Of a DNA stretch of 39,172 bases, positions 1-39,172 are shown piece by piece. The stretch spans positions 1 through 39,172 of the forward strand of contig JAPDJF010000053.1 of assembly GCA_029259185.1 (NCBI GenBank), in the 5' to 3' direction. Numbering within the stretch: the stretch's first letter is position 1; each line of letters opens with the position of its first letter. Below the pieces are notes generated by a model, which was not told where the DNA came from, did no database searches, and saw nothing but the letters and a program-made list of their open reading frames with translations. The position numbers and the translations under genes are program-made. This DNA comes from Hadesarchaea archaeon. Its GTDB lineage: Archaea > Hadarchaeota > Hadarchaeia > Hadarchaeales > WYZ-LMO6.

Positions 1-2
1 GT

Positions 3-83
3 GCTAGAGCCGTGTGGGATATACCCGCGGAAGTCCTGAGCCAGAGGGGGGGAAAACTAATCGACTTCAGCCGATTGGGGTAA
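3..83 (+). CDS. C-terminal tail of an unidentified protein (cut by window edge)
   Basis: An open frame runs from the window edge to a TAA whose last base lies two bases before the sua5 ATG. The 26 residues look protein-like (VWDIPAEVL, then GGKLIDFSRLG), and the tight junction suggests an operon with sua5. I do not recognise the family. A second frame also stays open to a TGA at 37-39, but it is shorter and less convincingly placed. Confidence 0.5.
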   Translation, partial: ARAVWDIPAEVLSQRGGKLIDFSRLG

Positions 84-85
84 AG

Positions 86-745
86 ATGGATAAGCCCGTC
101 TGGGTAAAAGTGAACCCGAATTTTCCAGAACCCGAGAAGATAAGGCTCGCTACCAACACCTTGATGGAGGACGGATTGGTGGTCTATCCAACTGAAACCG
201 TGTATGGGCTGGGAGCGAATGCGATTTCTGAAAGGGCAGTGAAAAAGGTTTTTGAGGTAAAGCGTAGGGATCCGGGTGAGCCGGTCTCGGTGGCCGTGAG
301 TTCTTTGGAAATGGCCAAAAAAATCGCCAACGTGACGAAGGATGCCGAGAAGATTTTTAGATGGCTCCTTCCGGGACCTTTGACCCTCGTTCTACAAGCG
401 AAGCTTGGTCTTCCAAAACTCCTCATGGGGGGGCGGGAGAAGATCGGGATACGAATGCCAAATTCCAAAGTAGCCCTCGAACTGGTGAGGATGGCTGGGG
501 TCCCGCTCACATCCACCTCAGCGAATCTCTCGGGTGGTCTAGAGCCCTCAACCGCGGAGGAGGCCGTTCGTCAGCTGGGAAAAAGAGTAGATTTGATCTT
601 AGACGCTGGCAGGTGCCCCATATCCCTGCCATCCACGGTCTTAGACCTCACCGAGGATCCACCCTTGATACTTCGAAAAGGGCCGGTATCCTATAAGGAA
701 GTGATGGCCGTACTCAGAGCGAAAGGTAAAACGCGAACCGTTTGA
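86..745 (+). CDS. sua5: Threonylcarbamoyl-AMP synthase (Sua5/YrdC/YciO family)
   Basis: Makes threonylcarbamoyl-AMP from threonine, bicarbonate and ATP, the first step of t6A37 tRNA modification; cytosolic. The roughly 219-residue protein is essentially one YrdC domain. The N-terminal motif YPTETVYGLGANA, then KRRDPGEPVSV, PGPLTLVL and STSANLSGG are the usual substrate- and nucleotide-binding blocks. It lacks the extra C-terminal Sua5 domain, so it is of the short TsaC type. I chose ATG 86 over the upstream GTG at 14 because the family aligns from about here, the preceding frame stops at 83, and a GGGG run sits just upstream. Confidence 0.9.
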   Translation: MDKPVWVKVNPNFPEPEKIRLATNTLMEDGLVVYPTETVYGLGANAISERAVKKVFEVKRRDPGEPVSVAVSSLEMAKKIANVTKDAEKIFRWLLPGPLTLVLQAKLGLPKLLMGGREKIGIRMPNSKVALELVRMAGVPLTSTSANLSGGLEPSTAEEAVRQLGKRVDLILDAGRCPISLPSTVLDLTEDPPLILRKGPVSYKEVMAVLRAKGKTRTV

Positions 746-749
746 GGAC

Positions 750-2612
750 TTACACGAAACACTCGGGTGACACGTAGTCTCCGTATCTACTCTTAGCTTC
801 CATCAGCCTCCGTTTCTGATCACTCAATACTCTGAAAAGCAGCCTGGGGGTGTTGGGCACCGTTTTGTAAATTTTTTCTATCCGCTCGATCTTTGCCAGA
901 TTCTGAGGTATCCTGAGGGTAAACTGTTTGATGTAGCTTTTTCTAGAATACTCTCTTTTTAGAACCTCTTTGAACAGCCGTTGCAGGTCTTCGTATCTCG
1001 GTATGAAGCCGGTGGGGGTTCTGAGGGCCCCTGTATCCCTGTGAACTCGAAGTTCCATCCATTTTAGCCAAACGGCTTTGTCCATCTTGCTTGTGAGAAA
1101 ATTTCCGTTTTCGTCACGGAGGAAATAGTTCACTGAAAATATCAGCGGAGGTTTCTTGAGATCTTTCCCGAACTCGATATAGTTCTGTATGTAATCCCCC
1201 AGAGGTATGGAGAGGAAATCGATGTTCGCCATGGGGTTGAATTCTCTTATCCCCTCATCCCCCAGAACTGCGGCTGTGGCTTCGGACTCTAATGAAGCCC
1301 CCTTGGTCACCACTCCGTGGATCCAGTTAAATGATTCCTCCACAGGGACCGAGGTATCTGAATCCCTCCCCCCATATATGATTCCACCAACTTCCACACC
1401 CATGGGGTCGTCGAGTCTCGGATCCACATTTTCAACATCTTTGAGAGCTATAGCAAATCTGGCGTTCTTGTGGGATGGGGGAATGGGTTTTCCTTCACTG
1501 TCCCTCTTTCCAGGGAACCACTCCCCAGAGTAATTCGTTCCACGAGGTGGGGGATCCCCATTCATTCCCACCCAATACACCTTCCCATCTTCTGTTACGA
1601 GCACGTTCGAGAAGATTATCTCTGCAGGTTTATGGAGAGTTCTCCACAACACTTGATCATCCCTAGGGTTTATCCCTTCGATCACTCCGAATATCCCCTT
1701 CTCAGTGTTGACGGACCAGACCTTACCGTCTCTCCTCCACAGGAATGCTATGTCGTCTCCGATTATACTCTCACCCGTTAACATACATGTGGATGTCTTC
1801 CCACAAAGCGATGGGAAAGCGCCCGTGAAGTAGGTAACTCTACCATTTGGACCGTGGACTCCCATTATGAACATGTGCTCCACGAGCCAGCCCTCCTTTG
1901 AAGCCTTGTGGATGGCCAACCGCATGGCAAGCTTTTTAAGTCCTATCGTGTTTCCGCCATATTGGGTGTTGATACTGAAGACTGTCTTCCCCTCTAGATC
2001 TATGTATATCCTGCGTTTGTCCAGGTTTTTGCTTACCCCATTCACGAGTTCTCCACTGGAGTGAACGAATTTGAAGAAACCATTTGAGTCCCCCATCTCC
2101 AGGAACAGCTTATACCCTCCGCGGTAAAGCAGGTTTTCTGTGTGGGCCACATAGCTCGAATCGGTGAGTTGTATACAGGGTATCCGATATTTTGAATCCA
2201 CCGGCCCCAAGCAAAAGAAGAGGACGTAGAGTCGGTGACCCCTCATTATCCCCCTCATCAGTTCATGGATCTCCCTTAATCCCTCATCTCTTTCGATAGC
2301 GTTTACGTGACGACCTATTCTAACACCTTCCGGGAGCAAGTATTTCGTGTTCTTCCTGTCTCTCGCTTGGTCGTAGTACCCATCGAAATGAACGGTATGT
2401 CCAGGAGTAGCGAGTTCTTTCTCTTCTCCTAGTCTCAGTGCCTCACTCCTTATGAAATTCATATCATCCTCCGAACCCGTGCTGACGAAAATGCTCTCGG
2501 GGTCACATATTTTTACGTATTTGGAAATGAATCGATGTACTTCTGGGTTCTTTATCGCTTCCAGCTTCTTCGCATCCTCTTCCCCGAGTTTGGTTTGGAG
2601 TAGAGGGTCCAT
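750..2612 (-). CDS. pckG: Phosphoenolpyruvate carboxykinase (GTP)
   Basis: Interconverts oxaloacetate + GTP and PEP + GDP + CO2, the gateway to gluconeogenesis (or anaplerosis in reverse). The 620-residue length is normal for archaeal GTP-PEPCK. Visible motifs are the kinase-1a P-loop GAFPSLCGKTST at about residues 264-275 with the reactive cysteine C270, the R-loop region around residues 83-89, and the lid/nucleotide segment ESFNWIHGVVTKGA. It is divergent from an Lrp-family regulator. A TATA-like box centred about 25 bp upstream of the ATG implies a leaderless mRNA, and a perfect palindrome lies just upstream of the BRE/TATA. Confidence 0.97.
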   Translation of the reverse strand: MDPLLQTKLGEEDAKKLEAIKNPEVHRFISKYVKICDPESIFVSTGSEDDMNFIRSEALRLGEEKELATPGHTVHFDGYYDQARDRKNTKYLLPEGVRIGRHVNAIERDEGLREIHELMRGIMRGHRLYVLFFCLGPVDSKYRIPCIQLTDSSYVAHTENLLYRGGYKLFLEMGDSNGFFKFVHSSGELVNGVSKNLDKRRIYIDLEGKTVFSINTQYGGNTIGLKKLAMRLAIHKASKEGWLVEHMFIMGVHGPNGRVTYFTGAFPSLCGKTSTCMLTGESIIGDDIAFLWRRDGKVWSVNTEKGIFGVIEGINPRDDQVLWRTLHKPAEIIFSNVLVTEDGKVYWVGMNGDPPPRGTNYSGEWFPGKRDSEGKPIPPSHKNARFAIALKDVENVDPRLDDPMGVEVGGIIYGGRDSDTSVPVEESFNWIHGVVTKGASLESEATAAVLGDEGIREFNPMANIDFLSIPLGDYIQNYIEFGKDLKKPPLIFSVNYFLRDENGNFLTSKMDKAVWLKWMELRVHRDTGALRTPTGFIPRYEDLQRLFKEVLKREYSRKSYIKQFTLRIPQNLAKIERIEKIYKTVPNTPRLLFRVLSDQKRRLMEAKSRYGDYVSPECFV

Positions 2613-2631
2613 AGTTTGTTGTTGTAAAATG

Positions 2632-2660
2632 TAAATTTTTAACCTTTTCTGTTAACAGAA
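2632..2660 (-). promoter_or_regulatory. PEPCK promoter with upstream 14-bp palindrome
   Basis: Read on the minus strand, a perfect palindrome TTCTGTTAACAGAA (2647-2660) abuts AAAAGG (BRE-like) and TTAAAAATTTA (TATA-like, about 2632-2642). The start codon follows about 25 bp downstream, so transcription should begin at or very near the ATG. The palindrome is a candidate operator for the divergent Lrp-type regulator; that link is inference. Confidence 0.55.
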
Positions 2661-2720
2661 TGTTAAGGAAAAAGGGGGGAGTCCCCTGACCTAGGATCGG
2701 GACATTACCTTTTGGGATAG

Positions 2721-2727
2721 CTTTAAT
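2721..2727 (+). promoter_or_regulatory. TATA-like box of the Lrp/AsnC gene
   Basis: CTTTAAT is centred about 27 bp before the ATG at 2752, the spacing expected for a leaderless archaeal transcript. The interval from the PEPCK palindrome to this box is only about 60 bp, so a regulator bound there could affect both promoters. Confidence 0.4.
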
Positions 2728-2751
2728 CTTTCTTCGTACCTATATCTTAGG

Positions 2752-3225
2752 ATGAGGGACATCGAAAGGCGCATTTTGTGCGAGCTTCTAAAGGACAGTG
2801 CCCGGCCACTCATCGAGATCGCTAGGAAGGTTGGAGCGTCCAGACAAACCGTGGCGAAGAAGATCCAAGAACTGAAGGCTAAAGGGATCATATCAGCATT
2901 CACAGCAGAGCTGAATCCCACCGCACTCGGTTTGAAAACAAAAGCATACGTTTTCTTACAAGAAGATCCTAGAGCTGAAATAAGGAAGAGGAACGAAACC
3001 ATCATAAAGAAAATGCCCAACGTTGGAGAGTTTCATCGCCTTTTCGGGAGATACAGCGCGATCTTGGTGGCGTTGGTCAAGGATGGTGAGGAGCTCAAAA
3101 GATTGGTCAGAAGGATTCACAAACTTAAAGGTGTGAGGGGAACCGAGACGTTTATAGTCCACAGCACGTTAAAGGACGAGCCAGAGGCACCACTCATCCA
3201 TTTTTTGAAGTCTGAAAGGTCCTGA
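2752..3225 (+). CDS. Lrp/AsnC-family transcriptional regulator
   Basis: 157 residues with the standard two-domain plan. The N-terminal winged helix-turn-helix begins MRDIERRILCELLKDSARPLIEIARKVG..RQTVAKKIQ, and a C-terminal RAM/ligand-sensing domain of about 80 residues follows. Such proteins form dimers or octamers and sense amino acids or other small metabolites. Its position divergent from PEPCK and nine bases ahead of the HD-domain gene suggests control of central carbon flux and autoregulation, which is inference. The ligand cannot be read from the sequence. Confidence 0.93.
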   Translation: MRDIERRILCELLKDSARPLIEIARKVGASRQTVAKKIQELKAKGIISAFTAELNPTALGLKTKAYVFLQEDPRAEIRKRNETIIKKMPNVGEFHRLFGRYSAILVALVKDGEELKRLVRRIHKLKGVRGTETFIVHSTLKDEPEAPLIHFLKSERS

Positions 3226-3233
3226 AGCTAGGG

Positions 3234-4505
3234 ATGGATTTGTCAGAGAAGAGTGAAAAAACGATTCATGATCCCATTCACGGGAGCATCCGCATAGAAG
3301 GCCTGGCCCTTGACCTGCTTGACACTCCAGAAGTCCAACGCTTGAGAGGAATTCACCAGTTGGGACTAGCACATTTGGTTTTTCCCGGTGGGAATCACTC
3401 CCGCTTTGAACACTCATTGGGTGTGCTTCACCTAGTCAGGAAGTTCGGGGAAATCAGGAGACTGGAAGAGGAGGACTTGAAGCTCTTGAGCGCAGCGGCC
3501 ATTCTTCATGATTTGGGCCATCCTCCGTTCTCCCACACGTTGGAGCCTCTCATGATAGAACATCTGAAGAAAAACCACGTGCGGGTGGGATGTGAAATCC
3601 TCATGAGGGGTACTGAGATAGATGAAAGGGAATCTAAAAGATTGAACTCTTGGGGGGTCCAGAGGGTGGCGGAAGTCCTAGAGAAGTACAGGATAGACCC
3701 ACGTGAAGTTTGTGCGGTTATCAAAGGAAAACATGTGAGACCGTATCTAGCTGAACTCATGAACAGTGAAGTAGATCTAGATCAAATGGATTTCCTGCTG
3801 AGGGATGCCCACTTTACCGGGGTGGCGCTGGGGATGATAGACGTCGATCGTCTGATGCGTACCCTTACCATTCAGAGAAAACGTCTGGTGATACTCAACA
3901 AAGGTGTTGAGGCGGTGGAGGGTCTACTTACTGCCCGCGCCCTAATGTACACCTCCGTGTACTTTCACCCTACGGTCCGAGCAGCAGAACTCATGCTTGC
4001 CAACGCGGTTGAGCGGGCCCTCCATGAGTCTGATCGCCTCACGAGTTTTAACCTGATGACGGATGCCGAACTCATCGAAAAGCTCTATGAAGCGGGAGGA
4101 TATTCCCGAGAGATGATCATGCGCCTTAAATATCGACTGCTCTTCAAACCAGCGTATGAAGAAAAGAGAAAGAAACTGAATGAGAAGGAATGGAATACAT
4201 GGCTCAAGAAGTTTCGCACGTGGCATGACCTCCAAGAACTCCAGAACATGATAGCCGACAAGGGTGGGGTTCCAGAAGGATACGTGTTGTTAGATGTGCC
4301 CATTACGGATCTTCTCCTTTCAGAACCTAGGATAGGAAAGGTTGAAATTCCAGTATTGATAGACGGGCATCGCTTTAGACTCTCAGAAGTCTCCCCGATA
4401 GCGAGTGCTTTAAAGGAGAGAGCTACTCCTCGATATTTGTTGAGGGTACTAACGCTCCCGAAGTTCGCCAAAAGAATAAACAAAGCGACGAGGTTGGTTC
4501 TTTGA
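3234..4505 (+). CDS. HD-domain phosphohydrolase (dGTPase/SAMHD1-like superfamily)
   Basis: 423 residues. The HD metal ligands are H60 (in SRFEH), H92-D93 (in ILHDLGHPPFSH) and an aspartate in the DLDQMDFLLRD helix near residues 181-186. This arrangement is shared with dNTP triphosphohydrolases and archaeal YdhJ-like proteins. The substrate is unknown; dNTP or another phosphorylated nucleotide is likely by family. It follows the Lrp-type gene by 8 bp and is probably co-transcribed. CTAGGG sits directly before the ATG. The C-terminal half (after about residue 230) is an all-helical region plus a beta-rich tail without a motif I recognise. Confidence 0.9.
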   Translation: MDLSEKSEKTIHDPIHGSIRIEGLALDLLDTPEVQRLRGIHQLGLAHLVFPGGNHSRFEHSLGVLHLVRKFGEIRRLEEEDLKLLSAAAILHDLGHPPFSHTLEPLMIEHLKKNHVRVGCEILMRGTEIDERESKRLNSWGVQRVAEVLEKYRIDPREVCAVIKGKHVRPYLAELMNSEVDLDQMDFLLRDAHFTGVALGMIDVDRLMRTLTIQRKRLVILNKGVEAVEGLLTARALMYTSVYFHPTVRAAELMLANAVERALHESDRLTSFNLMTDAELIEKLYEAGGYSREMIMRLKYRLLFKPAYEEKRKKLNEKEWNTWLKKFRTWHDLQELQNMIADKGGVPEGYVLLDVPITDLLLSEPRIGKVEIPVLIDGHRFRLSEVSPIASALKERATPRYLLRVLTLPKFAKRINKATRLVL

Positions 4506-4513
4506 CCTCGAAG

Positions 4514-5086
4514 TCAGATAACCATCTTTCCCAGGTCTGTGGGATTGAGTTTGTCGTCCAAGTATCCTAAAGTCTGTAGCCTCTTGATTTCATTCTTCAC
4601 GATAGCTAGAGGTGCTCCCGATTTGACCGAAGCGTTCTCGATGGAGGGGGATGAAGCCAAGGCCCTCAAAACGGATCTTCCAACTTCTCCCACCAATATT
4701 TCTTGGGCTAGCTTCTCCTTCAAGATCCAACTCACACCGGGTTGGGATTGGAGGATGCGCTTGACGAGTTCAGGTCCCGCATCGGTTCCATACTTTTTCT
4801 GAAGTTCCTCCCAGCTAGTTTTTGCCCCGGCCATCGCACTCCTTAGCCTCTCGAGATCCCTCACCAAGCAGGAAATCTTCTCCGCTTCATTCGCTTCCTC
4901 TTCAGGTTTTCTGAAGAGTTCGGCCTTCAGTTTCACGTTTTCATCGCTCAGGCGCCTGATTTCTCTTTCCAATTTATTCATCTCTTCTGCGAGCTTTCGT
5001 CTTTCGATAAGCTTCCAGCCGGGGAGAAATATCCAGCTTAGGAGCACCACGATGATAGCTACTAGGATGACTTCTACCGCGCTCAC
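4514..5086 (-). CDS. Membrane-anchored coiled-coil protein with C-terminal winged-helix-like region
   Basis: About 190 residues, family not recognised. One N-terminal transmembrane helix (about residues 4-24, VILVAIIVVLLSWIFLPGW) is followed by a charged coiled coil (about 27-100). The C-terminal 60 residues (VGRSVLRALASSPSIENASVKSG..IVKNEIKRLQTLGYL) have the look of a winged helix with recognition helix and wing. The start is GTG at 5086; an ATG five bases upstream runs into TGA at once. It converges with the HD gene. A possible role is a membrane-tethered regulator or structural protein. Confidence 0.75.
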   Translation of the reverse strand: MSAVEVILVAIIVVLLSWIFLPGWKLIERRKLAEEMNKLEREIRRLSDENVKLKAELFRKPEEEANEAEKISCLVRDLERLRSAMAGAKTSWEELQKKYGTDAGPELVKRILQSQPGVSWILKEKLAQEILVGEVGRSVLRALASSPSIENASVKSGAPLAIVKNEIKRLQTLGYLDDKLNPTDLGKMVI

Positions 5087-5276
5087 CTCATTCCCGTCTC
5101 TAACATCGATTCTCTGGGTTTAAAGCTTGCGAGAGCCAGACGCGGATCTCATTTACCCTCCAGTTCCTAGCGAACCTTTCTCACGAAAATCGGGGAGTGA
5201 TTATACCCTGTCCGACTCATTCTGCAAGATTTCGTCGATAAGGAGTTAAATGATGTTTTAGAGGAAGTATTATGGT

Positions 5277-5351
5277 GCGGCAGTAGTCCAGCCAGGTCTA
5301 AGATCCTGCCCTGCCACGGCAGAGACGCGGGTTCAAATCCCGCCTGCCGCA
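5277..5351 (+). tRNA. tRNA-Gly (anticodon GCC)
   Basis: Acceptor arms GCGGCAG/CTGCCGC pair fully. The anticodon stem CTGCC/GGCAG encloses CTGCCAC with anticodon GCC at 5313-5315. The T arm is GCGGG-TTCAAAT-CCCGC, and the discriminator is A5351 followed by encoded CC. No intron. A run of five T follows at once and probably ends transcription. Confidence 0.96.
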
Positions 5352-5353
5352 CC

Positions 5354-5711
5354 TTTTTCGGGAAATAATAACTACTTGAAGCAGTCTTCGCGTTCGTTAC
5401 GATGGGGTAGCTAGTTCGATGTTGGTTTGGGTTCTGGAAAACGGTAACAAACGAACCGCTTTCCTTGGGACTCCCCACGCCCGGAGCCCTCGAGAGTTCA
5501 TCGGGGGCCCTCAACACGCTTCTCCTCGCCAGAGCGAACCCGCGCGTGGCGCGATCGAACTTTGCGTGAGGAAGTTCCTCATCTGGAGGTGCGAGTTTAC
5601 TGACTCCGCTCCTTTCGGGCTTTGTTTAGCCCCCACACCTAGAGCAAAGAAAGGTTTCCGTCATCGCCGATATACTTACGCATGTGTGCACTCTGGGAAC
5701 TGTTAAGAAAG
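5354..5711. other. Hairpin-rich intergenic region between tRNA-Gly and the dehydratase gene
   Basis: No convincing protein is encoded on either strand. Several self-complementary blocks are visible: GGAAAaCGGT (5436-5445) with ACCGcTTTCC (5455-5464); TGAGGAA-G-TTCCTCA (5567-5581); GAGT/ACTC (5593-5596 with 5603-5606); and GGGCT/AGCCC (5617-5621 with 5628-5632). The region looks GC-richer than the flanking intergenic DNA. It may encode a structured RNA or be a decayed insertion. I cannot name an RNA family. Confidence 0.35.
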
Positions 5712-7142
5712 CTAGTCTTTGATGCCGGCTAGGTGTTTGACGAGTTTTTTCTTCGCATTGAAATCGTAAGAAAGGTGAATCAGGATTTCTTCCATTATTG
5801 GTGACCCACCTCCATGTACCCCCGCTACTGCCCAGACCCCACCTAGCGCAGAGCACAGCATTTCTGAAAGCATGCGGAAGCACCTGTGGATGTTCTCCGT
5901 TGATACTCCCTCTCTTCTTTTAAGGTACTTCTCCAAATAGGCTCCAGTTTCCGGATTTGAGAAGTCTCCCTCAAAGGGCAATGTGGCTGGCAGTCCACCA
6001 GCTACATCGGTAAGGGTTTCCAATTCGTGATAGATATTAACTCCCGCGTGGCGCCTTCCTACGTTCACATAAACTAAATTGGGCACAAAATTCCCAGAGG
6101 GATGTTTTTCCCCGGTAACTGCTGCTGCTATGCCCGCGGCATAAACGAGTTCGGCCACGCACGCCAAGTCGGCCAATTTGGATCTGATGTGGGGCTTGTT
6201 TTCTACCCCCTGGTAGTCTGCGGTGAGGGCCATTGCCCCCATAACTAGATCGGTCACAGCAGGTTTACATCCACAGTAGCTGTGTCTGTGATATAGCCCT
6301 CCAGCGGCATGGGCGAGTAAACCAGCGAAGGGCCATTCACCACACAGGAATACCCGATCCCAAGGGACAAAAACATCGTCGAATATCACGAATGAGTCGG
6401 CCACCCCAAACTCGCTCATCGGGGCCTTTAGGTATTTTCTGGGTCTCGGATTGGCCACATGCGTAATGAGCTTTATGCCCTCAGCATCGGCTGGAAGTGC
6501 AAAAGCAACGGCCCAGTCTACATCGTTCTCCGTCATCGCCCTAGTCGGTACGCATATTATCTCATCCGCGTTCGGAGCCATCGTTATGTGGTTTTTAGCC
6601 CCCCTCACCACTATTCCATCCGATCTTCTCTCTACGACTCTCACGTATAGATCTGGATCCTTCTGCTGGTGAGGTCTAAGGCTTCGGTCGCCCTTCACGT
6701 CCGTCTGTGCCATAGCTGCTGTGAGATCCTCCTTCTGGAAGTATTCTAGATACTTCTGAAATCTTTTGTGGTAATCGGTACCGTAGCTTTTGTCTACCTC
6801 ATACGTTATGAGAGAAAGCGCGTTTATTGCATCACAGCCCATACACCGTTGGATACAACCACCCGTGAGGTGACAGGCTCTCCGTATTAGTTCCTGTTTC
6901 TTCAGAAGGTCCTCTGCGTTCTGATTCACATGGGTAAAGCGATTTATTTCAATACCCGTGAGGTGGGACCTCGCAGTAATCAGTCCCTTGAACTCGGGAT
7001 CGTCAACCAAATCAAATGTTTTTGCTAGGACATTCGTAGATGGTACTAGAATCGGGTCATCACGTTCCACGAGCTTGCCGTCAATGTATACATTTTTCTT
7101 CATTTTTCGTAAAGATGTTCTGTACTCCTCTGATGTCCTCAT
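5712..7142 (-). CDS. abfD: 4-hydroxybutyryl-CoA dehydratase / vinylacetyl-CoA isomerase family
   Basis: 476 residues, the usual length of this FAD + [4Fe-4S] family, which dehydrates 4-hydroxybutyryl-CoA to crotonyl-CoA by a ketyl-radical route. The iron-sulfur ligands known from the clostridial enzyme (C-x3-C, then H-x6-C) are present as C96, C100, H285 and C292 in TGGCIQRCMGC and YHRHSYCGCK. This separates it from flavin-dependent hydroxyphenylacetate hydroxylases of the same fold, which lack them. No CoA-transferase or other 4-hydroxybutyrate gene lies nearby. A TATA-like AAGATTTAAG at about 7170-7180 suggests a very short leader. The true substrate could be another 4-hydroxyacyl-CoA. Confidence 0.87.
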   Translation of the reverse strand: MRTSEEYRTSLRKMKKNVYIDGKLVERDDPILVPSTNVLAKTFDLVDDPEFKGLITARSHLTGIEINRFTHVNQNAEDLLKKQELIRRACHLTGGCIQRCMGCDAINALSLITYEVDKSYGTDYHKRFQKYLEYFQKEDLTAAMAQTDVKGDRSLRPHQQKDPDLYVRVVERRSDGIVVRGAKNHITMAPNADEIICVPTRAMTENDVDWAVAFALPADAEGIKLITHVANPRPRKYLKAPMSEFGVADSFVIFDDVFVPWDRVFLCGEWPFAGLLAHAAGGLYHRHSYCGCKPAVTDLVMGAMALTADYQGVENKPHIRSKLADLACVAELVYAAGIAAAVTGEKHPSGNFVPNLVYVNVGRRHAGVNIYHELETLTDVAGGLPATLPFEGDFSNPETGAYLEKYLKRREGVSTENIHRCFRMLSEMLCSALGGVWAVAGVHGGGSPIMEEILIHLSYDFNAKKKLVKHLAGIKD

Positions 7143-7311
7143 CCAAGTCCTTAAAGATTAAGGGTGTGCGCTTAAATCTTTTCCAGTTAAGATGGTGTTG
7201 AGCCGCGACATGTCAAATGACGCTCATAACCTTCCCCGCAACCCGACAACAGTATTGAATCACCCACTGGAAGAACACTCGCTCCTCTCTCCTGCTCTTG
7301 TTCTATAGAAT

Positions 7312-7494
7312 TCAGAGTAGCAGGATCAATAGATCAATGATTCCAACGAATATGCCTGAGGGCACCGCTACCCTCATCAGTTTGACGAACTTCGGGAGGT
7401 CTCCCCTCGTTCCTAGAACCCCCAGAGCGGAGAACGTCAGTATCAGATACAAACCGCTTACGATAAGCATCGTCGAATCCAACTCTAAACTCAT
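7312..7494 (-). CDS. Small two-helix membrane protein, unknown function
   Basis: 60 residues with two clear hydrophobic helices (about 9-28 and 43-60) joined by a short basic/polar loop (GTRGDLPKFVKLMR). It ends at the membrane, without a tail. A TATA-like box at 7521-7536 lies about 30 bp upstream and is shared with the divergent nep1 promoter, which supports a real gene. I recognise no family. Confidence 0.55.
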   Translation of the reverse strand: MSLELDSTMLIVSGLYLILTFSALGVLGTRGDLPKFVKLMRVAVPSGIFVGIIDLLILLL

Positions 7495-7520
7495 TTTTAT
7501 CTTTTTTATTCAGATTCACG

Positions 7521-7536
7521 TTTAAAAAAGCTTTTT
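7521..7536. promoter_or_regulatory. Shared bidirectional TATA region (small membrane protein / nep1)
   Basis: TTTAAAAAAGCTTTTT contains the palindrome AAAAAGCTTTTT (7525-7536). It sits about 30 bp from both the ATG at 7558 (plus) and the ATG at 7494 (minus). One symmetric AT block could therefore serve two divergent, nearly leaderless promoters. Confidence 0.45.
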
Positions 7537-7557
7537 CTGGATTGTAGTCATTGTTAG

Positions 7558-8283
7558 ATGATGCTTCACTTAATCCTAGCCGATTGTGAACTCGAAAGGG
7601 TACCACCAGAAATATCTCATCATCGGATCATCAAATGGTGGGCACGTCGGAGGGGGAGGAAGCCAACCGAGCTTATCTTAGATTCCAGTCTTTTCTTCCC
7701 AGCTATCCGAAAATTGGAGAATGGAAGTCGCAGGGGGAGACCAGACATCGTCCATCGTTGCTTGCTGGTTGCGCTGGATTCTCCGCTCAACAAAGAGGGA
7801 CTACTCCGAGTTTACGTACATACCCGTAACGACGAGCTAATAACGATAGAACCCCACACCAGGCTCCCCAGAACTTTCAACAGATTTGTTGGGCTCATTG
7901 AATCGTTATTTCTCAAGGGGTTTACCGAAAGGAAGCTGTTGAAGATGCGAAAAGCCACGCTGGAAGAAGTGGTGAACACTATTCGACCATCCAAAACGAT
8001 ATGCTTTAGTATGAGGGGGAAACCGAAGACTTGGAAAGAAATATACGGGGGAGTCCACCCCACCCATAGAATATGTTTGATAATCGGTGGCTTTCCGGAA
8101 GGGGAATTCATATCGGATGTCGATCATTTATGCGACGAGATCGTGTGTGTCGATCCGGAACCCCTAGCGTCCTCCTCCATTGTGGCCCGAGCAATATTTG
8201 CTTACGAGGAAGAAGTTGGACTACAGATGAAGAGGTTCGCGAGGAGTGGATTTGAAGGAATCCCACAAAATGATAGCCGTTGA
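7558..8283 (+). CDS. nep1: Nep1/Emg1 rRNA pseudouridine N1-methyltransferase
   Basis: SPOUT-class methyltransferase that uses SAM to methylate N1 of a pseudouridine in 16S rRNA helix 35 and takes part in small-subunit assembly. Family blocks are visible in order: LILADCELERVP; LDSSLFFPAI; RGRPDIVHRCLLVALDSPLN; and YVHTRNDELITIEPHTRLPRTFNRF. A SAM-binding knot follows (LIIGGFPEGEF, then CVDPEPLASSSIVARAIFAYEE). 241 residues is normal. ATG codons at 7558 and 7561 are both possible starts. It leads a translation-machinery operon. Confidence 0.95.
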   Translation: MMLHLILADCELERVPPEISHHRIIKWWARRRGRKPTELILDSSLFFPAIRKLENGSRRGRPDIVHRCLLVALDSPLNKEGLLRVYVHTRNDELITIEPHTRLPRTFNRFVGLIESLFLKGFTERKLLKMRKATLEEVVNTIRPSKTICFSMRGKPKTWKEIYGGVHPTHRICLIIGGFPEGEFISDVDHLCDEIVCVDPEPLASSSIVARAIFAYEEEVGLQMKRFARSGFEGIPQNDSR

Positions 8284-8638
8284 AAGGATCGAGCGACTTT
8301 TGAGCTTAGCCGAGCGGAAGTTGGGTGAGAATCAGGATTTGGCTAGAAGATATGTCGAATTGGCTTGGAAGCTCAAGCTCAGATATCGGGTGAGGCTTTC
8401 ACCCGAACTCAAGAGGAAATTTTGTAGGAAATGCAAAATACTTTGGAAGCCGGGAGTATCCTGTAGGGTACGCATTAGATCTGGGAGAGTTACAATAATA
8501 TGTTTAAGGTGTGGTCACATCACGCGCATACCTCTAAGACCTAAAAAAAATCTCGGATTCAAAAACGTTAATAAGCTAGGGATGGAACACGAAAGGGATG
8601 CCGGTGAGAGATGTACCTGCGGGCAAGCTCATAGATAA
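8246..8638 (+). CDS. rnp4: RNase P protein component 4 (Rpp21/Rpr2)
   Basis: Protein subunit of archaeal RNase P, which processes tRNA 5' ends together with the catalytic RNA. The N-terminal helices (AVERIERLL, then ARRYVELAWKLKLRYRVRL) are followed by a zinc ribbon with two Cys pairs, FCRKC and CLRCGH, typical of Rpp21. The gene overlaps the end of nep1. The start is either GTG 8246 or ATG 8270; the family usually begins close to the RIERLL helix, so ATG 8270 is possible. The tail after the ribbon (about 30 residues, with CTCG) is unusual and overlaps the S19e start by 41 bp. Confidence 0.9.
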   Translation: MDLKESHKMIAVERIERLLSLAERKLGENQDLARRYVELAWKLKLRYRVRLSPELKRKFCRKCKILWKPGVSCRVRIRSGRVTIICLRCGHITRIPLRPKKNLGFKNVNKLGMEHERDAGERCTCGQAHR

Positions 8639-9044
8639 AGTAACCCAGGAGCTAAAAAAATTTGAGGAACTCAAGCCTCCCGAGTGGAGTTTCTACGTTA
8701 AAACGGGCGTTCATAAAGAGAGACCTCCAAACCAACCCGATTGGTGGTACGTAAGAGCGGCTTCGATCCTGCGAAGGATATATCTGGAGGGACCTGTTGG
8801 TGTTTCAAGGCTCCGAACCCGTTATGGGGGAAGGAAGAACAGGGGGAGCGCGCCCGAGCACTTTAGGAGGGGAGGGGGAAAGATAATACGGACGATCCTC
8901 CAGCAACTCGAGAGTGCAGGCTTCATCAAACGGGTTGAAAAGGAGGGGAGAAAGATTACTCGGAGGGGAGTCGAATTTTTAGAGAAAATTTCTAACGATG
9001 TAATGAGGGAGACTCGAATGGGTGAGACTCATGGTGGAAGATGA
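8598..9044 (+). CDS. rps19e: 30S ribosomal protein S19e
   Basis: 148 residues, the archaeal/eukaryotic S19e protein of the small subunit head. Diagnostic blocks are VRDVPAGKLI, PPEWSFYVKTG.HKERPP, WWYVRAASILRRIYLEGPVGV, LRTRYGGRKNRGS.PEHF, and RRGGGKIIRTILQQLE. Its start lies inside the rnp4 end and its stop inside the PDCD5-like gene, so the three genes are translationally coupled. Confidence 0.97.
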   Translation: MPVRDVPAGKLIDKVTQELKKFEELKPPEWSFYVKTGVHKERPPNQPDWWYVRAASILRRIYLEGPVGVSRLRTRYGGRKNRGSAPEHFRRGGGKIIRTILQQLESAGFIKRVEKEGRKITRRGVEFLEKISNDVMRETRMGETHGGR

Positions 9045-9363
9045 GGAACTGGAGGAGATACGAAGGAGGAAAATGCTTGAGTTGCAGGCACAAATTCAAG
9101 AACAACAACGCCAAGCCGAGGCTAGGAGACAATTTGAAATCGAAAAGAAGGCGATTCTTCAACAGATCCTCACTCCAGAGGCTAGGAGCCGGCTGACCAA
9201 TCTTAAGATAGTGAAACCCGAGTTCGCCGAGCAACTCGAACTTCAGCTCATTCAGCTCGCCCAGACGGGGAGGTTGAGACTTCCACTCACAGATCTCCAG
9301 CTCCGGGAGATCCTCCGAAGACTACAAGAACGAAAGAGGGAGATAAAAATCCGGAGAATATGA
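9031..9363 (+). CDS. PDCD5-like DNA-binding protein
   Basis: About 110 residues of the archaeal PDCD5/TFAR19 family. A long charged N-terminal helix (EELEEIRRRKMLELQAQIQEQ) precedes the three-helix core (ILTPEARSRLTNLKIVKPEFAEQLE..LIQLAQTGRL). The function in archaea is not settled, and DNA or chaperonin association has been proposed. ATG 9031 is preferred over GTG 9022 because GGTGAG sits five to six bases before it. The gene overlaps S19e by 14 bp and its stop touches the L39e ATG. Confidence 0.92.
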   Translation: MVEDEELEEIRRRKMLELQAQIQEQQRQAEARRQFEIEKKAILQQILTPEARSRLTNLKIVKPEFAEQLELQLIQLAQTGRLRLPLTDLQLREILRRLQERKREIKIRRI

Positions 9364-9519
9364 ATGGGCAGGAATAAATCCCTCTCCCTTAAGAAGAGAT
9401 TGGTCAAAGCGGGAAAGCGCACGCGGAGGGCACCCATCTGGGTCGTGGCTAAGACCAAGGGGAGAGTGCGCGACAACATCAAACGCAGAAGATGGCATCG
9501 TTCGCGCATAAAGCCATAG
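9364..9519 (+). CDS. rpl39e: 50S ribosomal protein L39e
   Basis: 51 residues, very basic, near the peptide exit tunnel of the large subunit. The sequence begins MGRNKSLSLKKRLVKAG, contains RRAPIWVVAKT, and ends RRRWHRSRIKP; this is diagnostic. Start ATG follows directly on the stop of the PDCD5-like gene (TGA-ATG). The next gene, L31e, is also part of the conserved archaeal order. Confidence 0.97.
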   Translation: MGRNKSLSLKKRLVKAGKRTRRAPIWVVAKTKGRVRDNIKRRRWHRSRIKP

Positions 9520-9528
9520 GTGTTCAAG

Positions 9529-9780
9529 ATGTCTGAAGAAAGAATATACGTCATTCCGCTCAGAGAAGTCAAGAAAAAGGCAAGATACAAGCGAGCATCG
9601 AGGGCTGTGAAGGTGATTAAGGATTTCCTCAAAAAACACATGAAAACGGAGAGCGTACGGATAGACGAAGATTTGAATAAAAGAATATGGGAGAGAGGCG
9701 CACAAAAACCTCCAGCGAGGATAAGGGTGAGGGCAGTAAAAAAAGATGATGGATCAGTGGAGGCATTTCTGGCTGAGTAA
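9529..9780 (+). CDS. rpl31e: 50S ribosomal protein L31e
   Basis: 83 residues from ATG 9529. The AGGTG seven bases upstream favours this ATG over the GTG at 9520. Family motifs: ERIYVIPLREVKKKARYKRASRAVKVIKDFL, then IRVRAVKKDDG. L31e lies at the tunnel exit where SRP, NAC and the translocon dock. It sits between L39e and aIF6 as in many euryarchaea. Confidence 0.97.
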   Translation: MSEERIYVIPLREVKKKARYKRASRAVKVIKDFLKKHMKTESVRIDEDLNKRIWERGAQKPPARIRVRAVKKDDGSVEAFLAE

Positions 9781-9789
9781 AGGGATACG

Positions 9790-10458
9790 ATGCCTTTTGT
9801 GCGTCTTAACCTCGGTCGTGTGCCTTACATCGGAGTGTTCAGTCTCGTCACCGATCGAGTTGCGCTCTTCCCAAAAAGAGTGAAAATCGATGAATCGGAA
9901 GTGGAAAAAACGCTTGGAGTGCCGGTGGTCCGGGCTGAGATAATGCGATCTCCCTTATTGGGGGTGTTCTTAGCGGGAAACTCAAGGGGGGTAATCGCGC
10001 CAGAACTCTTGGATAAGGATGAAGAGAGAACTCTGCGTGATTCGGGGATCGAGGTCACGAGGATCTCTGGAAGATTTACGGCTTTGGGAAACCTTCTGTT
10101 GGTGAACGACAAAGGTGGTCTCGCGAGTATCGTCCTACCCCAGCAGACGATTGAAACGATAAGTTCTGCTCTAGAAATTCCTATCGAAAGAGGAACGATA
10201 GCGGGGCTCAAAACCGTGGGGACAGCCGGAGTCGTGACGAACAAGGGTGCGCTTGTACACCCAGATATCACCGAAGAAGAACTTGAAACGATGAAGCAAG
10301 TGTTAAAGGTTCCTGTCTTAACAGGTACAGCCTGTGATGGGGAAAAATATGTGGGGATATGTGTTGTAGCAAATTCTAGATCATTTCTTGCGGGGGAACC
10401 AACCACAGGTGCTGAGTTGGGTAGGATAGAAAACGCATTAGAGCTCGTGGGGGATTAA
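9790..10458 (+). CDS. eif6: Translation initiation factor aIF6
   Basis: 222 residues, normal length, built from five quasi-repeated pentein modules (IGVFSLVTD, LGVFLAGNS, LGNLLLVND, VGTAGVVTN, VGICVVANS). It binds the large subunit and prevents premature association with the 30S subunit. The stop codon is followed four bases later by a MITE-like element that separates it from prefoldin alpha. The L18a/LX gene often found next to aIF6 is absent here. Confidence 0.97.
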   Translation: MPFVRLNLGRVPYIGVFSLVTDRVALFPKRVKIDESEVEKTLGVPVVRAEIMRSPLLGVFLAGNSRGVIAPELLDKDEERTLRDSGIEVTRISGRFTALGNLLLVNDKGGLASIVLPQQTIETISSALEIPIERGTIAGLKTVGTAGVVTNKGALVHPDITEEELETMKQVLKVPVLTGTACDGEKYVGICVVANSRSFLAGEPTTGAELGRIENALELVGD

Positions 10459-10462
10459 CGGA

Positions 10463-10614
10463 GGGCTTTGCACAAAAATTAGCCCCCGAGGCCAATTTCC
10501 GTGCTCGGGGGCTCGAAGTCTCCCCAAGGGCCGAAAGCCCCTGCCGTTTTGGAGACCAACTAACCACCATCTTTTGGATCCATTTGACTTTTGCGGTATT
10601 TTTTGTGCGAAGCG
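10463..10614 (+). mobile_element. MITE-like element, copy A (152 bp)
   Basis: Ends are GGGCTTTGCACAAAAATT and, inverted, CGCTTCGCACAAAAAATA, terminal inverted repeats with small differences. Flanks TTAACGGAG (10455-10463) and TTAAACGGAG (10615-10624) form an imperfect target duplication. Internal hairpins: AGCCCCCGAG/CTCGGGGGCT, GTCTCC/GGAGAC and GGGC-CGAAA-GCCC. It matches copy B at both ends but lacks about 155 bp of its middle. No transposase is encoded, so it is non-autonomous. Without it, aIF6 and prefoldin alpha would lie under 20 bp apart. Confidence 0.8.
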
Positions 10615-10635
10615 TTAAACGGAGAAAATGGCTAT

Positions 10636-11103
10636 ATGGGGGAAATTCAAAAACTAAAGGAAAACATGCCAAAACTCACCGAGGAAGAAAAACGAAGACT
10701 TGAGAGCGCATTGGCAGAATTTGAGCAAAGCCAAGCGCTACTGGAGGTCCTAAAGGGGCAGATAGCACTTCTCACGAATTCCATGTCTGAAGTCTCGACT
10801 ACGGCTGAAACCATAAAGAATTTAAGAAAATTGGAATCCGGGGCTGAAATACTGGTGCCGATAGGATCGGATTCATTCGTTAGGGCAAAGCTTCCGTCCC
10901 TCGACAAAATAATGACGGGAGTGGGTGCCGGGGTGGTCGTAGAAAGGGATCCTGAAGAAACGATCAAATTCCTTGAAACGCGGACGGCGGAGATAAGCAA
11001 AACTATCCAAGAGCTGAGGGCTAGACTTGAGAGCTTAGGGGAGAGAATAGAGTCTCTCAGACCAGAGATAGAGAGGCTGCTGGCCAAATCTAGAGGGAAA
11101 TGA
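10636..11103 (+). CDS. pfdA: Prefoldin alpha subunit
   Basis: About 155 residues forming two long coiled-coil helices around a beta-hairpin core (ESGAEILVPIGSDSFVRAKLPSLDKIMTGVGAGVVVERD). This is the alpha-class prefoldin plan; the hexameric cytosolic chaperone passes unfolded proteins to the thermosome. ATG 10636 is chosen because GGAGA lies ten bases upstream and the in-frame codons further 5' fall inside the MITE-like element. The stop is followed by ftsY after 3 bp. Confidence 0.93.
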   Translation: MGEIQKLKENMPKLTEEEKRRLESALAEFEQSQALLEVLKGQIALLTNSMSEVSTTAETIKNLRKLESGAEILVPIGSDSFVRAKLPSLDKIMTGVGAGVVVERDPEETIKFLETRTAEISKTIQELRARLESLGERIESLRPEIERLLAKSRGK

Positions 11104-11106
11104 GGA

Positions 11107-12108
11107 ATGTTTGAAAAGCTGAGAAAAAAATTAGGCGACGTAAAAAATAAACTAAGCAGAAAGATTGAGGAAAAGTCTGAAAAGCCGGAGGGAGTTGTTA
11201 AGCCTTCAGCTAAGCTCGAGGTCAAAAGGGCTCTTAAGAAAGTAGCTCGAATAGAACTTTCCCCTGAAGACCTTGAGGACATCTTATGGGATCTCCAAGT
11301 TTCCTTGTTGGAGAGTGATGTGGCGGTGCCAGTAGCTGATCAGATATTAGAAAAAGTTAAAACCAAACTCGTAGGCAAGAAGATCGGTATTAGGGAGGAC
11401 CCGAAAAGGATCGCGAGCGAAGCACTTCGGGAAGCCATAAACGAGATCCTTAGAACAGGAGGGAAGGTAGACCTGCTTGAGGTGGTGAAATCAAAACGTG
11501 CGAGAGGGGAGCCCGCGATCTTCGTTTTCTTCGGTATAAACGGTACGGGAAAGACCACCACCATCGCTAAGCTCGCTAAGTATCTGAAAGATAGGGGTTT
11601 CAGGGTGGTGTTAGCTGCTTCGGACACTTTCCGCGCGGCCGGTATCGAACAGCTTGAGATCCACGCACAAAAAGTTGGTGTGGAAGTGATCAAGCAAAGA
11701 CGAGGGGCCGACGCAGCGGCGGTGGCATATGATGCGATAGCCCATGCAAGGGCTAGGAGAATGGATGTGGTTCTCGTAGATACGGCTGGACGCATGCAGA
11801 CCGATATCGACCTGATGGATGAGATGAAGAAAATAGTCAGGGTAACGAACCCAGATCTGAAAATATTCGTGGGCGATGCTTTGACGGGCAATGATGCGGT
11901 CGAACAGGCCCAGACTTTTGACCAAAAGGTGGGAATAGATGGTTCCATTCTTTGCAAAATGGACGCGGATGCGCGGGGTGGAGCAGCGCTCTCGATAGCT
12001 CAAGTCACCAAGAAGCCGATCCTCTTTTTGGGAACCGGGCAAGATTATGATGATTTGCTTGAGTTTAAACCAGAGATAATTTTAGAAAATCTCTTCGACA
12101 CCGGATGA
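11107..12108 (+). CDS. ftsY: Signal recognition particle receptor FtsY
   Basis: SRP GTPase that receives SRP-ribosome complexes at the membrane. The short basic N-terminus (no long acidic A domain) and helical N domain (about 35-120) precede the G domain. G1 is GINGTGKTT (143-151), then DTFRAAGIEQLE, VDTAGRM, TGNDAVEQA and KMDADARGGAA. LGTGQDYDDL and a C-terminal amphipathic helix end it. 333 residues is standard for archaea. It is the last gene of the plus-strand cluster and converges with the CPBP gene two bases away. Confidence 0.97.
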   Translation: MFEKLRKKLGDVKNKLSRKIEEKSEKPEGVVKPSAKLEVKRALKKVARIELSPEDLEDILWDLQVSLLESDVAVPVADQILEKVKTKLVGKKIGIREDPKRIASEALREAINEILRTGGKVDLLEVVKSKRARGEPAIFVFFGINGTGKTTTIAKLAKYLKDRGFRVVLAASDTFRAAGIEQLEIHAQKVGVEVIKQRRGADAAAVAYDAIAHARARRMDVVLVDTAGRMQTDIDLMDEMKKIVRVTNPDLKIFVGDALTGNDAVEQAQTFDQKVGIDGSILCKMDADARGGAALSIAQVTKKPILFLGTGQDYDDLLEFKPEIILENLFDTG

Positions 12109-12109
12109 G

Positions 12110-13096
12110 TCATGCCTTCATCCTATCCTTTATTTCACGTATACGCTCGAGATAGTCGGTCTTGAGTCTTTCGTACTCCTCGGCTGAGATCTTTCCCTCT
12201 TTTTTGAACGATTTTAATCTTTCCATCATTTCTTCAAGTCCGTGCAGCATGTACTCCATCCTCATCTTCTGATCGGATGGTCGCATGCTTTTAGCTTCCT
12301 TTTCACGTGTTTTCTTCTTAGCCATCTTGGAGAGGTGTCTGAAAGCTAGGTACATCAAACATATCCACCCCACCAAAAAGATCAACTCAGAAAACATCCG
12401 AACGGTACCTTCACCGAAGAAAAAGCGGATTGAGATGAAGGAATTGTTCAGACCGTGCATGAAAACTGGTGCTACGGTGTTCCTAGACTTGGTGTATGCT
12501 ATTCCCATCCAGCAGAAGAATAGAAAGGCTGATCCGAACATCGTCAAACCAGGAATCCCAAAGTTGAGATACCAGAGGTGTACCGAGGAATGCATCGCAG
12601 AGGTACTCAAGATCGCGAAAATGGCCCCCCTATGGATTAGCCTTTCCAAAATGAAACCCCTGAAAACGAGTTCCTCAGAGAGAGCCACGGGTATAAATGA
12701 GGAGACCATCAAGTACGCGAAATACCAATCCGGCAACTCTCGTCTCATACGATTGAAGACTTCTTCACCAGGGTCCTTCCCTACGATCCTGAGAGCAACT
12801 TCTTGATAGGCTGTTAGGATGAATGTGAATACCACGAGTAGAGCCAATATCCAAACGAAACCTAATCCGAGTCCCCTTTTCTTGACCCCAACTGCCGACC
12901 AAAATTTTCTTTTTTCTCCCCTTAAGAAACCGAAAATGAGGAGGAGGGGAAGGACATATCCTATCCACTCCCCGACTATAGACCCGTAGGGCGACTCGAG
13001 TTCTATCGCGATTAACCCAACTAACCCGAGCGCAAGAAAACAGGATAGCCAGACGATGAGGATCGGGCCTGATTTCTCTCTATATTCCCTTTTCAC
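12110..13096 (-). CDS. CPBP-family intramembrane protease with SHOCT-like C-terminus
   Basis: 328 residues with about eight hydrophobic helices up to residue 250. The abortive-infection/CAAX-protease motifs are present: EELVFRG (EExxxR), a FxxxH-type histidine in SAMHSSVHL, and HGLNN. Members cleave prenylated or membrane substrates, or act in bacteriocin self-immunity and membrane regulation. After a KK-rich linker the last 45 residues (LEEMMERLKSFKKEGKISAEEYERLKTDYL) match the SHOCT oligomerisation motif. The GTG start overlaps the gatB 3' end by 17 bp, so it is probably the last gene of the gat operon; the link to GatCAB is not obvious. Confidence 0.85.
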   Translation of the reverse strand: MKREYREKSGPILIVWLSCFLALGLVGLIAIELESPYGSIVGEWIGYVLPLLLIFGFLRGEKRKFWSAVGVKKRGLGLGFVWILALLVVFTFILTAYQEVALRIVGKDPGEEVFNRMRRELPDWYFAYLMVSSFIPVALSEELVFRGFILERLIHRGAIFAILSTSAMHSSVHLWYLNFGIPGLTMFGSAFLFFCWMGIAYTKSRNTVAPVFMHGLNNSFISIRFFFGEGTVRMFSELIFLVGWICLMYLAFRHLSKMAKKKTREKEAKSMRPSDQKMRMEYMLHGLEEMMERLKSFKKEGKISAEEYERLKTDYLERIREIKDRMKA

Positions 13097-14468
13097 GAAT
13101 TTCCTCCAGTTTTTTTCTCAGAATGGCAAGGGCTTCCCTCGGATCTGCCCTCCTCCTGCTCGCTGCAACCACCTTTCCCGTCAAAAAGTTGAGGACTTCA
13201 GACTTTCCTTCAAGATATTCACACACAGCTTGCTTGTGCTCGCGGATGACAGTGTTCACCACAGAGTCAAGCTCCTCTGGCTTGGGCGGAGAGAGTCCAA
13301 GCCTTTCGAGTATCCGTTCCGGATCATCCGGTTCCTTCACGAGTTCACGTAGAGCTAACTCCCCGTGCTCTCTCGGAATCTTTCTTGTCTCTACGAGCTT
13401 CAACAGACGGATTAGCTGGGTAGGGGTAAATCTGACATCTCTTGCCTTTAGGTTCACGTAGTTCAAAACTTTTTTGAGTTTGGTTCGGAACCAGTCCGCG
13501 GCGAGCTGAGGTTGTACTTCGGCAGCAACCCGCTCGAAGAGATCTGCAAGTTCCCGCTCACTTGTGATAACCCTCGCAGCTTGGGGAGATATCCCATATT
13601 GCCTTGCTAAACGCTTTTCTCTCAGGTGGGGTGGCTCAACCATCTGTTTTTTTATCCGCTCCACCATCTCTTCCGTGATGATGATCGGGAAGATATCTGG
13701 ATCCGGGATATACCTATAGTCCTCCTCGAACTCCTTTGTGCGCATGGGGACTGTTATCATCTGACTTTCTAGGTACGCCCTGGTTTCCCTCGTCACCACT
13801 TCACCTCGTCTGATTCTTTCCGCCTGTCGCTGCATTTCGAACTTTAACGCACGATAAGCTCCTTTGATCGAATTTATATTTTTGACTTCCACCCTTCCGC
13901 CCCCTTCGAGCGAAACGTTGACATCTGCACGCATTGCGCCCCCTGCTTCGGGTCTGACCTTACGAGTATACTCTAATACCCTCGTGAGTGTTCGCAGAAA
14001 ATTCCTAGCTTCTTCTGGAGATCTCATACCAGGTTCCGTAACTATTTCAACCAAGGGAACACCTGAACGGTTGAAATCTACGGTTCCGCTCACTGGATCG
14101 TATTGTCCAGGATCCTCCTCTATATGAACCTCCCGGATTCCTACCCCTTCCAAAACTCCATTCATTGCGATCGGCAAACTCGTCCGCTGATACCCGCTTG
14201 GAAGATCGGGATAATCGTAATGTTTCCGTTGGATGTATATTGGCTTGTTCTTCACTACCTCACATCCCAGCATGAGGGATATTTCCACGGCAGCATCTAT
14301 TGCTCCTTCATTGGGCATCATGGGTTTGGCTCCTGGCATCCCCGTGCATATTGGACAAACGTTCGTATTGGGGGGGACCTCAGCATAATTCGTGGGACAA
14401 TTACAATACAGCTTCTTGCTCGTCATGAGCTGGAGGTGAACCTCAAAGCCTATCCTGACTTGGATGAT
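13080..14468 (-). CDS. gatB: Asp/Glu-tRNA amidotransferase subunit B
   Basis: tRNA-binding and kinase subunit of GatCAB, which amidates misacylated Asp-tRNA(Asn) and/or Glu-tRNA(Gln). Motifs: IGFEVHLQL, zinc-site CNCPTNY with CPICTGMPGAKP, YYDYP-type KHYDYPDLPSGYQ, HIEEDPGQ, DFNRSGVPLVEIVTEP, RADVNVSL, and a C-terminal YqeY-like helical domain. The in-frame ATG at 14585 would add 39 unlikely residues read inside gatA. A strong GGAGGTG at 14471-14477 instead points to AUC codons at 14468 or 14465 as the start, matching where GatB proteins begin. The start is therefore uncertain; the body is not. Confidence 0.93.
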   Translation of the reverse strand: MIQVRIGFEVHLQLMTSKKLYCNCPTNYAEVPPNTNVCPICTGMPGAKPMMPNEGAIDAAVEISLMLGCEVVKNKPIYIQRKHYDYPDLPSGYQRTSLPIAMNGVLEGVGIREVHIEEDPGQYDPVSGTVDFNRSGVPLVEIVTEPGMRSPEEARNFLRTLTRVLEYTRKVRPEAGGAMRADVNVSLEGGGRVEVKNINSIKGAYRALKFEMQRQAERIRRGEVVTRETRAYLESQMITVPMRTKEFEEDYRYIPDPDIFPIIITEEMVERIKKQMVEPPHLREKRLARQYGISPQAARVITSERELADLFERVAAEVQPQLAADWFRTKLKKVLNYVNLKARDVRFTPTQLIRLLKLVETRKIPREHGELALRELVKEPDDPERILERLGLSPPKPEELDSVVNTVIREHKQAVCEYLEGKSEVLNFLTGKVVAASRRRADPREALAILRKKLEEIREKGI

Positions 14469-15820
14469 TCCACCTCCAGAGCTCGCATCACTCTTAGGAT
14501 CTTCTCTTCCCCCAGCGGTTTTCCCTGAACCTGAATTCCAACTGGAATTCCGTTCACCTCTCCAGCTTTCACCACTCCAGCGCATGTTCCTGCGAGATTG
14601 GCCGGGATCGTGAGATAATCGTATGCGTACATCTCAAGGGGTGTGAGCCTCGTCCCGAGCTTGTGGGGAAGCTTGGGTACAGTCGGACCCACTATTGCAT
14701 CTACCTGTTTGAGAGCTAAACTGAGTTCCTTTCTTATTAGTGTCCTCACCTGAAGCGCTCGTTGGTAATACCTCCCTCTGTACTCTCTCCGGCTTATGTA
14801 GCTCCCAAGCATTATCCTTCTCAGAACTTCCTCACCACACACACTCTCGATGCGTTTTCCGTACTTTCTTCCGTCGTACTTTCGGGTAGCAGAGAAGAAC
14901 TCAACCGAAACTATTAGGTAATATGCGGAAAGTGCCTGCTCGATGTGGGGAAGGCGGATCTCCACGATCTCGGCTCCGAGGTCCTTTAGAAATTCCACTT
15001 TTTTTTCTATCACCCCTGTTATCCGTGGGTCAGTTAAATTTGAGAACTGGGGGCTGACCCCTATTCGCATTCCCTTCACCCCACCGTTTAACTCTCCATA
15101 GCTAACACGCTCGACATCCATCATCATTCCCTCTGCTTGGTTCTTCCCCGCGATGACTTCGAGTAGTAGAACAGATCCTGGGACATCGGGAGAGATAGGT
15201 CCTATCTGATCCAAGCTCATACCCAAGTCAATCAACCCTTGTCTGGGGACGAGCCCATAAGTGGGTTTCACCCCTATGACTCCGCAGTGACTGGCTGGGT
15301 TTCTGATGGATCCACCGGTGTCGGTGCCCAGAGCCAAGTCACACATCGCGGAAGCTACAGCTGCTGCGCTTCCACTGCTTGAGCCCCCCGGGATATAGCC
15401 AGGAGCAGCCGGATTGTCCGTGGGACCGAATGCACTCGTCTCTCCACTTGAGCCACATGCGAATTCGTCCATGTTCGTCATCCCTATGATGATTCCTCCT
15501 TCCCTCCGGATCCTTGTGATCACCTCAGCATCGTATGGACATACATAATCCTCAAGTGTTTTCGAAGCACATGTTGCTCGCAGACCTTTCACGTTGATGT
15601 TGGACTTCACAGCTATAGTGAGCCCCGCTAGCTTTCCAGCCTCACCGGCTTTTAGCATGCGGTCGACCTCGCCCGCTTCTTCCATCGCTTTCGAATTGAT
15701 CTCTAAAAACGCATTGAGCTTTCCGTTCAGTTTCCGAATGCGTTCCAACGCTAGTTCGACATTTTCTGTAGCAGAGAGTTCTCCGTTTCTGATAGCTTCA
15801 ATTTTTTCTAACGTGCCCAT
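14450..15820 (-). CDS. gatA: Asp/Glu-tRNA amidotransferase subunit A
   Basis: Glutaminase subunit of GatCAB, amidase-signature family. The catalytic Ser-cisSer-Lys triad is visible: K72 in AVKSNINVKG, the GGSSSGSAAAVA loop near 145-155 and the nucleophile S171 in DTGGSIRNPAS. 456 residues is slightly shorter than most bacterial GatA. It overlaps gatC by 13 bp and encloses the gatB Shine-Dalgarno site near its 3' end. Active-site conservation suggests it releases ammonia from glutamine and channels it to GatB. Confidence 0.97.
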   Translation of the reverse strand: MGTLEKIEAIRNGELSATENVELALERIRKLNGKLNAFLEINSKAMEEAGEVDRMLKAGEAGKLAGLTIAVKSNINVKGLRATCASKTLEDYVCPYDAEVITRIRREGGIIIGMTNMDEFACGSSGETSAFGPTDNPAAPGYIPGGSSSGSAAAVASAMCDLALGTDTGGSIRNPASHCGVIGVKPTYGLVPRQGLIDLGMSLDQIGPISPDVPGSVLLLEVIAGKNQAEGMMMDVERVSYGELNGGVKGMRIGVSPQFSNLTDPRITGVIEKKVEFLKDLGAEIVEIRLPHIEQALSAYYLIVSVEFFSATRKYDGRKYGKRIESVCGEEVLRRIMLGSYISRREYRGRYYQRALQVRTLIRKELSLALKQVDAIVGPTVPKLPHKLGTRLTPLEMYAYDYLTIPANLAGTCAGVVKAGEVNGIPVGIQVQGKPLGEEKILRVMRALEVESSKSG

Positions 15821-16077
15821 CTCGCCACCTCAACCCTCAATTTTCCGTCATCGTCGGAAGCGGGCATTATCGAAATGAAACATTTCCTGAATTCTCTACG
15901 TACTGAAGGAGGTGAAGGTTCACCGTCAGGACGCAATGGGTTTACAAGTTCCTGCCCGTAGTATGTCTCCTCTTCTACTGGGAGGGATTCGATCACGCGC
16001 GTGAAAACTCTTAGGATTTCTTCAGCGCTTCTTTCGATTTCTTTTGGATTGAGATCCTGATCCTTTGAATCTGACAT
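15808..16077 (-). CDS. gatC: Asp/Glu-tRNA amidotransferase subunit C
   Basis: 89 residues; GatC wraps around the GatA/GatB interface. The helical N-terminal half (LNPKEIERSAEEILRVFTRVIESLP) and the NPLRPDGEP segment match the family, and it directly precedes gatA. A TATA-like CTTAAGTTTTTG overlaps the V4R stop about 28 bp upstream of the ATG, so the gat genes may have their own near-leaderless promoter. The C-terminus (FRKCFISIMPASDDDGKLRVEVARWAR) is longer than in many bacterial GatC. Confidence 0.88.
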   Translation of the reverse strand: MSDSKDQDLNPKEIERSAEEILRVFTRVIESLPVEEETYYGQELVNPLRPDGEPSPPSVRREFRKCFISIMPASDDDGKLRVEVARWAR

Positions 16078-16109
16078 GGAAAACCGTTTGAAGTCACGTA
16101 TGCAAAAAC

Positions 16110-16619
16110 TTAAGATTTGGGGGTAACTAGAAAGTCACAATGTTCATCCCCCTGGGAGAGACAGTGAATCTCCTCGGCCACGAATTCTCTCTTCACGAAC
16201 TCTTCGGTTACTCCTGCTATGAAACCAGCCATGTAGTAGCAAACCTTCATCCCCGTCCTTCCCATCTGTTTAGCGAGAAAGGTGCCATTCTTGAACCTCA
16301 GGATTCTCTTTCCGTTCTCCTTCAAGAATTCGATTTCCCCCGCACCGCTACAGGTGAAAAATGCGTTTGAATACTGCACCTTCTCCCGTATATCCTTATT
16401 CTCTAAGTGGAACTCCTCGGTCAACCACTTGCCGGCCCTTCTCCCGCAGTCTATTCCTATCTCATAGAGGAGGGAAAATGGGAGACCAGTCCGTATGTCT
16501 CTGGGGATCACATCTTGAATTTTCTTCCCCATACTCAACATGCAACAAAACCACATCTCGAATGCCTTTCTCCAGTTCCTTCCAAGAAACTCTTCTATCT
16601 CCTTCCTAGCCTTCTCCAT
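16110..16619 (-). CDS. V4R-domain (4-vinyl reductase-like) small-molecule-binding protein
   Basis: 169 residues. The second half (about 100-169) carries the V4R signature: a C-x3-AGFIAGV..E segment, then EFVAEEIHCLSQGDEHCDFLV with paired cysteines. V4R domains bind small hydrophobic or aromatic ligands and occur in chlorophyll and hydrocarbon metabolism and in regulators; archaeal stand-alone members are uncharacterised. A TATA-like CTTAATATTTTGG lies about 25 bp upstream, implying its own leaderless promoter. It sits between cobY and gatC on the same strand, but no functional link is evident. Confidence 0.85.
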   Translation of the reverse strand: MEKARKEIEEFLGRNWRKAFEMWFCCMLSMGKKIQDVIPRDIRTGLPFSLLYEIGIDCGRRAGKWLTEEFHLENKDIREKVQYSNAFFTCSGAGEIEFLKENGKRILRFKNGTFLAKQMGRTGMKVCYYMAGFIAGVTEEFVKREFVAEEIHCLSQGDEHCDFLVTPKS

Positions 16620-16673
16620 CTTTTCTTTTCAACTCACCAAAATATTAAGCTTGACTTCAGGGGATATGGGGGC

Positions 16674-17285
16674 CTAGGAGGGGTCCCTAGCCAGCCGTTC
16701 AGCGATTTTGAGATCGGCGCTCCTGTTCACATTCACAAGCCTTCTAACTTCCTTGCATATGAGAACTTCCTGTTCGATCCAAGGGTCGTCTACCTTTCTC
16801 CCGTCGATGATGTTGATCCCCACTGGAACAAAGCGTTCGCTCCCGATCTCAAAAAAGTACTGGGGTTTCAATCCAATTCTTTCATAAAGCCTGAACGGAA
16901 CGACCACGGTTAACGCAGGTTTCGTGCACCGCTCATAATACTTCACAACTTCATCGACTATGTCGGCTGTAAGGAGGGGCAGATCTGCCGAGACCACGAG
17001 CACCGGCAAAACAAAACCAAGCTTCTGGATCGCATAGCGCATGTCGGAATGATATCCTTCACCAGGAGTTCTAATGACTTCTAACGACATTTTTCTAACG
17101 ACCTCCTCGGTAAGAGGTGTGGCTTCGCTGACTGCTACAGCTATTTTTCTTACACGCTTGGAGTGCCGAAGGGCCTCGATAACACTCTCGATCATGGTTT
17201 TTCCACCCACCTTTAGCAAAGGTTTCTCACCCACACCTAGGCGTTCAGCCCTTCCTCCGGCCATCACGATTGCCGCTATGCCCAT
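16674..17285 (-). CDS. cobY: Adenosylcobinamide-phosphate guanylyltransferase (CobY type)
   Basis: Archaeal replacement for CobU: transfers GMP from GTP to adenosylcobinamide phosphate, giving AdoCbi-GDP. 203 residues with the nucleotidyltransferase opening IVMAGGRAERLGVGEKPLLKVGGKTMIE and a VSADLPLL metal-site loop at about residues 97-104. Overlaps cobS by 10 bp and closes the cobD-cbiB-cobT-cobZ-cobS-cobY operon, a context that supports the specific assignment over a generic MobA-like transferase. Confidence 0.92.
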   Translation of the reverse strand: MGIAAIVMAGGRAERLGVGEKPLLKVGGKTMIESVIEALRHSKRVRKIAVAVSEATPLTEEVVRKMSLEVIRTPGEGYHSDMRYAIQKLGFVLPVLVVSADLPLLTADIVDEVVKYYERCTKPALTVVVPFRLYERIGLKPQYFFEIGSERFVPVGINIIDGRKVDDPWIEQEVLICKEVRRLVNVNRSADLKIAERLARDPS

Positions 17286-18034
17286 CCGGCCCCCACCAAT
17301 ACCCCCACGATGTTAATCGTTCTAGTTATCTCATTAGTCGCACCTAGGACATCCCCAGTCACGCCACCGAGTCGTCGGTGGGCGATCGATGTAAGGATGA
17401 GAGACGACACAACCGTAGTGAGCACCATGATTAGCCCGAGGGATCGAAGGAGAAGTGAGGAAAGAATGGTGGAGATCGAGAATGCGACCAAGAGACGATA
17501 TGAGCCAGAGGGGCCGTGCATAGCATTGATGAAGTAAGTGTTCACCCCCGGACGTGCAGACCTACCAGCCGCGGCCATGACTATCATCGAAAATTTGGCT
17601 AGAGTCTCCGCGACTATCAAGGTTGGGATTATACGGGAAACGTTGAGTTCAGCAACAGAGGATGCCGTTGCCAGTAACAAGAGTGATCCCAGCATAACAC
17701 CACCTGTGCCGATCCTCGGGTCATGCATGGCTTCGAGCCTCTGCTCTGGAGAACCGCAAACTATGAGGGCATCACCGAAGTCCAGAAGACCATCGAGGTG
17801 GTGAAACCCGCTCAACACATAGATGAACCCGGTCACCAACACCCCTGTGACTAGAGGTGGAACGGAGTGCAAAATCACCCATCCGAACGCTCCAGCGAGG
17901 AGACCGATGAGGGCTCCAACCACAGGGAAAAAATACATATTTTTCGCCGTCTTCTCCAATCCTTGGGGCCCCCCTCCAACAGGGAAAATGGTGAGAAATC
18001 TTAGAACGTTTTTGAATCCATCCACGGCTTCCAT
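17276..18034 (-). CDS. cobS: Adenosylcobinamide-GDP ribazoletransferase (cobalamin synthase)
   Basis: Integral membrane enzyme joining AdoCbi-GDP to alpha-ribazole(-phosphate). 252 residues with about six hydrophobic helices. The family signature is clear: FLTIFPVGG near the N-terminus, then GFHHLDGLLDFGDAL followed by R-rich HDPRIGTGG. Four bases separate it from cobZ and it overlaps cobY, as expected for enzymes acting in sequence. Confidence 0.96.
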   Translation of the reverse strand: MEAVDGFKNVLRFLTIFPVGGGPQGLEKTAKNMYFFPVVGALIGLLAGAFGWVILHSVPPLVTGVLVTGFIYVLSGFHHLDGLLDFGDALIVCGSPEQRLEAMHDPRIGTGGVMLGSLLLLATASSVAELNVSRIIPTLIVAETLAKFSMIVMAAAGRSARPGVNTYFINAMHGPSGSYRLLVAFSISTILSSLLLRSLGLIMVLTTVVSSLILTSIAHRRLGGVTGDVLGATNEITRTINIVGVLVGAGWA

Positions 18035-18038
18035 CTTA

Positions 18039-18446
18039 TCACCCGTTCATCGCCCGCGCGTACATACGGGAAGATACCCCCCCGATAAGTCCTCCGATGA
18101 TATCATCCATCACTGGACCCAATTTTTTGAGCACACCCGGTTTGGCCCGATCAAACCTCATGTACTCGAAGATCCCATTGGTACCCCCTACATAATTGGC
18201 TATCGTCATGCCGAGCACCTCATCGGCCACAAAACTTCTTGGATCCTTTTTGAATTCAGATTTAGACATCCCGGGAATACCTCCCCGCTTGCCGCATTCT
18301 TCCAATTTTATTCCGGCTACTAAGAGGGCAGACACGTTTACGTCTGAGAGAGCTTTGCATAATTCTTTGTGGACCAGTTCAGCGGCTTTTTCTTTAGTCG
18401 CCACACCTGGGTGAGGCACATAGAGTTCCAAAACAGTGGCTACCAA
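18039..18446 (-). CDS. cobZ: CobZ-like alpha-ribazole phosphatase (PgpA fold)
   Basis: Removes the 5'-phosphate from alpha-ribazole-5'-P or adenosylcobalamin-5'-P; archaeal CobZ replaces bacterial CobC and belongs to the PgpA fold. Family features: ELYVPHPGV, FVADEVLGMTIANYVGGTNG and the C-terminal VMDDIIGGLIGGVSSRMYAR. The interval given starts at TTG 18446, but homology extends upstream (HVLEALTEELERRGISLSDLVAT) to an AGAGG-preceded ATG at 18502 that is out of frame because of a T run at 18496-18499. Sequencing error, frameshift or a non-AUG start are all possible. Confidence 0.82.
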   Translation of the reverse strand: MVATVLELYVPHPGVATKEKAAELVHKELCKALSDVNVSALLVAGIKLEECGKRGGIPGMSKSEFKKDPRSFVADEVLGMTIANYVGGTNGIFEYMRFDRAKPGVLKKLGPVMDDIIGGLIGGVSSRMYARAMNG

Positions 18447-18511
18447 ATCAGAAAGAGAGATCCCCCTCCGCTCCAGTTCTTCAGTTAATGCCTCTAAAAC
18501 ATGGGTTCCTC

Positions 18512-19606
18512 TTACGCTCGTCTAAGCAACCTCCTGTAATTCTTCTCCACTTCTTTCATCAGCATCGCACACGTAATTCTCCCCCTCGTTTTCAAGATGG
18601 CTGACACCGCTGTCCCCCCTGCTCCAACGCCCTCTTTCACGACACCGGCCTCGTATGCTCTCAATCCATCCAATTCAGAACCGCTGAAGTCCAGATTGGC
18701 GGCGAGAATGGGAACGTCTGCTATTTGGGTGATTATCCCCTTCAAGTCCGCTGTTCTATCTTCTGTTATCCATCTTGTAGTCGCTATCGCTAGATTCCTG
18801 AGAACGTGTGGTCTCAGAGTCTTGATCACAGACAGCACCGCACCCATCTGAGTACCTCCTGCTAGCATAACAGGGATTTCTTGAGCAGCACCTATGGCCA
18901 CCCCTGCTACGGCTGGTATCATTGGATCTCCAACACAAGCTACAGCTCTGGAGGGATCCTCTTTCAGCTCCCCGAACCTCACGCCAGCAGCACGCATTCC
19001 TTGTTCAACCGTTTTCACCTTTAAGTCGTGCGGATTCCTGGGCATGCTGCTACTTACCTTTCTGCGGGCATCGATACCCATTCCCATCATTACCCCCAAT
19101 GCTGTCGTCGTCCCCCCCGGTATGCTCTCTCCGATCACCAAATAATCTGCACACTTAGCAAAGTTCCGTCCGCATATCTCAGCTCTCTCCAACACCTCCC
19201 CCACGTTTTCCACAGCTTTCCCCGTGCGGATATCTTTTCCCGGGGTCCCGCCGAGATCAATAAACGGTGTGTGGGGCTTGATCCTCGCCCCCCCAACCAC
19301 TACGAAGGTTGGAATGTTTGTCAGCTCCAACACCGACATCGTGATCAAGGCTGGAGTCGGAATCCCATCTGGGGTTATAGGAACCCCTTCCATACACCTG
19401 CATCTACCATGTAACAGCAGCTCTACATCCGCAGCTGGGGTGTAATCCGTGATCTCAGGAGTTTTTCCAGCGGCGGAAATTTTTGGGATCTTCGCCGTTT
19501 CCGTGGTTCCGATCGCACATATAAAGATCGGGCTCTTCCCCATGAGTCTGCCTATCCACTCTTTACCCTTTGGCTCGTTGTGAACAACAATTACGTCGTC
19601 GGTCAT
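18512..19606 (-). CDS. cobT: Nicotinate-nucleotide:5,6-dimethylbenzimidazole-type phosphoribosyltransferase (archaeal CobT)
   Basis: Activates the lower-ligand base by transferring ribose-phosphate from nicotinate mononucleotide. About 364 residues of the archaeal CobT family: IGTTETAKIPKISAAG, VGGARIKPHTPFIDLGG, VIGESIPGGTTTALGVMMGMG, and MLAGGTQMGAVL. ATG 19606 is chosen over an upstream GTG because it forms a TGATG overlap with the cbiB stop and has GGAGG eight bases upstream. Which base it activates cannot be read from the sequence. Confidence 0.93.
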   Translation of the reverse strand: MTDDVIVVHNEPKGKEWIGRLMGKSPIFICAIGTTETAKIPKISAAGKTPEITDYTPAADVELLLHGRCRCMEGVPITPDGIPTPALITMSVLELTNIPTFVVVGGARIKPHTPFIDLGGTPGKDIRTGKAVENVGEVLERAEICGRNFAKCADYLVIGESIPGGTTTALGVMMGMGIDARRKVSSSMPRNPHDLKVKTVEQGMRAAGVRFGELKEDPSRAVACVGDPMIPAVAGVAIGAAQEIPVMLAGGTQMGAVLSVIKTLRPHVLRNLAIATTRWITEDRTADLKGIITQIADVPILAANLDFSGSELDGLRAYEAGVVKEGVGAGGTAVSAILKTRGRITCAMLMKEVEKNYRRLLRRA

Positions 19607-20553
19607 CAAGTATTCCTCCACAGACAGAGGGGAGTTACTACGATTGTCAAGAACAAAATAACGGAAAGCATCATTATTTGCAAAGCTTGAATCACGTGTT
19701 TACAATCCGTCTCCCCTCCGTCTCCTAGAACGTAATGTCCCGGTTTTTCCAATCGGACACCTAGGGCTCCAGCCATCGCAGACATTGGCCACCCAGCGTT
19801 CACACTTTCCGTCTTGCTCCTATCCCTTCTCAGGATCCTCCACGAATTTCTGCTGTTTTTCCCCACCAGCGAGGCCGAGATCACTATTAAATATGCTGTC
19901 AGGCGAGCGGGGATGAAATTCAGGAGGGTGTCGAGCTTCGCGGAAAACCACCCGATATGGACGTGCTTGGGATCCTTGTAGCCGATCATGGAATCTAGGG
20001 TGTTAACCACCCGGAATACAACCGCTCCCGGGACTCCAAAAAGGGCAAAATAAAAAAGTGGAGATGTTACCCCATCCACCGTACTTTCCGCCACACATTC
20101 TACTGTCGCTGATAACATCAGTCCCTGATCGAGTCCAGATGTATCCCTCCGAACGATCCGGGAGAGATGTTTGCGTGCTCTCTGGACATCACCATTTCTA
20201 AGGAAAGCTATCACTCTGAGAGAAGCGTCTTTCATGCTCTTTACAGCGAATGTAAGTTTCAAGAGAATTGCCGAAACGAGGATACACGTAGGCAGGGGGA
20301 GGTGCCGCTGGATCAGCAGGAGAACTACATAGACGGGGATCAAGAAAATGCAAATCACTGATATCGCAAACAGGGCTCCCTTTATCTTCTCGACTTTGGG
20401 ATTCTCCGCTCGAAAGCTGGGTTCCAAGATCCCTATCAGCTTTCCCATCCAAGCCGTGGGGTGAAATTTGTTCGGAGGATCACCAAGTAAATAATCCATC
20501 AGCACCGCCAGACCAATTATGGCGATCGAAACTGTGACCCCCTGAAGATTCAT
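19606..20553 (-). CDS. cbiB: Adenosylcobinamide-phosphate synthase CbiB
   Basis: Membrane enzyme condensing adenosylcobyric acid with aminopropanol phosphate (or equivalent). 315 residues, four to five hydrophobic helices, with MDYLLGDPPNKFHPTAWMGKLI at the N-terminus, AESTVDGVTSPLFYFALFGVPGAVVFRVVNTLDSM in the middle and NAGWPMSAMAGALGVRLEK-PGHYVLG near the end; all are CbiB hallmarks. Start ATG overlaps the cobD stop by four bases. Confidence 0.96.
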   Translation of the reverse strand: MNLQGVTVSIAIIGLAVLMDYLLGDPPNKFHPTAWMGKLIGILEPSFRAENPKVEKIKGALFAISVICIFLIPVYVVLLLIQRHLPLPTCILVSAILLKLTFAVKSMKDASLRVIAFLRNGDVQRARKHLSRIVRRDTSGLDQGLMLSATVECVAESTVDGVTSPLFYFALFGVPGAVVFRVVNTLDSMIGYKDPKHVHIGWFSAKLDTLLNFIPARLTAYLIVISASLVGKNSRNSWRILRRDRSKTESVNAGWPMSAMAGALGVRLEKPGHYVLGDGGETDCKHVIQALQIMMLSVILFLTIVVTPLCLWRNT

Positions 20554-22022
20554 TTTTCACGCCCTTCCAAAATTTTTAGCCGGATACCGATCAATTTCTT
20601 CCTCGAAATTTTCTCTAACGGTTCTGCGATTTTAAGGAGCTCTTCAAGTATTTGCCTCGCTACCTCAGGCTGGTGAACCCACCAGCAGTTTTGGCAGCTC
20701 CAAACAACCCCACTACCGCTTTTTACCCACTCTCCACCTGTTGATTTCTCCTTACACGGGTAGAAGGGGCAAAAGCACCACGTACAATCCTGCCCATCAA
20801 AGTGACACGGATAATATTTGCACGCTCTGTTCTCCCCTAAAACCCGGCCAGCTTTAAGAACTTCGTTGATGTGCCTCTTGGTCCACCTTTCGCTTTTTAA
20901 AATCGCCCCCAAGGCCTTGAGGAGCCTTGCATTCTCTTTACGCCTGCGAACGGCTATTCTAACAAAATATTCATCAAGCCCCCTAAACGGGCTACAATCC
21001 CTTATTAGGATACCGTATCTAAGGAGTTCCTTCTTCAGCTGAGTAGCCGTCATACCGGTACCTCGGATATCCAGAAGTAGGAAATTAGTATCACTCGGAA
21101 ACACCCGAAGGTGCTTGAATTTAGTAAACCCCCTAGATAGATACTCTCTTTCCCTAACGATCAGCTGCCGGGCTCTAACCATGTATTCATCATCACCTAA
21201 TGCTGCCACCGCGGCGATTTGGGCGAGAACATTAACATTCCAAGGAGTCTTAGCCCTGTGAAGTAACTCGATCATCTCCTCGCAACCAGCACCATACCCA
21301 ACTCTGAGTCCGGGTAGCCCAAAGGTTTTGGTTAGGGATCTTAAGACAAAGAGGTTGGGGTGTGCCCGCACATCTCTTATGAGCGTGAATCGCTCATTAC
21401 CGTTGACAAAATCCATGAAGCTCTCATCGATGAAAACTAGGATATTTCTTTGGCTGGCTTCCTTGACTATTTTCAGCATGTCTTTTCTCTTGATGAGCTG
21501 ACCCGTGGGATTGTTTGGATTGCAAAAAAACAAGATTTTTGTCCTTTTCCTAAATTGGCCCACGACTTCATCCGCTTTAATACAAAAGCCGGCTGGATCT
21601 AACTTCAGAAAATTTATCTTTCCTCCAGCTTTTCTTACGGCGATCTCGTACTCTCCAAACGTGGGCGCAGGTATGAGGGCCTCATCCCCCCTCTCGATGA
21701 AAACTTCAGCGAATAACCGTATGAGTTCGGTCGAACCATTCCCTATTATGATGTTCCCAGTGCTTATGCCCAGCTTTCGGGCGATTATAAGTCTCAGTGG
21801 AAACGAGGCTGGGTCCGGATAGAAAGAAATTTGTTTGAGGTTGTCCCTGAGGGCTACCAGTGCTTTTGGGGATGGACCGAGCGGATTTGTGTTTGCGCTG
21901 AAATCAAGTATCTCCTCCGGTTTCTTTCTTTCCGTCCTAGCTACCTCCAACACCTCTCCGCCGTGCTTGCAGGGCTCCAGCGTCGGGATTTCCCTTCGGG
22001 CCAATTTTATGAGAGATCCCAT
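20550..22022 (-). CDS. cobD: Threonine-phosphate decarboxylase CobD with C-terminal cysteine-rich domain
   Basis: PLP enzyme of the aminotransferase class I/II fold that makes aminopropanol phosphate for the nucleotide loop. The PLP lysine is K232 in SLTKTFGLPGLRVG, with NPNNPTG at 168-174 and IDESF near 198-202. After residue 380 comes an extra domain of about 110 residues with eight cysteines (C401, C406, C413, C416, C418, C423, C443, C446). A similar Cys-rich extension in Methanosarcina CobD is associated with threonine kinase activity and an Fe-S centre, so this could be bifunctional. A GGAGG site precedes the ATG. It heads the operon, divergent from btuF. Confidence 0.93.
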   Translation of the reverse strand: MGSLIKLARREIPTLEPCKHGGEVLEVARTERKKPEEILDFSANTNPLGPSPKALVALRDNLKQISFYPDPASFPLRLIIARKLGISTGNIIIGNGSTELIRLFAEVFIERGDEALIPAPTFGEYEIAVRKAGGKINFLKLDPAGFCIKADEVVGQFRKRTKILFFCNPNNPTGQLIKRKDMLKIVKEASQRNILVFIDESFMDFVNGNERFTLIRDVRAHPNLFVLRSLTKTFGLPGLRVGYGAGCEEMIELLHRAKTPWNVNVLAQIAAVAALGDDEYMVRARQLIVREREYLSRGFTKFKHLRVFPSDTNFLLLDIRGTGMTATQLKKELLRYGILIRDCSPFRGLDEYFVRIAVRRRKENARLLKALGAILKSERWTKRHINEVLKAGRVLGENRACKYYPCHFDGQDCTWCFCPFYPCKEKSTGGEWVKSGSGVVWSCQNCWWVHQPEVARQILEELLKIAEPLEKISRKKLIGIRLKILEGREK

Positions 22023-22048
22023 TCCATTCTCCTCCCTATACCCCTCCG

Positions 22049-22083
22049 ATATATTTAAATATTGGATGGACTATCCATCCAAT
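22049..22083. promoter_or_regulatory. Divergent cobD/btuF promoter with inverted-repeat operator
   Basis: A palindromic TATA block ATATTTAAATAT (22051-22062) lies about 26 bp before the btuF ATG and 34 bp before the cobD ATG. Directly after it is a perfect inverted repeat, ATTGGATGGA (22061-22070), CTA, TCCATCCAAT (22074-22083), whose right arm includes the first bases of the btuF start codon. A repressor bound here would cover both transcription start regions; on a leaderless btuF mRNA the right half would also be the 5' end. A B12-responsive regulator is a reasonable guess. Confidence 0.7.
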
Positions 22084-23011
22084 GATGAAAAAGGAACACC
22101 GAATGTTTATAGCACTCGCTTTAGTCTTAGTCTCCCTGCTTCTGATCGGCATAGGGATAACTGTAAAACCAATAGAGACTTCCGAATACCCAATGACAGT
22201 TGTGGACCAGATGGGAAGAACCGTATCTTTGCCGAAAGAACCTGAAAACATAATCTCGCTTGCTCCATCCAATACTGAGATTTTGTTTGCGTTGGGACTG
22301 GGTGACAAAGTTATAGGAGTAACGACATATTGCGATTACCCTCCCGAAGCTACGGAGAAGGAGAAAATCGGTGGCTTTTCAACAGTTGATGTGGAAAAAG
22401 TAGTCTCACTGCATCCGGATTTAGTCGTGGCCACAGGTGGGGTACAGACCAAATTCGTAGAACAGCTCGAGGACTTAGGCGTTTCCGTCATCGTTTTGGA
22501 TCCCGAAAACTTGGATGAAATCTTGGAAGGAATTGAGTTGGTAGGCAAGGTCACAGGTGTAGAGGACAGAGCAAGAGAACTCGTGGACAACATGCAGCAG
22601 AGGATAGAGTACATTACTTCCAAAACCGAAGATCTCTCAACCCGACCGAAAGTCTTCTACGTCACGTGGCACGATCCATTGTGGACGGCTGGTCGGGACA
22701 CATTCCAAGATGCCATTATAACCCTAGCTGGTGGAAATAACATCGCCTCTGATACCGAGGGGTACTTCGTCTACGATCCCGAGATGCTGGTGACCCAAGA
22801 CCCGGATGTGATCATCCTCGGTGCACATGGCATAACCCCTGCCGACATGGAATCGCTGTCCTGGTGGTCTGAATTAAAAGCTGTTAAAGAAAACAGGGTA
22901 TACACCATCGACCCTGATATTACAAGCAGGCCTGGTCCTCGAGTGGTCGAGGCCTTAGAGCAGGTGGCCCAATTCCTCCATCCTGAACTCTTTCAACTCG
23001 CAACAGCCTAG
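22082..23011 (+). CDS. btuF: Corrinoid-binding protein of ABC importer (BtuF-like)
   Basis: 309 residues. One N-terminal hydrophobic helix (about 8-27) without a lipobox cysteine anchors it outside the membrane. The mature part is a class III periplasmic-binding fold: VVDQMGRTVSLP, then IISLAPSNTEILFALGLGDKVIGVTTYCDYPPEA, and two lobes joined by a helix (VEQLEDLGVSVIVLD). Cobalamin specificity rests on the adjacent B12 genes, since haem and siderophore binders look alike. Probably leaderless, with an operator over the start. Confidence 0.9.
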   Translation: MMKKEHRMFIALALVLVSLLLIGIGITVKPIETSEYPMTVVDQMGRTVSLPKEPENIISLAPSNTEILFALGLGDKVIGVTTYCDYPPEATEKEKIGGFSTVDVEKVVSLHPDLVVATGGVQTKFVEQLEDLGVSVIVLDPENLDEILEGIELVGKVTGVEDRARELVDNMQQRIEYITSKTEDLSTRPKVFYVTWHDPLWTAGRDTFQDAIITLAGGNNIASDTEGYFVYDPEMLVTQDPDVIILGAHGITPADMESLSWWSELKAVKENRVYTIDPDITSRPGPRVVEALEQVAQFLHPELFQLATA

Positions 23012-23022
23012 GGTGCAAGGAT

Positions 23023-24060
23023 TTGAACCACCCAGGTAAAAAAGCTTCTCTTTGGATCATCCTGATCGCTGGATTGATATCTTCAATTATTTTCTCCACC
23101 GTGGTGGGTTCTGCAGGCATTCCCTTTCCCGATGTCTGCAATGCGCTTTTGAGTAAGCTCCCGGTGCTGAACAAACTCGCAGGTCCAGTTCCCGCCACCT
23201 ACGAAACGATAATATTTCAGATCAGGTTGCCTAGGATCCTCCTAGGAGCGATGGTGGGGGCGGGTTTAGCTGTTGCAGGTACCGTACTCCAAGCGTTGTT
23301 CAAAAATCCGATGGCAGAACCCTATATAATCGGGGTCTCTTCCGGAGCCTGCCTGGGGGCCACGCTGGCCTTTCTGACCCCAATCAGCTCGGGGTGGTTC
23401 GGATCAAGCTGGGTGACGTTGATGAGTTTTCTGGGAGCAACCGTAACGCTCTATGTTGTATACAACATAAGCAAAATCGGGGGGAAAGTACCGATCGAAA
23501 CGCTGTTGTTGGCCGGAATAGCCGTGGCTTCCTTTCTCTCCGCCATAACAACGTTTTTAATGGTCCAGGCCGGTGAAGACCTTCACAAGATATACTTCTG
23601 GCTGGTTGGATCCCTGTCGGCCAAAGGGTGGGCTCAAGTGGAAGTGGCATCAGTGTGTGTGATAGTGGGAATCTTTGTTCTATATCTCTTCGCGCGAGAT
23701 CTGAATGTTATGCTCACGGGCGAGGAATCGGCCAGCCAGCTCGGAGTGGAAGTCGAAAGATCAAAAAAAGTGGTTCTCGCCGTGTCCACACTCGTCACCG
23801 GAGCAGCGGTATCGGTCAGCGGAGTGATCGGATTTGTGGGACTAGTCACGCCCCACATGATGAGGATTCTGGTGGGACCCAACCATTACACACTTATCCC
23901 TGCATCGGCTCTAGCTGGTAGCATAACCCTAACCCTTTCTGACACCGCGGCACGAATGATTTTCTCCCCCCAAGAGATTCCGGTAGGGGTAGTAACTGCT
24001 CTCTTCGGGGTACCGTTCTTCCTCTATCTCCTCAGGAAACGGAGGAAGGCGATGTTTTAG
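23023..24060 (+). CDS. btuC: Corrinoid ABC transporter permease (BtuC-like, FecCD family)
   Basis: 345 residues with about ten hydrophobic helices. FecCD hallmarks: RLPRILLGAMVGAGLAVAGTVLQALFKNPMAEPYIIGVSSGA, GEESASQLGVEVERSKK (coupling-helix region), and GVIGFVGLVTPHMMRILVGPNH. Start is TTG at 23023, with AAGGA just before it; there is no better in-frame ATG. It ends at the GTG of btuD without a gap. Confidence 0.95.
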   Translation: MNHPGKKASLWIILIAGLISSIIFSTVVGSAGIPFPDVCNALLSKLPVLNKLAGPVPATYETIIFQIRLPRILLGAMVGAGLAVAGTVLQALFKNPMAEPYIIGVSSGACLGATLAFLTPISSGWFGSSWVTLMSFLGATVTLYVVYNISKIGGKVPIETLLLAGIAVASFLSAITTFLMVQAGEDLHKIYFWLVGSLSAKGWAQVEVASVCVIVGIFVLYLFARDLNVMLTGEESASQLGVEVERSKKVVLAVSTLVTGAAVSVSGVIGFVGLVTPHMMRILVGPNHYTLIPASALAGSITLTLSDTAARMIFSPQEIPVGVVTALFGVPFFLYLLRKRRKAMF

Positions 24061-25413
24061 GTGACGAGCGTGGGGGAGGTCACTTTAAAAATAGAGAACG
24101 TCGAATGCACCTACGGCACCACCAGAATTCTCAAAAATATCAGTTTCGAAATCAAGCCAGGAGATTTCGTCGGTCTGATCGGTCCAAACGGTTCTGGAAA
24201 AACGACCCTCCTCAAGAGCATCAGCAGGGTGCTGAAACCACGTGTTGGTATAGTACTGTTGGATGGGAAGGACGTTTACACCCTCAAAGCGAAAGAGGTG
24301 GCAAAAAAGGTAGGAGTCGTCCCCCAAGAAACCCCAATTCCGTTTCAGTTCACGGCTTTGGAGATAGTGCTGATGGGACGCACCCCTCATCTGGGATGGT
24401 TGGAAAGCGAGAAGGAGAGGGATTACGAAATAGCGAGGACTGCCATGAAAATCGCCAATTGTCTGCATCTCTCCGATAGGATATTCGCGGAACTCAGCGG
24501 GGGGGAGAAACAGCGGGTTCTGATCGCGCGCGCTCTGGCACAGGAGCCAAAGGTTCTGCTGCTCGACGAGCCAACCGCGCACCTCGACATCAACTATCAG
24601 GAGGAAATATTGAACCTCCTCAAGCGTCTGAGCGGAGAAAAACTGACGATCTTGGCCGTTTTCCACGATCTCAACCTAGCCGCTCGATACTGTGACTCCC
24701 TCATCCTGCTGAACCAAGGGGAAATAGAAGCCATAGGAACTCCCGAAGAGGTTTTGACACCTGAAAACATCAAACGAGTTTACCGGATAGAAGTACTCGT
24801 AAAACGGCACCCAATAACGAATTCGCTTTACCTCATCCCCTTCCTGACTTCGAATCCGCAAACCGATGCTTGTGACGATTTTACGGTCCATTTGGTGTGC
24901 GGTGGGGGAACGGGAACACCTCTCATGCATTCCTTACTCAAGCAGGGGTACAGGGTAACGGTTGGTGCGGTGAGCACACTCGATACCGATTATGAGGCGA
25001 CTACGTATCTGAATGTCCCCGTCGTGACCCTTCCACCCTTTTCTCCCGCAAGCGATGATGCCCACAGGATACATCTGGAACTCGTGGGGCGGGCGGATGC
25101 CGTGGTGCTCACCGATGTCCCCATCGGTTGGGGAAACCTAAAAAACCTAGAGGCGGTTGAGGTTGCCCTGAGGAAGGGAATCCCGGTGATAATGGTTGGA
25201 GAAACACCCTTCGAAAAGCGGGATTTCACGGGGGGAGAGGCCCTGGAGCGTTTAATCCGTCTAAAAGATGAAGGGGCAATATGCGTCAAAAGTTTGAACG
25301 AAGTTTTGACCGTGATCGAGACGCTGAGAAGATCGTGCAGGGCATGCAGGGGTAAGAGCACCCAAAAACCGTTATCTGAGGCGAGAGGACGGCCCCTAGA
25401 AGCCTTTGAATAA
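24061..25413 (+). CDS. btuD: Corrinoid ABC transporter ATPase (BtuD-like) with extra C-terminal domain
   Basis: 450 residues, about 190 more than a plain BtuD. The ATPase is complete: Walker A GPNGSGKTT (41-49), Q-loop VVPQE, signature LSGGEK (145-150), Walker B VLLLDEPTAHLD and H-loop FHDL. After about residue 265 a separate alpha/beta domain follows: HLVCGGGTGTPLMHSLLKQGY, ADAVVLTDVPIGWGN, GIPVIMVGETPF. It looks Rossmann-like with a glycine-rich loop. Similar tails occur on BtuD of some haloarchaea; I know no assigned function, and it does not look like CbiZ. The last 25 residues contain CRAC. Confidence 0.92.
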   Translation: MTSVGEVTLKIENVECTYGTTRILKNISFEIKPGDFVGLIGPNGSGKTTLLKSISRVLKPRVGIVLLDGKDVYTLKAKEVAKKVGVVPQETPIPFQFTALEIVLMGRTPHLGWLESEKERDYEIARTAMKIANCLHLSDRIFAELSGGEKQRVLIARALAQEPKVLLLDEPTAHLDINYQEEILNLLKRLSGEKLTILAVFHDLNLAARYCDSLILLNQGEIEAIGTPEEVLTPENIKRVYRIEVLVKRHPITNSLYLIPFLTSNPQTDACDDFTVHLVCGGGTGTPLMHSLLKQGYRVTVGAVSTLDTDYEATTYLNVPVVTLPPFSPASDDAHRIHLELVGRADAVVLTDVPIGWGNLKNLEAVEVALRKGIPVIMVGETPFEKRDFTGGEALERLIRLKDEGAICVKSLNEVLTVIETLRRSCRACRGKSTQKPLSEARGRPLEAFE

Positions 25414-25427
25414 ACTCGGAGATGATC

Positions 25428-26414
25428 ATGGGACCCTGCGAAATCCAAAAAGGAAGGATCTTTGAAGAGATCGGCAGGAGGCTCGTGAAAGAGCTGGATG
25501 GAAGCGTGAAAAGAAATCCGGCAGATGCTATCCTGCTTTCAGGCGGACTGGACACTTCGATCCTCGCCTATCTGCTGTCCAAACGATCGAAGCCTACCGC
25601 TCTGACCGTTGTATTCGAGGGTGCCCCGGCATCGGATCTCCCTTACGCTGAACTCATGGCCAGACGATTAGATCTACCTCATTTCGTTCATACGTTCGGG
25701 AAAGACGAGTTTCAAGAAGCCGTTCAATTCGTGGTGAAAGTCATGGACTCGTTTGATCCAATGGAGGTCCGCAACAGCGTGGCGATCTATGAGGGCCTGA
25801 GGAGAGCGAGAGAACTGGGATTGAACACCGTTATGACTGGCGACGGGTGCGACGAACTTTTCGCGGGATACAGCTTTCTCTATTCTCTGAAACTCGATGA
25901 GCTCTCCTCCGAACTCCAGAAGGTGTGGTCCGTAATGGACTTCTCCTCCATACATCTAGCAAAAGCACTCGGGATGGAGGCCAAGCTTCCGTACTTGGAT
26001 CCGGAGTTCAAGCACTTCGCGATGAAACTCGATCCCATACTCAAAGTCGGGAAGAAAGACGGAAAACTATGGGGTAAGTGGATACTGCGCAAGGCGTTCG
26101 AGGATGTGTTACCGGAAGATGTCGTGTGGAGGATTAAGACCCCCATCGAGTGCGGATCCGGCACCACCATCCTCCCCAAGCTCTTCGATTCGCTCGTCTC
26201 CGACGCAGAGTTCTATGATAAAAAGAAGAAGTACCTCAAAGAGGACGGGATAAAACTCAGGACCAAGGAGCAGATGTACTACTATGAAGTTTACAGGAAA
26301 GTCGTGGGAGTCCCCCGCCGAACGAACCTAAAAGGCAAGGTTTGTCCTTATTGCAATTTTGATTTGCCTCCCATATCCACACACTGCCGGAGATGTGGGG
26401 CCTACCCGGTTTAA
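25428..26414 (+). CDS. Asparagine-synthetase-like ATP-pyrophosphatase with C-terminal zinc ribbon
   Basis: About 328 residues. The PP-loop LLSGGLDTSI and later MTGDGCDELFAGY, then LPYLDPEF match the AsnB synthetase domain, which adenylates a carboxylate and adds ammonia. The N-terminal glutaminase domain of AsnB is missing, so ammonia must be free or supplied by a partner. The C-terminus is a zinc ribbon CPYC...CRRC. ATG 25428 lies six bases after GGAG; an in-frame ATG at 25422 is also possible. It sits 14 bp after btuD and overlaps no other real gene. Substrate unknown; a corrinoid or protein carboxylate is conceivable. Confidence 0.85.
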   Translation: MGPCEIQKGRIFEEIGRRLVKELDGSVKRNPADAILLSGGLDTSILAYLLSKRSKPTALTVVFEGAPASDLPYAELMARRLDLPHFVHTFGKDEFQEAVQFVVKVMDSFDPMEVRNSVAIYEGLRRARELGLNTVMTGDGCDELFAGYSFLYSLKLDELSSELQKVWSVMDFSSIHLAKALGMEAKLPYLDPEFKHFAMKLDPILKVGKKDGKLWGKWILRKAFEDVLPEDVVWRIKTPIECGSGTTILPKLFDSLVSDAEFYDKKKKYLKEDGIKLRTKEQMYYYEVYRKVVGVPRRTNLKGKVCPYCNFDLPPISTHCRRCGAYPV

Positions 26415-26424
26415 GGTAGTGCGT

Positions 26425-27132
26425 ATGAACGTTTACCATATAACTTACGCCCCGGAAATTAAAACCGCAAGTCTCTATTTTGACGGTTGTAATTTCAATT
26501 GCTTAGGCTGCATCAGAAAAAAGACCATGTACGATGTCCATTTGAAAGCCAGATCAGGAAGTAAATCCGGTTTTCTGAGTTTGAACGAGGTTTTGAAAAT
26601 TTTGAACCGGATCGGGGCTCGAACGGTGATAATGATGGGCGGCGAGCCCACCATCGATCCAGAACTTCCCACCTTAGTCGAAAAGTTGCGGAAATCTGGG
26701 ATTTCCAGCGTTTTGTTGACGAATGGTTATGAGCTAGAGGATAAACTGCTGGAAAACGTGGACAGGATATGTGTGAGCATAAAAGCATGGTCCGATGAAT
26801 TACACAGAAAATTCACAGGAAAATCCAACAAAAACACGTTGAAAAACTTCAGAAAAATCTATGATTCGGGTGTTAGCTTGTACTCCGAATCCATATACAT
26901 CCCTAGCCTAGTCGAGGTGAGGGAGATCGGGAAGATCGCGCGATTCATTTCTTCGGTTGACCCTGAGATCCCGTATCGCATTGATGCTTATATCCCGGTT
27001 AACGGTTTATGGCGGGCCCCTACTTCTAAAGAAGTTAAAGAAGCTGTAAAAGAAGCGAAAAAACACCTGCGGAGGGTAACTTGTCTGTACGGCGACGAGA
27101 AGTTAAAATATGAGGTCCTTAACGTGATTTGA
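26425..27132 (+). CDS. Radical SAM protein of unknown specificity
   Basis: About 235 residues from ATG 26425; the longer reading frame 5' of it overlaps the previous gene and lacks homology-like sequence. The [4Fe-4S] ligands C22, C26 and C29 occur in FDGCNFNCLGCIRKKT, followed by MMGGEPTIDPELPTLV, the SAM-binding GGE motif, and SVLLTNGYEL, VDRICVSIKAW. It resembles activating-enzyme-like radical SAM proteins (PflA style), with no auxiliary cluster domain. It lies in the btuFCD plus-strand run between the amide ligase and the Dph6-like gene. The reaction cannot be deduced. Confidence 0.85.
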   Translation: MNVYHITYAPEIKTASLYFDGCNFNCLGCIRKKTMYDVHLKARSGSKSGFLSLNEVLKILNRIGARTVIMMGGEPTIDPELPTLVEKLRKSGISSVLLTNGYELEDKLLENVDRICVSIKAWSDELHRKFTGKSNKNTLKNFRKIYDSGVSLYSESIYIPSLVEVREIGKIARFISSVDPEIPYRIDAYIPVNGLWRAPTSKEVKEAVKEAKKHLRRVTCLYGDEKLKYEVLNVI

Positions 27133-27145
27133 AAAGTTGACCGAT

Positions 27146-27805
27146 ATGACTAAAGTGGCCGTATCGTGGAGCGGAGGGAAAGAGAGTTGCTTGGCATGCT
27201 ACAGGGCGATCTCACGGGGCCTTGAGGTTTCTCACCTTTTGAATTTCGTAAACAAGGGAAGCGAAAGATCGATGGGACACGGGTTGGATCCTGAGCTGAT
27301 CCTCGCACAGTCTCAAGCGATGGGGATCCCGCTCGTTCAGAGAGAGACTTCATGGGAGACCTATGAACGGAAATTCAAAGACGCCGTGCTGGAGCTGAAA
27401 CGGAGGGGTGTGAAAGGCATCGTGTTTGGTGACGTTGATCTTCAGGAGCACAAAGATTGGGTGGAAAAAGTTTGCAGGGAGCTCGATGTTGAGCCGGTAG
27501 AGCCTCTGTGGGGAGGTGATCCGATGGAACTTCTCAACGAATTCGTGAACGCGGGGTTTGAAGCAATCGTAGTCAGGGTCAGGGGAGATCTGCTTGGTGA
27601 GGAATGGCTGGGACGCAGGGTGAACAGAGTTTTTCTAAGAGATATAGCAAAGGAACCCATCCATCCGCTGGGAGAGAAAGGAGAATATCACACATTCGTT
27701 ACCAATGGGCCCATCTTCAAGCACCGAATAAGAATACTCGGAAGTGACAAGGTCGTTAAGGATGGATACCACTCTATGGTTATAAAGAAGTGGAGGGTGG
27801 GATAA
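27146..27805 (+). CDS. dph6: Diphthine-ammonia ligase family (Dph6-like)
   Basis: About 219 residues. The N-terminal PP-loop SWSGGKES binds ATP; the second block ERKFKDAVLELKRRGVKGIVFGDVDLQEHKDWVEKVC and the GEYHTFVTNGP motif are typical of Dph6, which amidates diphthine on elongation factor 2 using free ammonia. ATG 27146 gives the usual N-terminus; TTG 27137 is a weaker alternative. It is the third enzyme in a row here that could be an ATP-dependent amide former or partner of one. The family also includes uncharacterised paralogues, so the substrate is likely but not certain. Confidence 0.87.
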   Translation: MTKVAVSWSGGKESCLACYRAISRGLEVSHLLNFVNKGSERSMGHGLDPELILAQSQAMGIPLVQRETSWETYERKFKDAVLELKRRGVKGIVFGDVDLQEHKDWVEKVCRELDVEPVEPLWGGDPMELLNEFVNAGFEAIVVRVRGDLLGEEWLGRRVNRVFLRDIAKEPIHPLGEKGEYHTFVTNGPIFKHRIRILGSDKVVKDGYHSMVIKKWRVG

Positions 27806-27845
27806 AAGAGGCTTGATTTTAGCATTTCCGGTTACTGATAACTCC

Positions 27846-28076
27846 TTACTCCGATGGAGGACTCTTTTCTTTTTCTCCTTCTTGCTTCTTCCTAGAGAGG
27901 ATCTCCAAGTAAAGGTTCTTAAGCTCCTCCTCCTTCTTCCTCTCTTCTTCGGGGGAGGGCTTAGGTAGCTCAAGACTTTCTCCGCTCTCAGCTAACATCT
28001 GTTTGTACTTAGCTAGCTTGGCTTCCCTAGCGAGCTGTCTAGCTTTCAAAGCTTTTTGCCCGGTTTTTTTGGTCAC
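27846..28076 (-). CDS. Small charged helical protein, unknown function
   Basis: 76 residues rich in Lys and Glu (KALKARQLAREAKLAKYKQML, then SPEEERKKEEELKNLYLEIL). GTG 28076 overlaps the stop of the upstream winged-helix gene, with GGAGGTGA seven bases before it, so it is translated by coupling. No family is recognised. It may be a partner of the regulator encoded just upstream. Confidence 0.6.
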   Translation of the reverse strand: MTKKTGQKALKARQLAREAKLAKYKQMLAESGESLELPKPSPEEERKKEEELKNLYLEILSRKKQEGEKEKSPPSE

Positions 28077-28423
28077 TGCATTTTCACCTCCGAGGCTTCT
28101 CTCAACCAAAACTCTGCTTCTTTTCGAAGATCTCTTAGGTACTGACTAAACCCTTCGTAACTCAGGTAGTAAATTGTCTTACCGTTGATCCTTCTAGCAG
28201 CGATCATCCCGGTCTCTCGGAGTGGTTTGAGTAGGATATAAAAATGCTTTCGGTTCGCCGCCGAAAGTGGGTTGAGGTTCAATTCCCTCATGAGTTCTTC
28301 GATCCCTCGAGGGCCTTCCCTCAGCACCCTCAGCACCTTTCGCCCCTCAGGTATAAGGGATGAACTCTTGGGATGATTCCCGTATGCGAGTGTCAACAAC
28401 CTCTCGGCGCCGACATCCATCAT
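28073..28423 (-). CDS. Winged-helix transcriptional regulator (ArsR-like)
   Basis: About 116 residues with one winged helix: GRKVLRVLREGPRGIEELMRELNLNPLSAANRKHFYILLKPLRETGMIAARRINGKTIYYLSYEGF. The wing (RINGKTIYYLS) is clear. The start is either GTG 28429 or ATG 28423/28420, with GGTGA nearby. A TATA-like TTATTATAG lies about 35 bp upstream. It leads a two-gene unit with the small charged protein. No ligand-binding cysteines or histidine cluster are visible. Confidence 0.8.
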   Translation of the reverse strand: MMDVGAERLLTLAYGNHPKSSSLIPEGRKVLRVLREGPRGIEELMRELNLNPLSAANRKHFYILLKPLRETGMIAARRINGKTIYYLSYEGFSQYLRDLRKEAEFWLREASEVKMQ

Positions 28424-28429
28424 TTTCAC

Positions 28430-28653
28430 CTTTAGTGAGTTATTTCTCCTCTATAATAAGTAATTTTCTCATTTAAGCCTCCTTTATGAGTGATTTAATC
28501 CCCTTTCCAGAGTAATTATTCCATCACCTCTGGCTGTTCATCTTTCTCCGGATTCCCCTTCAAAAGGTAACTCGCCGATTCCATCCCCATGAAAAGAAGC
28601 ACTTCTCACGTTTTCCCATGCTTTCATTTTCGGTATGTTACTTTTCAAAAGTA
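28430..28653. other. Spacer between two winged-helix genes
   Basis: No sizeable gene. Next to the upstream regulator's stop is a perfect palindrome ACTTTTCAAAAGT (28640-28652). On the minus strand a very short frame (about 24 codons, MGMESASYLLKGN...) ends near 28520; I cannot support it as a gene. The AT-rich end near 28445-28465 holds the likely promoter of the downstream regulator. Confidence 0.4.
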
Positions 28654-29154
28654 TTAGTCTCCGAAGCCCACTATCACTCCTGTGACCTCTTTCTTAACCT
28701 CCTCCATCCGGTTCAAACATTTCCTCGCATTTCTCTCGATTTCATCCCCTTTCTCTAAGAGATCCCGAATTCTTTTTTCACACTCTGCCAGTCTCTCCAG
28801 CACCCATGGCTTATTTATCTCTTCTCGGAGGTGGCCTTTTACCTCCTCCTCGTATATCTTCTCAACTTGTGCCATCGTTTCAATTATTTCTCCCAAGTCA
28901 GAGAACTTTTCTAAAATGGATGCCAAGCTTTCCCCGAGATCGGTGAGTCTCACAAATCTTATCCTCCCTCTCTCTTCGGACTTTACAATCTTCAATTCTT
29001 CAAATTTTGAGAGGATCTTCAGAGTATGTGCAAAAGTGCTTTTTATCTCCCGAGAAATTACAGTAGGATAAGTCCCTCCAGATTTCTTTAAGACTAGGAG
29101 AGCGAGTGAAGGCTTTTCCTGCATGAAAATCGTCCAGATTCCTCCTTTCATCAT
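28654..29154 (-). CDS. MarR-like winged-helix regulator with C-terminal coiled coil
   Basis: 166 residues. The winged helix spans about 15-85 (ALLVLKKSGGTYPTVISREIKSTFAHTLKILSKFEELKIVKSEERGRIRFVRLTDLGESLA). The last 80 residues are a long helix (EEEVKGHLREEINKPWVLERLAECEKRIRDLLEKGDEIERNARKCL) that probably dimerises. ATG 29154 is supported by a TATA block centred 26 bp upstream, implying a leaderless mRNA. That TATA is present twice as a tandem duplication. Confidence 0.8.
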   Translation of the reverse strand: MMKGGIWTIFMQEKPSLALLVLKKSGGTYPTVISREIKSTFAHTLKILSKFEELKIVKSEERGRIRFVRLTDLGESLASILEKFSDLGEIIETMAQVEKIYEEEVKGHLREEINKPWVLERLAECEKRIRDLLEKGDEIERNARKCLNRMEEVKKEVTGVIVGFGD

Positions 29155-29169
29155 TATTTATTGTATATT

Positions 29170-29217
29170 TTCAAATAAATATTTTTTTCTCCATTCAAAT
29201 AAATATTTTTTTCTCCA
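29170..29217. repeat. Perfect 24-bp tandem duplication carrying a TATA box
   Basis: Two identical head-to-tail units (29170-29193 and 29194-29217), each TTCAAATAAATA followed by seven T and CTCCA. Read on the minus strand, each unit contains AAATATTTATTT, a TATA-like block. The inner one is centred about 26 bp before the regulator's ATG, the outer one 24 bp further upstream. Confidence 0.85.
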
Positions 29218-29315
29218 TGATTTCCCATTTTAATTTTTTATAATATATATATTCTTGTGAATAATCACTAAAAAGAATATTTCATTTTGAACACTTTGGA
29301 GAAGAGGTCTGAAGA

Positions 29316-29334
29316 CAGTAAAAAAATCAAAAAA
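29316..29334 (-). terminator. T-rich terminator after pyrG
   Basis: Directly after the pyrG stop, the minus strand reads TTGATTTTTTGATTTTTTTAC: two T tracts of six and seven. Runs of T without a strong hairpin are the usual archaeal termination signal. It closes the eight-gene pyrimidine operon. Confidence 0.5.
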
Positions 29335-30942
29335 TCAATGAGGGTGAACTTGTAAGGAAGCGCGGAGAAAAGCGTCGAACACCGGGGAGGGTCGGTTTGG
29401 TCTAGACTTAAACTCGGGGTGGAACTGAGTAGCAACGAAAAATGGGTGATCGGGGATCTCCAAGATCTCCATTCTCCGCCCATCGGTCGCTTTACCCGAG
29501 AATACCAGCCCTCCAGCGGTGAGCTTTTCTATGTATTCTGGATTAACTTCATATCGATGTCTGTGCCGCTCTGAGATCCGCTCCCTTCCATAAATCTCGA
29601 AAGCTTTGGTCCCCTTTTCAATTATTATCTCTGATGCTCCTAACCTCATGGAACCACCTAGGTGGGTTAAAGTTTTTTGCTCGGGTAGAAGATCGACTAC
29701 TGGAAAAGGTGTGTATGGATTTATTTCAGTACTGTTGGCTCCATCAAATCCCAAAACGTTCCTCGCGAACTCCACAACTGCTAACTGAAACCCAAAACAC
29801 AAACCCAAAAACGGAACTTTGTTCTTTCGAGCCCATTCGATCGCAATTATTTTACCCTCAGCACCTCTTGGCCCAAACCCGCCAGGTACCACTATCCCGT
29901 CACATTCCTCAAGTTCTGCTAGGGTTCTACTGGTCGACTTCTCTAACTTCTCAGCGTCTATCCACTTTACCTCCAGCTTTCCCTCATTTTTTCCTGCAGC
30001 ATGCCTGAGGGCTTCATGAATGCTTAGATACGTGTCGGTAAAGCGGATATACTTCCCGATCATTCCTATTTTCACAGGCTTATTCGCATGGTGCATACGG
30101 GCCAAAACGGTTACCCAATCTGAAAGTTCGGTATCTCGACTCCTCAACCCGAGCTTTTGAAGCACTATTGTGCTGAAGTTTTCATGCTCGAGAAGAATTG
30201 GCAACTCATAGATGTCTCCTACATCCAAAGCGTTGATGACCTCATTCTCCCAAACATTACAAAAGAGCGAGATCTTGCGTTTAACATCTTCTGTTAGTGG
30301 CTTTTCGGACCTGCATACTATTACATCTGGTGAGATTCCCAGTTCTCTAAGCTCTTTCACACTATGTTGGGTTGGTTTCGTTTTTTGCTCCCCTACTGGT
30401 CCCACTGTAGGAACTAAAGTGACATGGACAAACACAGTATTAGTCGGCCCCTCTTCCAATCTCAACTGTCGAACTGCCTCAAGAAATGGCATGCTCTCCA
30501 TATCACCCACCGTCCCACCGATTTCGATCAGACATACATCCGCACCACTCTTGAGAGCCACTTGCCTGATACGTCTCTTTATCTCGTCGACCACATGGGG
30601 GATTATCTGTACCGTACGCCCCAAGTATTCACCCTTGCGTTCCTTCGAAATGACCTCATAGTACACTTGTCCTGTAGTGATGTTGTGTTCTTTAGTGAGG
30701 TTAATGTCCAAGAACCTCTCGTAGTGTCCCATATCCAAGTCTATTTCTCCCCCATCCTCGGTCACAAAGATCTCTCCGTGCTCAAACGGATTCATCGTGC
30801 CAGCATCGATGTTGAGATAAGGGTCGATCTTTATGGCCGTGACTCTCAATCCCCTCGCTTGAAGCAGTTTTCCTAGCGAGGCCGTGGTTATCCCTTTACC
30901 TAGCCCGCTCAGGACCCCACCCGTGACTATGACGTACTTCAT
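29335..30942 (-). CDS. pyrG: CTP synthase
   Basis: Aminates UTP to CTP with ATP and glutamine. 535 residues: the synthetase domain (1-265) opens [27 protein letters not shown] and contains [25 protein letters not shown] and [11 protein letters not shown]. The glutaminase domain has the nucleophile elbow [18 protein letters not shown] and catalytic H and E in [11 protein letters not shown]. Start overlaps the pyrD stop by four bases. It is the last gene of the pyr operon, taking the pathway past UMP. Confidence 0.98.
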
Positions 30943-31847
30943 TTTTTCCCCTCCAAACTTCCCATTAGTATGTCTACACTTTCGAAGCCATATTCTTTTA
31001 GATACTTCGCAAGCCCTTCGGTTATTTCCGAAAAAACTTTAAGTCCTTTTATCGCCACCGCTGATCCAACCTGAACGGCTTTAGCTCCTGCAAGAAGGAA
31101 CTCTGTTGCGGTTTGCCAGTCCTTCACCCCACCACACCCTATTACAGGTATCGAGAGTTCTCTATACAGTTCATACACGCAACGGAGTGCTATTGGATGG
31201 ATAGCAGGACCGGAGAGCCCACCACAGATGCGTGAGAGTATAGGTTTACGTGAATACACATCGATTACCATGGCAGGAAGTGTGTTGATGGCTACTACGG
31301 CATCTGCACCCGCATCCTCCGCAACCAAGGAAGATCGTATCAGTTCGTCACAAAATCCCATCTTGACATGTACCGGTATTTTGAGTACTCCCCTAGTGTC
31401 CTTTACTATCCTCCGAACGAGCTTGGGATCCTTTCCTATCTCTAACCCGTGTTTTTTTACATGAGGACAAGAAAGATTCAACTCCACGGCAGCGATTCCG
31501 GCGTCTTCGGCGCTAGAGGCTATCTTCACGAATTCATCCGGGCCGTCACCGGCTATACTCACAATAACACGATTCTTCTCCTTTATCATCTGAAGATCGT
31601 TTTTCAAGAAATCCTTGTATCCCGGGTTCGCAAGTCCTACTGCATTCACCAGCCCCTCTTCTACTCCCACCACCACCGGGGTCTCGTATCCTTTTCTTCC
31701 TTTCAAGGTCAAGCTCTTCGTGACGACGGCCCCCGCGCCCTCTCTTAGTGCCTTCTCCAAGAGCGATCCGTGGCTCAAGATCCCAGAAGCTAGCATCACG
31801 GGATTGGGGAGGACGAGTTTACCCAACTTCACCGTAAGTCTTGACAT
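30939..31847 (-). CDS. pyrD: Dihydroorotate dehydrogenase, class 1B catalytic subunit
   Basis: FMN-binding TIM barrel oxidising dihydroorotate. 302 residues: [72 protein letters not shown] and [27 protein letters not shown]. Presence of pyrK in the same operon makes it the NAD-linked heteromeric class. It overlaps pyrC by 29 bp, which is long for this operon. Confidence 0.96.
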
Positions 31848-33114
31848 TCTTTCCCCCTCCTTTCGAAACTATCTCTCCATCCAAAAATACTGGTCTCCCG
31901 CGTACGATCGTGCATATCGGAGCGCCCTTAACTAGCATGCCCTCAAATGGAGTGTATTTGGCCTTGCTTTCGAACTCCTCTGGGTTTATTCGATGGTCTC
32001 GACGAAGATCCACCACCGTAAAGTTCCCCCAGTTTCCTTCCCTTATTTCGCCAACACGTGGTATGCGGAGGATCTTCGATGGAGCAACGGAGCATAGCCT
32101 AACGATGTCACCCAACCTCAATTTCTTTTTATTCACAAGCGTTAGGAGGAGGGGGAGTGTGGTCTCTAAACCCGGAAACCCCCCACTGGCCGTTTCCATA
32201 TCCTGTTTTTCTTCGATAAGATGGGGCGCATGGTCAGAGGTGACGGCATCTATTCTCCCGTTTCTCAAACCTCGCAGGAGGACTTCTCGATCTTCATCTC
32301 CCCTCAAGGGTGGATATACCTTTGCCACCGCACCCTTCTTCAGGAGATCTTTTACAGTAAGCAGTAAATAGTGAGGGCATGTGTCCGTCGAGAGATCAAC
32401 CCTCCCCCTAAGAGATTTTTTTTTCGTCCAGAACTCCGATAGTCCCAAAGAGGAGGAGAGATGGGTGATGTGAAGTCTGGAATGATGCTTTGAAGCAACT
32501 TCAACAATGTGTCCTATGGCTGAAGCTTCCGCTTCAGGAGGTCTTTCATGTCCTTTGGATCCGAAAAACTCGGGATTTTCTGCGTGAACCACCACGGGCA
32601 TATCCTTCCGAGATGCAAACCGAAGTACCCCATCCACCATCTCCCTTTTCTCAGTATAGAATTCTTCCACCATGTAAATCTTAAAGCCAACACACAACAT
32701 CGGTACAGTTTCCGTTAGATCTTTCATTTTTTCTGGTGTCCCATAGTAGAATCCGTAGTCCACCACAGCTCTCCTCCTAGCCAAAGCGTCTCTCCTCCTT
32801 AGGAGTGAGGGACTGTTCAGTCTTGGTTTCGTGTTGGGCATATCTAAGACCACCGCAAAACCCCCACGCGCTGCTGCTCTCGTTCCTGTAAGAATGCTTT
32901 CCTCACGTGCAAGAGTGAAGTCCCTCAGGTGGACGTGCATGTCGATGAGTCCTGGAAGCACCACAACACCAGCTTTCCTGAAATCTAGGAATGAATCCAC
33001 CTTTCGCCGAAGGTTCTTTTCTATCCGAACTATTCTTCCATTTACCACCGAAACGAAACCCTCTGAAATCCCTCCTGGCATGAACATCTTCCCACCCACC
33101 ACAAGATCCGACAA
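31819..33114 (-). CDS. pyrC: Dihydroorotase
   Basis: Zinc amidohydrolase closing carbamoyl-aspartate to dihydroorotate. 431 residues. Metal ligands: DMHVHLRDF, the carboxylated lysine in VGFKIYMVEEF, VHAEN, ITHLSS and the catalytic aspartate in TSDHAPH. Start is TTG 33114, with GGTGA five bases upstream (ACGGTGAATCT-TTG). The upstream intergenic sequence is the decayed IS607-type recombinase. Confidence 0.96.
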   Translation of the reverse strand: MSDLVVGGKMFMPGGISEGFVSVVNGRIVRIEKNLRRKVDSFLDFRKAGVVVLPGLIDMHVHLRDFTLAREESILTGTRAAARGGFAVVLDMPNTKPRLNSPSLLRRRDALARRRAVVDYGFYYGTPEKMKDLTETVPMLCVGFKIYMVEEFYTEKREMVDGVLRFASRKDMPVVVHAENPEFFGSKGHERPPEAEASAIGHIVEVASKHHSRLHITHLSSSLGLSEFWTKKKSLRGRVDLSTDTCPHYLLLTVKDLLKKGAVAKVYPPLRGDEDREVLLRGLRNGRIDAVTSDHAPHLIEEKQDMETASGGFPGLETTLPLLLTLVNKKKLRLGDIVRLCSVAPSKILRIPRVGEIREGNWGNFTVVDLRRDHRINPEEFESKAKYTPFEGMLVKGAPICTIVRGRPVFLDGEIVSKGGGKNVKTYGEVG

Positions 33115-33120
33115 AGATTC

Positions 33121-33355
33121 ACCGTCCTAAAATCCCGTATCAAACTGTACATCAGTCTGACACGGGATTTTTTGCGTCTCGGTCCCCTCCTCGCATAGAT
33201 TATCGCCTGATTTTTCGGCGCCGGCTGGCCGAGCAAACGCTTGATCTCGCTTTCGGGGATGCGGTATTGTCCTCCGAGTGTTTTTATCGCATCGACCTCG
33301 CCAGCGCAAATGTATTGTTTTAGGTAGCAGCTACATCACCCCTAGAGAACTTCAC
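33121..33355 (-). pseudogene. tnpA: Relic of IS607-type serine recombinase (TnpA)
   Basis: On the minus strand GTG 33355 opens KFSRGDVAAT and then stops; shifting frame gives YLKQYICAGEVDAIKTLGGQ, YRIPESEIKRLLG, then PKNQAIIYAR. This is the IS607 TnpA plan: a MerR-like DNA-binding N-terminus followed by the start of the serine-recombinase domain, where the catalytic serine should follow IIYARVS. Here the residues after IIYAR are RGPRRKKS, so the catalytic serine is lost. A typical TnpA has about 200 residues; only about 75 remain. No TnpB is present. Confidence 0.75.
33129..33171. other. 14-bp stem-loop in the pyrK-pyrC spacer
   Basis: AAAATCCCGTATCA (33129-33142) pairs with TGACACGGGATTTT (33158-33171) around a 15-nt loop, with one wobble pair. 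Because the arms end in A4 and T4, the structure could act as a terminator-like or mRNA-stabilising element in either direction. It lies 15 bp upstream of the pyrC start codon, at the end of the recombinase relic. Confidence 0.6.
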
Positions 33356-33356
33356 C

Positions 33357-34181
33357 TCAAATCGGTCTCCTTCTTCCTGCGGCATCACGCTTGAACTTTC
33401 CAAAATCAGTTTGGAGAAGGATTCTCCCATCGAACACCGGCCCGTCAGTACATACACGCAGGCCAACCGGGTCCAGCACGCATGAGCCACACACACCGAA
33501 GCCACATTTCATGTATCTTTCAAGTGAGGCCTGAACCCTCACCCCGTGCTTTAAAGCGAGTTCCACGGTCTTCACCATCATTTTCTCGGGTCCACATGTC
33601 ATCACGGAGTCAAAGTCCTTTTTTATCAAAATCGGCTCAACAAGATCCGTGACCACCCCTTTGTACCCGGCGGAACCATCTTCTGTGGCCATCAGTAGCT
33701 TTTGGTTTAATCGCTTCACCTCCCTCAAGAACGGGAGCTCAGATGAAGTTTTAGCACCGATGAGAAAAACACACTCTTTTTTTTGATCTGAGATGGTCTT
33801 ACTCGCGTAAATGAGTGCAGCTACTCCGGAACCACCACCCACCAACAAATGAGATTTTCCTTTTAGGGAAAACCCTCTACCAAAGGGCCCTCTCACACCG
33901 ACCAAATCCCCTCTCCTCAGTTTCTGGATCTTGGATGTGGTTTTCCCTCTCCCAAGAACTGAAATTCTGACCCATCTCCTACCCGCCCCGGAAACACTCA
34001 TGGGTACTTCTTCCGCATCCGGGACCCAGATCATTAAGAACTGTCCAGGTCGAGGAAGGTTGGGCAAATGGAGCTTGATGTAAACGGAGACCATCTTCGA
34101 GGTCTCCCGAACCACTCGCTCAACCTTCCCCGGTCGGAATCCAAACTCCTCGAACGCTAGCACAGATTTACCGTAGGACAA
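33357..34181 (-). CDS. pyrK: Dihydroorotate dehydrogenase electron-transfer subunit
   Basis: 274 residues of the ferredoxin-reductase-like PyrK family: FAD domain (VSVYIKLHLPNLPRPGQFLMIWVP), NAD domain (LLVGGGSGVAALIYASKT, VMTCGPEKMM) and a C-terminal [2Fe-2S] site KCGFGVCGSC...RVCTDGPVF. It passes electrons from PyrD to NAD. TTG 34181 is preceded by GAGGTGA. Its stop overlaps the reading direction of the recombinase relic, which begins two bases inside the pyrK end. Confidence 0.95.
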   Translation of the reverse strand: MSYGKSVLAFEEFGFRPGKVERVVRETSKMVSVYIKLHLPNLPRPGQFLMIWVPDAEEVPMSVSGAGRRWVRISVLGRGKTTSKIQKLRRGDLVGVRGPFGRGFSLKGKSHLLVGGGSGVAALIYASKTISDQKKECVFLIGAKTSSELPFLREVKRLNQKLLMATEDGSAGYKGVVTDLVEPILIKKDFDSVMTCGPEKMMVKTVELALKHGVRVQASLERYMKCGFGVCGSCVLDPVGLRVCTDGPVFDGRILLQTDFGKFKRDAAGRRRPI

Positions 34182-34194
34182 CAGGTCACCTCTT

Positions 34195-34674
34195 CTATCC
34201 TGCGTATTGTTTGATTATCTCCTCTTGGGACACCCTACTCCCACAGTACTCACACACGAGCAGGAGAGGTGACCTCAAGAGAACCTTGAACGTAGGGACT
34301 ACGGGTTCGCGGGGTTTGTTCGTTATACAATTAGGATTTATACACTTGACTATCCCTTGAAGGAGGTCGGGGAGCCTTACCTTAACCTTCCTGATGATAT
34401 GGTAGTTCTCAATCACGTTTATCGTCGCTTCCGGAGCTATGAGGGCTATCTTGTTGACCTCTGCAGGTGAGAGTTCTTTCCCCTCCACTTTCACTATGTC
34501 TTTTCTCCCATGTTTCTTGCTGTCAACGTTCATAACCAACGCTATCCGATACCCTTCTTCCCCTCTGATTCCCAAGATTTTCAGTACGTTCAGAGCTTGT
34601 CCTACCGGAATGTGATCAATTACCGTACCCCTTCGTATCTTCGTGACTACTAGCTCCTCGGGTTTAGCAGACAT
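34195..34674 (-). CDS. pyrI: Aspartate carbamoyltransferase regulatory chain
   Basis: 159 residues. The allosteric domain (about 1-100) starts [34 protein letters not shown] and the zinc domain has C111, C116, C141 and C144 (KCINPNC...LVCEYCG). PyrI binds CTP/ATP and tunes PyrB, so flux through this operon is probably feedback-controlled by its own end product. It directly follows pyrB, with one stop-start base apart. Confidence 0.97.
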
Positions 34675-35592
34675 TTACCTCACCACACCTAGCAACAAAG
34701 AAAGGAGTGCCATCCTCACGGGAACTCCATAAGCGGCCTGTTTGAAGTATCGTGCATGTTTCATGTTGTCAACCATCATATCTATCTCGTCAACCTTAGG
34801 TAACGGGTGCATTATTATCATGTCCTCTTTAGCCCTTTCCAGCGACTTTGCTGATAGCTTATAGCTCCCTTTGACTTTTTCGAATTCAGCCATGTCTGGA
34901 AATCTTTCTTTCTGAATCCTTGTGACATAAAGAACATCGGCATCTGCGAGCACGTTGTCTAAGTTCTCTCCCTCCGTATAGTCAACCCCGACCTCCTTGA
35001 GGAAATTTATTACTTCTTCCCTCGGTCTCAGGAGGGGCGGTGAGATCAGCGAGATCTTCCGGATGCTGAACCTAGTTAACCCATAGATGAAAGAAGTTGC
35101 AGCACGACCGTATCTCAGATCACCCACTAACGCTACGTGTAACCCATCTATCTTTCCTAGCTCTTTCTTAATAGTGTATAGATCCACCATGGCCTGGGTC
35201 GGATGATGTTGTCTTCCGTCCCCCCCATTTATCACCGGAGCATCCACCACTTCCGCTGCGAGTTTTGCCGCACCCTCGAGGGGATGCCTGAGCACTATCA
35301 CGTCAGCATATGCATCAAGCATCCTCATCGTATCCGCCAAGTTCTCTCCTTTAGCGAGAGACGTAGCCCCCTCACCGGAAAAACCTATTACCGATCCCCC
35401 AAGCCTGTGCATCGCCGTCTCAAAACTCAACCTCGTGCGCGTGCTCGGTTCAAAGAACGCTGTGGCGAGGATTCTACCTTCAAGCGTGTTCCGTTTCAGA
35501 TGTTTCTCCATCCTCGCCGCCACCCTGAACACATGCTCTAACTCGCTCCTCGAGAAATCCAAGATGGACAGCACGTCTCTTCCCCTAAACAT
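34675..35592 (-). CDS. pyrB: Aspartate carbamoyltransferase catalytic chain
   Basis: Condenses carbamoyl phosphate with aspartate. 305 residues: [20 protein letters not shown] at 47-66, the lysine loop [11 protein letters not shown] (78-88), [27 protein letters not shown] and HPLPKVDEI. All catalytic blocks are intact. Overlaps pyrE by eight bases. Confidence 0.98.
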
Positions 35593-36199
35593 CTCTTCCC
35601 TCCTCGATGTAGTCCATCACCTTCCGGTACTCCTCATTTGAAATATTGCCCCTGAGATAAAGCTCTTTTATGAGCTCCTTAGCGGTCGTGACTGCGATCA
35701 GTTCTACACCCTCGTTTCGAAGATTCTTCCTCGCCCCTTGTTCTCGATCCACTAGAACCACAGCGTGGGCAACTTCCGCCCCATGCCCACGTAGAACCTC
35801 TACAGCCCACTTCAGGCTTCTTCCCGTGGTAGCCACATCGTCCACCACCAGTACCACATCTCCGGGATTCAGCTCCCCCTCCACTGAACTCCTTGTTCCG
35901 TGAAGTCTCTCTCCCTTCCGGAGGTAAAGGAAGGGTTTTTTGGTTTTGTACGCTAAGAGCGTAGCTAAGGGAATGCTAGCCGTTGGGATTCCTGCTATCC
36001 TATCAAATCCCACCCCATGTTCGTTGAGGGTATGGATATACTGGTCACAAACCCTTTCGAACAGTTCGGGGTGGGAGGGAATAGTCCTTAGGTCTATGTA
36101 GTATGGACTGGACTGGCTGGAGGTAAGCTTGTATTTCCCTATTCTGATGCACCCCCGCTCAGCCAGCTCCCCCATTAGATCTCTCAAGCGCTCTTTCAC
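35585..36199 (-). CDS. pyrE: Orotate phosphoribosyltransferase
   Basis: Joins orotate and PRPP to give OMP. 204 residues with the PRPP-binding motif [33 protein letters not shown] and the orotate loop [21 protein letters not shown]. Overlaps pyrF by four bases and pyrB by eight bases. Confidence 0.96.
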
Positions 36200-36921
36200 C
36201 TCACCACCTTTTTTATTTCTTGGGCTTTTCGGAAGGGATCGGGAGAGGATGAGATGGCTCTTCCTATTATCTCAAAATCAGCCCCGACCTTTAAAGCTGA
36301 ACCAAACGGTGCACCTTGAGCACCGACACCTGGAGAGAAGATGAGTAAATCTGGATATTTCTTCCGCGCGGAAGATATAAAATGGGGGAATGTGCCGGGA
36401 AGGATGAATCCATCCACTCCTGCTGAGTAAGATGAGTCCATAAGTGCCTCGAAGTTTTTGTTTAGATGTTCTTCGGCACCGGCGTGAGACATTGCACAGA
36501 CCGCTAACACCCCCTTATCCTCTTTCTCGGCCAACTTCACCACCCCTTCCAACCCCTCCCGGATTCCAACGAATGCGTGAACGATTAATGCATCGAATCC
36601 TATCTCAAAAACCCTTTCAGCCACGAGTCTGTTGATGTATCCTATATCTGCCAGCTTCAAGTCGCAGACGAAGAAGTATTCATCCTTGAGTGGATCTATG
36701 AGCTTTTTTAACCCCTCCGATCCATGGAGTAGAAATGCTGGAAGGCCGAACTTGACCCCAACCACTACACTTTTGAGCTTCAGGAGTATTCCCCTTACAT
36801 CCTCCAAATCCCCCCGATCGGAAGGATCAAAAGCAAAGACTATCCTGGACCCCACACGCTCCGCTCTCTTCAGTACTCCCTCGCTGAAGTTCCTGCTCAA
36901 AGCCCTTATCCGTTTGTCCAT
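36196..36921 (-). CDS. pyrF: Orotidine 5'-phosphate decarboxylase
   Basis: Makes UMP. 241 residues, TIM barrel. Active-site block DLKLADIGYINR with the conserved Lys/Asp array, VVVGVKFGLPAFLLHG early and LIFSPGVGAQGAPFGSALKVGADFEIIGRAISSSPDP at the phosphate-binding end. First gene of the pyr operon. A MITE-like element ends only 28 bp upstream of its ATG, so the promoter is either inside that 28 bp or supplied by the element. Confidence 0.96.
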   Translation of the reverse strand: MDKRIRALSRNFSEGVLKRAERVGSRIVFAFDPSDRGDLEDVRGILLKLKSVVVGVKFGLPAFLLHGSEGLKKLIDPLKDEYFFVCDLKLADIGYINRLVAERVFEIGFDALIVHAFVGIREGLEGVVKLAEKEDKGVLAVCAMSHAGAEEHLNKNFEALMDSSYSAGVDGFILPGTFPHFISSARKKYPDLLIFSPGVGAQGAPFGSALKVGADFEIIGRAISSSPDPFRKAQEIKKVVR

Positions 36922-36948
36922 GTGGGAAAAAAACTTTTCGAACCTTTA

Positions 36949-37257
36949 CGCTTTGCACAAAAATACCGCAAAAGCAAATGGATCCAAAAGATCGTGGTTG
37001 AGGTTGGCCTCCAAGCGATAAGGGCTGAACCCTACGGCCTCCGATCCAAGTCGTGTCGACGAGCTTGAAGGAAACCCCCGCCCATCGCCAGCCTTCCAAG
37101 CCAAGCACGGCAGTAGTAAGAAGGCAGCCTCGTTTGCTCTTTCAGAGTCCGGTAATCCCTCTCAAGGGCCTGGGCCGTGGGGCTTTCGGCCCTTGAGGGG
37201 ATCCCGAGCCCCCAAGCACGGAAATTGGCCTCAGAGGCTAATTTTTGTGCAAAGCCC
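36949..37257 (-). mobile_element. MITE-like element, copy B (309 bp)
   Basis: Ends GGGCTTTGCACAAAAATTAGCC (at 37257) and, inverted, CGCTTTGCACAAAAATACCGCA (at 36949): about 15 identical terminal bases. Both ends match copy A, in opposite chromosomal orientation. The extra middle contains a long stem, ATCCCTCTCAAGGGCC (37155-37170) with GGCCCTTGAGGGGAT (37188-37202). A minus-strand frame in the middle reads ALERDYRTLKEQTR, which faintly recalls the end of DDE transposases. No clear target duplication flanks it. Confidence 0.8.
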
Positions 37258-37300
37258 GAGTCCACTTCAGCTATTTTTGACATGCCTCCTAACCCTATCG

Positions 37301-38353
37301 ATGGGTGGGCTGGATTTCGAACTGGTGTGGTTCGACTCACTAGGTGCCAAGAGTTCCTGCACCCTAGTCAAAACGGCGGACGTAAACGTGCTCATCGACC
37401 CAGGGGTGGCAGTAATGCAACCGAGCTTTCCGGCCCCTCTAGCCAAGAAGATATACTGGTACGAACGTGCCAAGTCCGCCATCAAGCGAGCGGCCAAACT
37501 CGCAGATGTTGTTGTGATTTCCCACTACCACTATGACCACTTCACAGACTTCGACCGCAGTCTTTACGAAAAAAAACTCCTGCTCACAAAAAATCCAAAC
37601 GAATACATCAACGATTCCCAAAGGGGGCGCGCTGAACGTTTTTTCAGCAACCTCTATCGCACCTTTGGTGGGATTGAATTCGAAGAGATACTGCATAGGC
37701 GTAGACGAAAGACCTACAGTAATCCCCTCGACACCATCCCCCACGCACGTGAGAAAGACTTTGGCGATTACAACCGTCGCAGGAGAGAACTCTTTCGAAA
37801 CGGGTTGCGGTGGTTCAACGGGAGGGTAGCTCGCTGGAACTCTGAGAAATGGATCCCAGAGATGAGGCTTGGGGAAATAGAAGTAAAATTCGCAGAAAAT
37901 AGAGAGTTCAAGTTCGGGAGAACGGACATACGCTTTACCCCAGCCCTCTTCCATGGAATAGAGTTCTCTCGGGTGGGATGGGTTTTCGCCACCGTGATCA
38001 AACGTGGAAAACGGAAGTTCATCCATTCCTCGGATCTCGATGGGCCAATCATTGAAGACTACGCTGACTGGATCATCCGGGAGAACCCCGAAATACTCAT
38101 CCTTGACGGCCCGATGACGTACATGTTCGGATACACCCTCACGCGTACGACTCTGGGTCGCACGATAGAAAATGTCATCCGTATCCTCAAGGAGAGCTCT
38201 GTGAAGCTGATGATCTATGACCACCATCTCCCCCGTGAGCGTAAATTCAGGGAGAGAACGAGAGAAGTCTGGGAAACCGGAAAACGTGAGGGGAAGGAAG
38301 TTCTAACCGCCGCGGAATACTTGGGAAAAGTTCCCGTAGTACTTCAGAAATAG
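37301..38353 (+). CDS. UPF0282-type metallo-beta-lactamase-fold protein
   Basis: About 350 residues from ATG 37301; longer in-frame reading upstream lies inside the MITE-like element and is not protein-like. The metal-binding motif SHYHYDHFTDF follows LVKTADVNVLIDPG, and later FHGIEF, SSDLDGP and YDHHLPRERKF supply further ligands. This matches an uncharacterised archaeal MBL family (UPF0282). A TATA-like GCTATTTTTGAC is centred 26 bp upstream, implying a leaderless mRNA. Confidence 0.85.
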   Translation: MGGLDFELVWFDSLGAKSSCTLVKTADVNVLIDPGVAVMQPSFPAPLAKKIYWYERAKSAIKRAAKLADVVVISHYHYDHFTDFDRSLYEKKLLLTKNPNEYINDSQRGRAERFFSNLYRTFGGIEFEEILHRRRRKTYSNPLDTIPHAREKDFGDYNRRRRELFRNGLRWFNGRVARWNSEKWIPEMRLGEIEVKFAENREFKFGRTDIRFTPALFHGIEFSRVGWVFATVIKRGKRKFIHSSDLDGPIIEDYADWIIRENPEILILDGPMTYMFGYTLTRTTLGRTIENVIRILKESSVKLMIYDHHLPRERKFRERTREVWETGKREGKEVLTAAEYLGKVPVVLQK

Positions 38354-38366
38354 CTTCCAGAAGATC

Positions 38367-39017
38367 TCATGCTCGAACGGTTCCCCGCCCAGTCGACTCT
38401 ATGATCCGCTTAGCTGTCTTCCAAGATTTCCGTGCGAATTCAGGTAGATGCCCTCGTTCAAGCACCCACTTCCTCAGGAAGCTGATGGTGGTGGGATCCG
38501 AGCTATACCCGGAGCCAAACTGGCCATATTTCCTCTGGAGTTCTGCGATGCGCTCATCTCTCCTGACTTTAGCTATTATCGAAGCCGCACCCACCACCGT
38601 GTATTTCCTATCTGCGAAGTTCTCAACCACCAACTTCGGCTTGTGCTTGAGATACTTCGAGAGTCTCTTCTTGAACAAGTCAGGGTTCGGATCTGGAGAA
38701 TCCACATAAGCTATTTCAGGCTTCAACTCATCAAGGATCCGAGCGAAATTCTTTGCTTCCACCTCGTTAAGACCGAGCCTTTCGTTTAAACGAAGTTTGT
38801 CTATAGTCGAAGGAGAGAGTTCTATTATTTCGATCTTGCTAGCCCTCTGCTCGATTATCTTAGCTAGAAATGCCCGTCTCTGGGGGGAAAGGAGCTTGGA
38901 ATCCTTCACTCCAGATTCACTCAATTTTTCAAGTTCGTTTTTCCTCAGGAGGATACCGCACAACACCATCGGTCCAAGTACCGGCCCCCGCCCCGCCTCA
39001 TCAACACCCGCTATCAT
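38367..39017 (-). CDS. rnhB: Ribonuclease HII
   Basis: Removes ribonucleotides from DNA and primer RNA. 216 residues: the catalytic DEAGRG (D5, E6), YVDSPDPN with the third aspartate, ASIIAKVRRDERI and YGQFGSGYSSDP. Length is normal for archaea. It overlaps the cyclo-ligase tail by 17 bp and converges with the UPF0282 gene. Confidence 0.97.
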   Translation of the reverse strand: MIAGVDEAGRGPVLGPMVLCGILLRKNELEKLSESGVKDSKLLSPQRRAFLAKIIEQRASKIEIIELSPSTIDKLRLNERLGLNEVEAKNFARILDELKPEIAYVDSPDPNPDLFKKRLSKYLKHKPKLVVENFADRKYTVVGAASIIAKVRRDERIAELQRKYGQFGSGYSSDPTTISFLRKWVLERGHLPEFARKSWKTAKRIIESTGRGTVRA

Positions 39018-39172
39018 GTTTTTCCCTCAGCTCACCGAGAATGGGTATCCCTCGAATCACTTCAGCTGGGAGGATCTCCCATCTAATACCTAAGGGCTTG
39101 GGATGTCGGCGTTTGGTTTCGATTATGCGCTCGGGTGTCAAGATGAAGTCTACAGGCACGTCGTGATCGGTC
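39001..39172 (-). CDS. C-terminus of 5-formyltetrahydrofolate cyclo-ligase family protein (partial)
   Basis: Frame open from the window edge, 56 residues ending in TGA at 39001-39003. The stretch VPVDFILTPERIIET, then PKPLGIRWEILPAEVIRGIPILGELRE matches the C-terminal part of archaeal 5-FTHF cyclo-ligase-like proteins, where VD(Y/F)I(V/L)TP.RII is characteristic. The N-terminal nucleotide-binding part lies outside the window. Confidence 0.7.
   Translation of the reverse strand, partial: TDHDVPVDFILTPERIIETKRRHPKPLGIRWEILPAEVIRGIPILGELREKHDSGC

Follow-up and report, generated by a model that had tools for sequence, protein, structure and literature searches.

An archaeal corrinoid-import operon carrying three further enzymes that probably help rework scavenged vitamin B12

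Introduction

The closest described counterpart of the locus analyzed here is the archaeal CbiZ–CbiB cobinamide salvage system, with which it has in common corrinoid uptake, amide cleavage and re-synthesis, and nucleotide-loop genes, these activities being proposed from genes in our case. Unlike that system, the one proposed here would operate with no CbiZ over cut-off in 28 Hadarchaeota, and two PP-loop ATPases would replace, or add to, CbiZ. One of these ATPases belongs to DUF71-B12, a family that the accessible part of de Crecy-Lagard et al. (PMC3541065) tied to B12 salvage, adjoining btuCDF, as early as 2012, proposing an activity on pseudo-B12. The DUF71-B12 subgroup delineated there has a histidine at position 188, btuCDF and cbiB as neighbors, and occurs as a second copy besides a true Dph6, all of which hold here. 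Unlike our locus, that part of the paper describes no glutaminase-less AsnB, radical SAM gene or operator; its AsnB::DUF71 fusions have a glutaminase domain and are interpreted as Dph6 plus an ammonia source. Thus, the description of this locus as an undescribed system in a first-pass annotation stands for the AsnB-like and radical SAM families, for which our literature search found no published link to corrinoids, but not for DUF71-B12 beside btuCDF. Genes now labeled "asparagine synthetase", "diphthine-ammonia ligase" and "radical SAM protein" could accordingly be treated as a corrinoid regulon that is open to testing in two lineages with few cultured members. The long-unproven DUF71-B12 family would also gain a partner enzyme for assays.

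Results and Discussion

The window, i.e., the whole 39,172-nt stretch of DNA analyzed, contains a single tight six-gene operon on the + strand (22082..27805). btuF (22082..23011) encodes a corrinoid-type substrate-binding protein (PF01497 [Peripla_BP_2], E = 2.7e-38; NF002894 BtuF, 2e-39, below cut-off), btuC (23023..24060) a FecCD-type permease (PF01032, 7.4e-97; BtuC model NF007081, 6e-107, below cut-off), and btuD (24061..25413) an ABC ATPase (ABC_tran; corrinoid ABC ATPase model NF007082, 1.7e-103, below cut-off) with a C-terminal extension that recurs in loci L020 and L143. The best NCBIfam models for btuC and btuD are the corrinoid ones, with scores under the curated cut-offs, and the PBP–permease–ATPase trio, FecCD class and corrinoid gene context identify the transporter as BtuFCD, with predicted corrinoid binding. 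The remaining genes encode a putative AsnB-like PP-loop amide ligase (25422..26414; Asn_synthase domain, C-terminal zinc ribbon), a radical SAM protein (26425..27132; Radical_SAM domain, CX3CX2C) and the DUF71-B12 PP-loop ATPase (27137..27805; Diphthami_syn_2 domain, motif GEKGEYH). All six ORFs were confirmed on one strand with the close spacing claimed for them, at gaps of 0 to 13 bp: 11 bp between btuF and btuC, 0 bp between btuC and btuD, 8 bp before the AsnB-like gene, 10 bp before the radical SAM gene if it starts at ATG 26425 (an alternative TTG at 26359 would overlap), and 4 bp (TTG 27137) or 13 bp (ATG 27146) before the DUF71 gene.

Running divergently from the btuF operon, on the − strand, are cobD, a threonine-phosphate decarboxylase gene (20550..22022; TIGR01140 above cut-off, C-terminal cysteine-rich domain PF04071), cbiB (19606..20553; PF03186, E = 2.8e-95), an archaeal-type cobT-like gene (18512..19621) that groups with the CobT family of L013, itself a weak match to PF02277, and cobS (17276..18034; PF02654, E = 2.6e-45). 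By family grouping, the genes at 18039..18446 and 16674..17285 (the latter with L013, L020 and L016) encode a candidate α-ribazole-phosphate phosphatase and a putative nucleotidyltransferase; following the archaeal cluster, we name them cobZ-like and cobY-like, respectively. The host archaeon apparently lacks vitamin B12 synthesis of its own.

Our favored explanation, which we consider moderately likely, is that the operon constitutes the uptake-and-editing half of a corrinoid salvage or remodeling regulon in which the AsnB-like protein acts, with DUF71-B12 or CbiZ, as an AMP-forming corrinoid-carboxylate amide ligase. BtuFCD would import environmental corrinoids, and the radical SAM protein would act early after import, on the corrinoid or its ligands. 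The AsnB-like enzyme, for which we infer a corrinoid substrate and an amide product, would react a corrinoid carboxylate with ATP to give an acyl-adenylate (AMP + PPi) and, since it lacks a glutaminase of its own, would draw on free ammonia, or on some other amine, to form the amide. DUF71-B12 would be its partner, substituting for the amidohydrolase CbiZ; the lack of both CbiZ and CbiP over cut-off in the 28 Hadarchaeota favors such a scheme. The products of cobD-cbiB-cobT-cobZ-cobS-cobY would afterward rebuild the nucleotide loop. Within this explanation, the enzyme could re-amidate a peripheral side chain or, with only slightly lower probability, re-make the aminopropanol (f) arm; less plausibly, it might act on some other corrinoid carboxylate.

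That the three enzymes probably help rework scavenged B12 follows from their relatives, which keep them with B12 genes, often under one common DNA control site. asnB lies beside BtuFCD/Cob genes in the window and in L013, L016, L020, L076, L143 and L144, which favors the proposed salvage role; these clusters come from Hadarchaeota and Bathyarchaeia, and most of their AsnB homologues, from both phyla, share 55–63% identity with the window protein. AsnB is found in 84 of 257 Bathyarchaeia genomes, and CbiZ occurs in 74 of these 84 versus 7 of the 173 AsnB-less genomes, a count that ignores shared ancestry. Further support comes from the proximity of cbiZ and asnB (≤10 kb apart in 49 of the 74 Bathyarchaeia genomes having both), from a CobY::AsnB fusion, seen once (L016), and from the strong radical SAM matches in Bathyarchaeia, all eight of which lie beside B12 genes. 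The first-pass annotation had suggested a corrinoid role for the three enzymes, to be given up if the neighbors were conserved only in very close strains or the set usually occurred apart from B12 genes. Instead, the same neighbors reappear in distantly related genomes from two phyla, B12 genes usually accompany the set, and the role is supported by neighborhood, phyletic profile and a conserved palindrome.

Other contexts count against the salvage explanation, and co-occurrence by itself does not single out a substrate. Three Hadarchaeota (G006, G007 and G024) have AsnB without CobS or CbiB, and two (G026 and G027) have the radical SAM and DUF71 genes without CobS or CbiB; therefore, the chemistry in these genomes is not loop assembly. 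Divergent AsnB homologues lie in glutamate-synthase operons (L109 and L111; L078 with DUF71), and no B12 gene was present in the flanks read of L014, L018, L019 and L050. Many of the surveyed genomes are incomplete MAGs. On the AsnB tree the B12-linked context is scattered, with nine changes versus a shuffled mean of 11, counted before CbiZ was recognized, and a single B12 clade was rejected on this basis. The idea that AsnB proteins outside B12 clusters, a large subclade, are unrelated was likewise rejected, as the neighbor in that subclade proved to be CbiZ.

A perfect 21-bp palindrome, TTGGATGGACTATCCATCCAA (22062..22082, unstranded), lies between cobD and the divergently oriented btuF, a short way downstream of the TATA-like TTTAAATA, and is a candidate corrinoid-regulon operator. 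The HTH genes at 28073..28429 and 28654..29154 are candidates for encoding its binding protein. The conserved palindrome TTGGATGGATTATCCATCCAA is present at promoters of B12 genes, including AsnB/radical SAM clusters, which argues for the salvage explanation; in leave-one-out scoring it is almost unmatched in 0.97 Mb. Away from transporter genes it stands directly before asnB, either alone (L007) or as asnB-DUF71 (L092). Because asnB has its own operator copy there, and is fused to cobY in one case, the option initially allowed, that the genes simply share a promoter, is unlikely. Riboswitch control was rejected, as the 39,172-nt window contains no Rfam cobalamin element. An archaeal CBL-box and predicted cobalamin regulon were reportedly described by Rodionov et al. 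in 2003; both that box and the present palindrome are conserved elements in front of B12 genes in archaea. Our literature search found no paper naming a CBL-box in archaea; for P. furiosus, PMC10746257 mentions a cobalamin regulon that has been predicted and whose regulator is unknown.

In line with the favored explanation, the AsnB-like protein has the PP-loop and fold of AsnB-type synthetases (PF00733, 5e-38; TMq 0.70 to 1ct9), at 24–28% identity. With AsnB (1CT9), β-lactam synthetase (1JGT) and carbapenam synthetase (1Q15) it shares the synthetase-domain fold, the catalytic PP-loop, SGGLDTS, and the conserved arginine of the aspartate segment; unlike them, it has GDGCDE instead of GEGSDE, an altered aspartate segment, a C-terminal zinc ribbon and no glutaminase domain. 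The last two features bear out the original reading: no GATase domain is present, the PP-loop beginning at about residue 38 after about 35 residues, and the ribbon cysteines (Cys308-x2-Cys311...Cys322-x2-Cys325) do not vary across the 11 homologues aligned, the ribbon being visible in 51 of 51 sequences compared. The segment YDVTTIRA of E. coli AsnB reads FDPMEVRN, with Met-Glu-Val-Arg at the Thr-Thr-x-Arg position and only the arginine retained. The protein could instead make asparagine from ammonia, or be a general amide synthetase of another kind, and thus be a passenger in B12 operons with no corrinoid role. This would be consistent with its AsnB fold and identity and with the genes found near divergent members, among them those for glutamate synthase, nitrilases and an ammonium transporter. 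We regard this as quite unlikely: TTIRA, which is implicated in aspartate use by E. coli AsnB, is replaced by MEVRN or a near variant in nearly all 51 sequences, and the CobY fusion, the CbiZ co-occurrence profile and the B12 operator directly upstream of asnB also argue against it.

The last gene of the operon carries the DUF71-B12 signature GEKGEYH, in which K replaces the N of the ENGEF/YH188-type motif; G-E-x-G-E-Y/F-H was read in nearly all DUF71 homologues of the clusters, and clustering with btu/cbiB genes is seen in the window, L013, L020, L076, L140, L143, L150 and L155. The protein had been annotated as a Dph6-like ligase with EF2 as substrate. Its PF01902 membership would accommodate a diphthamide/EF2 function with incidental neighbors, but a histidine occupies the position of the catalytic Glu188 in the EGGE-x-E188 motif of Dph6, the TIGR03679 score is 152.9 bits against a cut-off of 197.3, and a separate bona fide Dph6 with EGGEYE is encoded elsewhere in the same genome. 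Hence, this role was rejected and we consider it scarcely credible.

The radical SAM protein contains the CX3CX2C cluster motif (C22, C26 and C29 invariant in the alignment), and a domain scan found no SPASM domain. Its closest solved relatives are PFL-activating enzymes (E 2e-9). It shares with PFL-activating enzyme/NrdG2-like proteins the cluster motif, core region and size of about 235 aa; unlike these, it has a B12 context and falls far under every NCBIfam cut-off. Among the domain-scanned neighbors of its gene, no glycyl radical enzyme was found. If the radical SAM protein built a base and the ligases activated it, the set would make or attach the lower ligand, as cobT linkage in some clusters (L020, L013 and L143) might suggest. 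The gene, however, adjoins btuF, cbiZ or cobY rather than cobT and occurs also in genomes without CobS, and the resemblance to PFL-activating enzymes speaks against such a function; no finding in this analysis points specifically to lower-ligand synthesis, which we judge very improbable. A bolder proposal, which is a long shot, is that these archaea turn scavenged corrinoid into the coenzyme along an entirely different pathway: the radical SAM protein would adenosylate the imported corrinoid directly, a 5′-deoxyadenosyl radical being captured on Co(II) in place of the ATP:corrinoid adenosyltransferase reaction, and the AsnB-like and DUF71-B12 proteins would provide a second means, independent of CbiZ and CbiB, of cleaving and re-forming corrinoid amides.

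A narrower form of the favored salvage explanation is that the AsnB-like and DUF71-B12 proteins specifically rebuild the aminopropanol arm. DUF71-B12 would open the f-amide and the AsnB-like enzyme would couple aminopropanol (phosphate) to adenosylcobyrate, giving a second, soluble route that either runs alongside membrane CbiB or replaces it. We hold this to be unlikely on balance. CbiB is present in 70 of the 84 AsnB-containing Bathyarchaeia and in the window's genome, which also weighs against the broader salvage explanation; thus AsnB is not a simple CbiB replacement, and a general rule to that effect was rejected. Some Hadarchaeota, as noted, have AsnB without CobS or CbiB, and CobD, which supplies aminopropanol phosphate, did not turn up in the clusters that lack CbiB, so that a route through cobinamide and an unknown kinase is no less possible. 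For the arm-specific form speak the fusion to AsnB of CobY, whose substrate is the CbiB product, the adjacency of asnB and cbiZ in many genomes, and five genomes with CobS and AsnB but without CbiB or CbiZ (G029, G202, G092, G229 and G032, the last a closed chromosome), all except G032 with DUF71 seen; these genomes count for the broader explanation as well. Archaea of this kind, with cobS and other nucleotide-loop genes, present a salvage gap that the gene set could fill. A further genome, G034, has CobS, AsnB and DUF71 without CbiB.

Genomic Context of the Operon

The source genome is a draft of 1.27 Mb (95% complete) from the small archaeal phylum Hadarchaeota. On the + strand of the window, btuF, btuC, btuD and the genes for an AsnB-like enzyme, a radical SAM protein and a DUF71 protein follow one another in this order (22082-27805) with intergenic gaps of 0-13 bp. 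The genes cobD, cbiB, cobT, cobZ, cobS and cobY run divergently from btuF on the − strand, out of a common 60 bp region; the names CobY, CobZ and CobT are presumptive and based in part on family grouping. None of 28 Hadarchaeota genomes contained CbiZ, or CobQ/CbiP over the cut-off, and therefore the source organism is most likely a corrinoid salvager. The window CobD (20550-22022) carries a cysteine-rich PF04071 domain at its C terminus. Two HTH-type genes on the opposite strand directly downstream of the operon (28073-28429 and 28654-29154) are candidate regulators. The 169-aa gene downstream of cobY (16110-16619) resembles, by eye, a gene of related locus L033 (10170-10745; genome G026) that adjoins a membrane protein gene and a radical SAM gene.

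The AsnB-Like and DUF71 Proteins

Of asparagine synthetase, the AsnB-like protein has only the synthetase half, to which an invariant C4 zinc ribbon is added. Foldseek searches with its AlphaFold model (mean pLDDT 85) returned asparagine synthetases and beta-lactam synthetases. The PP-loop is retained, as is the arginine of the aspartate segment. In place of the Escherichia coli AsnB sequence TTIRA, however, nearly all 51 AsnB-like sequences have MEVRN or a near variant. Work by Boehlein and colleagues in 1997 is said to have implicated residues of the TTIRA stretch in aspartate use. The expected chemistry is carboxylate adenylation and amide formation with a substrate other than aspartate. 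A search of the open-access literature for "cbiZ" together with "asparagine synthase" found no paper, and the ligase is a new addition to the DUF71-B12/CbiZ salvage picture.

The first-pass annotation had taken the last operon gene for a Dph6 homolog. That assignment does not hold: at the position of the Dph6 EGGE-x-E motif the protein has GEKGEYH, which is the DUF71-B12 signature described in a published account (PMC3541065). A second family copy, on contig C9 of the source genome, has EGGEYE and by this motif is the true Dph6. A role for DUF71-B12 as a CbiZ substitute was proposed in 2012, in the same account (PMC3541065). The most economical order of events would be corrinoid import, amide cleavage or editing by DUF71-B12 in place of CbiZ (a predicted activity), amide formation by the AsnB-like ligase (its predicted corrinoid activity) and loop rebuilding.

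Conservation of the Gene Neighborhood

Hadarchaeota and Bathyarchaeota both have AsnB-like homologs (56-63% identity). Related loci have the clusters BtuFCD-AsnB-DUF71-CobT-CobS-CobY-CobZ (L020), ECF-S-AsnB-DUF71-CobT-CobS-CobY (L013) and BtuFCD-AsnB-DUF71-CobS-CobY (L076). The distant L143 and L144, arranged CbiB / BtuF-264aa-radical SAM-BtuC-BtuD-218aa-256aa-DUF71-AsnB, hold six of six window operon genes in a different order. In L014, L018, L019 and L050, whose genomes are without CbiZ or CbiB, AsnB adjoins an HMPTM-type radical SAM gene (PF23545 zinc ribbon). In Hadarchaeota without CobS, a DUF4430 protein and/or an unassigned membrane protein, possibly a further corrinoid uptake system, adjoins AsnB or radical SAM (L007 4417-5570, L009 11750-12921, L033 9403-10008).

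The window radical SAM protein has a CX3CX2C motif, and its closest relatives, themselves remote, are PFL-activating enzymes. This family is rarer than the AsnB-like one, with eight strong matches among 257 Bathyarchaeia, all adjoining btu, cob or cbiZ genes (L076, L135-L139, L143, L144). Hadarchaeal members adjoin AsnB, DUF71 or BtuFCD in L009, L033, L034 and L035, and one more lies at a contig end (G025). Another radical SAM family, of ~290 aa, adjoins CbiZ or BtuF (L136 4448-5317, L138 6990-7841, L140 7590-8483, L153), and in L140 and L153 also the operator described below.

A Candidate Operator

A perfect palindrome, TTGGATGG-ACTAT-CCATCCAA, at 22062-22082 overlaps the btuF start and is 50 bp away from that of cobD. 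It is a candidate corrinoid-regulon operator, perhaps the CBL-box. Related loci totaling ~1 Mb contain five copies of its core, GGATGG-N5-CCATCC, four before btuF and one before asnB; among spacers of 0-12, only one other length gave a match (one, at spacer zero). Fifteen sites were combined in a 21-bp model, which gave 20 matches above 16 bits vs. ~1 expected; the model is descriptive because the sites were chosen knowing the first matches. On leave-one-out, 13 of the 15 sites scored above all non-training positions, and the remaining two were exceeded by one or two. Sites precede asnB itself in L007, shared with the membrane-protein gene adjoining the DUF4430 gene, and asnB-DUF71 in L092, with no transporter gene nearby; both are evidence independent of operon membership. 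The 21-bp palindrome is a conserved feature of B12 promoters in both Hadarchaeota and Bathyarchaeia.

Co-Occurrence with CbiZ, CbiB and CobS

Among the 257 Bathyarchaeia, AsnB was found in 84 genomes, CbiZ in 81 and CbiB in 78. AsnB co-occurs with CbiB in 70 and with CbiZ in 74 (Fisher p ~1e-44, without correction for ancestry). AsnB and CbiZ share a contig in 55 of these 74, within 10 kb in 49 and within 5 kb in 44, often with a nitrilase-type amidase and a glycosidase-like TIM-barrel protein between them. Nine AsnB+ genomes, in a survey mostly of drafts, have neither CbiZ nor CbiB; five of the nine (G029, G032, G092, G202, G229) contain CobS, the search for which covered 31 genomes, and G032 is a chromosome-level assembly (CP070759). 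In G034, too, CobS is present and CbiB absent.

Two placements of the ligase compete. Action at the aminopropanol arm is favored by the AsnB-CbiZ link, by the AsnB+ genomes without CbiB and by L016, where CobY and AsnB are fused in a single 527-residue open reading frame. Ammonia-dependent re-amidation of other side chains is favored by the nitrilase and glutamate-synthase neighbors and by Hadarchaeota that hold AsnB, radical SAM or DUF71 without CobS or CbiB.

In the CbiZ-linked group the nitrilase-type amidase gene, which could serve ammonia supply or trimming of corrinoid amides, is divergent from AsnB (L081, L088-L090, L093-L095, L097, L098, L100-L103, L106, L107). The glycosidase-like TIM-barrel proteins near CbiZ and AsnB are DUF4015-like (L081, L088-L090, L093, L095, L097, L101-L103, L106) and number up to three copies; in L143 one such gene lies within the BtuF-radical SAM operon. 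CbiZ proteins of ~380 aa with a CobZ-like part occur in L016 (6181-7341), L138 (8917-10047) and L154.
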